Positions 1 through 36,259 of a stretch of DNA of 36,259 bases are shown piece by piece. The DNA comes from a virus. Where the stretch lies: the IMG/VR virus record IMGVR_UViG_3300017917_002974, positions 1 through 36,259 of that record; one strand, written 5' to 3'. Every line of letters begins with the position of its first letter. Position 1 is the first letter of the stretch. Below the pieces are notes generated by a model, which saw only the letters and a program-made list of their open reading frames with translations, made no database searches and was not told where the DNA came from. Both the position numbers and the translations under genes were made by a program.

Positions 1-66
1 CTCCAGATGGTGGAGTACCACCAGATGGTGGAGTACCACCAGATGGTGGAGTACCACCAGATGGTG
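1..66. repeat. 18-bp tandem repeat in tape measure gene
   Basis: About 3.6 copies of an 18-bp unit (CCAGATGGTGGAGTACCA) begin at 3, 21, 39 and 57. Read on the minus strand they encode the hexapeptide GGTPPS in tandem, followed upstream in the protein by a Pro run. The unit is a multiple of three, so copy-number change would keep the reading frame. The array touches the window edge, so its full length is unknown. Confidence 0.9.
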
Positions 67-2707
67 GTGGAGGTGGTGTTGGACCACCTACAGTCTTAGT
101 TGGAGTAACTGTTGTAGTCGCAGGAGTTGCGGTTGTTTTTGTAACAAATGGGAAATTTTTTGGATCAAAGTCAACAAGAGGTGGAGTTGCTGTTGCTTGG
201 CTCATAATAACAAGAGAAGCGGCAATCTCTTCTCCAAGATGTTTCACTGCTGCTGTATATTGCATAATTGCATTATTTCCATCAGCTAATTCTTTTGTAT
301 AACCCATAAAAGATTCATCTGGTTTTAAAGCCTGTAATGTTGCCATTGAAACACCAGACATATCCATTGGTTTAGTGTCATCAATTTTCAACCTCTTCTT
401 TAAACGAGCAATAGTTGCTGGATTTCCACCAGCAGCCTCTTCTCTCATCAATCTTGTTAAATCTCTAATCTCTTTTTTTGTTCCTTTTAACCAGAATTTT
501 CCACCAACTTCTGTGAGTCTATTTTTGAATCTAAAAATAGATTCTGATGCTGTTAATAATTCTGCACTAATTTCTTGAGTATTAGATTTAAGTCTTCCAA
601 ACATTCCACCAGATGCCTTAAGACCAACCATTGCTGATTTTAACTGAAATAAACCGCCAGTAAGTTTAAGAATTGGACCAACAAGAGTCAATATGATTAA
701 ACCAAAACTGATTACATATTTAACCCATGATGGAATTTTTGTAAAGATATCATTTATCTTCTGAAGAACAGGAAGAACGGCGCTCAAGATTTCACTTAAG
801 ATTGGAACAAGTTGTCTTCCAATAGATTTGATAAGTTCTCTACCTCTTTGGTATCTAACCTCAACAGATTTAAGAGAAGCCTCAACTTCTTGCTGGAATT
901 TTCTTTGACCTTCAACATTGCCAATTGCTCCAATAAATAAAGCTTTTCCAGATTCAGTAGAGACTTTAGAGATTAAGTCGTTACCCTTTTTGGCTTCATC
1001 TTTAATATAAGTAGCCAATTCATTTCTTGCATTAGAGAATGTCTTAGCAACAGCTTGATCTTTTGATTGAGAAAGTCTTACAACTTCTCCCAAGTCTTCA
1101 AATTTTTGAAGACTCATTTGTGAATATTTAGCACCTACGCCTTGAATTTTGGCTTGTTGTTGCACTGCTTGTTCAAGTTTTCTAATTAAAATTGCTTCAA
1201 TAGTTTGACCGGCAACATCATCTGTATCTATTGCTTTTAATCCAGATGTTAATTGATCTTGAAACTGAGCAAGGTTCTGAATTGCAACTTCCATTCTTGG
1301 TCCCTGACGAACACCAAACAGTCTTGAGAAGAATTCCAAAGTTCCCTGTTCTGCAAGAGCTCCTCTCTTCATTGAGTTATAAGAGTCAGCAAGTCTCTGA
1401 ACAGTTCCAATACCTACACCTGCCTCAACATTGAATTCTTTATAGTTATCTTTCAGTGTTTTAATCATTGTTGAGTTTTCTTTTGTTAGGTCAACAACTC
1501 TTTGAAGAGAAACTTTAACTGAGTTTGCCGATGCACCGACTTGCATACCAGCAGAAACCATAGGCACAACAAGGGCTGTTGCTTCTGTCATTGTTAGACC
1601 GAATGATGTAGCAGCAGCAGTTACTTCTGGAAATCCCTTTGCAACATCTTTCAATGACATTTGAGTTTTGTTTTCAATCAAGTTAAACAAAGCCAACTGT
1701 TGTGTTGTTTCTGCTACAGCATTTGAGTAGTCGATGAAACCATCGGCTGTTCTTTCCAATGTTCCAGTGTCTCTTTTAATTCTTAAAATAGTTTGGAAAA
1801 TAGATTTAATAAACTCTTGAGATGCACCAATATCCAAGTTACCGAGTTTTTCAACACCTGCTGTTAAATCAACAAGTCCGGCAAGAACATCAACCTCTTC
1901 GATACCAAGTTCTGCGAAGTCTCCTGCAAGACCTTGAACAAGTTCTCTTGCAATACCATACTTGTTAGATACCTGATCTAGTTCCTCACCCATTCTCTTT
2001 TGAGCGCCCTCAAGAGTCAAAAGTGTTCTTATAGTTCCATTAATTTCTCTTGTATAACTCAATTGATCTTTTGCTAATTTCGCACCAGCAATTCCAGCAA
2101 CATCTGCTGCTGCTGTGTAAGAGTCAGAAATCAACTTTGTTGTTCTAATCGTTTCTGTTTCTAATCTTCTATAGTTTGCAAAAGAAGATCTCATAAAAGA
2201 AGTGATTGGCAAAGTAAGAGCCATTGACATTCTTGTTCCTGCCATTGAATATCTACTTGATAACTGGTTTAGAGCATCGGACTGTCTTCTTAAATCAGCC
2301 TGTGCTGAATACTTCATTATCCCTTTTCTTGCTTCTTCCTGAGCTTTTAAGGTAGTAATAAGACTTTGAACAGCAGCCTTTTCTTTCGTAGTTGCTGTTG
2401 TATTGGAAGCCAATTGTCTTTCTAATTCAGCTGCTGCTTTTCTTGCATCTGCAAAATATTTTGCAAGAACAGATTGGTTTTTTGCAAGTCCATCTGTTGC
2501 TCTAGCATAAAGAGAACTTGCAGATGTAGCAGTTTTTAACGCATTAGTTAATGCTTGTGTGGAGTTAGCGTTTAAAGAACTGCTTTTGGCTAATGTATGG
2601 CTGACTTGTAGAACATTTCTAAGACTGTCTGACATTGATGCAAGTGCAGCCTTATAGGAGTCGTACACAACCGCTTCAACTTCAACTCTGCCTTGTCTAT
2701 CTGCCAT
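1..2707 (-). CDS. Tail tape measure protein, 3' end cut by window edge
   Basis: The frame is open from an ATG at 2707 to the left edge with no stop, giving about 902 visible residues. The N-terminal third is Ala/Lys/Gln-rich and helical. The middle carries the TP901-type tape measure core, a long low-complexity helical segment with stretches such as VAKGFPEVTAAATSFGLT. The last visible part becomes Pro/Gly/Thr-rich (GTPPSG repeats). Tape measure proteins set tail length and form the conduit for DNA ejection. Position directly after the tail assembly chaperone is the canonical siphovirus order. The start lies 46 bases after the end of the frameshifted chaperone frame. The true C-terminus is unseen, so peptidase or hydrolase domains there cannot be excluded. 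Confidence 0.9.
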   Translation of the reverse strand, partial: MADRQGRVEVEAVVYDSYKAALASMSDSLRNVLQVSHTLAKSSSLNANSTQALTNALKTATSASSLYARATDGLAKNQSVLAKYFADARKAAAELERQLASNTTATTKEKAAVQSLITTLKAQEEARKGIMKYSAQADLRRQSDALNQLSSRYSMAGTRMSMALTLPITSFMRSSFANYRRLETETIRTTKLISDSYTAAADVAGIAGAKLAKDQLSYTREINGTIRTLLTLEGAQKRMGEELDQVSNKYGIARELVQGLAGDFAELGIEEVDVLAGLVDLTAGVEKLGNLDIGASQEFIKSIFQTILRIKRDTGTLERTADGFIDYSNAVAETTQQLALFNLIENKTQMSLKDVAKGFPEVTAAATSFGLTMTEATALVVPMVSAGMQVGASANSVKVSLQRVVDLTKENSTMIKTLKDNYKEFNVEAGVGIGTVQRLADSYNSMKRGALAEQGTLEFFSRLFGVRQGPRMEVAIQNLAQFQDQLTSGLKAIDTDDVAGQTIEAILIRKLEQAVQQQAKIQGVGAKYSQMSLQKFEDLGEVVRLSQSKDQAVAKTFSNARNELATYIKDEAKKGNDLISKVSTESGKALFIGAIGNVEGQRKFQQEVEASLKSVEVRYQRGRELIKSIGRQLVPILSEILSAVLPVLQKINDIFTKIPSWVKYVISFGLIILTLVGPILKLTGGLFQLKSAMVGLKASGGMFGRLKSNTQEISAELLTASESIFRFKNRLTEVGGKFWLKGTKKEIRDLTRLMREEAAGGNPATIARLKKRLKIDDTKPMDMSGVSMATLQALKPDESFMGYTKELADGNNAIMQYTAAVKHLGEEIAASLVIMSQATATPPLVDFDPKNFPFVTKTTATPATTTVTPTKTVGGPTPPPPPSGGTPPSGGTPPSGGTPPSG

Positions 2708-2753
2708 AATTATCTCTTCTATATTATTTCATATCTAGTTAATAAAAGCAATA

Positions 2754-3077
2754 TTATATTGCTTCATAACCGAGGCCGATTGGTATGGAAGCAATGCTTG
2801 AAGCATCAACAGCAGTTATTGGTTCTGGGTCATACCAATCATCATCAAAGTCAACATCAGCGCCTTGTGATGCAGCCATTATTTTCATGTGCATGTTTGT
2901 TTCGTTATTGCAAGCTCTATACAGAAGAAACATCTCATCAAGAGTTAGATTCTCTTCTAGTTCTAGAATACTTTTCCATGCACCGGTTTTTACAAAAATT
3001 TCTGATTCATATTTGAGAATGGGGAGGTCTTCCCAATTTGCTGGTTCACCACCCCCACCCTCATTTGTTAGGAAGGG
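2754..3077 (-). CDS. Tail assembly chaperone, frameshifted C-terminal extension (G-T type)
   Basis: An open frame of 107 codons runs in the -1 frame relative to the upstream chaperone gene. It opens just after a TGA at 3078-3080 and ends with TAA at 2754-2756. It has no ATG near its beginning and no ribosome binding site, and the two frames overlap only at 3068-3077. The product is acidic and aromatic (for example NWEDLPILKYESEIF) and ends near GYEAI. Length and position between the short chaperone and the tape measure gene match the T part of the lambda G/GT arrangement. It is most likely expressed only as a fusion of about 205 residues, binding the tape measure protein and recruiting tail tube subunits. 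A separate start codon cannot be fully excluded. Confidence 0.75.
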   Translation of the reverse strand, partial: PFLTNEGGGGEPANWEDLPILKYESEIFVKTGAWKSILELEENLTLDEMFLLYRACNNETNMHMKIMAASQGADVDFDDDWYDPEPITAVDASSIASIPIGLGYEAI

Positions 3078-3373
3078 TCAGACCCCATTGCTGCACTCAT
3101 CAATTCACCAAAGCAACGAAGGTCCAATGCGTCTTCCAATGCATCATGGTCTTCTGCCAACTCTGGATCAACTGCGAGCAATGCAATTGATGCAGCCTCA
3201 ACCATAACATCGATATCCTCATCATTAAGGTTATCTTCTGTTTTCAAATCCTTTACAATTTTCATAAACTTACGCAAGTTACGAATTGTTAAAGGTCTTA
3301 CTGTTCTCTTTTTGCCATCTGCAAAAATAATTTCTGTTCCAAGGAACAAGTCCTTGTTCTTATCATTTGCCAC
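3068..3373 (-). CDS. Tail assembly chaperone, short form (G type)
   Basis: This 101-residue acidic protein starts MANDKNKDLF, contains the segment KKRTVRPLTIRNLRKFMKIV and ends MGSDPS. Small acidic proteins directly between the tail tube and tape measure genes are tail assembly chaperones in siphoviruses. They coat the tape measure protein during tail polymerisation and are absent from the virion. The gene sits just downstream of a strong hairpin, consistent with lower expression than the tail tube. Its last codons overlap the start of a -1 open frame, supporting a frameshifted long form. The call rests on position and frame layout more than on sequence motif. Confidence 0.8.
   Translation of the reverse strand: MANDKNKDLFLGTEIIFADGKKRTVRPLTIRNLRKFMKIVKDLKTEDNLNDEDIDVMVEAASIALLAVDPELAEDHDALEDALDLRCFGELMSAAMGSDPS
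3071..3082 (-). promoter_or_regulatory. Candidate -1 programmed frameshift window
   Basis: The -1 frame becomes open only after the TGA at 3078-3080, and the zero frame stops at TAA 3068-3070, so any shift must occur on GAC CCT TCC. The candidate heptamer is C CCT TCC. The P-site codon can re-pair as CCC, while the A-site TCC to TTC re-pairing has a mismatch, so this is not a textbook X-XXY-YYZ site. The stop codon immediately after could act as the pause. Confidence 0.5.
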
Positions 3374-3407
3374 TATATACTCCTTAGTATCTTGTATGGG
3401 ATAAGCA

Positions 3408-3449
3408 AAATCCCTAGGTTTTCAGTATAGCACATCAACCTAGGGATTT
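3408..3449 (-). terminator. Hairpin terminator after tail tube gene
   Basis: AAATCCCTAGGTT (3408-3420) and AACCTAGGGATTT (3437-3449) form a perfect 13-bp stem around a 16-nt loop, in the gap between the tail tube gene and the chaperone gene. Read on the minus strand only four T residues follow, so termination is probably partial. That would make abundant tail tube mRNA and less chaperone and tape measure mRNA. Confidence 0.75.
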
Positions 3450-3473
3450 CACTGAGATAATTTGTTTTATGTA

Positions 3474-4073
3474 TTAGGCTTGATCTATGATCTTGCCATA
3501 CTCGTAGCCAGAATCTTCTGTCTTTGGAAGAATGCGGAAGCCAACAGCGAACACTGATGCCTCTGCTCTCTTCATGGTCACATTTGATGCTTCCATTGAG
3601 ATTGCTCTCTTTGTATAGAATCTTCTCTTCTTGACTGCGCCAGCTGCTGAACCAGGGGCTGTACCCTCAATAACGAGAGCCTTCTCGTATGGGAACACGG
3701 TTTGTGACCCAAAGTTGAAACCAAGAGTGCTGGTATAGCCATTTGCTGTCTGGTCATAAGCGTTGTTGGACTTGATGTTAGTTCCACCTGTATTTTGATC
3801 GTAGTTCCATGCAAGTGCAAGGTTGTTCAATGTTGCTTCTGCCAAGGTGGTCTTAACCATAACCTTAACCTTTGATTGAACGATTCTTGCAGCATCACCG
3901 TACTGATCGATCTCAATGTCAACCATATCTGGTTCCCAAGAAATTTCAACGCCATTCTGAGTAGCGCCAAGATCCGAGAAACCATCCATAGCTGTGATTG
4001 AGGTAGCATTGGCCGAATCACCAAGCTTAAGTGTAGCCTCACCGACTACGATATTTGACACATTAACTGCCAT
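3474..4073 (-). CDS. Major tail tube protein
   Basis: This 199-residue protein starts MAVNVSNIVVGEATL and is rich in beta-strand-forming segments with Gly/Asn/Thr turns. It includes TQNGVEISWEPDMVDIEIDQYGDAA, typical of major tail proteins of the lambda gpV/HK97 tube superfamily, which stack as hexameric rings around the tape measure protein. It lies between the tail terminator and neck genes and the tail assembly chaperone, the standard position. An AGGAGGAAAAC ribosome binding site precedes the ATG. A strong hairpin follows, as expected for a highly expressed structural gene. The assignment rests on position, length and composition. Confidence 0.8.
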   Translation of the reverse strand: MAVNVSNIVVGEATLKLGDSANATSITAMDGFSDLGATQNGVEISWEPDMVDIEIDQYGDAARIVQSKVKVMVKTTLAEATLNNLALAWNYDQNTGGTNIKSNNAYDQTANGYTSTLGFNFGSQTVFPYEKALVIEGTAPGSAAGAVKKRRFYTKRAISMEASNVTMKRAEASVFAVGFRILPKTEDSGYEYGKIIDQA

Positions 4074-4091
4074 TTTAGTTTTCCTCCTAAA

Positions 4092-4286
4092 TTATTCGAG
4101 GACAAAAATTTTTTTGCCTCTTTTGTCACGCCATTTAGCGATCTTTTTTATGTGGTTTGGATGGACTTCATCTGGCTTTCTTCCGATTGCCAACCCTTTG
4201 TTCCATTCAAAGTCATAAACCTTATTCTCTATTCTTACAATATAACCGGGAGTTTTCCCGACATATGTAATTGTAGTATATTTCAT
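4092..4286 (-). CDS. Small basic protein between tail terminator and tail tube
   Basis: This 64-residue, Lys-rich protein starts MKYTTITYVGKTPG and ends RGKKIFVLE. It has no recognised motif and no membrane segment. It is co-directional with the connector and tail genes and lies 18 bases after the tail terminator-like gene. The pattern of short strands and basic residues could suit a small tail or neck component, but I do not recognise the family. Function is unknown. Confidence 0.6.
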   Translation of the reverse strand: MKYTTITYVGKTPGYIVRIENKVYDFEWNKGLAIGRKPDEVHPNHIKKIAKWRDKRGKKIFVLE

Positions 4287-4304
4287 GTATTTATACTACC
4301 ACAA

Positions 4305-4721
4305 TTATAGTACCACAGCACAGATTCTAAAGTCTAAATTCATTCTATACCAGCCATTTATCTCTAATGGAGGCACTAGATTTGACCCTGTTTGCTGGGC
4401 TGATAATATTCTAACTGTATTACTTGTTATACCACCAGATTGGGCTACTTGATCACCAATACTTAGGAGATCAATAAATCTTTCTGATATTTTAAAAAGC
4501 CTGTCTACATCTGTATCAAAAATTGAATACTTAATATAGTCGTACCTTTCCCAATAAGTCTCCACATTAGAAACCATTGGATTGTAAAAATAAACAACAA
4601 ACGGAGCAGGCTCTCCATCTGTAGCAACCACTGGGAAGAAATTCATCGTCTTACCAGCAAGCGTTTGAAGTGTTGAATCATTCTTTAAATATGTATTTAC
4701 ATCATAAACACTAATTGCCAT
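4305..4721 (-). CDS. Tail terminator-like protein
   Basis: This 138-residue protein starts MAISVYDVNTYLKND. It contains FVVYFYNPMVSNVETYW and the helical stretch DVDRLFKISERFIDLLSIGD, then a C-terminal strand pattern ending RMNLDFRICAVVL. An alpha/beta protein of this size directly before the tail tube gene is the usual place for the tail terminator (lambda gpU or SPP1 gp17 type), which caps the tail tube and joins it to the head. The stop of the upstream gp10-like gene abuts this ATG. The call is from size, order and fold-like pattern; no catalytic motif is expected. Confidence 0.65.
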   Translation of the reverse strand: MAISVYDVNTYLKNDSTLQTLAGKTMNFFPVVATDGEPAPFVVYFYNPMVSNVETYWERYDYIKYSIFDTDVDRLFKISERFIDLLSIGDQVAQSGGITSNTVRILSAQQTGSNLVPPLEINGWYRMNLDFRICAVVL

Positions 4722-5051
4722 TTAGAATCCTGCCTCGTTTAAATCTGATTGAATTCTATCAATCATTTTATTTTCAATAAAATCCAATATATAATCCATA
4801 TCATGTCCAGTATTATTGAATAACTGGTATTCATTAATACCATCGACACTTAAATTATAATTTCTACCATCAAATGAGAACTGAATATCAAGGTCTTCAT
4901 CGCCAATTCCAAAAACGGTTACAAGATCTGCACGAATTTCATCTTTTGCAGTTTCAATAGCTTTTGCAATAATTGATTCTATTTGCATTGGTAACATGTT
5001 TATATAATCTATAACATCAGGAATATTTGTATGGACTTTAAAACCCATCAT
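4722..5051 (-). CDS. HK97 gp10-like tail completion protein
   Basis: This 109-residue protein starts MMGFKVHTNIPDVIDYINML and continues IIAKAIETAKDEIRADL. That N-terminal helical pattern is common in HK97 gp10-type minor tail or tail completion proteins, which act at the head-tail interface. It overlaps the upstream head closure-like gene by four bases (ATGA), so the two are probably translationally coupled. The start could be either of the two adjacent Met codons. Assignment is from pattern and gene order. Confidence 0.65.
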   Translation of the reverse strand: MMGFKVHTNIPDVIDYINMLPMQIESIIAKAIETAKDEIRADLVTVFGIGDEDLDIQFSFDGRNYNLSVDGINEYQLFNNTGHDMDYILDFIENKMIDRIQSDLNEAGF

Positions 5052-5440
5052 GATTGCTCCACAACTGTTCTTAAGCTTACAAGCAAATGATGTTTTTTAC
5101 CATTCCAGCCAAACTTTGGCTGAACTGTAATTATTTCAAATGGGCCGGTTTCAAGAACATTTCCGTATCTATCTTTAATATTTAATACTCTTGATGATGT
5201 GATTACAGTAGCCGCATACATACCGGGCACTATCATTTGAAGAACAGGGAAAAACTCTTGATATGGGGCTGTTCTTACTTTGGTTCCAGCAGAGTACTGG
5301 TCTTCTGGTGAATTAACAATTGCTGGTATTTTTCTATCTAATTGAAAAGTATAAATCTTTTGACCAGCATCATTTGTAGTCGTAACCTTCTCATAGATAT
5401 CAACAGTATGAGGGTATCTTAAGTATCCAACTGTAGCCAT
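5048..5440 (-). CDS. Head closure / head-tail stopper-like protein
   Basis: This 130-residue protein starts MATVGYLRYPHTVDIYEKV. It has the pattern of the SPP1 gp16/HK97 head-tail adaptor family: an opening stretch on a pathogen-like motif (DIYEKVTTTNDAGQKIYTF), then strands ending in KKHHLLVSLRTVVEQS. Such proteins close the portal channel after packaging and dock the tail. It overlaps the upstream connector gene by one base and the downstream gp10-like gene by four, forming a coupled connector block. Confidence 0.7.
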   Translation of the reverse strand: MATVGYLRYPHTVDIYEKVTTTNDAGQKIYTFQLDRKIPAIVNSPEDQYSAGTKVRTAPYQEFFPVLQMIVPGMYAATVITSSRVLNIKDRYGNVLETGPFEIITVQPKFGWNGKKHHLLVSLRTVVEQS

Positions 5441-6366
5441 TACCCAATATAGTCCATTACAAAAAGTGTGTAATCCATCAGGAGTGTGTCTGCATCAATA
5501 TTTCCTGTAGATTCGTAGAATGATTGTTTTGATTGCAACTTAACAATATCCAAGTCAACAGCATAAAACCCATGTCTTCTATAGGCAGAATCGTCATTCA
5601 TCATATCTGCAAGAATAAGCGCTGCAGCCTGCTTTACATTCTCAGGAACAAACTGCCAGCCAAAATCGCCATAAATGCTATATGTTGTTTTTGGTTTAAA
5701 CTTATTTGTATAAAGCATCACATTGACGCTATCTAACAAAGATTTCTTCCAGCGAATATAGTAAGAAGAACCAAAGTTGAAAACACCAGTTCTTACTTTT
5801 TCCAAATTCTCAAGACTTGTAGTAATATCATGAATTGTCTCTTCTTCAGTTGTGCCAACATCTGTGATAACTTTTCTAATTGTATAAATTGGCAATGGCA
5901 AATGAAGGTTTTCTGTATTGCTACCATTTAAGATCAATGTCTTTTTATTATATGGATCAAAACTTTGGCCGGTGAAAGTGTTGATGATATTTCGAACTTG
6001 TCTTTCAGACTTTTCAAATTTAGGACCAAACGATTCTTCAAGTTCTGGGTACTCTTCAAAGAATTCCTCATATGAGATGTAGGGGGTATACACATTAATA
6101 ATCTGAGTCTGTGTATAGGTAGTGCCAGAAACGGCATATGTAAACTCGGCTTTGTACTTACCGCTGGAATTTAAAATGTAGATTCCAGAGGATTCCTGCC
6201 CATATGTGATTGTATAAACGCCTGTGCCTGTTCTGGTTGCACTGGTTGGACCTGAGACGAGATCACCAAACTCATGGTAAAGAGATACGGACACAGAATT
6301 TGAGGTAGGGTCAGATGGAAGGGTTAAGGTTAATGTCTTTGATGTATTTATCTTAACTTCATCCAT
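5440..6366 (-). CDS. Head-tail connector protein with N-terminal Ig-like domain
   Basis: This 308-residue protein has two parts. Residues 1-95 are beta-rich and Ser/Thr/Gly/Tyr-rich (TLTLTLPSDPTSNSVSVSLY), resembling an immunoglobulin-like or BppU-type N-terminal domain, and end TQTQIINVYTPY. Residues 96-308 begin ISYEEFFEEYPELEESFG and contain VKQAAALILADMMND, the all-helical connector pattern of HK97 gp6/SPP1 gp15-type adaptors that bind beneath the portal. Adaptors of this family are usually nearer 100-200 residues, so the Ig-like addition is notable and may decorate the neck. It starts the connector block and overlaps the next gene by one base. Confidence 0.65.
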   Translation of the reverse strand: MDEVKINTSKTLTLTLPSDPTSNSVSVSLYHEFGDLVSGPTSATRTGTGVYTITYGQESSGIYILNSSGKYKAEFTYAVSGTTYTQTQIINVYTPYISYEEFFEEYPELEESFGPKFEKSERQVRNIINTFTGQSFDPYNKKTLILNGSNTENLHLPLPIYTIRKVITDVGTTEEETIHDITTSLENLEKVRTGVFNFGSSYYIRWKKSLLDSVNVMLYTNKFKPKTTYSIYGDFGWQFVPENVKQAAALILADMMNDDSAYRRHGFYAVDLDIVKLQSKQSFYESTGNIDADTLLMDYTLFVMDYIG

Positions 6367-6393
6367 AATATCTCCATTTTATCAGGCTTTATA

Positions 6394-7446
6394 TTAAAAC
6401 TCACCGTTTTGAATTTTATTAAGAATAACTTCTCTATTATTAAAAACTCTTTCCTGTAGATTTATATAATCCTGTCTTATTCCTGACACTTCGCTGACCT
6501 TTATAGAAAATTGATCACGATGATAAATTAAATTTTCTTTCTCAATGTCAATAAGTTCTTGAAGATTCCATAATCCTGGATTTAACTTTTCTATTGCAGA
6601 CATTGTGCCAGAAGATAGTCTCTTAAATACAATATTTTTTAAATCTTCATCTATCTCTAATATTCCGTCTGGTCTTTGTCTTGCATTTTCATTTCCCATA
6701 AGATACCTTGCAATTTGCATAGGGACTTGATTATCAATATGTTGCAATTCATCTTCTGAAAAATTCATTTCTTTGATAAATTCTGAAGCTTTTTTAGAAA
6801 TAAGATCCTGATTATTGAATGGTTCATCATTTGTTATAGCCCATTCTCTAATAATTTTTAAAGATTCCCAAATTGTTCTACCAATTGTTTGCTGTGGAGC
6901 ATTATTTAGATGCTCTAATGTATCCTCACCAGAATTCTTGTATTCAAGATAGACTAAGTGACCAGAACCAGTGACTGATAGCACCGGCTCAAATATAAGA
7001 ATATTTGCTGGGTTTTGAGCTATGGCGGGATTTGGAGGAAATGCTCTTGGTCCATACTTTCCTTGATCACATCTCCAATCTTTGTTTGGTTCTATGACTA
7101 CATCAGAATTGGCAAAAGAAAAAATACCCATTGATGAATTAACTTTTTTATCATAAATATCAATAATTCTATCGATTGAATTAATTGTAATTATTTCTTT
7201 TTTATTATTACTTATTGCTATTAAATTATAATATACAGACATATTTAAAGGATTTGCCCAAGCAATAATAATTTTTCCATTTGGCATTATAAATGCGCTT
7301 GTTTTTTCAATATCAAAAAATCCAGATGGAGTATTATGAACTATTCTCAAGTTATTGACATCTGATATTGTCTTTAAGCAATAAAAAGCTTGATATCTTT
7401 TTAAATGCTCTAAATCAAAAGGTTTTACTTCAATCATTTTTTTCAT
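6394..7446 (-). CDS. Unknown protein of about 350 aa in tail/connector region
   Basis: I do not recognise this protein. It is unusually rich in Ile, Asn and Lys for this gene block. The N-terminal half is mixed alpha/beta (SGFFDIEKTSAFIMPNGKII), followed by an Asn/Pro stretch (GPRAFPPNPAIAQNPANI), then a helical C-terminal half ending ILNKIQNGEF. The first ATG is at 7452 and a second at 7446; neither has a good Shine-Dalgarno sequence, so the exact start is uncertain. It lies between the glycine-rich adhesin and the connector genes. It might be a tail fibre accessory protein or a cargo gene. Confidence 0.7.
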   Translation of the reverse strand: MKKMIEVKPFDLEHLKRYQAFYCLKTISDVNNLRIVHNTPSGFFDIEKTSAFIMPNGKIIIAWANPLNMSVYYNLIAISNNKKEIITINSIDRIIDIYDKKVNSSMGIFSFANSDVVIEPNKDWRCDQGKYGPRAFPPNPAIAQNPANILIFEPVLSVTGSGHLVYLEYKNSGEDTLEHLNNAPQQTIGRTIWESLKIIREWAITNDEPFNNQDLISKKASEFIKEMNFSEDELQHIDNQVPMQIARYLMGNENARQRPDGILEIDEDLKNIVFKRLSSGTMSAIEKLNPGLWNLQELIDIEKENLIYHRDQFSIKVSEVSGIRQDYINLQERVFNNREVILNKIQNGEF

Positions 7447-7464
7447 TACCATACATATATATTA

Positions 7465-8535
7465 TCACGGAGGTCCATAATATTGAAAAGCAACATAACC
7501 ACTGCTTCCAGATGTTGACTGAGTGGTGATATTGCCATCATTTACTAAGATTCCAGTTCCACCAATTCCATAACCACCTGTTGGTGGTCCACCAACAGAA
7601 GCGGTGCCAGCAACAGTATCTTCTCTAGCGGCTCCTCCACCGCCTGCTCCACCATATACACCATAGACTGATGAATAAGTTGAGGAACCTCCAGTGCCTC
7701 CATATGCGTAATTATTATTAAGATCGCCAACTGCACCATTACCACCAGTTCCAGCAGAACCACCACCACCGCCTGTTGCAAAGAGGTAAACAGAGACTGG
7801 TGTTGCACCACCTGAATTTCCTGAAAACTCTGCATTATTGCCTCTGCCAAACCCATTACCAGACACTCCAGTGTTTAATCCTTTGCTTCCAATTATTGAA
7901 GTAAATGATGAACCTGTAATGCTCGAATCTTCTCCATTATTACCTCCATACTCTCCACCATATCCACCACCACCAACGACCACTGATAATGTCAAGCTTG
8001 ATGCATTATTAAATGCCCTACTGGATACTGACGCAACACCACCTCCACCGCCTGAGCCGTATGCATATCCACCAGCACCACCACCGACAACAAACGCATT
8101 AAGAATTGATGGGATAACTGTAGAACCACCAGTTGGGGTTATTGTCGGAATAGCAATAGTATCTGAACCAGAGGTTGTTTTTGTATATGTTTTAAGAGAC
8201 CATGTCGTAAATGTTGTATTATTAGTTACAACACCTCCTGGAGCTGCCGAATTGTAAGCAATAGCACGAATATAATATAAAGTTCCTACTGAAAGACCTG
8301 TTTGATTAACATAGACAGATTGACTACTACCTATTAAGCCCTCTACGGAAACAGTATCTGTCCATGTAGAGCCATTAGTGCTAAATTGAAATTTAACATC
8401 AGTTGGAGTATTGTTTGGATTAACTGTCGCATTAAATGTTGCTCTATTTTGATTAAAGTTAGTAACAGTGCTTATTGAAATAGTTGGAGGAGTTGCCTGT
8501 GGAGCACTACTTGCTACAATTCCTAAATGCCTCAT
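7465..8535 (-). CDS. Fibronectin-III-like plus glycine-rich tail adhesin
   Basis: This 356-residue protein has an N-terminal beta domain (about residues 14-112) with FN3-like signatures such as FNATVNPNNTPTDVKFQF and GTLYYIRAIAYN. From about residue 140 to the end it is a glycine-rich region with many GGGG, GGAGG and GGYG runs, closing with SGSSGYVAFQYY. The glycine-rich C-terminus resembles glycine-rich domains at the tips of phage fibres, including polyglycine-II adhesins, which bind host receptors. It overlaps the upstream 118-aa gene by four bases (ATGA) and belongs to the fibre block. Host binding is inferred. Confidence 0.75.
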   Translation of the reverse strand: MRHLGIVASSAPQATPPTISISTVTNFNQNRATFNATVNPNNTPTDVKFQFSTNGSTWTDTVSVEGLIGSSQSVYVNQTGLSVGTLYYIRAIAYNSAAPGGVVTNNTTFTTWSLKTYTKTTSGSDTIAIPTITPTGGSTVIPSILNAFVVGGGAGGYAYGSGGGGGVASVSSRAFNNASSLTLSVVVGGGGYGGEYGGNNGEDSSITGSSFTSIIGSKGLNTGVSGNGFGRGNNAEFSGNSGGATPVSVYLFATGGGGGSAGTGGNGAVGDLNNNYAYGGTGGSSTYSSVYGVYGGAGGGGAAREDTVAGTASVGGPPTGGYGIGGTGILVNDGNITTQSTSGSSGYVAFQYYGPP

Positions 8536-8888
8536 GATGCAACAATGTCACCTATAATAATCCATTCTCCGACAGCCATTTTGACAAAAGAACAAGCCGC
8601 TTTTGTAACTCTTATTTTTGGAGTTGCACCAACTGAAGATTCATAGATAATACTTCCACTTGCTGCACTAAATTGAACATCGGCATTTAGTCTCAAGAAA
8701 TCGACTTGGGCACCTACAGGGATTTTATTATCTTCCGCTTCAGAAAGCGTAATGTACTGAGTAGAGCCTGAATAGCAATAAAACATAGAACCCATATCTT
8801 TTGCGGTAAGAGCAATGTTTGAGTTAGTTTGAACTACTCTTTGATATTTACCTTGATCTCTTGATGGGTAATATTTTATTCCAGACAT
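8532..8888 (-). CDS. Small tail protein, paralogue of fibre C-terminal domain
   Basis: This 118-residue protein starts MSGIKYYPSRDQGKYQ. Its remaining part aligns by eye with the last 90 or so residues of the adjacent 461-aa fibre: LTAKDMGSMF against LALSDSGKMV, IPVGAQVDFL against FPVGTSIDIL, and GEWIIIGDI against NTWVAIGDL. Both look like compact beta-domains. The gene is probably a free-standing fibre tip or collar subunit. It overlaps the downstream adhesin gene by four bases. Confidence 0.7.
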   Translation of the reverse strand: MSGIKYYPSRDQGKYQRVVQTNSNIALTAKDMGSMFYCYSGSTQYITLSEAEDNKIPVGAQVDFLRLNADVQFSAASGSIIYESSVGATPKIRVTKAACSFVKMAVGEWIIIGDIVAS

Positions 8889-8912
8889 GATTATATTATA
8901 CCTTTTCAGCCG

Positions 8913-10298
8913 TTAAGCCGATAAATCTCCAATTGCAACCCATGTGTTTGCTGCTCTTTTAATTAAAGTAGCAGCAGACCATTGAAGTCTTAATTTTAGA
9001 CCACTAGCTCTATTAATTGTAACACCAGAGGCGGGTACAATTGTTGTTTGACCAGAACCAACTTGGAGAATATCAATAGATGTTCCAACAGGGAAGTTAA
9101 CTGTATTGTCAGCAGGAACTGTTAAGTTATTCGCTGAACCAACATTCATTTCTACCATCTTCCCAGAATCAGAAAGAGCCAAGGTATAATTCCCTGTTTG
9201 AGCGTTAAAAGTCACTTCATTTAAAGCAATAGTGCCATTTGCATCAGGAATATTTATAGATCTGTTTGAGGTCTGTACTGGTGATAATGTTGTTGTGTAA
9301 CTTGGACCAGTTAATGTCAAATTTCCAGAAATGTCCATTGAACCAAAAACAACAACTGTACCGTCTCCTGGTGTTCCAGATGTGCTTGTATACATTGTTA
9401 TATTGTTAGGAGCATCAATACTCTCTGTTGTAACTGCTCCAAAAGATACAAAATCTGTTGTACCTACTGACTGACCAATTGAAATAGTTGCAGTTGATCC
9501 TTCTCCCGGTGTATGAGATATTGTAATACCTGTTCCCGCTGAAACATTTGACATATAGTTGCCTACAGTATCTGTTCCAAGATTTATTGGATCATTGACC
9601 CAAACTGTTCCGTTATATTTAAGAAAATCGCCAGATGCCAGTGTGTTAGAAATAAGGACATTATGTAATTCATCAAGTTCATAACCATTTTGAGGAGCAA
9701 CAAATATAATTCCATTATTAGTCGCACGAATTACTGTTCCTATAAAAACTAAGTGTTCTGGTGCAGTTGGCTTTGTCTTAGTAAAAGCGCCATCTTCTCC
9801 AAGCCACAAAATATCACCAGCAGTATAGCCAACACTTAAATCAAGACCATCAACATAGCCCAAAGTTACAATTGGTCCATTTGAGTTGGATGTTATATTT
9901 GCTCCTGCAACACCAATAATTGTTGCAGAGGTCGTGTCAGAATCATTATCTGCTCTTTTAACTTTTGCATGATCACCAGTTGAACCGCTCACATAAACAA
10001 CTGTTCCAGTTGTTATCGTTGTAAGTTCATCATTTCTTGCTAAGACAACATCTGAAGCAAATGAGTTAACCCAATTTGTACCATTATATGTAAGAGTTTG
10101 AAATTCTTCTGGAGAATTAATTACAACATCAGATAAGGAATCTAAAGAGCCGCTTGAACCAAATTCAACAATTACATTTGAAGAATTTTTATAAAATAAT
10201 TTTCCATCGGCATAGTTAATACCCAACTCGCCATATTCAAGGGAGGCGGGAACATTAGAAGCAGTGCCTGAGTTTTTAATTTTAATGGTATTAGCCAT
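8913..10298 (-). CDS. Tail fibre protein
   Basis: This 461-residue protein begins MANTIKIKNSGTASNVPASLEYGELGINY, an N-terminal fibre attachment module shared with the next gene upstream. A long Ser/Thr/Gly/Asn-rich beta-repeat region follows, including phrases such as TLTYNGTNWVN and DFLKYNGTVWVND that repeat as GTxW modules. The C-terminal 90 residues form a domain also encoded separately by the 118-aa gene downstream. It is translated from ATG with TAGGAGGAAGT upstream. The role is probably host recognition as part of the tail tip or side fibres. Confidence 0.8.
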   Translation of the reverse strand: MANTIKIKNSGTASNVPASLEYGELGINYADGKLFYKNSSNVIVEFGSSGSLDSLSDVVINSPEEFQTLTYNGTNWVNSFASDVVLARNDELTTITTGTVVYVSGSTGDHAKVKRADNDSDTTSATIIGVAGANITSNSNGPIVTLGYVDGLDLSVGYTAGDILWLGEDGAFTKTKPTAPEHLVFIGTVIRATNNGIIFVAPQNGYELDELHNVLISNTLASGDFLKYNGTVWVNDPINLGTDTVGNYMSNVSAGTGITISHTPGEGSTATISIGQSVGTTDFVSFGAVTTESIDAPNNITMYTSTSGTPGDGTVVVFGSMDISGNLTLTGPSYTTTLSPVQTSNRSINIPDANGTIALNEVTFNAQTGNYTLALSDSGKMVEMNVGSANNLTVPADNTVNFPVGTSIDILQVGSGQTTIVPASGVTINRASGLKLRLQWSAATLIKRAANTWVAIGDLSA

Positions 10299-10310
10299 TA
10301 CTTCCTCCTA

Positions 10311-11627
10311 TTAGAAAGTACCGCCATCTACTGTATCAGACCAAGCAGGTACGCCACCTACAACTTTAAGGAATTGTCCAGCAGTTCCAATACCAAGTTT
10401 TGAAAGTGTATTTCCAGATGAGGAATAGATTAAGTCACCAGTTGTGTATGATGTTAACCCAGTACCGCCATATGTTGAGCCAATCGCTGTACCATTCCAT
10501 ACACCAGTTGCAATTGTTCCAACAGATGTTAGGCTTGAGTTCACAACTGTTGAACCGAGAGTCGTATTGGAAAGAACTGAAGTTCCACCAATTTCAAATA
10601 CTTTACCGGCCAAAAGATTCAAGTTTTCAGATGAAGTCCATGCATCTGTTGCATCCACCCAGTTGAATGTCTTGTTTGTTGCACCAAGCACTGTAACACC
10701 AGCACCATCTGCTGTTGTGTCTGATGGAGTAGAAACATTTGCAAGAACAATATTCTTATCCTCGACAACCAAGGTTGATGTATTAAGGGTCGTAGTATTT
10801 CCATTAACAACAAGATCACCAGTGATGGTGAGAGTATTACCGATTGTCACATCATCTGGAAGACCGATTGTTACTGCCCCAGTCCAAGGACCAGTGCCTG
10901 TTCCAGACACAGTAATTTCGTTAGAAGTCCCAGTAATGCTGACAACGCCATCGTTTGCAATTGTCAAAGTATTGGCATTGTCATCATATGTCTTAGTAAT
11001 GCCTGTTCCAGCAACAATGTATGTATTAGCAGCATCTTGAGCAGCTTCAGCAAAATCAGAAACTTGGCTTGCAAGAATTGAAACAGCGCTATTTGAAGCT
11101 GCTGTTAGGCGACCTTGAGCATCAACAGTAAAGGTAGCAATTGTATTTGCATTACCATAACCACCAGCAGTAACCGTTGTATTGTCAAGATTCAAAGTAA
11201 GGGTATCTGTCGCACTGGCGACAGATGATAGACCAGTACCACCAGAAATTGTAAGAGTATCACTCAAACTAACGGTTTGGCTTGAACCACTATCTCCAGC
11301 AACTGTGATTGAACCGCTTACACCCGACACTGCTTGGTCAACATAAAGTTTTGTAGCAGCATGTGTGTTGGCAGTTGGGGTTGGAACAACTACTGTTCCT
11401 GTAAATTCTTTATTGCCGGTTATTGTTTGGACACCAGAAAGGCTTACATACGCACCAACACCAGCAATTGCTTGAACTGTGGTGGCTGTTCCTCCTGCTC
11501 CTCCAGTTCCTTTACCGTAGTAAAGAACATCATCGACTTCATTATATGCAAGTTCTGCATTCTCAAGTGAAGCGGGAGCACCAGCGTTTCCTGATGCTCT
11601 TCTTTTAATTCTAATTGTATTTGCCAT
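10311..11627 (-). CDS. Tail fibre protein (MANTI N-terminal module)
   Basis: This 438-residue protein begins MANTIRIKRRASGNAGAPAS, followed by ENAELAYNEVDDVLYYGKG, a widespread N-terminal module of fibres from aquatic phages. It continues with a long Ser/Thr/Gly/Val beta-repeat region with TLTISGGTGLSS and TGDLIYSSSGNTLSKLGIG motifs typical of trimeric fibre shafts. It ends TVDGGTF, a DGG-aromatic terminus also found as LLDGGNY in the neighbouring 91-aa protein. It overlaps that upstream gene by one base. It is likely a side or tip fibre. Confidence 0.8.
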   Translation of the reverse strand: MANTIRIKRRASGNAGAPASLENAELAYNEVDDVLYYGKGTGGAGGTATTVQAIAGVGAYVSLSGVQTITGNKEFTGTVVVPTPTANTHAATKLYVDQAVSGVSGSITVAGDSGSSQTVSLSDTLTISGGTGLSSVASATDTLTLNLDNTTVTAGGYGNANTIATFTVDAQGRLTAASNSAVSILASQVSDFAEAAQDAANTYIVAGTGITKTYDDNANTLTIANDGVVSITGTSNEITVSGTGTGPWTGAVTIGLPDDVTIGNTLTITGDLVVNGNTTTLNTSTLVVEDKNIVLANVSTPSDTTADGAGVTVLGATNKTFNWVDATDAWTSSENLNLLAGKVFEIGGTSVLSNTTLGSTVVNSSLTSVGTIATGVWNGTAIGSTYGGTGLTSYTTGDLIYSSSGNTLSKLGIGTAGQFLKVVGGVPAWSDTVDGGTF

Positions 11628-11902
11628 TAATAATTTCCTCCGTCTAATAGCGTGTTTGCAATTGAATGGACATGATCCGCTCTACTTGCAAGTTCTAAAA
11701 CACCAGAACTTCCTGTTCTGGCTATGTCAGATGGCGTTGCATCTGATAATGTTAAAATCCTTTCCAATGTAATTGTTGCAGGAGCCGCAAGTATTGTTGT
11801 TACATCACCGTTCTGTACATTTAGTACCGTAGTATCACTGTCGGATACAGTAACATTTGTAATGTCACCAGTTACTACCCTTAATGTTGTTATATCAGAC
11901 AC
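11627..11902 (-). CDS. Small tail/fibre protein with ADHVH motif
   Basis: This 91-residue protein has a Val/Thr-rich N-terminal half (TTLRVVTGDITNVTVSDSD) and a C-terminal part with SGSSGVLELASRADHVHSI and the terminus LLDGGNY. The ADHVH motif followed by a short hydrophobic stretch and DGG-aromatic end recurs in fibre proteins of aquatic phages. It overlaps the previous gene by eight bases and the next fibre by one, so the group is probably co-translated. Probably a small virion component of the fibre apparatus. Confidence 0.65.
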   Translation of the reverse strand: MSDITTLRVVTGDITNVTVSDSDTTVLNVQNGDVTTILAAPATITLERILTLSDATPSDIARTGSSGVLELASRADHVHSIANTLLDGGNY

Positions 11903-12230
11903 GACTTACTTCTCCTGTTACAGTTACTTTGCCTCCCATTAATGTTGTTATAGTAGCACCATTAGTTTCTTGCAAATCATAATAGTATATACCAGTATTG
12001 ATATTTGATGTTTCAGAAGCTGTCATAGACATTGTTAAAACACCATTGGCAGCATTTGTTATTGCAGTTGTAAAACTTGCAATAACAGTTTCTGAGGCTT
12101 TTGATTTTCTAATTTGCGATACATAAGTTCTTCCGGTTATGTTTATAGCACTATTTGCACTATTACGAATATTTACCTGATGGGTGTAAGAATCACCCTT
12201 ATATACCGTTATATCTCTTTCTCCAGCCAT
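11895..12230 (-). CDS. Ig-like baseplate/fibre accessory protein
   Basis: This 111-residue beta-rich protein starts MAGERDITVYKGDSYTHQV. The DITVYKGDS-like beginning, a strand pattern with SQIRKSKASETVIASF and MTASETSNINTGIYYYDLQ resemble BppU-type or Ig-like N-terminal domains that attach receptor-binding parts to siphophage baseplates. It is the first gene of the fibre cluster after the lysis genes. The similarity is by pattern only. Confidence 0.6.
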   Translation of the reverse strand: MAGERDITVYKGDSYTHQVNIRNSANSAINITGRTYVSQIRKSKASETVIASFTTAITNAANGVLTMSMTASETSNINTGIYYYDLQETNGATITTLMGGKVTVTGEVSRV

Positions 12231-12233
12231 TTT

Positions 12234-12314
12234 TTAACAATCACATTCCTCGCAACCACAATCGCATTGTTCAACACATTCACAACCGCAATCGCATGAT
12301 TTATTTCTAGTCAT
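12234..12314 (-). CDS. Cysteine-rich 26-aa microprotein
   Basis: The ATG at 12314 follows TAGGAGTTTAAA, an excellent ribosome binding site. The frame encodes 26 residues ending at TAA 12234-12236. Nine are Cys, in two blocks: CDCGCEC (residues 7-13) and CDCGCEECDC (17-26), with Asp and Glu between. This Cys/acidic pattern suggests metal binding, like a minimal metallothionein, or a disulfide-rich peptide. The gene sits 9 bases after the endolysin and before the fibre cluster. No signal peptide is visible. I do not recognise a family. Confidence 0.7.
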   Translation of the reverse strand: MTRNKSCDCGCECVEQCDCGCEECDC

Positions 12315-12323
12315 TTTAAACTC

Positions 12324-12860
12324 CTATTTAGCAGGTTTTGGAAGTGACTTCCAAGCTGCTTCCATTTTTGCTGCATCTGTTGCGAATTCCTGTTCAAATT
12401 CCAAATGCAACCACTGGCCACCAAAACTTCCAGCATTGTCTTTTTCATTATAAATCTTAACTGATTTTGGATCAGTTCCTTCACCACGACTACAGCGATA
12501 ACCACGGCCATAACCCGGCTTTCCATCTTTTGCATTTGCATCAAATGCATAGTCATGAATTTCTACAATTCCTAATTCTTTAGTATGCTTAAGGAACCAC
12601 TCCCACATTTCAAGTCCAGTCTTACGATCTGGATAACCAATATCACATGCAGCTCCTGTTGCATGAACGCTTAACCATTTTTCCATGCCCGGATCTCCAA
12701 TCTTCTTACCAGCAGTGTGAGAGTTTCTCATTAATCTTGGGGAATAAATTCCCATATTGGTTGCCTTCCATCTACGACCACAAGCCATAACAAACCACTC
12801 AACACCAGCACCAGCTTTCTTACCATCAAATGCAGGATAATATGGATACTTTCTTGGCAT
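12324..12860 (-). CDS. Endolysin, M15-type peptidase
   Basis: This 178-residue protein carries the zinc peptidase signature of the M15/VanY group: SVHATGAACDIGY (S64, H66, D73) and WLHLEF (H152, E154), with the usual spacing. Such enzymes cleave peptide cross-links of peptidoglycan. No signal peptide and no separate cell-wall-binding domain are visible; the C-terminal part after residue 155 is short and helical. It starts with ATG at 12860, the last base of the upstream holin-like gene, and both belong to the lysis module. No spanin genes are seen, in keeping with a host lacking an outer membrane. Confidence 0.85.
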   Translation of the reverse strand: MPRKYPYYPAFDGKKAGAGVEWFVMACGRRWKATNMGIYSPRLMRNSHTAGKKIGDPGMEKWLSVHATGAACDIGYPDRKTGLEMWEWFLKHTKELGIVEIHDYAFDANAKDGKPGYGRGYRCSRGEGTDPKSVKIYNEKDNAGSFGGQWLHLEFEQEFATDAAKMEAAWKSLPKPAK

Positions 12861-13057
12861 TATTTTCCTTCCTCAGTACGACCAAAAGCAGCATCTTTTG
12901 GATTTAAGTAACGCATAATTACAGGAAGAGCAGCAGCCCAAAGAGCATTTAATGCTAATTTCCAATCTTGTGTTGCAACATATGTTGATACTGCTGCACC
13001 AAGAACGCTTCTGCCATATGAGGCAAGCAAAGCCTTATTCTTATCTGAAAGTTTCAT
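12860..13057 (-). CDS. Holin-like small membrane protein
   Basis: The start is taken as ATG 13057 because AAAGGAGATTAAAC lies directly upstream; the frame extends to 13096, but that start has no such site. The 65-residue product starts MKLSDKNKALLASYG and has hydrophobic stretches at about residues 17-27 and 34-51, with a charged C-terminus ending GRTEEGK. It directly precedes the endolysin, with a one-base overlap. Two short hydrophobic helices, a charged tail and this location fit a holin. Confidence 0.7.
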   Translation of the reverse strand: MKLSDKNKALLASYGRSVLGAAVSTYVATQDWKLALNALWAAALPVIMRYLNPKDAAFGRTEEGK

Positions 13058-13102
13058 GTTTAATCTCCTTTGTGATATAAAATCACTTAAAAACATTATA
13101 CA

Positions 13103-13351
13103 TTAGTCTTGTTCATCAGGCTTACTTTTTGCTTTGCTAAAAATTGACTCTATCTCTTTATCATCAAGTTTCCCATCATCAAGGAAAGCATTGGCTAGTC
13201 CTTCTACCACTTTTGCAACTCCACCAATTCCAGCCATAAAAATAGCCTTTGGTAGACTTACTCCAGCAACAGCGCCAGCCCCGATGACACCTAGACCAGA
13301 GGCTCCGAATACAGCAAGTATTCTAAGAAGAATATTATTTAAATTTTTCAT
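13103..13351 (-). CDS. Second holin-like / membrane protein
   Basis: This 82-residue protein starts MKNLNNILLRILAVFGASG. Residues 8-52 are Gly/Ala-rich and hydrophobic, enough for two helices (GLGVIGAGAVAGVSLPKAIFMAGIGGV). The C-terminus is hydrophilic: DDGKLDDKEIESIFSKAKSK. It overlaps the LPXTG gene by four bases and precedes the other holin-like gene, so the pair may work together, for example as holin and antiholin. The DGKLDDKEI stretch resembles an EF-hand-like loop but is not a complete one. Confidence 0.65.
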   Translation of the reverse strand: MKNLNNILLRILAVFGASGLGVIGAGAVAGVSLPKAIFMAGIGGVAKVVEGLANAFLDDGKLDDKEIESIFSKAKSKPDEQD

Positions 13352-14679
13352 TTTTCCTCCAATAATGAAAGGCCATAAAAGAATGCTCCTATCATTAAAA
13401 TTAAAATTGCCAAAAACATTTTTGGCAAGAATCCACCACCAGTTTCTGGTAGTTTGCCATGACTATGGGTACTATGATCATGAACCGTTGTAGTGGTTGC
13501 TGAAACCGCTGGCAAAGTCGTGGTTGTTAATTCAGTTGTGGTTGTTAACTGAACGGTTGTTGATGGTGCTAATGTCGTAGTTGGAGCAACCGTTGTCGTT
13601 GGAGGATTCCAAGAAACAGTTGCTGATACGGTTTTTGCTACTCCATTAACAGTTGCTGTAGCGGTATAAACAGCAGTACCAACAGAGTTTGTCCTGACAG
13701 TAATTATTGCTATACCGCTTGAATTTGTAACAGCTGTAAGTGTTTGACCAGCATCTGGTCCACTACTTACTGTTACAGTAACAGTAACTCCTGCCTGTGG
13801 AACACCGGCAAGTGTTTGTGCTGTTGCAGTAATTGTTAAATCCTCACCAGCATTTGGGTTCTGTGGAGATATTGCCAATGTAAAAGAACTTGGCAACGAA
13901 ACAGATCCACCACCAATTGAAACGGCTTTTCTAGTGCTCGACATTGTTGGATATGGATAATCAACAAGAGTTTTAAGTGTTCCAACATTGCCAGTAAAGT
14001 ATCCATGCCAGCAAGCTGCAACAATTGTGTTATTTAAATTAAAATCTGAAATGCCGTCAGATGTTGCTTCTGGACCACCATTGCAACCTCCATTGTTATA
14101 AACAGCACTCGGAAGAAGTGCTGTAAGCCAGCCATATGTTCCGTTATTTGCAAATAAACCACCACCAGAGTTTACAAAGTCAGCAATTTTTTCTGCATTA
14201 TTTGTGAATAATGTTTCTTTTGATGCACTTCTTGACCAGTTGTCTGGGATCCAGATAAGGGCTGGTGTTGCAGATGTTATAGTCGTTGAAAAAAAGGAAC
14301 TTATCTGTGCATCTGTCGTATAAAAATCAACAGATGGCGCAGTGGTGAATTCACCAAGATACTCAGGAAGTTTTGATGCCCAAGAAGCACCGCAAGAGTT
14401 ATTTCCTCCATTAGAACCTAAGATAGCAATGTGTCCATTGTTTGGATTTATCGCACCATCATGGACTTTCTTTAGAACTCTAGCAATGTATAGACCTGTT
14501 GATTCATAACCAGAGTGACAAACTGGGTCCATACCATCAAGAACAATTGGACCACCTCCAGTTGCTTTGGCTCCTCCAACAAGTTGAACAACTGAGTTAT
14601 TGGTTGGCCAAGGAACAAATAGGCTCAGTGCAGTCACAATAGATAACCCATAAATTAATTTATAAATTTTATTCTTCAT
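13348..14679 (-). CDS. Secreted LPXTG surface protein with Ig-like domain
   Basis: The start at ATG 14679 follows AAGAAGGATGATA; the frame extends to 14721 without a better site. The 443-residue product has an N-terminal signal sequence (KNKIYKLIYGLSIVTALSLF). Next comes a domain of about 220 residues with a glutamine-amidotransferase-like alternation (GHIAILGSNGG, FVNSGGGLFANNGTYGW), then a bacterial Ig-like domain (SSFTLAISPQNPNAGEDLTI onward), a Thr/Pro linker, a His-rich patch (HDHSTHSHGK), LPETG at residues 410-414 and a hydrophobic segment ending LLEEK. This is the layout of a sortase substrate, although the cytoplasmic tail lacks the usual Arg/Lys cluster. It lies in the lysis/surface block, overlapping a small membrane gene. 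Confidence 0.8.
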   Translation of the reverse strand: MKNKIYKLIYGLSIVTALSLFVPWPTNNSVVQLVGGAKATGGGPIVLDGMDPVCHSGYESTGLYIARVLKKVHDGAINPNNGHIAILGSNGGNNSCGASWASKLPEYLGEFTTAPSVDFYTTDAQISSFFSTTITSATPALIWIPDNWSRSASKETLFTNNAEKIADFVNSGGGLFANNGTYGWLTALLPSAVYNNGGCNGGPEATSDGISDFNLNNTIVAACWHGYFTGNVGTLKTLVDYPYPTMSSTRKAVSIGGGSVSLPSSFTLAISPQNPNAGEDLTITATAQTLAGVPQAGVTVTVTVSSGPDAGQTLTAVTNSSGIAIITVRTNSVGTAVYTATATVNGVAKTVSATVSWNPPTTTVAPTTTLAPSTTVQLTTTTELTTTTLPAVSATTTTVHDHSTHSHGKLPETGGGFLPKMFLAILILMIGAFFYGLSLLEEK

Positions 14680-14845
14680 TATCATCCTTCTTAATAATTG
14701 TTCCAAACATATGAACCACAAAAGCTCCTACTGTGAGCCATAAACCATAAGTTCTTGTTTGACCAGATAATGTAATAATTACAATTACACCTCCAGATAT
14801 AGTCCACGCAAGAGCGTGAAGTTCTTTTAGTATTTTTTTTACCAT
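14669..14845 (-). CDS. Small membrane protein, 58 aa
   Basis: An ATG at 14845 overlaps the stop of the PA14 gene (TAATG) and is preceded by TAGGAGAAAATA. The product starts MVKKILKELHALAWTI and has two hydrophobic stretches (SGGVIVIITLSG and GLWLTVGAFVVHMFG), ending IIKKDDNEE. The stop at 14669 overlaps the ATG of the LPXTG gene by 11 bases. Two short helices with charged ends in the lysis region fit an additional holin-like or accessory membrane protein, perhaps helping secretion or display of its two surface-protein neighbours. Confidence 0.65.
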   Translation of the reverse strand: MVKKILKELHALAWTISGGVIVIITLSGQTRTYGLWLTVGAFVVHMFGTIIKKDDNEE

Positions 14846-16125
14846 TATTTTCTCCTAGATCGTCTGTTACTACGATCTTCATTTGAACCAGCATCTCCTG
14901 ATGGTCCACCGCCTCCCGATGGGCTACTGCTAGGGGCACTAGGAGTGCCTCCAGAGGGCATAGGAGCCGTTGTAAGCGTTGTTGTAAGGGCAGTTACAGC
15001 AATGACAGCCCTTCTTGTTTTTACATCTACATTTGATCCTGTAGGAACATACTCATCTAGGCCTTCTCCGAATATGTCAATCTCATCCTCAAATGCTTCT
15101 TTAACCTCTGCTGGTGCATCTGACATTGCCTCAACAAGCGCTGCTTCTTCTTGTGGTGAAAGTTCCGAAACTTCTATTTCTTGAAAAATTTCTTTTGCTT
15201 CTTCGCCAGTAATAGCATTTAAAATTTCTGGATTGCTGGATAGTTCTTTTGCCTCTTCAGAATCAACACCATTAGAAATAATGTTTTCAATAGCAGCAAC
15301 AATTTCTTCTTTTGTTAAATTTTCTGTATTTTTGATTAATTCAGAAACTTCTTTTTCTAATGTTTTAGGAACTTCTGCTGTAGTTGTTGTAGTTATTTCA
15401 GGAATCGTTGTCGTTGTAGTAGTTGTGCTTGTTGTAGTGGTCACTAATGTAGTTGAGGTTGTTGTTGGTTCAAGAGTTGTTGTTGTTTCTGGAACCGTTG
15501 TTGTTTCTGGGACTGTTGTTGTACTCGTAGTAGTGGTACTTGTAGTAGTGGTAGTTGTGGTAGTTGTCGTTGGTACAAAAGCTTGTCTTGTAAAAGCTGA
15601 TTCTGGAACAATTGCCCATTCCCCATTAACCAACCACCAAAGTTGAACCCAAGCTCCTCCTCCATTTTCATAAAACCAAAGCGTTATCTCTTTCGAAACT
15701 CCTGCTTCAAATGAAATAGGCTCAGAGACACTTCCTCCACCACCCTTATCCCACCAGTCATAAGTAATTTGTTGCCCATCTAAGTAGAGAATTGTCCCAT
15801 CGTCTGCTTGAGCCATAAATGAAATATCCTGTGATATTTCAGATGTTATAAAACCTTCATACTTAATTACGAAATCCTCATATAAATCAAGAACTGGTAT
15901 CTGATCAAAATAATGTTCTATTTTTGATGTTGTATAAGTGCCAAAAACTTCAGTTGTTGGAGGGACTGGAGGAGACGAATTAAAATCATTATTAGTGGTT
16001 AGATTATTGTAAACAGTAACAAAAAGACCCGGTTCAATATCTGCATTTGCAGGAGATGAGAAAAAGCCCAAAACAAGAACAGGGGTTATTATCCAAGAAC
16101 CTTTTCTAAACCTTAATCTTCTCAC
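14845..16125 (-). CDS. Secreted PA14-domain protein with Thr-rich linker
   Basis: This 426-residue protein begins with a signal peptide (basic MRRLRFRKGS, a hydrophobic core, then SSPANA before Asp29). Residues 30-185 look like a PA14 domain: VIKYEGFITSE, SFMAQADDGTILYLDGQQI and the ITLWFYENGGGAWVQLWW ending. PA14 domains usually bind carbohydrate. Residues 186-249 are almost only Thr with Val/Pro/Glu, followed by an acidic helical domain (250-370) and a Gly/Ser/Pro-rich stretch ending in basic RSNRRSRRK. No LPXTG motif is present. It is the first of two adjacent secreted surface-type proteins. Signal peptides are rare in phage tail proteins, so display on the host is likelier than virion assembly. 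Confidence 0.75.
   Translation of the reverse strand: MRRLRFRKGSWIITPVLVLGFFSSPANADIEPGLFVTVYNNLTTNNDFNSSPPVPPTTEVFGTYTTSKIEHYFDQIPVLDLYEDFVIKYEGFITSEISQDISFMAQADDGTILYLDGQQITYDWWDKGGGGSVSEPISFEAGVSKEITLWFYENGGGAWVQLWWLVNGEWAIVPESAFTRQAFVPTTTTTTTTTTSTTTTSTTTVPETTTVPETTTTLEPTTTSTTLVTTTTSTTTTTTTIPEITTTTTAEVPKTLEKEVSELIKNTENLTKEEIVAAIENIISNGVDSEEAKELSSNPEILNAITGEEAKEIFQEIEVSELSPQEEAALVEAMSDAPAEVKEAFEDEIDIFGEGLDEYVPTGSNVDVKTRRAVIAVTALTTTLTTAPMPSGGTPSAPSSSPSGGGGPSGDAGSNEDRSNRRSRRK
15379..15570 (-). repeat. Thr-codon low-complexity tract
   Basis: About 64 codons encode mostly threonine, with short VPETTT and LEPTTT interruptions. The opposite strand is accordingly GT/TTG-rich and gives a spurious Val-rich open frame. 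Such Thr linkers are common in surface proteins of Gram-positive actinobacteria, where they act as extended, often glycosylated stalks. Codon usage alternates ACA, ACT and ACC, so this is not a simple trinucleotide repeat. Confidence 0.8.
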
Positions 16126-16149
16126 ATAACAATAATACTTTATTAAGAG

Positions 16150-16482
16150 TTAAACAACATACTCAACGCCGCTTATCACCAACGATGCTGTTGCTGCATT
16201 ACTCGTAATATATATTGATGAGTTAGCATTTAAAACAATTGATGTGTCGTATGTCAATGTTTCTCCACTGAGAATCGTAGCGTTGCTAAAAATTTGATTA
16301 TTTGCAACAGCCGATCCTCCTGCTGGAATTATGTGAATATTTGAAGTGATTGTGCTTGCTCCGGTATTGCAGATATTTATATTCTTAACAATTGCATATC
16401 CACCAGAATTTGATGTTATTGTATATACATTACCTGTTTGGGTATTTCCAATATAAAGATTTTTTGGTATTAAATTAGGCAT
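16150..16482 (-). CDS. Small beta-rich virion protein
   Basis: The start is ATG 16482, which overlaps the stop of the upstream gene (TAATG); a longer frame to 16497 has no better site. The 110-residue product starts MPNLIPKNLYIGNTQTG and is a run of Thr/Ser/Asn-rich strands (YTITSNSGGYAIVKNINICN) ending LVISGVEYVV. This is typical of small structural proteins in aquatic phages, possibly head or tail decoration. The family is not recognised with certainty. Confidence 0.65.
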   Translation of the reverse strand: MPNLIPKNLYIGNTQTGNVYTITSNSGGYAIVKNINICNTGASTITSNIHIIPAGGSAVANNQIFSNATILSGETLTYDTSIVLNANSSIYITSNAATASLVISGVEYVV

Positions 16483-16826
16483 TAGACCCCCATCCAATTT
16501 AAGATTTCAGTATCATATACTGTTGTATTCATATCTTGAACAACAACAGCATCAAGAACATGATCAACATATTCTCCTGAAGTATGAGCAGTCGCTGTTG
16601 TTCCATCAAAACCTCTTTGTTCAATTGTGAAAGAATTTGCACTTCTAGTCGATATTAGAATTTTTTCTTCAGATGGAGTTCCACGACCTATTGAGATAAC
16701 AAACTGATTGTTTGCTCCTGTAGGAAATGTTGAACCATCTACTACTGAAAAAGAGGTAGAAACATTTGATATATTTGCAGATAATGTTGTTGTTAAAGCA
16801 TTTCCTACAAATTCTCTCCTGATCAT
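16482..16826 (-). CDS. Small virion structural protein
   Basis: This 114-residue protein starts MIRREFVGNALTTTLSANIS. It contains GSTFPTGANNQFVISIGRG and SFTIEQRGFDGTTATAH, a pattern seen in small phage structural proteins of the capsid/tail block. It ends ILNWMGV and is joined to the next gene by TAATG. It is part of a series of four short virion genes after the capsid gene. Confidence 0.65.
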   Translation of the reverse strand: MIRREFVGNALTTTLSANISNVSTSFSVVDGSTFPTGANNQFVISIGRGTPSEEKILISTRSANSFTIEQRGFDGTTATAHTSGEYVDHVLDAVVVQDMNTTVYDTEILNWMGV

Positions 16827-16835
16827 AAAACCACC

Positions 16836-17216
16836 TTAGTTGAGAGAAATACTCAAGTCGCCAGAGGCTATTCTTAAAGTATCTCCAGAAGTAACAGAGC
16901 GACTGCTTGTTAAAGAACCATAAACAAGGATATTGCCAGAGGTCAATGCGTCACAGACAGCAACAGCAACAACCGTTGCTGTTGGCATTCCTGTAAAGTC
17001 AACATTGGCACTATTGGTTGCTGTTCCGCTTGATGAAGCGTTGAAAGACACAGCTTTTCTTGCATAAGAACCACCAGATACTTCAGTACCAGAAGTGCTA
17101 TCTGTTGGTGCAACAGTATACAATGCCAAATAAACAGTTGGCATTGTGTATGAAGTCGTACCAAGAATATGATCGAGAACCTTATTCTCTAAATAGTTAC
17201 TAAGGTTTCCGGCCAT
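16836..17216 (-). CDS. Conserved phage structural protein
   Basis: This 126-residue protein starts MAGNLSNYLENKVLDHILG, followed by TTSYTMPTVYLALYTVAPTD and VSGGSYARKAVSFNA. This sequence type is common in aquatic phage genomes, where it is annotated as a virion or tail protein. The product is beta-rich after the first helix and ends SGDLSISLN. It sits two bases after the Lys/Ala-rich gene, within the virion cluster. The precise position in the particle is unknown. Confidence 0.7.
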   Translation of the reverse strand: MAGNLSNYLENKVLDHILGTTSYTMPTVYLALYTVAPTDSTSGTEVSGGSYARKAVSFNASSSGTATNSANVDFTGMPTATVVAVAVCDALTSGNILVYGSLTSSRSVTSGDTLRIASGDLSISLN

Positions 17217-17218
17217 AA

Positions 17219-17527
17219 TTAATTCTCCTTGTTTTTAAGAAAATCTTCAATCTCAAATGGATCAGCTATTCTAAAATTATCTAATTCTAGCAATCTGCTC
17301 GCTATCTCAGAAGAAACTTCCTGAATATGATTATCTCTTGTAAAAGTAACATCATGTGATGTATAGGATGCTCCAGATTCAAAAACAATAATTACATTAT
17401 CACTCTGAACTGTTTCAACAACCTTTGCTTCTTTTTTTGGAGCAGCTGCTTTTTTTGGAGCAGCTTTTTTTACAGGCTTCTCTTCTTTATTATTCAAATC
17501 TTCTGATTTAATTACATTGTCAGTCAT
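17219..17527 (-). CDS. Lys/Ala-rich small protein after capsid gene
   Basis: This 102-residue protein has an N-terminal tail of Lys/Ala/Pro repeats (KKAAPKKAAAPKKEAK), like histone H1-type tails. A compact domain follows, with VIIVFESGASYTSHDVTFTR and a helical end EVSSEIASRLLELDNF. The basic tail could bind DNA or the acidic capsid interior. It lies just past the terminator that follows the major capsid gene. A head-tail joining role is possible because short proteins with a similar C-terminal half occur there, but I do not recognise the family. Confidence 0.6.
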   Translation of the reverse strand: MTDNVIKSEDLNNKEEKPVKKAAPKKAAAPKKEAKVVETVQSDNVIIVFESGASYTSHDVTFTRDNHIQEVSSEIASRLLELDNFRIADPFEIEDFLKNKEN

Positions 17528-17565
17528 AACTTATAGGATACCATATTTTCTTAATAAATGCGAAA

Positions 17566-17589
17566 TGGGGAGGTTTTTACACCTCCCCA
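17566..17589 (-). terminator. Hairpin terminator after major capsid gene
   Basis: TGGGGAGGT (17566-17574) pairs perfectly with ACCTCCCCA (17581-17589) around a six-base loop, between the capsid gene stop and the next gene. Only a short T run follows on the minus strand, so it may be partly read through, giving high capsid mRNA and lower downstream mRNA. It could also protect the capsid transcript's 3' end. Confidence 0.75.
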
Positions 17590-17613
17590 AATCACAATTT
17601 GTTTTAAATCAAA

Positions 17614-18645
17614 TTACAGTGAACGCAACTTAACATTCTTACCGATTACATATGAATCAGCATTTTCGATGTTGCTTGCAACTCTCATGTACTGAGTGTA
17701 CTCAATTGTGTCGGTCTTTGGCTTGAACTGACGGTAAACAGTAATGTCACGGTGGATACCAATAACACGGTTGTTCGGGAAGGTCAACTCAACGAAACCA
17801 TGCGAACCGCTGGTGCCTGAGTAGTCACCTGCTGCTGCTTCTGGCATAAGAGGAACCTCAAGCAATGGAATACCAAATGGTGAGATACCAGTTGAACCTG
17901 GACCACCATTTGCTCGCATTGCGCCCTGCAAAAATGCCATGTCACCAACGGTTGATGCTGGTGATGGTGCGCCTGCTGTTGCTGGCGTTGCAGAGTTTGG
18001 ATTTCCAAGGCTGTAGATCGTATCTTGTACGAGTCCGGAACCAGAGAAGAATCTCAACTCATTTCTGCGCTGCAAATACTTTGTTGGCAAGTTACGAAGA
18101 ATACGGTCATATGTTGCTCTGGAAACATTGTTTCCTCCTTCGTCAACAACACGACCATTGCTTCGTGCAAGCTTGTTAAAACCATCAAGTGCCTTCAAAA
18201 GACCGTTGTTGGAAGATGTATTACCATTGATGAACAAATCGTCAAGGTCATTGGCTGTTTGACGAGCCATGATCTGAGCAATATGGTCTTCAAGGGATGC
18301 ACCCTCAATATTGTCCTCAAGTGACTCTGTTGAGATTGCCCAGTCAAGACGCAACTTAACTGTGCTCAAAGAGACCTTGGTGAATGTGACAGCGGCATTG
18401 GAACCAGTGTCTGTTGCTTCGGTTGCCTTTGAAAGCAAACGAGTACCAACGGAAACCTTGTCGATTTCCATTTGTGGTGTACGCATGCGAACGACTCTTG
18501 CGTTCTGCATTAATACGGACTGATCAATAACATAATCAAGGAAGCGGTTAGACTGTGCTGGCTTCATTAAGCCGCCAGAGTCATTACCTACTACGCTTGT
18601 TGTTACTTCATCAGCTTTCGATAGAATTTCTTCTTGTGATGCCAT
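17614..18645 (-). CDS. Major capsid protein (HK97 fold)
   Basis: This 343-residue protein starts MASQEEILSKADEVTTSVVG. It has HK97-fold features: KPAQSNRFLDYVIDQSVLM, a spine-helix region TESLEDNIEGASLEDHIAQI, ARQTANDLDDLFINGN and the C-terminal YTQYMRVASNIENADSYVIG. Length is typical for an HK97-type capsid without a large N-terminal delta domain, consistent with a separate scaffold. It lies immediately after the protease/scaffold polyprotein and has AGGAGGAGTAAAATAT upstream of the ATG. A hairpin terminator follows. It forms the capsid shell. Confidence 0.92.
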   Translation of the reverse strand: MASQEEILSKADEVTTSVVGNDSGGLMKPAQSNRFLDYVIDQSVLMQNARVVRMRTPQMEIDKVSVGTRLLSKATEATDTGSNAAVTFTKVSLSTVKLRLDWAISTESLEDNIEGASLEDHIAQIMARQTANDLDDLFINGNTSSNNGLLKALDGFNKLARSNGRVVDEGGNNVSRATYDRILRNLPTKYLQRRNELRFFSGSGLVQDTIYSLGNPNSATPATAGAPSPASTVGDMAFLQGAMRANGGPGSTGISPFGIPLLEVPLMPEAAAGDYSGTSGSHGFVELTFPNNRVIGIHRDITVYRQFKPKTDTIEYTQYMRVASNIENADSYVIGKNVKLRSL

Positions 18646-18663
18646 ATATTTTACTCCTCCTAC

Positions 18664-19023
18664 TTATGACTCATAACCCAAAACGCCAATGACGCTTTGT
18701 GGTAAATACATGTTGCCCCAGAAAGACTTGTCTTGAGACTTTGTGATGGTCTCTTCCTCTTCGTCTTCCTCTGGATCAACGCTCTTTTTGATAGCACCAG
18801 CGTTAGCAAACTTGGTAACTTGCTCTTCAGTTTCTGCGAGAGCTTTTTCTGCTGCATCTAATTTTTCTTGAAGTTCAGCGGAGCTGGCTTCAAATCCCTT
18901 TGTGATGGTGTCGATTTTTTCTTGAACAGATGCTTCAATCTCTTCTTTAATTGAAGTAGCGAAGGTATCCAGTTTTTCGTCAACCACAGCACCGAGGGCT
19001 TCTTTAAGGATTTCAATATCCAT
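18664..19023 (-). CDS. Nested in-frame scaffold protein
   Basis: An ATG at 19023 (codon 585) has AGGAGG at 19029-19034, five bases upstream. The 119-residue product starts MDIEILKEALGAVVDEKLDT and is largely predicted coiled coil (EEIEASVQEKIDTITKG, then SSAELQEKLDAAEKALAETE). It ends in an acidic stretch and GVLGYES. A scaffold nested at the 3' end of the protease gene is the lambda C/Nu3 arrangement. Scaffolds direct capsid protein assembly and are cut by the protease. Confidence 0.65.
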   Translation of the reverse strand: MDIEILKEALGAVVDEKLDTFATSIKEEIEASVQEKIDTITKGFEASSAELQEKLDAAEKALAETEEQVTKFANAGAIKKSVDPEEDEEEETITKSQDKSFWGNMYLPQSVIGVLGYES

Positions 19024-19785
19024 TTCTTCCTCCTGTGTGTTTTCAGTTACTTCAACTTCAGTTGAAGCATTTTCTTGAACATCCGGAACAAGCCAATTAA
19101 CCATTCTTTTAATTAGAGAAAGCTTGTTAATTTCTTGTTCATTCATGTTAAAGACCTTATCATAGTTTACATCATTTTGCAATGAATTGTCTTGCATTTT
19201 AAGCAATTCTGATTCTTCTTCCATTTTATTAATAGAAGCAAGAAGTTGATTAAGCATCATTGTCATAGAATCTTCTTCTTCTGAACCTTCAGATTCTTCT
19301 TCAACTTCTGTTTCTACTGATATTGTCTCATCAGAAGATAAAGTTGCGTTTAATTGCCAATGCAGTTTTTGATGCATATCAATACGACCTGCTAAATAGT
19401 CAGCAACACCTTGCTCGTTTTCTTTACTAGCAACATCAAATGCCATCTTCAAGACTTCAACATACGCACCATTTTTGTCATATAAATCAGCGGCAAGTCT
19501 TCTTGCATTTGTTGTATCACTTGCATCTTCAAAAGAAGCAGCATCTTCCATCTCTGAAAGAGTCAAAGGAAAACCACCGACTTTACGGATATTCTCTGCA
19601 AGTGGATCAACTGCTCCATATGTTTCTTCATAAATTTCACCAAAAAGTTCATGAAATTCACTAAAATCAATACCTTGCACATTCCAATGAGCTCGTTGTG
19701 CTGAAAAAGACAACACAACAGTATCTGACAAAACTTTCTGGAGGGCTTTGATTGTTGCAGGTTTAGCCTGAACACTCTTCTTCAT
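18664..19785 (-). CDS. Nested in-frame product: Dps-like domain plus scaffold
   Basis: An ATG at 19785 (codon 331 of the polyprotein) has AGGAGG at 19791-19796, five bases upstream. It would give a 373-residue protein starting MKKSVQAKPATIKALQ, exactly at the beginning of the Dps-like domain. That placement makes separate translation likely. Dps subunits form 12-mer cages that store iron and bind DNA. With the scaffold attached, this product could assemble inside the prohead. An additional ATG at 19905 has a weaker site. Confidence 0.55.
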   Translation of the reverse strand: MKKSVQAKPATIKALQKVLSDTVVLSFSAQRAHWNVQGIDFSEFHELFGEIYEETYGAVDPLAENIRKVGGFPLTLSEMEDAASFEDASDTTNARRLAADLYDKNGAYVEVLKMAFDVASKENEQGVADYLAGRIDMHQKLHWQLNATLSSDETISVETEVEEESEGSEEEDSMTMMLNQLLASINKMEEESELLKMQDNSLQNDVNYDKVFNMNEQEINKLSLIKRMVNWLVPDVQENASTEVEVTENTQEEEMDIEILKEALGAVVDEKLDTFATSIKEEIEASVQEKIDTITKGFEASSAELQEKLDAAEKALAETEEQVTKFANAGAIKKSVDPEEDEEEETITKSQDKSFWGNMYLPQSVIGVLGYES

Positions 19786-20775
19786 AGTTTCCTCCTTTTT
19801 CTTTTTCTTATTTGGAATTGTTGGAGTTGCAAAACGATTACCTTGCTCTGGGTTTTTAATTCCTGAACCCATGCCGGAGGCCGTCACCTCTCCTTCCTTC
19901 TTCATATTCTTCTCTTTAGTGTTCTGATATCTTTCAAGAAGTCTGCGACCTTTTGCAGCAAGCGCTGCAGCATCCTGCATATTTTGAGGAACAGGCTCTC
20001 CCCAAGCCGCAGCAGATAATGCCAATCTTGTTGGCTCACCATTTGGCTTCTTCATTGGGCCGGATGGATTAGTAAAAAATCTTGTTAAGAAAGAACCTTT
20101 TCTACGCATCTTTTCTGGCGTATCTGCTGCTCCTTTCACACCCGGCTTTAGGTTTGCACCCTCTGTCTGCTTAAAATGTCTACGACCTGCAGCAGTAAGA
20201 CCACCCTTGGGATCTTTAAGAGGCTGTTTTGCCTTTTCTAAATCAAAGTCAAGATCCTCGATTACATCTAGAATGTAATCAAGATTGCCATCGATATCCA
20301 TTTTTACAATATCAACAATTGCAAGCGCATTTGCTGGATTATCAACCAAACTCAACTCACCCAAAGTATATTTCTTAATAACATTGGCCGGTCTACCTCT
20401 AAACATCTTTTCAGTTGATTCAGCTTTTTCAACAATTTTTCCGCCAATAGAAAATGCTTTTAAAGTTCCATCAAGAATTTTTTCCCAAGTATTCTGGGCA
20501 CCTTTAGAAATATAAGCACTGACTTTAATAGCCTTGTACTTTTCTCCATCTTCACCTGTAATTTCTACAGGCTCATAACTGATAGCCTTACCTACAGCGA
20601 TAGGGGCATGCATCTCACGGATGTTGCCTCCCCAGTTCTTAAATGCCTCAAGAGATGCATTGAATTCAACAATATCTCCCGATTTGTCTATATTGTCAGC
20701 AGTAGCAATACCGCTTACAATTCTTTCCTCTTTTTTGATCATATCAATTGGGAAAGATAAATTAAAATTTTCCAT
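18664..20775 (-). CDS. Prohead protease / DUF6321-like / Dps-like / scaffold polyprotein
   Basis: This 703-residue protein has several parts in one frame. Residues 1-160 are an S78-type prohead protease: SGIATADNIDKSGDIVEF, H56 in EMHAPIAVG, S109 in LKAFSIGG and YTLGELSLVDNPANALAI. Residues 186-285 (GGLTAAGRRHFKQTEGANLK onward) resemble the DUF6321 domain of other phage proteins. Residues 335-490 look like a Dps/ferritin-like domain: AHWNVQGIDFSEFHELFGE with H363 and H375, then D390 and E394 in VDPLAENIRKVGG, closing DMHQKLHWQL. The usual Dps Asp after the second His is replaced by Gly. Residues 490-703 are acidic and coiled-coil, scaffold-like. It lies between an 87-aa gene and the capsid gene. 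Internal starts at 19785 and 19023 have strong ribosome binding sites. Confidence 0.85.
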   Translation of the reverse strand: MENFNLSFPIDMIKKEERIVSGIATADNIDKSGDIVEFNASLEAFKNWGGNIREMHAPIAVGKAISYEPVEITGEDGEKYKAIKVSAYISKGAQNTWEKILDGTLKAFSIGGKIVEKAESTEKMFRGRPANVIKKYTLGELSLVDNPANALAIVDIVKMDIDGNLDYILDVIEDLDFDLEKAKQPLKDPKGGLTAAGRRHFKQTEGANLKPGVKGAADTPEKMRRKGSFLTRFFTNPSGPMKKPNGEPTRLALSAAAWGEPVPQNMQDAAALAAKGRRLLERYQNTKEKNMKKEGEVTASGMGSGIKNPEQGNRFATPTIPNKKKKKEETMKKSVQAKPATIKALQKVLSDTVVLSFSAQRAHWNVQGIDFSEFHELFGEIYEETYGAVDPLAENIRKVGGFPLTLSEMEDAASFEDASDTTNARRLAADLYDKNGAYVEVLKMAFDVASKENEQGVADYLAGRIDMHQKLHWQLNATLSSDETISVETEVEEESEGSEEEDSMTMMLNQLLASINKMEEESELLKMQDNSLQNDVNYDKVFNMNEQEINKLSLIKRMVNWLVPDVQENASTEVEVTENTQEEEMDIEILKEALGAVVDEKLDTFATSIKEEIEASVQEKIDTITKGFEASSAELQEKLDAAEKALAETEEQVTKFANAGAIKKSVDPEEDEEEETITKSQDKSFWGNMYLPQSVIGVLGYES
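19029..19034 (-). promoter_or_regulatory. Internal ribosome binding site for nested scaffold
   Basis: AGGAGG at ideal spacing (AAGAA) before the in-frame ATG 19023, in a Glu-rich linker. It supports independent translation of the short scaffold from the polyprotein mRNA. Confidence 0.65.
19791..19796 (-). promoter_or_regulatory. Internal ribosome binding site for Dps-like product
   Basis: AGGAGG, spaced five bases (AAACT) from the in-frame ATG at 19785. It is as strong as the sites of stand-alone genes in this window. It overlaps codons for a Lys/Glu linker (KKKKKKEET), so the linker could encode it by chance, but the position exactly at a domain boundary argues for use. Confidence 0.6.
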
Positions 20776-20817
20776 AAAGACCTCGTAATTAATAATTATA
20801 CATCAAAAAATATATAA

Positions 20818-21081
20818 TTAACCAAGTGCATACATAGATAATGTGACATTGGCGGTTAATACTTGGAATTTTGTGTAATCTCCATCAAATACATTATAAA
20901 AATGTGCTTCAGATTGACCATGACCAATCTTTACAGTGAATTTACCATTAAGCTTAACTTCTGCATAATCTGCCGACTGGTTCATAAATCCAATTTGTGA
21001 TGTGTGACGACCAATGCTCACTTCACCATCTGTGCTGTCAACATCTGCCATCGCAAACACCATTGTCTGACCTTCTGCCAT
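20818..21081 (-). CDS. Small beta-rich protein between portal and protease
   Basis: This 87-residue protein starts MAEGQTMVFAMADVDSTDGE and ends VLTANVTLSMYALG. It is mostly short strands with Gly/Asp turns and has no membrane segment. GGAGGAAATTAA precedes its ATG, which lies directly after the portal stop. Its place between portal and protease suggests a virion or assembly role such as capsid decoration. I do not recognise the family. Confidence 0.65.
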   Translation of the reverse strand: MAEGQTMVFAMADVDSTDGEVSIGRHTSQIGFMNQSADYAEVKLNGKFTVKIGHGQSEAHFYNVFDGDYTKFQVLTANVTLSMYALG

Positions 21082-22707
21082 TTAATTTCCTCCTTGTGTA
21101 GAATTGTCTACATTTTCGCCAGAATCTTGATTCTGACCTCTCTCTGCTTGATCTCCACTTTCTCTTGAGCCAGTTGGTTCTGAACCAGAATCTGCTCTTG
21201 ATTTTGGTGGATTACTTGCAGCATTATTGGAATTACCAACTGGTGCTCCAGCGGATTCATCCTTTTTAACCTTTGTTGGGTAAGGCAAAACCTCATCTCC
21301 ACCAGTTTTTTCTGGAAGACCGATCTTTGCACGAACTTCGTTTGGACTTACGACTTCTGTTCTTAAATATCTATCGTAAATTCTTGATTCCATATCCTCG
21401 TCAAGCAAGTCAATCTTCTTTAATTTAAATTGAAGCATGTCAGTAAATTCACTAAGTAGTCTGTTAATCTTTTTTTCAATTACTGCTTGATCTGGACCAA
21501 TAACTTGAATCTTAAATGTTTTATCTGCATCTCTAGAGACAGCTAGGTTTGCGTTATCATAGACACCGACCTTTGGTGCTGGGACTCTATTTGCAATAAG
21601 AATTTCATCACGATTAGACTTTCTATATTTATCAAAAGAGGCATCCTGAATACCGGCTTCAAGTTTTTCAAACTTAATATCTGAATCGCTTCCAATGCTT
21701 GCAGGAATTGGAACTACGAGTGTTCCATGATTTCTGCCTTTAACTTCTGTTCTAAAATAATTAACAAGTTCTAACTTTGACTTATTACTTAATTTAGCAC
21801 CCTTAAGAATGATTGCATAACGAGGAATAGCTTTGTTTTCAAAGTAATCAATGTTATATTCTTTTGCAAATTTATCTCCAATAATTGCTGCTGCAGCTGA
21901 CACTGCTGGCGGAATTCCATAGTATGTACTATTTGGAGAATACATTTTAAAATGAATGATTTCGTTTGGTGATGGATCACCGTTAATAGGATCTTCCATT
22001 TCTAAATCTTGGAAATTTCTGAAGAAAACAGCTTGAATTTTATTAGCTCTTGATAACTGAACGAAGCCATCACGCTTTCTTCTTACACGAACCATCGTTG
22101 CTGGAATATGACCGATGTAGCCAATTTTGCCAGCATTATTTCTTCCGACCTCAAGGTAACCATTTCCAACTGTCAGACAATCTTGCCATACACGAATCAT
22201 TGTTTCAATAAGTGTTTCTTCAACATTGAAACTTTCAAACAATTCATCAAGTTCTTCACGAAGATCTTGAAGCTCTTTTCTTGTTCTTTCAAGTTTTGCT
22301 GGATTATCTTGGGCTTTTTCAATCTTTCTTCTAGACTTTAATGTTTCAACAAACTCATAACCAAGACCGACTGTATTCATAACTCTTGCATTAATTGACG
22401 CATAATGGATAGCGCTTTGATCGTAGAGTTTTGCAAGGTTATCCAAGTCATATGGAGGATTTACAATATCCCATAAAGAATAGCCATTGATAACTTCTGG
22501 GTCCAAATATTTTGACTTGGTACCATCTTCACCTTCATGTCTTTTTTGAAGCCTCATAGCTTTTCTCTTCATTTTTGGAGAAAGGCTATCTATTTTAATC
22601 ATAGAAAATGGATCTATAGATTCTTCTTTTGAATTAATTGAGATATATGAAATATCCTCAATTTCTTCAACAGCATCGTTCTCTACATGGGTCATACGAT
22701 TATCCAA
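21082..22707 (-). CDS. Portal protein
   Basis: This 541-residue protein shows the portal pattern. It has a variable acidic N-terminus, then GYSLWDIVNPPYDLDNLAKL, LETMIRVWQDCLTVGNGYLEV, GYIGHIPATMVRVRRK, IIHFKMYSPNSTYYGIPP, and the stem/crown region with GPDQAVIEKKINRLLSEF. The Asn/Pro/Ser/Gly-rich tail is probably disordered. The start is a TTG at 22707, supported by AAGAGGTAATTG eight bases upstream; the first ATG (22695) is too far from that site. The portal forms the dodecameric ring at one capsid vertex through which DNA passes. Terminase, normally just upstream, is not found here. Confidence 0.88.
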   Translation of the reverse strand: MDNRMTHVENDAVEEIEDISYISINSKEESIDPFSMIKIDSLSPKMKRKAMRLQKRHEGEDGTKSKYLDPEVINGYSLWDIVNPPYDLDNLAKLYDQSAIHYASINARVMNTVGLGYEFVETLKSRRKIEKAQDNPAKLERTRKELQDLREELDELFESFNVEETLIETMIRVWQDCLTVGNGYLEVGRNNAGKIGYIGHIPATMVRVRRKRDGFVQLSRANKIQAVFFRNFQDLEMEDPINGDPSPNEIIHFKMYSPNSTYYGIPPAVSAAAAIIGDKFAKEYNIDYFENKAIPRYAIILKGAKLSNKSKLELVNYFRTEVKGRNHGTLVVPIPASIGSDSDIKFEKLEAGIQDASFDKYRKSNRDEILIANRVPAPKVGVYDNANLAVSRDADKTFKIQVIGPDQAVIEKKINRLLSEFTDMLQFKLKKIDLLDEDMESRIYDRYLRTEVVSPNEVRAKIGLPEKTGGDEVLPYPTKVKKDESAGAPVGNSNNAASNPPKSRADSGSEPTGSRESGDQAERGQNQDSGENVDNSTQGGN

Positions 22708-22712
22708 AACAA

Positions 22713-23039
22713 TTACCTCTTAAAATACTCATCAAAAAGGTCTTCATAAGGATCAGCAACAAGACCGTTTGCAAGACGCTCTGCTTGGTCATCCCTTTCA
22801 GAAGCAGAAATTTTTCTTGCTCCTGGAATCCATTTGACATGACCTACTTCGCTTCCAGTCCAATATTTTGCAGCTTCAGCAACTCTTTTCTCAATTGCAG
22901 GATCGTCAACAAGACCTTCTGCTGACAGAACTCCATCACCATCGGTCAATGGAAGACCATCTTCTTTAATCCAAATGCAAACACCAAAAGTTCTCTCAGG
23001 AACCCAAATGTTTTTACTTTTAATCATATCCGAACTCAT
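22713..23039 (-). CDS. Conserved phage protein upstream of portal
   Basis: This 108-residue protein starts MSSDMIKSKNIWVPERTFG and contains DGDGVLSAEGLVDDPAIEKR and VKWIPGARKISASERDDQAE, a conserved-looking pattern that I have only a vague memory of in other phages. It ends EDLFDEYFKR, five bases from the portal start. No clear Shine-Dalgarno sequence precedes either the first ATG or the one at 23027. A role in packaging or head assembly is suggested only by location. Confidence 0.65.
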   Translation of the reverse strand: MSSDMIKSKNIWVPERTFGVCIWIKEDGLPLTDGDGVLSAEGLVDDPAIEKRVAEAAKYWTGSEVGHVKWIPGARKISASERDDQAERLANGLVADPYEDLFDEYFKR

Positions 23040-23107
23040 ATGTGTACAATTCTACATCAATTTTTATATTTTATCTACATGCTCTGTACATTTTTATTAG
23101 AAATGTA

Positions 23108-25171
23108 TCAAGAATTGTCCTTAATGAGTTTAATCTCACAAGCATCAGTGGTGCAATAACTTTCTCCAACAGCATCTGCTGCCATTCCTGCATATACACC
23201 AGCAAAGTCAATTGGGAATAATTTCATCAATCCATTTTCACGATATTCATCTTCAGTAATTTGTGTATACGGCATTTGAGGATAGGTGAAATTTCCTTGA
23301 GGCAAGAATGAAACTGTTTTCAACTGACCGTCATACATATGAAGAACAGTTCCAATGTACTGCTTCTCAGTATCTGAATCAAATGAGATTGTTACTGAAA
23401 CTGAATTATCTGACCAATACCTCTGAGCAACAGATGCAATAGCCATCTTTTCAAAAATAGTTACATCTTTTTCAGAACGCTTTGCATCAGACTTAATCGG
23501 GAAAAATACAACACTTGTTGTGTCTGGAGACTCTGAGGCTGGCTCAACTCTATAGTTAGCCATCTTGAAAAGAGGCAACATTGGGTCGTCATTAGCAAAA
23601 CGGATTGCACGAAGGAAGTATTCCCCACCCGGAGTCCAGTGAACCCCTGGAGATTCTCCAGCAAGAATAGAAACTGTTCCAGAAGGCTTAACAGTTGTCA
23701 TCTTGATTGATTCACGAATACCAAACCATTCAGAATAGATATTGTCATATCTCTTAATAACATCATATCCACTATCCATCCATTCACGAAGAACAGGGAT
23801 GCCGTGAATATCAGCAAAGTTGGCAATACCTGACATTGATGTTCCGATACGGCGATTGCGTTGCATAATTGCATTTGTCTTTTCCCAATGTGTTGGAAGA
23901 AGAGTTACTGTCTTTGCGTAGAGGTATGCAAACTTTAAAGTACGCTTATAGTCTTCAAGTGACTCATGGCGATTTAAATAAGTTTCAACGAGCGTACAAC
24001 ACTCATAGGACTCAAGAGACTGCTCTGCACAGGGGTTATACCCAGCAACACGCCAATCCTTGTTATTTGGCGGATCAATTAGACGACCATACTTTCTGGA
24101 CATATCTAGCCATATAACACCCGGCTCACCATTAAGAGCAATGTTTTCTACTAGATGAGATAAATCATTACCAACAAAGGTTTCTACAGAGTTATTACTC
24201 ATCCAAGCCCAGCCCGGATTTTCCGGATCATAAGAGTTTCTTTCTGGGAAAATTTCTGAGTTTTTGAGATTTAGGAATTCTTGGTCATCATGACGACCAA
24301 TAAGAAGTTCTGCGGAACGGCGAACATTCCCAGATACAACACAAACACCGATTAGATTACCAATGTCTGCAATGTCTTTTCTTGTAAGTTTTTCACCAGC
24401 ACGACCATCAAACATTTTGCGGATTGCATTATGAAGTTTGATAAGAGGCTCTGGTCCAGATGCTGTTCCACCAAAAGTCTGAATTGGTGTGCCAAATGGT
24501 CTGATTTGGCTGTAATCAAATTTAATAACATTCTGCTCTGGTTTTAAGTAAGAATTGATCAATTCAACTGTTGAGTCTTTCCATCCCTCTCTGCTGTCCT
24601 CAATGATTTGAAGGATTTCAGTCTTGCTTGGTTCATGAATAGTAAAATCCTTATCAGCACCTTTATCATCAAAACCTACACCTACACCAAGCATTGATGC
24701 TTCCATCAAGAATGCAAAAGGTTCTGCTGGATTATCTTTAGACATTTCAGATGTAGAAACAAAAGCACAATTCTGAAGAGCTGCTGAGTTTTTATGCACA
24801 TTGACTAAAGGTGTGCCCATGATCCAAAGTCCACGACCGGGTGGTGTCCACTTAAGATTAAACAAACGATCAAAAGCTTCTTTAGCACTTGCTTGTGCTT
24901 TTACACCATTCCAAGGTAAACGATTCTTTTTACAATGATCTTTCTGTAAAGAATACATACCATTGATGACACGCTCACAAACATCAACCCATGTTTCTTT
25001 TGTACCATCAGACTTTTTACGAGAATATGTCCTCAAAAAAGTAATTTCGCCAACTGAATTGCCAGCAGCATCCTTATAACCAAAAGGTGGTTTTTTGTCT
25101 CTATATAAAGATACAAAATCATCACTCAATTTAAAAGAAAAAATTCCATCGCTGGAAGAACCTAACACCAT
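23108..25171 (-). CDS. B12-dependent (class II) ribonucleoside-triphosphate reductase
   Basis: This 687-residue enzyme matches the monomeric adenosylcobalamin-dependent reductase family. It has NCAFVST (C135), the active-site motif NPCAEQSLE (N379, C381, E383), ECC at 390-392 as the second half of the redox pair, and SGNVRRSAELLIG. The C-terminal SYCTTDACEIK is the Cys-X4-Cys pair that shuttles reducing equivalents. It makes deoxynucleotides and needs host B12. The ATG follows TTTTAAGGAGTTTGTT. It stands apart from the other nucleotide genes, which are on the plus strand, and lies between the glycosyltransferase and portal blocks. No insertion or intein is seen. Confidence 0.9.
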   Translation of the reverse strand: MVLGSSSDGIFSFKLSDDFVSLYRDKKPPFGYKDAAGNSVGEITFLRTYSRKKSDGTKETWVDVCERVINGMYSLQKDHCKKNRLPWNGVKAQASAKEAFDRLFNLKWTPPGRGLWIMGTPLVNVHKNSAALQNCAFVSTSEMSKDNPAEPFAFLMEASMLGVGVGFDDKGADKDFTIHEPSKTEILQIIEDSREGWKDSTVELINSYLKPEQNVIKFDYSQIRPFGTPIQTFGGTASGPEPLIKLHNAIRKMFDGRAGEKLTRKDIADIGNLIGVCVVSGNVRRSAELLIGRHDDQEFLNLKNSEIFPERNSYDPENPGWAWMSNNSVETFVGNDLSHLVENIALNGEPGVIWLDMSRKYGRLIDPPNNKDWRVAGYNPCAEQSLESYECCTLVETYLNRHESLEDYKRTLKFAYLYAKTVTLLPTHWEKTNAIMQRNRRIGTSMSGIANFADIHGIPVLREWMDSGYDVIKRYDNIYSEWFGIRESIKMTTVKPSGTVSILAGESPGVHWTPGGEYFLRAIRFANDDPMLPLFKMANYRVEPASESPDTTSVVFFPIKSDAKRSEKDVTIFEKMAIASVAQRYWSDNSVSVTISFDSDTEKQYIGTVLHMYDGQLKTVSFLPQGNFTYPQMPYTQITEDEYRENGLMKLFPIDFAGVYAGMAADAVGESYCTTDACEIKLIKDNS

Positions 25172-25236
25172 AACAAACTCCTTAAAAGATAGATAACAAT
25201 ATTATCAAATCAAAAATAAACTTCAAGAGTTATTAC

Positions 25237-26253
25237 TTAGGTGTAATATTTCTTTTCGAACTCTTGGAGTCTGGACAGAATCATATCAGCAACTGACTCC
25301 CAAGAATGGTTTTGGTGGATTATTTTTGCTGAATTAAATGCAGATTTCTTAAACAGATCATATTCATTTGTGACATTCTGCATGTGCATAACCAATTCGT
25401 CAAAATCCGGAATTGCCCAATCCCCTGTGTCAATACTGTAAGCATGGCTATTGAAAGTTGCTTCACCGTATTCAGCACTGAGGGGTATTCCATAATGAGC
25501 AAAGTCTGCACAGCCTGTTAGGTTAGTTACAATTGTTGGTAGACCAGTAGCCATTGCTTCAAAAGGAATCATTCCGAAACCCTCTCCGCTTGTTGGATAA
25601 ACTAAGCAATGACATTTATTGTACAACTGAATAATCTCATCATTAGATAAAATATCTGGAATACCTATAATCTGAGGATGCTGATCAGCTGATACCAATC
25701 TACCATCTAGATAGATTTCTGCAAAGCAGAACTTATTGTATTTAAGAATTAATCTATAATCATCATTACCATCAAATAACTCTAGAAAAGCATCAACAAC
25801 AAGTTGAGCGTTTTTTCTTTTAGAGTCTCCACCTATATGTAGGAAATTAAATTTATCAGATAATTCTCTTTCATATATTTTAAAGTCTTCAGAAATACCA
25901 TGAGGTATTACATGAATATCATTTTTAACACCGTTGTTTATATAAACATCTTTTACAAAATTAGATGTTGTCCAAATTTCATTACAAATATTCATATTGT
26001 ATAACCAACCTTCTGGGATCTTGGTAGACTCCCAAGGTGTATAGCCAATATTATATGCATTAGATAATTGATAATAGTAAGGCTGACAAAAGTTAATATG
26101 AAATGGAATATCTGGATTATTAAAGAATACAGCTGTCTCTTTTTGTTGAAGAGCAGTAATCATGCTAACTGCAGCATTTGTATATCCTTGACTAGACCAT
26201 AGAGCGCCACTAATGTCTGTACTCTGTACACTGAACCAACTTATTTTTTTCAT
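25237..26253 (-). CDS. GT4-family glycosyltransferase
   Basis: This 338-residue protein has the GT-B/GT4 pattern: IPHGISEDF (about 116-124), NFLHIGGDSKRKNAQ with a basic nucleotide-sugar site (136-150), IIGIPDILSNDEIIQLYNKC, and the EX7E motif EGFGMIPFE (E224 and E232), followed by AMATGLPTIVTN. It would transfer a sugar from an activated donor to an unknown acceptor: DNA, virion protein or host surface glycan. No signal peptide or membrane anchor. It lies between a small unknown gene and the reductase. No clear ribosome binding site precedes the start. Confidence 0.82.
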   Translation of the reverse strand: MKKISWFSVQSTDISGALWSSQGYTNAAVSMITALQQKETAVFFNNPDIPFHINFCQPYYYQLSNAYNIGYTPWESTKIPEGWLYNMNICNEIWTTSNFVKDVYINNGVKNDIHVIPHGISEDFKIYERELSDKFNFLHIGGDSKRKNAQLVVDAFLELFDGNDDYRLILKYNKFCFAEIYLDGRLVSADQHPQIIGIPDILSNDEIIQLYNKCHCLVYPTSGEGFGMIPFEAMATGLPTIVTNLTGCADFAHYGIPLSAEYGEATFNSHAYSIDTGDWAIPDFDELVMHMQNVTNEYDLFKKSAFNSAKIIHQNHSWESVADMILSRLQEFEKKYYT

Positions 26254-26259
26254 ATATTA

Positions 26260-26514
26260 TTAATCTTTTTTCTTCTTATCCTTGATTGGCTTGCTGTCAG
26301 GCACTTCATCATTGAAGTCTAGACATTTTACACCATTTGAGATTAATTTATCAGCACAATCAGAATTAATTTCTGAAGTTAGTGCTCTACCTGTAAAAGC
26401 GCAATATGTTGCAGCTATGTAAAAGTCGGAACATTTTATGAGAGAGATAGCTTCGGGGTCTAAAACTACGAAAGGTCCGCAGTCTTCAGTTTCTATAATT
26501 GCTATAATTCTCAT
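26260..26514 (-). CDS. Small unknown protein at divergent control region
   Basis: This 84-residue protein starts MRIIAIIETEDCGPFVVLDP and ends in a Lys/Asp-rich tail (PIKDKKKKD). Four Cys occur in the middle part without a clear metal motif. It is the first gene on the minus strand after the operator-like array. Its ATG lies right after TAGTATTATATAT, with no Shine-Dalgarno sequence, so a leaderless transcript is possible. Function unknown. Confidence 0.6.
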   Translation of the reverse strand: MRIIAIIETEDCGPFVVLDPEAISLIKCSDFYIAATYCAFTGRALTSEINSDCADKLISNGVKCLDFNDEVPDSKPIKDKKKKD

Positions 26515-26531
26515 ATATATATAATACTATC

Positions 26532-26607
26532 AGTACACTATTAGTACACTATCTATACTTTATATACCTTTAGTGTACTTTAGTATACTTAGTGTTCTTA
26601 GTATACT
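26532..26607. repeat. Array of TAGTGTACT/TAGTATACT operator-like boxes
   Basis: Two copies of AGTACACTA start at 26532 and 26543. Four boxes of the inverse sense follow: TAGTGTACT at 26571, TAGTATACT at 26581, TAGTGTTCT at 26590 and TAGTATACT at 26599. A further partial copy (TAGTATAC) lies at 26686. Unit spacing is 9-11 bases, near one helical turn. Several units contain TATACT, which can also serve as a -10 element, so binding would block transcription. Confidence 0.7.
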
Positions 26608-26609
26608 GG

Positions 26610-26625
26610 CGCATGCTCGCATGCG
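26610..26625. repeat. Perfect inverted repeat CGCATGC/GCATGCG
   Basis: CGCATGC and GCATGCG flank a two-base centre (TC), immediately after the box array. It is GC-rich in an AT-rich region. It could be a regulator dimer site, or a small hairpin at the 5' end of a thyX transcript started from the TATACT at 26602. Confidence 0.7.
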
Positions 26626-26698
26626 AAGCATATCAGAAAAAAATCACAAATTTGGAAAAATCCAAAATTTTTTTATTTCTTCTGTTAGTATACAAGCC

Positions 26699-27394
26699 AT
26701 GAGTAATGAATATTTCTATGAAATCCTAGATCACGGCTCTGTAGAATTGCTTGATTCTATGGCTTCTGACTTAGATATTGTTAACGCGGCAAAGGTTTCT
26801 TTTGCAGCCCGAAAAGATGAAATTGATGAATCATGTATTGGATTAATCAATTATTTAATGAAAAACAAACATGCAACACCTTTTGAACACTCAGTTTTTA
26901 AATTTCATGTTAAAGCCCCAATCTTTGTTACAAGAGAATGGATGAGACATAGATGGTCATCATTTAATGAAATGAGTATGAGATACCATAAGCCGGATCA
27001 GATTGATTATTATGTACCTTCAATTGAAAACATTAGAAAACAAATCGGTAAACCCGGAGCCTATACTTTTGAGCAAATTGAAGATCAAAAAGTTATTAAT
27101 GAATTTTATCTTACAATTCAAAATGCAATCAATATGGCTAACTGGGGATATCACAGTTTAGTTGATATTGGAGTAGCAAAAGAAATTGCAAGATGTGTAT
27201 TACCAGTAACACAATATACAGAATTCATTTGGACAGTTAATGCAAGAAGTTTAATTAATTTTATATCATTAAGAAATGATTCTAATGCTCAATATGAAAT
27301 AAACGAATATGCAGTTGCAATTGAAGATGTTTTTGCAAAAAAAATGCCAATCACTTACGAAGCATTCGTTACATCTGGTAGAGTAGCAATATGA
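26699..27394 (+). CDS. thyX: FAD-dependent thymidylate synthase
   Basis: The true start is taken as ATG 26699 (MSNEYFYEILDHGSVEL); the frame extends 42 codons upstream, but that part reads as control-region sequence. The 231-residue enzyme has the ThyX signature RHR-X7-S (RHRWSSFNEMS, residues 83-91) followed by MRYHKPD. KHATPFEHSVFKFHVKAP precedes it and RCVLPVTQYTEFIWTVNARS lies near the C-terminus, as in the family. It methylates dUMP to dTMP using FAD, NADPH and methylene-THF. It overlaps the next gene by four bases (ATGA). There is no Shine-Dalgarno sequence; TAGTATAC ends six bases upstream, so leaderless initiation is possible. Confidence 0.93.
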   Translation: MSNEYFYEILDHGSVELLDSMASDLDIVNAAKVSFAARKDEIDESCIGLINYLMKNKHATPFEHSVFKFHVKAPIFVTREWMRHRWSSFNEMSMRYHKPDQIDYYVPSIENIRKQIGKPGAYTFEQIEDQKVINEFYLTIQNAINMANWGYHSLVDIGVAKEIARCVLPVTQYTEFIWTVNARSLINFISLRNDSNAQYEINEYAVAIEDVFAKKMPITYEAFVTSGRVAI

Positions 27395-27561
27395 GTATTT
27401 TATTATTTTCTTGTTGGATTGCTTTTCACACACTACTTGTTAATATCGCAATAAAAGCCGGTTGGGATTTTGACCCCGGATATATAGGGCCTGCAATAAT
27501 TGTTTTTATATTGAATATTAACTTAGCCTTATACGCTTCTAAAACAAATGTCAAATCTTGA
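27391..27561 (+). CDS. Small membrane protein, 56 aa
   Basis: ATG 27391 overlaps the thyX stop. The product starts MSILLFSCWIAFHTLLVNIA and has a second hydrophobic helix (GYIGPAIIVFILNINLALYA), with a short WDFDPG turn between and a basic end KTNVKS. Its last 14 bases overlap the start of the next gene. It is a two-helix membrane protein of unknown role, perhaps in host takeover or exclusion of other phages. Confidence 0.6.
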   Translation: MSILLFSCWIAFHTLLVNIAIKAGWDFDPGYIGPAIIVFILNINLALYASKTNVKS

Positions 27562-27943
27562 AAATTCTTTAAAGAATAAAAAAATACTTGCCCTATCAGA
27601 TACTGGATATCCTTATAAACATATTAAAGATTTTTGTAAGATTATATCCGAATCTATTGTTGATGTTTATGTGTCTCCAGCATCCACATCTGGATTTTTG
27701 AAAGTTTATATTTCATTTTCAGGAAATAAAAGATGCAAGATTTTAAAAGATAAAAATTTTCTTATTCTTAATAAGATTAAGCCATCTGATTATATAATTG
27801 TTGTTTTTTTTGGTGGTAAAAGAACAAAAGAAACAAAAATGCTTACAATATTAGCTCAACAGTTGATTATTGGAAACTATAATGTAATTACAGTTACAGA
27901 AGAAGGAATCGATTATGATGAGGATAACCCCATTTACCAATAA
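27548..27943 (+). CDS. Unknown protein, 131 aa
   Basis: The product starts MSNLENSLKNKKILALSDTG and has alternating hydrophobic strands and helices (SESIVDVYVSPASTS, then YIIVVFFGGKRTKETK). The pattern looks like a small Rossmann-type alpha/beta domain. The end is acidic (EEGIDYDEDNPIYQ). It overlaps both neighbours. I do not recognise a family. Confidence 0.6.
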   Translation: MSNLENSLKNKKILALSDTGYPYKHIKDFCKIISESIVDVYVSPASTSGFLKVYISFSGNKRCKILKDKNFLILNKIKPSDYIIVVFFGGKRTKETKMLTILAQQLIIGNYNVITVTEEGIDYDEDNPIYQ

Positions 27944-28157
27944 TGAAGATACTGAAGATTATGAAACTCTTCAGATAGTTATAAAGGCAATTCCTTTTGA
28001 AGATACCTATGCTCCAATTTTCTACATATCGAGTCCATCAGATGACTATGTTATGGATATTGAAGAATTAGCTTGCTTAATGGATGGCATTGACATTGCA
28101 AAAAAGAATATTGATGATATTATTGATTTTCTTATTAAAGGTAAAAATGATGAGTAA
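27915..28157 (+). CDS. Small acidic protein, 80 aa
   Basis: This product starts MMRITPFTNNEDTEDYE and is strongly acidic, with a helical C-terminus (DIAKKNIDDIIDFLIKGKN). It overlaps the previous gene by 29 bases. The start may be the second ATG at 27918. Acidic small proteins often act as inhibitors or DNA mimics in phages, but nothing specific is visible. Confidence 0.55.
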   Translation: MMRITPFTNNEDTEDYETLQIVIKAIPFEDTYAPIFYISSPSDDYVMDIEELACLMDGIDIAKKNIDDIIDFLIKGKNDE

Positions 28158-28479
28158 CATTCCAGGTTTAAACAGTCAAAATATTCCAGGATTAATCATG
28201 GGTAGAGTTATTAAGGATTTCCCATATCCGGTTAAAATATGTCCATATTGTATGAAAGAACTTAAAGTTGTTAATGCAATTCACTGGGAAGAGGACATGT
28301 ATCAATTTAAAGCCTTATATTTAGATCCAAATCCAGACTGCCCAGTTTATGACGAGGGGGCAAGAAAGGCATATGCAAGAATATTCTATTCATCAGAACA
28401 AGCCTATGCTGAATTCAATTCTCTCTATATTCCTGTACAGAGATGGGAAAGAGATGACCTTTACAGCTATTACAAGTAA
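28150..28479 (+). CDS. Unknown protein with one CxxC motif
   Basis: The start is ATG 28150 (MSNIPGLNSQNIPGLIMG), overlapping the previous gene's end; AAAGGTAAAA lies just upstream. The frame extends to 28084, but that region is the shadow of the previous gene. The 109-residue product has one CxxC (ICPYCMKEL) and a second Cys at PDCPVYDEG, enough for a partial zinc site. It ends RDDLYSYYK. No family recognised. Confidence 0.6.
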   Translation: MSNIPGLNSQNIPGLIMGRVIKDFPYPVKICPYCMKELKVVNAIHWEEDMYQFKALYLDPNPDCPVYDEGARKAYARIFYSSEQAYAEFNSLYIPVQRWERDDLYSYYK

Positions 28480-28501
28480 AAGATGATAAAATATATTTAC
28501 T

Positions 28502-29485
28502 ATGCCTGTAAATCCATGCTCAGAAAACGGTCAGCCCGGCTTTAAATGGGGAGATAGCGGTAAATGCTATCTCTATACTCGCGGCGATGAAAAATCAATG
28601 GGAGAGGCAAAGAGAAAAGCGACTATTCAAGGTATTGCTACTGGTGAATATGATGCCAAAAAAGATGAAGATCTTGAAGGTATTGACAGCGTTGTTAAGT
28701 CATTGAAAGAATGGTTTAGAGAGCAATGGGTTGATATATCTCGGCCAAAGCAAGGAGGCGGCTTTGAGCCATGCGGAAGAAGCGATGCTAGTACAGGTAA
28801 GTATCCCAAATGTGTCCCAGCATCTAGAGCTGCCCGAATGACTCCTGAGCAAATTGCATCAGCAGTTAGAAGAAAGAGAAGAGCAGAATCTACTCAAAAT
28901 AGAGATGGCAAAAAGCCAATATATGTCTCCACAGATAAGGAAAAAATGGAAAAAGCAAATGTACCTACTAATCCAGAACTTTATGCTAGAGTAAAAGCCG
29001 AAGCTAAAGCTAAATTTGATGTATACCCCTCAGCATATGCAAATGCATGGTTAGTTCGTGAATACAAAAAAAGGGGTGGAGGATATAGAACTATGAAAGA
29101 AAATGTTAATAAGGTCGCAGAAGACTTGGCAGAGCCAGAGGCAGCACTTGCCGAAGCTCTTGTTATGGTCGCTGAAAGATTTGGTCCTTTCGATCAGGAA
29201 GGAACCGGAATTTGGGTTGAATATGAAACAGCAGAGGAGAATGACGAAAAATCAATCGGAGTTCATTGTCACAACTGTGTTTTGTATGCAGGCGAAGGTG
29301 TCTGTAAGATTTTAAGCCAAAAAGTGGAGCATTATGGCAAATGCCGTTTTGCTCTGATTCCTGATGGTCTCGTTACTCCAGAAATGGAAGATGAAGACGA
29401 AATGGAAGAAGAGGATGACGATGAAAAAGATTCAGTGTCAACTCTTATCTCTATGCTTAGAGATTTATTTAACAAGGAGAAATAG
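28502..29485 (+). CDS. Multidomain phage protein with DUF5872-like and four-Cys domains
   Basis: This 327-residue protein has several short modules. Residues 4-50: two Cys in PCSENGQPGFKWGDSGKCY, then EAKRKATIQGIATGEY, a linker common in phage head-assembly polyproteins. Residues 71-130: WFREQWVDISRPKQGGGF, then a Cys pair (C91, C104) and a basic helix (SAVRRKRRAES). Residues 161-196: DUF5872-like, AKFDVYPSAYANAWLVREYK. Residues 256-281: C256, C259, C268 and C281, a HiPIP-like four-Cys cluster. The end is acidic and then helical. In other phages such modules are fused to prohead protease genes; here they form a separate plus-strand gene. Function unknown; DNA or metal binding is plausible. 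Confidence 0.7.
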   Translation: MPVNPCSENGQPGFKWGDSGKCYLYTRGDEKSMGEAKRKATIQGIATGEYDAKKDEDLEGIDSVVKSLKEWFREQWVDISRPKQGGGFEPCGRSDASTGKYPKCVPASRAARMTPEQIASAVRRKRRAESTQNRDGKKPIYVSTDKEKMEKANVPTNPELYARVKAEAKAKFDVYPSAYANAWLVREYKKRGGGYRTMKENVNKVAEDLAEPEAALAEALVMVAERFGPFDQEGTGIWVEYETAEENDEKSIGVHCHNCVLYAGEGVCKILSQKVEHYGKCRFALIPDGLVTPEMEDEDEMEEEDDDEKDSVSTLISMLRDLFNKEK

Positions 29486-29487
29486 AA

Positions 29488-29868
29488 ATGAAATACAATG
29501 TTGATAAAATGATTCAAGATCATGATTCAATGAAGTCTTGGCACGAAGCAATGGCTAAATCAGCTGCTGAAACAATGCAAGACCATATTAAAGCTGCCGC
29601 TTGGCACAGTTCACAGGGGGATATCATCAAGGCTATGATGAATGAAGTTCCTCTTGATCCAGAAAAGAAGGTTACAAGCATTCCAACTGCTGGTTCTGCT
29701 CAGACACCTACCTCTGGTTCCGGTAAGACTGCACCAACAAAAGAAGTTCCTCTTGACCCAGAGGTTAAGAAGTCTGATTTAATTGCAATTCTTAATGATC
29801 ACGCTGCAAAATACGGTGACTTTGATATGGAAGTAGAAACTATTGCTAAGTTTCTTCTTAATGACTGA
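29488..29868 (+). CDS. Unknown protein with EVPLDPE repeats
   Basis: This 126-residue protein starts MKYNVDKMIQDHDSMKSWH, with a helical N-terminal half rich in His and Met. A Thr/Ser/Pro linker is flanked by two copies of EVPLDPE (residues 53-59 and 86-92), and a helical end follows (SDLIAILNDHAAKYG). AAGGAGAAATAGAA precedes the ATG and overlaps the end of the upstream gene, suggesting coupling. Function unknown. Confidence 0.65.
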   Translation: MKYNVDKMIQDHDSMKSWHEAMAKSAAETMQDHIKAAAWHSSQGDIIKAMMNEVPLDPEKKVTSIPTAGSAQTPTSGSGKTAPTKEVPLDPEVKKSDLIAILNDHAAKYGDFDMEVETIAKFLLND

Positions 29869-29873
29869 TAAAA

Positions 29874-30065
29874 ATGGATGCTAGTATCGTAGCGGTTGTT
29901 ATTACTGGCGTTTTTTCTGTTCTTGTTGCTTTAATTCAAAAAACAAGAAAAGAAAACAAACAAGATCATAACTTAGTTTATGAAACTCTTCAGAATTTAC
30001 ATGAAGATGTTCGCTCTGTCGGAGAAAAATTAGACGACCACATTGATTGGCATTTAAAAAAATAA
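29874..30065 (+). CDS. Small membrane-anchored coiled-coil protein
   Basis: This 63-residue protein has one N-terminal hydrophobic helix (SIVAVVITGVFSVLVALIQ), then a basic stretch KTRKENKQD and an amphipathic helix (LVYETLQNLHEDVRSVGEKL) ending IDWHLKK. This plan is common in small actinophage membrane proteins annotated as holin-like. It lies far from the endolysin and is the last gene before a terminator, so a lysis role is uncertain. Confidence 0.6.
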   Translation: MDASIVAVVITGVFSVLVALIQKTRKENKQDHNLVYETLQNLHEDVRSVGEKLDDHIDWHLKK

Positions 30066-30073
30066 AAGTTTGG

Positions 30074-30148
30074 TATAGCGCCTTGGGCGGTTGTATTTCG
30101 AAAGATTATGATCGTGAACTAGGGCGCTATATCTTTATATTTTTTTTC
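30074..30148 (+). terminator. Rho-independent terminator with long hairpin
   Basis: TATAGCGCC (30074-30082) and GGCGCTATA (30123-30131) form a nine-base stem, extendable by wobble pairs. The region after it is T-rich, with a run of eight T residues at 30140-30147. The loop is unusually long and contains GGGCGG, which can instead pair with the left arm (CGCC TTG GGCG). It ends the thyX unit. The two possible folds could allow regulated read-through. Confidence 0.65.
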
Positions 30149-30149
30149 A

Positions 30150-30215
30150 AAATTGTGCACATTCGTAAAAAAAAGGTGCTATGCTACTTTTTGAGCGAGT
30201 AGAAAGGTCACAAAA
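30150..30215 (+). promoter_or_regulatory. Promoter and ribosome binding site for HTH gene
   Basis: TGCTATGCT at about 30177-30185 fits an extended -10 (TGn before TATGCT). TTGTGC at about 30154-30159 is a possible -35 with over-long spacing. AGAAAGG ends eight bases before the ATG at 30216. The region follows a terminator, so a separate promoter is needed here. Confidence 0.5.
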
Positions 30216-30632
30216 ATGTTAACTAGAGCTCAAATTGATACCTATATCAAAGAAATCCCAGCAGATACCGAGGCAGATGAGCGCCGGGCTGCTTATGCAA
30301 CAATCACAGGCTTTGCAGAAGACAAGTCTGTAAACGAAATTGTTTCATACTATTCATTAAATAAGGATTCAGTCCTTAAATGGATGGCTCATTTTGATTT
30401 TTCATCAAAAAAACCAGAAAAGTCAGGTCGTAGAACATCTAAGACAAAGATGATTGAGGATTATCTTGCAAAAAATGTAGGTAAGATTATTAACTTTGCA
30501 GAAGTTGCAACAGAATTGAATGTTTCAACACCAACTATTTATAATTTTTATAATGCAAATAGACTTTACTTTAAAAAAGTAAGTCGTGGAAGCTTTGAGA
30601 TTCTTGATCCAAAGGCAGAAAGATCAAAGTAA
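30216..30632 (+). CDS. Double helix-turn-helix DNA-binding protein
   Basis: This 138-residue protein has two HTH-like segments. One is at 36-60 (DKSVNEIVSYYSLNKDSVLK). The other is at 91-115 (INFAEVATELNVSTPTIYNF), followed by a strand pair (LYFKKVSRGSFEIL) like a winged HTH. A basic linker (KKPEKSGRRTSKTK) joins them. It starts a new transcription unit behind its own promoter and is a likely phage regulator, possibly binding the boxes at 26532-26607. It ends directly before the next ATG. Confidence 0.75.
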   Translation: MLTRAQIDTYIKEIPADTEADERRAAYATITGFAEDKSVNEIVSYYSLNKDSVLKWMAHFDFSSKKPEKSGRRTSKTKMIEDYLAKNVGKIINFAEVATELNVSTPTIYNFYNANRLYFKKVSRGSFEILDPKAERSK

Positions 30633-31268
30633 ATGCATATTATAAACCACAATCTTAAAAAAGATAGGTTTATTTATTGGGAGAATGCTGTCGCTGATGC
30701 TGTTGAGCAACTGTTTAACTACAGCGACAGCAATCAACCTATTTTTGAAAAAAATAAAATCAACACATTCTATTTCCTAGATAGCGATAATACATCTTTT
30801 CAATTTAGTAGAAGCAATTTAGATAATCTAAAGAATATATTAGATCTATATATTAATAGTAAAATATATCTTAAACAGGATCGAAATGAGCAAACTGATT
30901 TATTGCATAAAAAGTTTATTTTTTTACTTTCAAATTTTGCAATAGCAGTTGCTAAAGATATTGCTATGGATGATGGTGATTTTGAATATTTCAAAGTTGA
31001 TTTGGTTAATACTTTAATTAAAAAACAAAATGATTATGGTCCAACAAATATTTCTAAATTTGGTATCACAGGTTTAGCTATTAGAATGTACGATAAAATT
31101 GGTCGTCTTACGAACCTAACAGCCAATGGAAATAAGCCTATGGTTGAAAACGAACCACTATTGGATACGGCACTGGATCTAGTAGGTTATTGTTCAATTG
31201 CTATCATGTGGTTGGAGGATAATTTTCTTTTACCGATGCGTATAAAAGACTCTCAAGGATCAGTATGA
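30633..31268 (+). CDS. Nmad1/DUF1599-type protein (MazG-like)
   Basis: This 211-residue protein has a DUF1599/Nmad1-like C-terminal domain: KKQNDYGPTNISKFG (130-144), RMYDKIGRLTNL (151-162, with D154, K155 and R158) and ENEPLLDTALDLVGYCSIA (E174, D178, D182). This is the acidic/basic residue pattern of all-alpha NTP pyrophosphohydrolase-type folds found next to nucleotide-modification genes. The first 110 residues are Asn/Lys-rich helices. It might hydrolyse or modify a nucleotide. It overlaps the next small gene by four bases. Confidence 0.75.
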   Translation: MHIINHNLKKDRFIYWENAVADAVEQLFNYSDSNQPIFEKNKINTFYFLDSDNTSFQFSRSNLDNLKNILDLYINSKIYLKQDRNEQTDLLHKKFIFLLSNFAIAVAKDIAMDDGDFEYFKVDLVNTLIKKQNDYGPTNISKFGITGLAIRMYDKIGRLTNLTANGNKPMVENEPLLDTALDLVGYCSIAIMWLEDNFLLPMRIKDSQGSV

Positions 31269-31339
31269 AAGAAATATTAACATTCATTATGGCAGGATGT
31301 TTGGTCGGAATTTTATTAATTTGGGTTACAGGTTCATGA
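31265..31339 (+). CDS. Tiny membrane peptide, 24 aa
   Basis: ATG 31265 overlaps the Nmad1-like stop (ATGA), and its own stop overlaps the ATG of the Ntn-hydrolase gene in the same way. The product, MKEILTFIMAGCLVGILLIW plus VTGS, is one membrane helix. The double overlap suggests translational coupling rather than chance. It could act as a small membrane regulator, or mainly carry ribosomes to the next gene. Confidence 0.5.
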   Translation: MKEILTFIMAGCLVGILLIWVTGS

Positions 31340-31944
31340 CTACAATTGTTGCTATTCAGGGAGATGACTACTGCGTTGTAGGTACGGACTCTAGAGTTTC
31401 ATCATTTGATGAAAGTGGATTTGCTTATCAAATAACCACTCTTGGCACAGGATCATGCAAGATTGCTCAAAAAGGTCGATATTTGCTAGGAGCCGCTGGA
31501 GATGTAAGAGCCATTAATATCCTGCACCATGCCTTTAATCCACCAATTCCGCCATTCAAGACTGGTGGAGAGCAACTGGATGAATTCATAACAACAAAAT
31601 TTATACCAAACCTTCAGGTGTGTTTTGAAAATACTGGTTATGCAATGCCAGACTTGGCAGAAGATAAGACACATATATCAGAGCATTCTTCTACAATCTT
31701 AGTAGCTGTAAATGGTGTAATATATATTATTGATGGTGACTACTCTTGGACTTCTGATCGGACTGGTGTGTACGCTATTGGTACCGGCTCTTCATACGCT
31801 TTGGGTGCAATACAAGCCATTACAGGCGGGAAACAAATCACAGTTCAAAAATCTAAAGCTGCTATTAATAAGGCTCTTTCGATAACATCAAAATTTGATC
31901 CATACACAGGTTCACCATTCCAACTTTTTGTACAGGAAAGATAA
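31336..31944 (+). CDS. Proteasome/HslV-like Ntn-hydrolase
   Basis: The start is ATG 31336 (ATGA overlap); an upstream ATG at 31297 is inside the small membrane gene. The 202-residue protein begins MTTIVAIQGDDYCVVGTDSR, placing Thr2 as the N-terminal nucleophile after Met removal. D18, and K42 in GSCKIAQKGR, match the proteasome/HslV Asp17 and Lys33 positions, with a small spacing difference. LLGAAGDVRA and IGTGSSYALGAIQAITG follow as in the family. It could be a protease, or a non-proteolytic Ntn enzyme. No ATPase partner is visible in the window. Confidence 0.75.
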   Translation: MTTIVAIQGDDYCVVGTDSRVSSFDESGFAYQITTLGTGSCKIAQKGRYLLGAAGDVRAINILHHAFNPPIPPFKTGGEQLDEFITTKFIPNLQVCFENTGYAMPDLAEDKTHISEHSSTILVAVNGVIYIIDGDYSWTSDRTGVYAIGTGSSYALGAIQAITGGKQITVQKSKAAINKALSITSKFDPYTGSPFQLFVQER

Positions 31945-32117
31945 TGCCGACCTATCAATATAAATGCCTCAGTGGACATGAGGTTGAAGAAACAAGAAAG
32001 ATTACCGAAGAGCAGAAGATCATCTGTTGTCCAGTATGTGGAGATGCTCTTAAACCTGTATACTCATCACCCGGAGTTCAACTCAAGGGTGGCGGCTTCT
32101 ATAAAAACAGTCGATAG
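31944..32117 (+). CDS. FmdB-type zinc ribbon protein
   Basis: ATG 31944 overlaps the Ntn-hydrolase stop (TAATG). The 57-residue product starts MPTYQYKCLSGHEVEE, has a second Cys group CCPVCGD, and ends GVQLKGGGFYKNSR. This is the FmdB/CxxC_CxxC_SSSS zinc-ribbon pattern (PTYxYxC start, VxL(K)GGGFY end). The first knuckle has Cys and His instead of two Cys. The family is small and often regulatory; the role here is unknown. Confidence 0.8.
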   Translation: MPTYQYKCLSGHEVEETRKITEEQKIICCPVCGDALKPVYSSPGVQLKGGGFYKNSR

Positions 32118-32244
32118 TGTATAATAATATTGACACCTCTGGTGTTTGTTACGCAAGTGCAGGCTACCTTGAGGATCGTTATAGTTACGCCATCGCCTCA
32201 TGTTGAAAAGCATGGGGCTTTGGTTTTTACAAGAAAGAAAACAA
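32118..32244 (+). ncRNA. Candidate structured leader RNA with promoter
   Basis: This 127-base stretch has no clear gene. TATAAT (32120-32125) is a perfect -10, and a predicted transcript would begin near 32132. It would start with a hairpin ACACC-TCT-GGTGT (32133-32145). Further on are two copies of GTTACGC, a TGAGG/CCTCA pair, and AAAGC-ATGGG-GCTTT followed by GG and five T residues, a weak terminator-like element. No known riboswitch motif is recognised. A 40-codon frame opening with TTG 32130 also runs through it but has no ribosome binding site. Confidence 0.4.
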
Positions 32245-32541
32245 ATGTGTAACGAAGATTATTCAATAATTAGAGATATGAGACAAAGTATCCAAGATTA
32301 CGAAAAACAAGTAAATACTTGGATGAAGGCATCTGAAAAGCTATCCCTAGATCTATTCCATGCTAAAAATGAAAGAGATCTTTATAAACAATGTTTAGTG
32401 CAAATGCTAAATGCCATTAAAGATGAAGGCGCTGTTCCTCAGTATCACAGACATGTTCTTAGGAAACATCGTAGTGAATGGCCTGTTTTATGGAAAGCAA
32501 TTGATAGTGCGATGACCATATTGGAGAATAAAGATGTTTAA
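32245..32541 (+). CDS. Unknown helical protein, 98 aa
   Basis: The start is taken as ATG 32245 (MCNEDYSIIRDMRQSIQDYE), since the upstream frame to 32200 lies in the leader. The 98-residue product is helical, with a probable coiled coil (EKQVNTWMKASEKLSLDLFH) and a basic C-terminal half (QYHRHVLRKHRSEW). The ribosome binding site is weak (AAGAAAG). It overlaps the oxygenase gene by eight bases. Function unknown. Confidence 0.6.
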   Translation: MCNEDYSIIRDMRQSIQDYEKQVNTWMKASEKLSLDLFHAKNERDLYKQCLVQMLNAIKDEGAVPQYHRHVLRKHRSEWPVLWKAIDSAMTILENKDV

Positions 32542-33088
32542 TGTAATTGAGAGTTTTATTTCAAAAGAAGAACAGGATTATATTGAAGATTATGTTCAAG
32601 ATGCAAAGTTTCCATATAGATTTCATAAAATTCATATTTATGGTGATGAAAGAGATTATGATCCAAAATTACAGTTAACTCATCATTTATATATGCATGA
32701 AGAAGATAAGGTGTCTCCTCATTTTGACATTATTATGCCGGTTTTTGGAAAACTATTTAATATGTATGGAGGAATCCAACTTATGAGAGCAAAAGTTAAT
32801 TGCACCACACCAGATCCTACAGTGGCAGCATATAAGCCTCAGCCAGCCCATACTGATTTAAAATATGATGATGGGACAAATTTTCCCCATATGGTATGTT
32901 TATATTATATTAACGATTCTGATGGTCCAACATTCTTCTATACAGAGCAAGGTCGGATTAGTCATAGAATTAATCCAAAAAAGGGAACGGCTGTGGTTTT
33001 TGATGGTAGTATCATGCATGCAGGTAGTAATCCTGTTAATTACCCATACCGTTTTGCTTTAAACATTAATTTTACAAAAGGATCTTGA
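32534..33088 (+). CDS. 2-oxoglutarate/Fe(II)-dependent oxygenase
   Basis: This 184-residue protein shows the double-stranded beta-helix 2OG oxygenase pattern. Iron ligands are H106 and D108 (PAHTDLKYDD) and H162 (GSIMHAGSNP), with R173 (YPYRFALNINF) for 2-oxoglutarate. PHMVCLYYINDSDGPTFFYT lies between, as in prolyl hydroxylase-like and phage 2OG oxygenases. It hydroxylates an unknown substrate, protein or nucleotide. It lies two genes before a cytochrome P450. AAAGATG with a short spacing precedes the start, inside the upstream gene. Confidence 0.85.
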   Translation: MFNVIESFISKEEQDYIEDYVQDAKFPYRFHKIHIYGDERDYDPKLQLTHHLYMHEEDKVSPHFDIIMPVFGKLFNMYGGIQLMRAKVNCTTPDPTVAAYKPQPAHTDLKYDDGTNFPHMVCLYYINDSDGPTFFYTEQGRISHRINPKKGTAVVFDGSIMHAGSNPVNYPYRFALNINFTKGS

Positions 33089-33089
33089 T

Positions 33090-33272
33090 ATGAATATGGA
33101 TGAATACAAAAGAAGAATCGATAACGCTCATACTCTCACAGGAGTACCTTCTTATTGGGAAGAACTTCAAGAAATGACAAAAGAGCGTGATAAATATAAA
33201 GAGTTGTTTGAAAAAGCCATCTCAATGCTCTTACCAAGTGATGTAGGGATTTTATATCAAGATGGAGAATAA
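33090..33272 (+). CDS. Small coiled-coil protein between oxygenases
   Basis: This 60-residue protein starts MNMDEYKRRIDNAHTLTGVP. It has a helical heptad-rich middle (YWEELQEMTKERDKYKELFE) and an uncharged tail ending ILYQDGE. AAAGGATCTTGAT lies before the ATG. It lies between the 2OG oxygenase and the P450 and ends one base before the P450 start. Similar short coiled-coil proteins occur throughout the right end. Confidence 0.6.
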   Translation: MNMDEYKRRIDNAHTLTGVPSYWEELQEMTKERDKYKELFEKAISMLLPSDVGILYQDGE

Positions 33273-33273
33273 G

Positions 33274-34503
33274 ATGTTGGTTTCAGAGTTAGAAATGCCA
33301 TTTATTGAAGCGCATCTTCTTGTTGTTGATACAGAAACTCCTTTTGAAACAAGAAAGGAACAAATTGACAAATTGATAGAAATATCTAAAGATTTTTGGA
33401 TATGTAAATCTATAATAGGTTATTACATCGTAAAGAATTCAGATACTACAAATATTCTTAGAGATAAAAGATGGCATAGTGGTCTACATGTATTGCAGTC
33501 TCTTAGAGATAAGCATAATCCAGAGGTTGTAGCAAAAAGAAATAATACTCTTAGCGCAATGGATGGAGAAGAACATGCACATATTCGACATATAGCAGCA
33601 CCAGCATTTTCTCAGTCAGCTGCTATGGATCAAAAGGATTTTTCATATTCCTACGCTAAGAGCCTATTGGAAAATATTGTTAATAATGGCTATGCAGACT
33701 TCATGGAATATTTCTGCAATATTTATCCAATAACTGTTCTTTGCAATTCTGTTGGGCTTCCAAAAGAAGATTGGGAAAAATTTATAAAATGGGGCGCAGT
33801 ATTTGCAAGTCCAGTTTCTAAAAACTTTGCAATTGATATTAATGAATTGAAGAATGCTGAAAATGAATTTTATAAATATATTACAAAATTAGCCAATGAT
33901 AGAAGAGTTAATCCTAAAGATGACTTTATTTCAAAACTTGTATCACCAATGTATGGAGAAAAGGGATTGACTGATCCTCAAGTATTTTTATTAATTGCAA
34001 CCATGATTAGTGGAGGAATAGAAACTCTTGTTAGTCATCTTGGCATGATGTTTGTATATCTTTGTGAAAACCCAGATATTTATAAAAAGATTAAAGATAA
34101 TAGGGATGAGATTTCAGATGCGGTTGTAGAAATTACAAGACTCACATCTTCAATTAGAGGAACTCTAAGAATTGCTTCTGAAGATATTGAGTACAGAGGC
34201 GTTACTTTCCCTAAAGGGACTTTTGTTTTTACAAGTATCGCTTCATCCAATCAAGATCAAACAGTTTATGGAAATGCAGATGAATTCCGTTTTGGAAGAA
34301 ATCATAGTAAGGACTTGTCTTTTGGTGCCGGAATGCACTACTGCATGGGCGCTCACTTAGCGAAGGTTGAAATGACAGAGGCATTTAGAGCAGTGATTGA
34401 TACATTTGATAGAATTGAATTAGATAGTGTGCAATATAGACCATCAAACTCTGGTATATTTGGACCAGAAATATTAAATATTAAATACAAAAGGGCGGTT
34501 TAA
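33274..34503 (+). CDS. Cytochrome P450
   Basis: The start is ATG 33274 (MLVSELEMPFIEAHLL), preceded by GGAGAATAAG; another ATG four codons upstream lacks such a site. The 409-residue protein is a complete soluble P450. It has C-helix region DGEEHAHIRHIAAPAFS, I-helix SGGIETLVSH with the acid-alcohol pair (E250, T251), ExxR as EITR (286-289), and the haem loop FGAGMHYCMG (350-359) with C357 as thiolate ligand. No membrane anchor is present, as in bacterial class I enzymes. It needs ferredoxin and a reductase, none seen here, so host partners are likely. The substrate is unknown. Length matches bacterial CYPs and all key residues are intact. Confidence 0.95.
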   Translation: MLVSELEMPFIEAHLLVVDTETPFETRKEQIDKLIEISKDFWICKSIIGYYIVKNSDTTNILRDKRWHSGLHVLQSLRDKHNPEVVAKRNNTLSAMDGEEHAHIRHIAAPAFSQSAAMDQKDFSYSYAKSLLENIVNNGYADFMEYFCNIYPITVLCNSVGLPKEDWEKFIKWGAVFASPVSKNFAIDINELKNAENEFYKYITKLANDRRVNPKDDFISKLVSPMYGEKGLTDPQVFLLIATMISGGIETLVSHLGMMFVYLCENPDIYKKIKDNRDEISDAVVEITRLTSSIRGTLRIASEDIEYRGVTFPKGTFVFTSIASSNQDQTVYGNADEFRFGRNHSKDLSFGAGMHYCMGAHLAKVEMTEAFRAVIDTFDRIELDSVQYRPSNSGIFGPEILNIKYKRAV

Positions 34504-34614
34504 GTGGATCTTGAAGTATCAACAGTACCAGTAACATCAATGGGCTTAACAGATGAGGAATTATTAATTTTCTTATGCGCTCATAAACATACTAATGATA
34601 GCGATTCAGAATAA
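34504..34614 (+). CDS. Short protein with GTG start, 36 aa
   Basis: A GTG start directly follows the P450 stop, with AAGGGCGG five bases upstream. The product begins with Met-Asp-Leu-Glu-Val, continues STVPVTSMGLTDEELLIFLC and ends acidic (DSDSE). Its stop overlaps the next ATG (TAATG). Coupling on both sides supports a real gene despite its size. Function unknown. Confidence 0.5.
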   Translation: MDLEVSTVPVTSMGLTDEELLIFLCAHKHTNDSDSE

Positions 34615-35249
34615 TGCCTGAATTAAATGCAAACATCCCTTCCATTGAATGCTATGTTCGTGGTAACTATCTGAGAGATCAGACTGACTCTCACGACAAA
34701 TACTTTCCATGCGTTATCTTCGGAGTAACCTCAATCCCCTCCAGAAGTCCTCTATTCCATTTTTTAATGGAGGATGGCGGTGTTTGGTGGAGAATGCCAA
34801 TTAGCGCTTTCTGTGCAAGGCCGGATGTGCCTGAAGTTGATATCCATGAGCTGGTCTTGTGGAATTCATTCTCATCCCATGTGACAGTTACAGAATTTTA
34901 TGCCATGCGAAATATGAGGATGACATATGTATCCAGATCGGGTGAATTCGTTAATGGCAAGTATTTGTTTACATTAGACTGGCATGCACCAGACGATAAC
35001 ATCCTAAACACAGGATTTAGCCAGAATCCTGGACAGCACAAGTGTGGACATGTTATATTAAGGGATGATGGCAACTTTGCCATCCAGCCAAATAACCGGG
35101 TTCGTCTATTTGATCCATCATTTACAACCAAGTCGGGTACCTTAATTGAAAGAAAGATTAATACCAGACAATGGGATGTAGAAGATGCGCTAAAATGGCG
35201 GACTTCAGATGATGATAGATATGAATACGGAGTAGTTAATAATGACTGA
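34614..35249 (+). CDS. Unknown conserved-looking protein, 211 aa
   Basis: This 211-residue protein starts MPELNANIPSIECYVRGNYL and is rich in aromatic residues and Asp/His (EDGGVWWRMPISAFC, FTLDWHAPDDNILNTGFSQ, GQHKCGHVILRDDGNFAIQP). It has a globular alpha/beta look and ends KWRTSDDDRYEYGVVNND. I recall proteins of this type only as hypothetical in aquatic phages. Its codon use is more GC-rich than thyX. It overlaps both neighbours. Confidence 0.7.
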   Translation: MPELNANIPSIECYVRGNYLRDQTDSHDKYFPCVIFGVTSIPSRSPLFHFLMEDGGVWWRMPISAFCARPDVPEVDIHELVLWNSFSSHVTVTEFYAMRNMRMTYVSRSGEFVNGKYLFTLDWHAPDDNILNTGFSQNPGQHKCGHVILRDDGNFAIQPNNRVRLFDPSFTTKSGTLIERKINTRQWDVEDALKWRTSDDDRYEYGVVNND

Positions 35250-35421
35250 TGACATTGTGACCCGACTACGGACATGGGAAAGCGAGTTTGACTTGCATTG
35301 GACATTGCCTCGTGAAGCAGCCGATGAGATTGAACGCCTGCGGGAAGAGTTGGAAGCATCAAAGTCGGCTATAAGTGGTTTTATAGAGATGCTTGGAAAG
35401 TTTGGTAAAACCCATGAATGA
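35242..35421 (+). CDS. Small coiled-coil protein, 59 aa
   Basis: ATG 35242 lies inside the last codons of the previous gene. The product starts MTDDIVTRLRTWESEFDLHW, followed by REAADEIERLREELEASKSA, a strong heptad. It ends GKFGKTHE. Many actinophages carry small proteins with this DEIERLREEL motif; none has a clear function. It overlaps the next gene by eight bases. Confidence 0.65.
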   Translation: MTDDIVTRLRTWESEFDLHWTLPREAADEIERLREELEASKSAISGFIEMLGKFGKTHE

Positions 35422-35623
35422 AATGTCAATAAGCACCGTAATTGCAGATGAATGGTTCCAAGATGAATCGCTCCGTCAAGAGATTGAAAACCGGCTACGC
35501 TCTACCCTTCCAGATAATGCGGAAGATGTATTTATGTTATGGAGTGCATTGGAAGCCCTTGATGGAAGTGGAGATAGAAGATGGGTTGGAAATTTGATTT
35601 ATACAGAGGCCGGTCATGAGTAA
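35414..35623 (+). CDS. Small acidic protein, 69 aa
   Basis: The start is ATG 35414 (MNEMSISTVIADEWFQDES), overlapping the previous gene (ATGAATGA); a TTG-initiated longer frame to 35393 is less likely. The product is helical and acidic, with LRQEIENRLRSTLPDNAEDV and an end GNLIYTEAGHE. Function unknown. Confidence 0.6.
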   Translation: MNEMSISTVIADEWFQDESLRQEIENRLRSTLPDNAEDVFMLWSALEALDGSGDRRWVGNLIYTEAGHE

Positions 35624-35942
35624 AGAACTAATTGAAGCCCTTGAGGAAGAGATTGAAAGTCTCATTGATGAGGTAGCTCGCCTCTCCCAGATCATCGGAG
35701 AACTGGTTGAGGAGAACGATCTCCTCGAAAAAGATGTAAAACTTTGGCGGGGTGTTTCAAATAAGTTATTCAAAGCAGCTTGTGGTATTGAAAGACCCAT
35801 GCCAGCCATTATGGAGTATCAGCGTGTGGTGGCCGAAAAAGACTATCCAGACCTCTATGACTTGCATAAGGATGATGATTTCGTGGCAATCAGGGGCGCA
35901 ATTAATGAATCCATGATGAGAAAATTGGAGGATGATCATTGA
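35616..35942 (+). CDS. Coiled-coil protein, 108 aa
   Basis: The first half (SKELIEALEEEIESLIDEVA to NDLLEKDVKLW) is a long heptad-rich coil, likely a dimer. The second half (FKAACGIERPMPAIMEYQ to MMRKLEDDH) is shorter and mixed. It overlaps both neighbours (ATGAG and TGATG). Function unknown; such proteins could be part of DNA-handling or host-interaction complexes. Confidence 0.65.
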   Translation: MSKELIEALEEEIESLIDEVARLSQIIGELVEENDLLEKDVKLWRGVSNKLFKAACGIERPMPAIMEYQRVVAEKDYPDLYDLHKDDDFVAIRGAINESMMRKLEDDH

Positions 35943-36022
35943 TGGGGATCGTGATTGGATATTTTATCGCAATCGGCGTTTTCGCCACAATTGCCATTAC
36001 CATATATAAGGAAGAAAGATGA
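35942..36022 (+). CDS. Tiny membrane peptide, 26 aa
   Basis: ATG 35942 overlaps the stop of the coiled-coil gene (TGATG). The product MGIVIGYFIAIGVFATIAIT plus IYKEER is one membrane helix with a charged cytoplasmic end. The coupling and clean helix support a real gene. Role unknown. Confidence 0.5.
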   Translation: MGIVIGYFIAIGVFATIAITIYKEER

Positions 36023-36032
36023 GAGATCAAAG

Positions 36033-36259
36033 ATGAAAAAAATTAAGAAGTTACTTATTAAATATAGAATGAGAAGAGAGATTCTGAAGAACAAAGACCA
36101 GATTAATTCTCTCTCTATTAAGAGAGAGATGTATAGGATGTATCTGGAAAAGTCCCCAAAACTTAACCCCGAAACTTTTAGAGCTCTTCGTCATCCCAAG
36201 AGTGTTTCTCCAATCAATAGACATGATATTACTGATATTGACTTTAATAAGTTAAATGA
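36033..36259 (+). CDS. Basic protein, cut by window edge
   Basis: ATG 36033 opens a frame that has not stopped by the last base (75 codons plus two bases seen). The product begins MKKIKKLLIKYRMRREILKN and is strongly basic, followed by SIKREMYRMYLEKSPKLNP and SVSPINRHDITDIDFNKLN. Nucleic-acid binding is possible from the charge alone. The 3' end is missing. Confidence 0.55.
   Translation, partial: MKKIKKLLIKYRMRREILKNKDQINSLSIKREMYRMYLEKSPKLNPETFRALRHPKSVSPINRHDITDIDFNKLN

Follow-up and report, generated by a model that had tools for sequence, protein, structure and literature searches.

The window, i.e. the whole 36,259-nucleotide stretch of viral DNA analysed, carries on its minus strand (18664–20775) a frame of 703 codons plus a stop codon, which encodes a protease, a DUF6321 module, a Dps domain and a coiled-coil scaffold. 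The gene is flanked by genes of head assembly. The portal gene (21082–22707, minus strand; Pfam E 2e-32) is located upstream, and the gene for an HK97-type major capsid protein (17614–18645, minus strand; Pfam Phage_capsid E 2e-8, PHROG 1623 E 1e-80) lies directly downstream.

The protease domain spans residues 1–165 (20281–20775), and residues 3–159 match a head maturation protease family (PHROG 9427, E 5e-53). The Pfam S78 profile scores 17.9 bits on this domain, which is under the 21-bit cut-off. His56 and Ser109, which occupy invariant alignment columns among relatives, are candidate catalytic residues. The DUF6321 module (residues 186–260, 19996–20220) is basic (+9) and matches PF19846 over residues 187–258 (E 2e-28). 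It is followed by a linker (residues 261–330, 19786–19995) that is predicted to be disordered from about residue 287, is lysine-rich at its end and is a hot spot for the first of two putative internal translation starts. The Dps domain (residues 331–485, 19321–19785) matches the Pfam Ferritin profile over residues 342–483 (E 4e-15), as well as PHROG 3636 (E 6e-19). An acidic linker, modelled mostly with low confidence (residues 486–584, 19024–19320), leads to the C-terminal coiled coil (residues 585–703, 18667–19023). A long helix is predicted at residues 587–659, starting beside the internal start at codon 585, and the coiled coil is predicted to be a scaffold from its position and this helix. 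The model of the full-length protein, used for domain limits only, is poor overall (pLDDT 59); protease and Dps regions are distinct in it, and the linkers between them have low confidence. The preliminary description had placed an S78-type protease, a DUF6321-like module, a Dps domain and a scaffold in one frame, and each of these parts is present, the S78 profile itself remaining below threshold. An assembly chimera is ruled out by 18 further unique genes with the identical architecture.

The best matches of residues 332–481 among solved structures, obtained using phmmer, are all Dps proteins (1n1q, E 2e-15). Structure prediction of this region, proposed earlier as a check, returned a Dps fold. 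The AlphaFold model of residues 331–487, built from an alignment of 37 viral sequences, has a pLDDT of 93.6, and its closest solved folds are Dps/MrgA proteins (TM 0.85–0.93), the top matches all being Dps. The model features a four-helix bundle (helices 9–35, 41–68, 94–121 and 125–150, domain numbering), with a short helix (76–82) in the loop between helices 2 and 3, which is the helix order of Dps.

The ferroxidase ligands follow the pattern H-x11-H-x14-D-x3-E, and the residues involved (H363, H375, D390 and E394; codons 363–394, 19594–19689) are invariant across 37 diverse relatives. A further acidic ligand is known from the Dps of Listeria (D47) and of E. coli (D67). The equivalent position, which we treated as a secondary trait that does not define Dps, is G379 in the window and is unconserved among relatives, being mostly glycine, alanine or serine. 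The earlier statement that most ferroxidase-site residues are kept is borne out, and a Dps with most, though not all, of the usual ligands is a fair description of the domain. In sequence, the two halves of the ferroxidase site between subunits are both conserved (the domain was modelled as a monomer), and thus the dimer contacts are probably kept. The Dps domain is acidic (−13). Its N-terminal tail has a charge of about +6 to +10 in most members of the window's group, is acidic (−7 to −15) in a second family described below, and is neutral to acidic elsewhere. Since the tail is basic in one group but acidic in another, DNA binding does not appear to be the conserved property.

Codons 331 (19783–19785) and 585 (19021–19023) are in-frame ATGs, and the AGGAGG motifs reported to lie five bases upstream of each were confirmed at 19791–19796 and 19029–19034. 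Conservation of the starts was analysed in 65 unique full-length genes, pooled from whole-protein, Dps-directed and protease-directed scans, by applying a single Shine-Dalgarno criterion at all positions; expected counts were derived from synonymous-codon shuffling. Because related genes are counted individually here, independent events are fewer than the ratios suggest. A start with an AGGAG-type Shine-Dalgarno sequence is present at the scaffold boundary in 65/65 genes (10.6 expected), in the linker before the Dps or scaffold in 43/65 (9.1 expected), within 16 codons 5′ of the Dps in 10 of the 19 Dps-bearing genes (1.0 expected), and elsewhere in the frame in 7/65, with no excess over the 10.3 expected.

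The nested scaffold start proposed at the scaffold boundary is thus kept in every gene of the set. In phage lambda, C and Nu3 form a nested protease–scaffold gene, in which an in-frame internal start yields the scaffold alone. The gene plan in the window is similar, as a single frame encodes protease and scaffold and a conserved in-frame start with a Shine-Dalgarno sequence marks the scaffold boundary. It differs from the lambda gene in having an additional internal start and inserted Dps and DUF6321 modules.

The start preceding the Dps varies more. Its position shifts with the edge of the Dps (codon −3, −6, −8, −9 or −14), and it usually consists of AAGGAG with a six-base spacer. In the relative L061, a natural split is observed, where Dps and scaffold form their own ORF, the GTG of which overlaps the protease stop codon. 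A similar split in L098 was not used, as it depends on a one-base indel relative to the 99.95%-identical L097 and is probably an assembly error. The linker start is also present in Dps-less relatives. In L001, the nearest Dps-bearing relative of the window, CTT replaces the ATG; in L002, the Shine-Dalgarno sequence is mutated; in L053/L054 and L072–L080, the sole start outside the scaffold boundary falls 3′ of the Dps (in L053/L054, 3918–6125, the first AGGAGG-ATG is at residue 518, with numbering from the beginning of the protease). In all of these genes, the Dps would consequently be made only within the full-length protein. The presence of the linker start in Dps-less genes and its loss in L001 suggest that, in most cases, the internal start was there before the Dps was inserted behind it. 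In our reading, this start would be an old feature of the gene, behind which the Dps was mostly inserted directly. The nested Dps–scaffold form put forward in the preliminary description stands for most Dps-bearing lineages, which have a start just 5′ of the Dps, and is in line with the split gene and the second family. It does not hold as a general rule, because the linker start is not specific to the Dps and is missing, mutated or located after the Dps in the genes listed above. The predicted nested Dps–scaffold product is common, not universal.

A scan of viral contigs yielded 47 relatives of the whole protein, and most of the full-length ones lack the Dps segment only. For instance, L004 has no Dps, and its flanks are up to 95% identical to the window's gene. 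The Dps is present in 19/65 unique full-length genes, a proportion biased by the search route; in the protease-directed scan alone, it is found on 10/80 contigs kept. The fusion is therefore not unique to the window, and the search for it in related phages, suggested earlier, recovered the 18 further genes mentioned above. On the protease tree, the presence of the Dps changes at least 9 times, and at least 5 of the changes are forced by well-supported branches, although these counts do not separate gain from loss. The Dps sequences of L080 and L073 differ by a dS of 0.02 despite diverged flanks (protease dS 1.4, scaffold dS 1.5), which indicates that the Dps was exchanged on its own. The scaffolds of the window and L004 are nearly identical, and their proteases differ by a dS of 1.2. 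Between the window and L001, the dN/dS of the Dps is 0.035 at a dS of 1.1, indicative of strong purifying selection. As the Dps is gained, lost and swapped with the rest of the gene undisturbed, head building does not need it. The lysine-rich linker is also found in genes without a Dps. No isolate carrying the Dps-bearing fusion was found in the phage collection searched, and strict search patterns detected no relative in 84,980 species genomes searched with the Dps alignment. Sampled cellular Dps proteins encoded on plasmids are at most ~34% identical.

The architecture in the window is one among several on the 80 Dps-bearing contigs obtained in the Dps-directed scan, the search patterns of which favoured relatives of the query and may have missed other phage Dps proteins. 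In a second group, a protein of 550–690 aa, encoded between the portal and major capsid genes, carries the Dps in its middle. Its N-terminal part weakly matches a head maturation protease family, and a profile comparison based on shallow alignments detected no relation to the window's protease (probability 0.9%). An internal AGGAG-ATG start is present in 46/46 unique genes of this second family (6.2 expected), and the 4 genes that have a Dps all carry it 3′ of this start. In five further layouts (1–2 representatives each), the Dps is separate or differently fused, and its gene lies either between the portal, protease and capsid genes or adjacent to them. The Dps is thus within the head gene block in all seven layouts examined; several neighbour genes in the second and third groups gave few Pfam matches. 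In a tree to be read with caution for its long outgroup branches, the head-block Dps proteins group as a single clade (support 97/99) that excludes the sampled cellular Dps as well as the stand-alone Dps of S-SRM01 and BUCT695. Two contigs show additional features. In L061 (413–2919), DUF6321 is replaced behind the protease by a different module, and the Dps is followed by a further one; the slots on either side of the Dps seem open to inserts of various kinds. L086 (3–4049) encodes, just 5′ of a Dps gene, a MuF-like protein of 1349 aa that includes an ADP-ribosyltransferase-like region, as though genes for several head-borne proteins were grouped.

Stand-alone Dps proteins of tailed phages have been described as host-protective in Gratiaviridae (PMC8008677) and Lactobacillus phages (PMC6669764). 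These, as well as those of S-SRM01 and BUCT695, belong to the same Dps family and are encoded by separate genes, outside the head block where checked. In contrast, the window's Dps is fused and lies between the portal and capsid genes. The capsid maturation protease of Streptomyces phages (Stanwilliamsviridae, for example IchabodCrane gp48) has a homologous protease domain (~50% identity) and is likewise followed by the major capsid gene; it differs in length (430 aa) and has no DUF6321 match and no Dps. The same Dps domain is found in the predicted structures of long proteins of uncultured Caudovirales in UniProt, such as A0A6J5N5R9 (679 aa) and A0A6J7WPK9 (763 aa). Entries of this kind carry automatic names, some of them "Prohead protease", and no description of nested starts or of a recurring plan was found for them. 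In phage SPN3US, head ejection proteins are packed with the genome, some being processed by the prohead protease, the C-terminal propeptide of which has been proposed to target it to the core (PMC7411985). SPN3US is a precedent for head-packed, protease-processed proteins and differs in having no Dps. We know of no nested Dps–scaffold gene in this phage. A fusion of Dps or ferritin-like domains with a prohead protease or scaffold is undescribed in the literature searched, which was mostly outside subscription journals. Nested protease–scaffold genes are already known; what sets this system apart is the recurrent, unexpected Dps cargo.

The reading to which we incline, and which we regard as just probable, is that the gene serves head assembly and carries the Dps as an optional cargo, which would ride the scaffold into the prohead and handle Fe(II) and peroxide there. 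Three nested products are expected: the full-length protein (703 aa), a Dps–scaffold protein from codon 331 (373 aa) and the scaffold from codon 585 (119 aa). The first would be the source of the protease and the last the bulk scaffold, while the start at codon 331 would lift the copy number of the Dps over that of the protease. Judging from gene position and by analogy with other phages, the shared scaffold end would co-assemble with the capsid protein and carry protease and Dps into the prohead. Once the shell is assembled, the protease would cut the linkers and trim the scaffold, and Dps subunits, as a dodecamer or a smaller assembly, would remain with the packaged DNA or leave with it on ejection. 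By oxidising Fe(II) with peroxide, the usual Dps reaction (PMC7762939), they would spare the genome Fenton damage, either inside the particle or on entry. We infer from the genes that this Dps would be packaged, form a cage, act on iron and be ejected. The near-constancy of the four iron ligands, set against the variable tail charge, favours Fe(II)/peroxide chemistry over DNA condensation. The cargo reading is weakened by the ferroxidase ligand missing throughout at the D47/D67 position and by the absence of the codon 331 start in some lineages. Moreover, a 12-mer bearing protease and scaffold arms might be crowded, which also counts against it.

Protection of the host is a rather unlikely alternative, in which the Dps, freed by the head protease or made from the codon 331 start, would counter oxidative stress in the infected cell, the scaffold fusion being a convenient site of expression. 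This role has been proposed for the stand-alone phage Dps proteins cited above (PMC8008677, PMC6669764), and genes located among structural genes are usually expressed late. However, fusion or proximity to head proteins in all seven layouts, unlike the placement of the S-SRM01 and BUCT695 genes, and the distinct clade of head-block Dps argue against it. The role of the Dps could also be structural, its 12-fold self-assembly clustering scaffold and protease arms as a nucleus inside the prohead, with incidental iron chemistry. Its location, flanked by protease and scaffold in the full-length protein and within the scaffold half in the second family, would suit this role, as would the intersubunit site and probable dimer contacts. 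We nevertheless find it unlikely, given that most relatives assemble without a Dps, some with 95%-identical flanks, that the Dps is a separate gene in other layouts, and that a purely structural role does not need four invariant iron ligands.

The internal AGGAGG-ATG motifs might be by-products of lysine- and glutamate-rich coding, only the full-length protein and its protease fragments being made. AAGGAG is indeed one way of encoding Lys-Glu, and L001 and L002 have lost the linker start, which is found in Dps-less genes as well. Shuffling, however, gives 9–11 genes against the 43 and 65 observed, other in-frame starts are not in excess, and both the split gene L061 and the 46/46 starts of the second family speak for translation from such sites, making this explanation quite improbable. 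A histone-like role, in which a Dps with a lysine-rich tail would bind and compact DNA in the head, seems most improbable. The basic tail in most of the window's group and the adjoining basic DUF6321 module are compatible with it, but tails of the second family are acidic and those of other groups neutral to acidic, the net charge of the Dps domain is negative and the lysine-rich linker occurs without a Dps too.

The recurrence of the Dps in distantly related phages suggests that some of them load an anti-oxidant protein into heads during assembly. A broader version of the cargo reading, which we hold tentatively as plausible but short of probable, is that a mobile Dps module, repeatedly placed behind the internal start of the scaffold half in unrelated lineages, provides a ferroxidase cage that is packed with the genome and possibly delivered to the host. 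Such a virion would correspond to a ferritin-loaded encapsulin that contains DNA. Encapsulins with ferritin-like cargo are HK97-type shells enclosing a ferritin-superfamily protein (PMC5012862, PMC6668986), and they resemble in outline the arrangement proposed here. They differ in being cellular compartments, not virions, and in having a non-Dps cargo targeted by a recognition sequence and not by fusion to a scaffold. If the Dps does enter proheads, tailed phages would have a general route for loading an enzyme into the head through a scaffold plug-in, comparable to the loading of ferritin-like cargo into the related shell of encapsulins. Some virions would then carry their own defence against iron-driven oxidative damage, and the gene would be a natural design for loading phage heads with enzymes. 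Since many phages form matched pairs that differ in having or lacking the Dps module, the question can be tested directly.

Other genes in the window were also noted. On the minus strand, a gene in the structural block (14845–16125) encodes a weak PA14-like domain (E 0.009, below cut-off) followed by long threonine-rich linkers. Three genes are located on the plus strand. A 215-aa protein (31297–31944) matches the Pfam Proteasome-subunit family above cut-off (residues 148–210, E 5e-6), with no sequence match among solved structures; a phage-encoded proteasome-like protein would be unusual. A 327-aa protein (28502–29485) matches DUF5872 (E 5e-14), a domain that by eye resembles the DUF6321 of the protease gene. 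A cytochrome P450 of 413 aa (33262–34503; Pfam E 2e-24) is also encoded by the phage.
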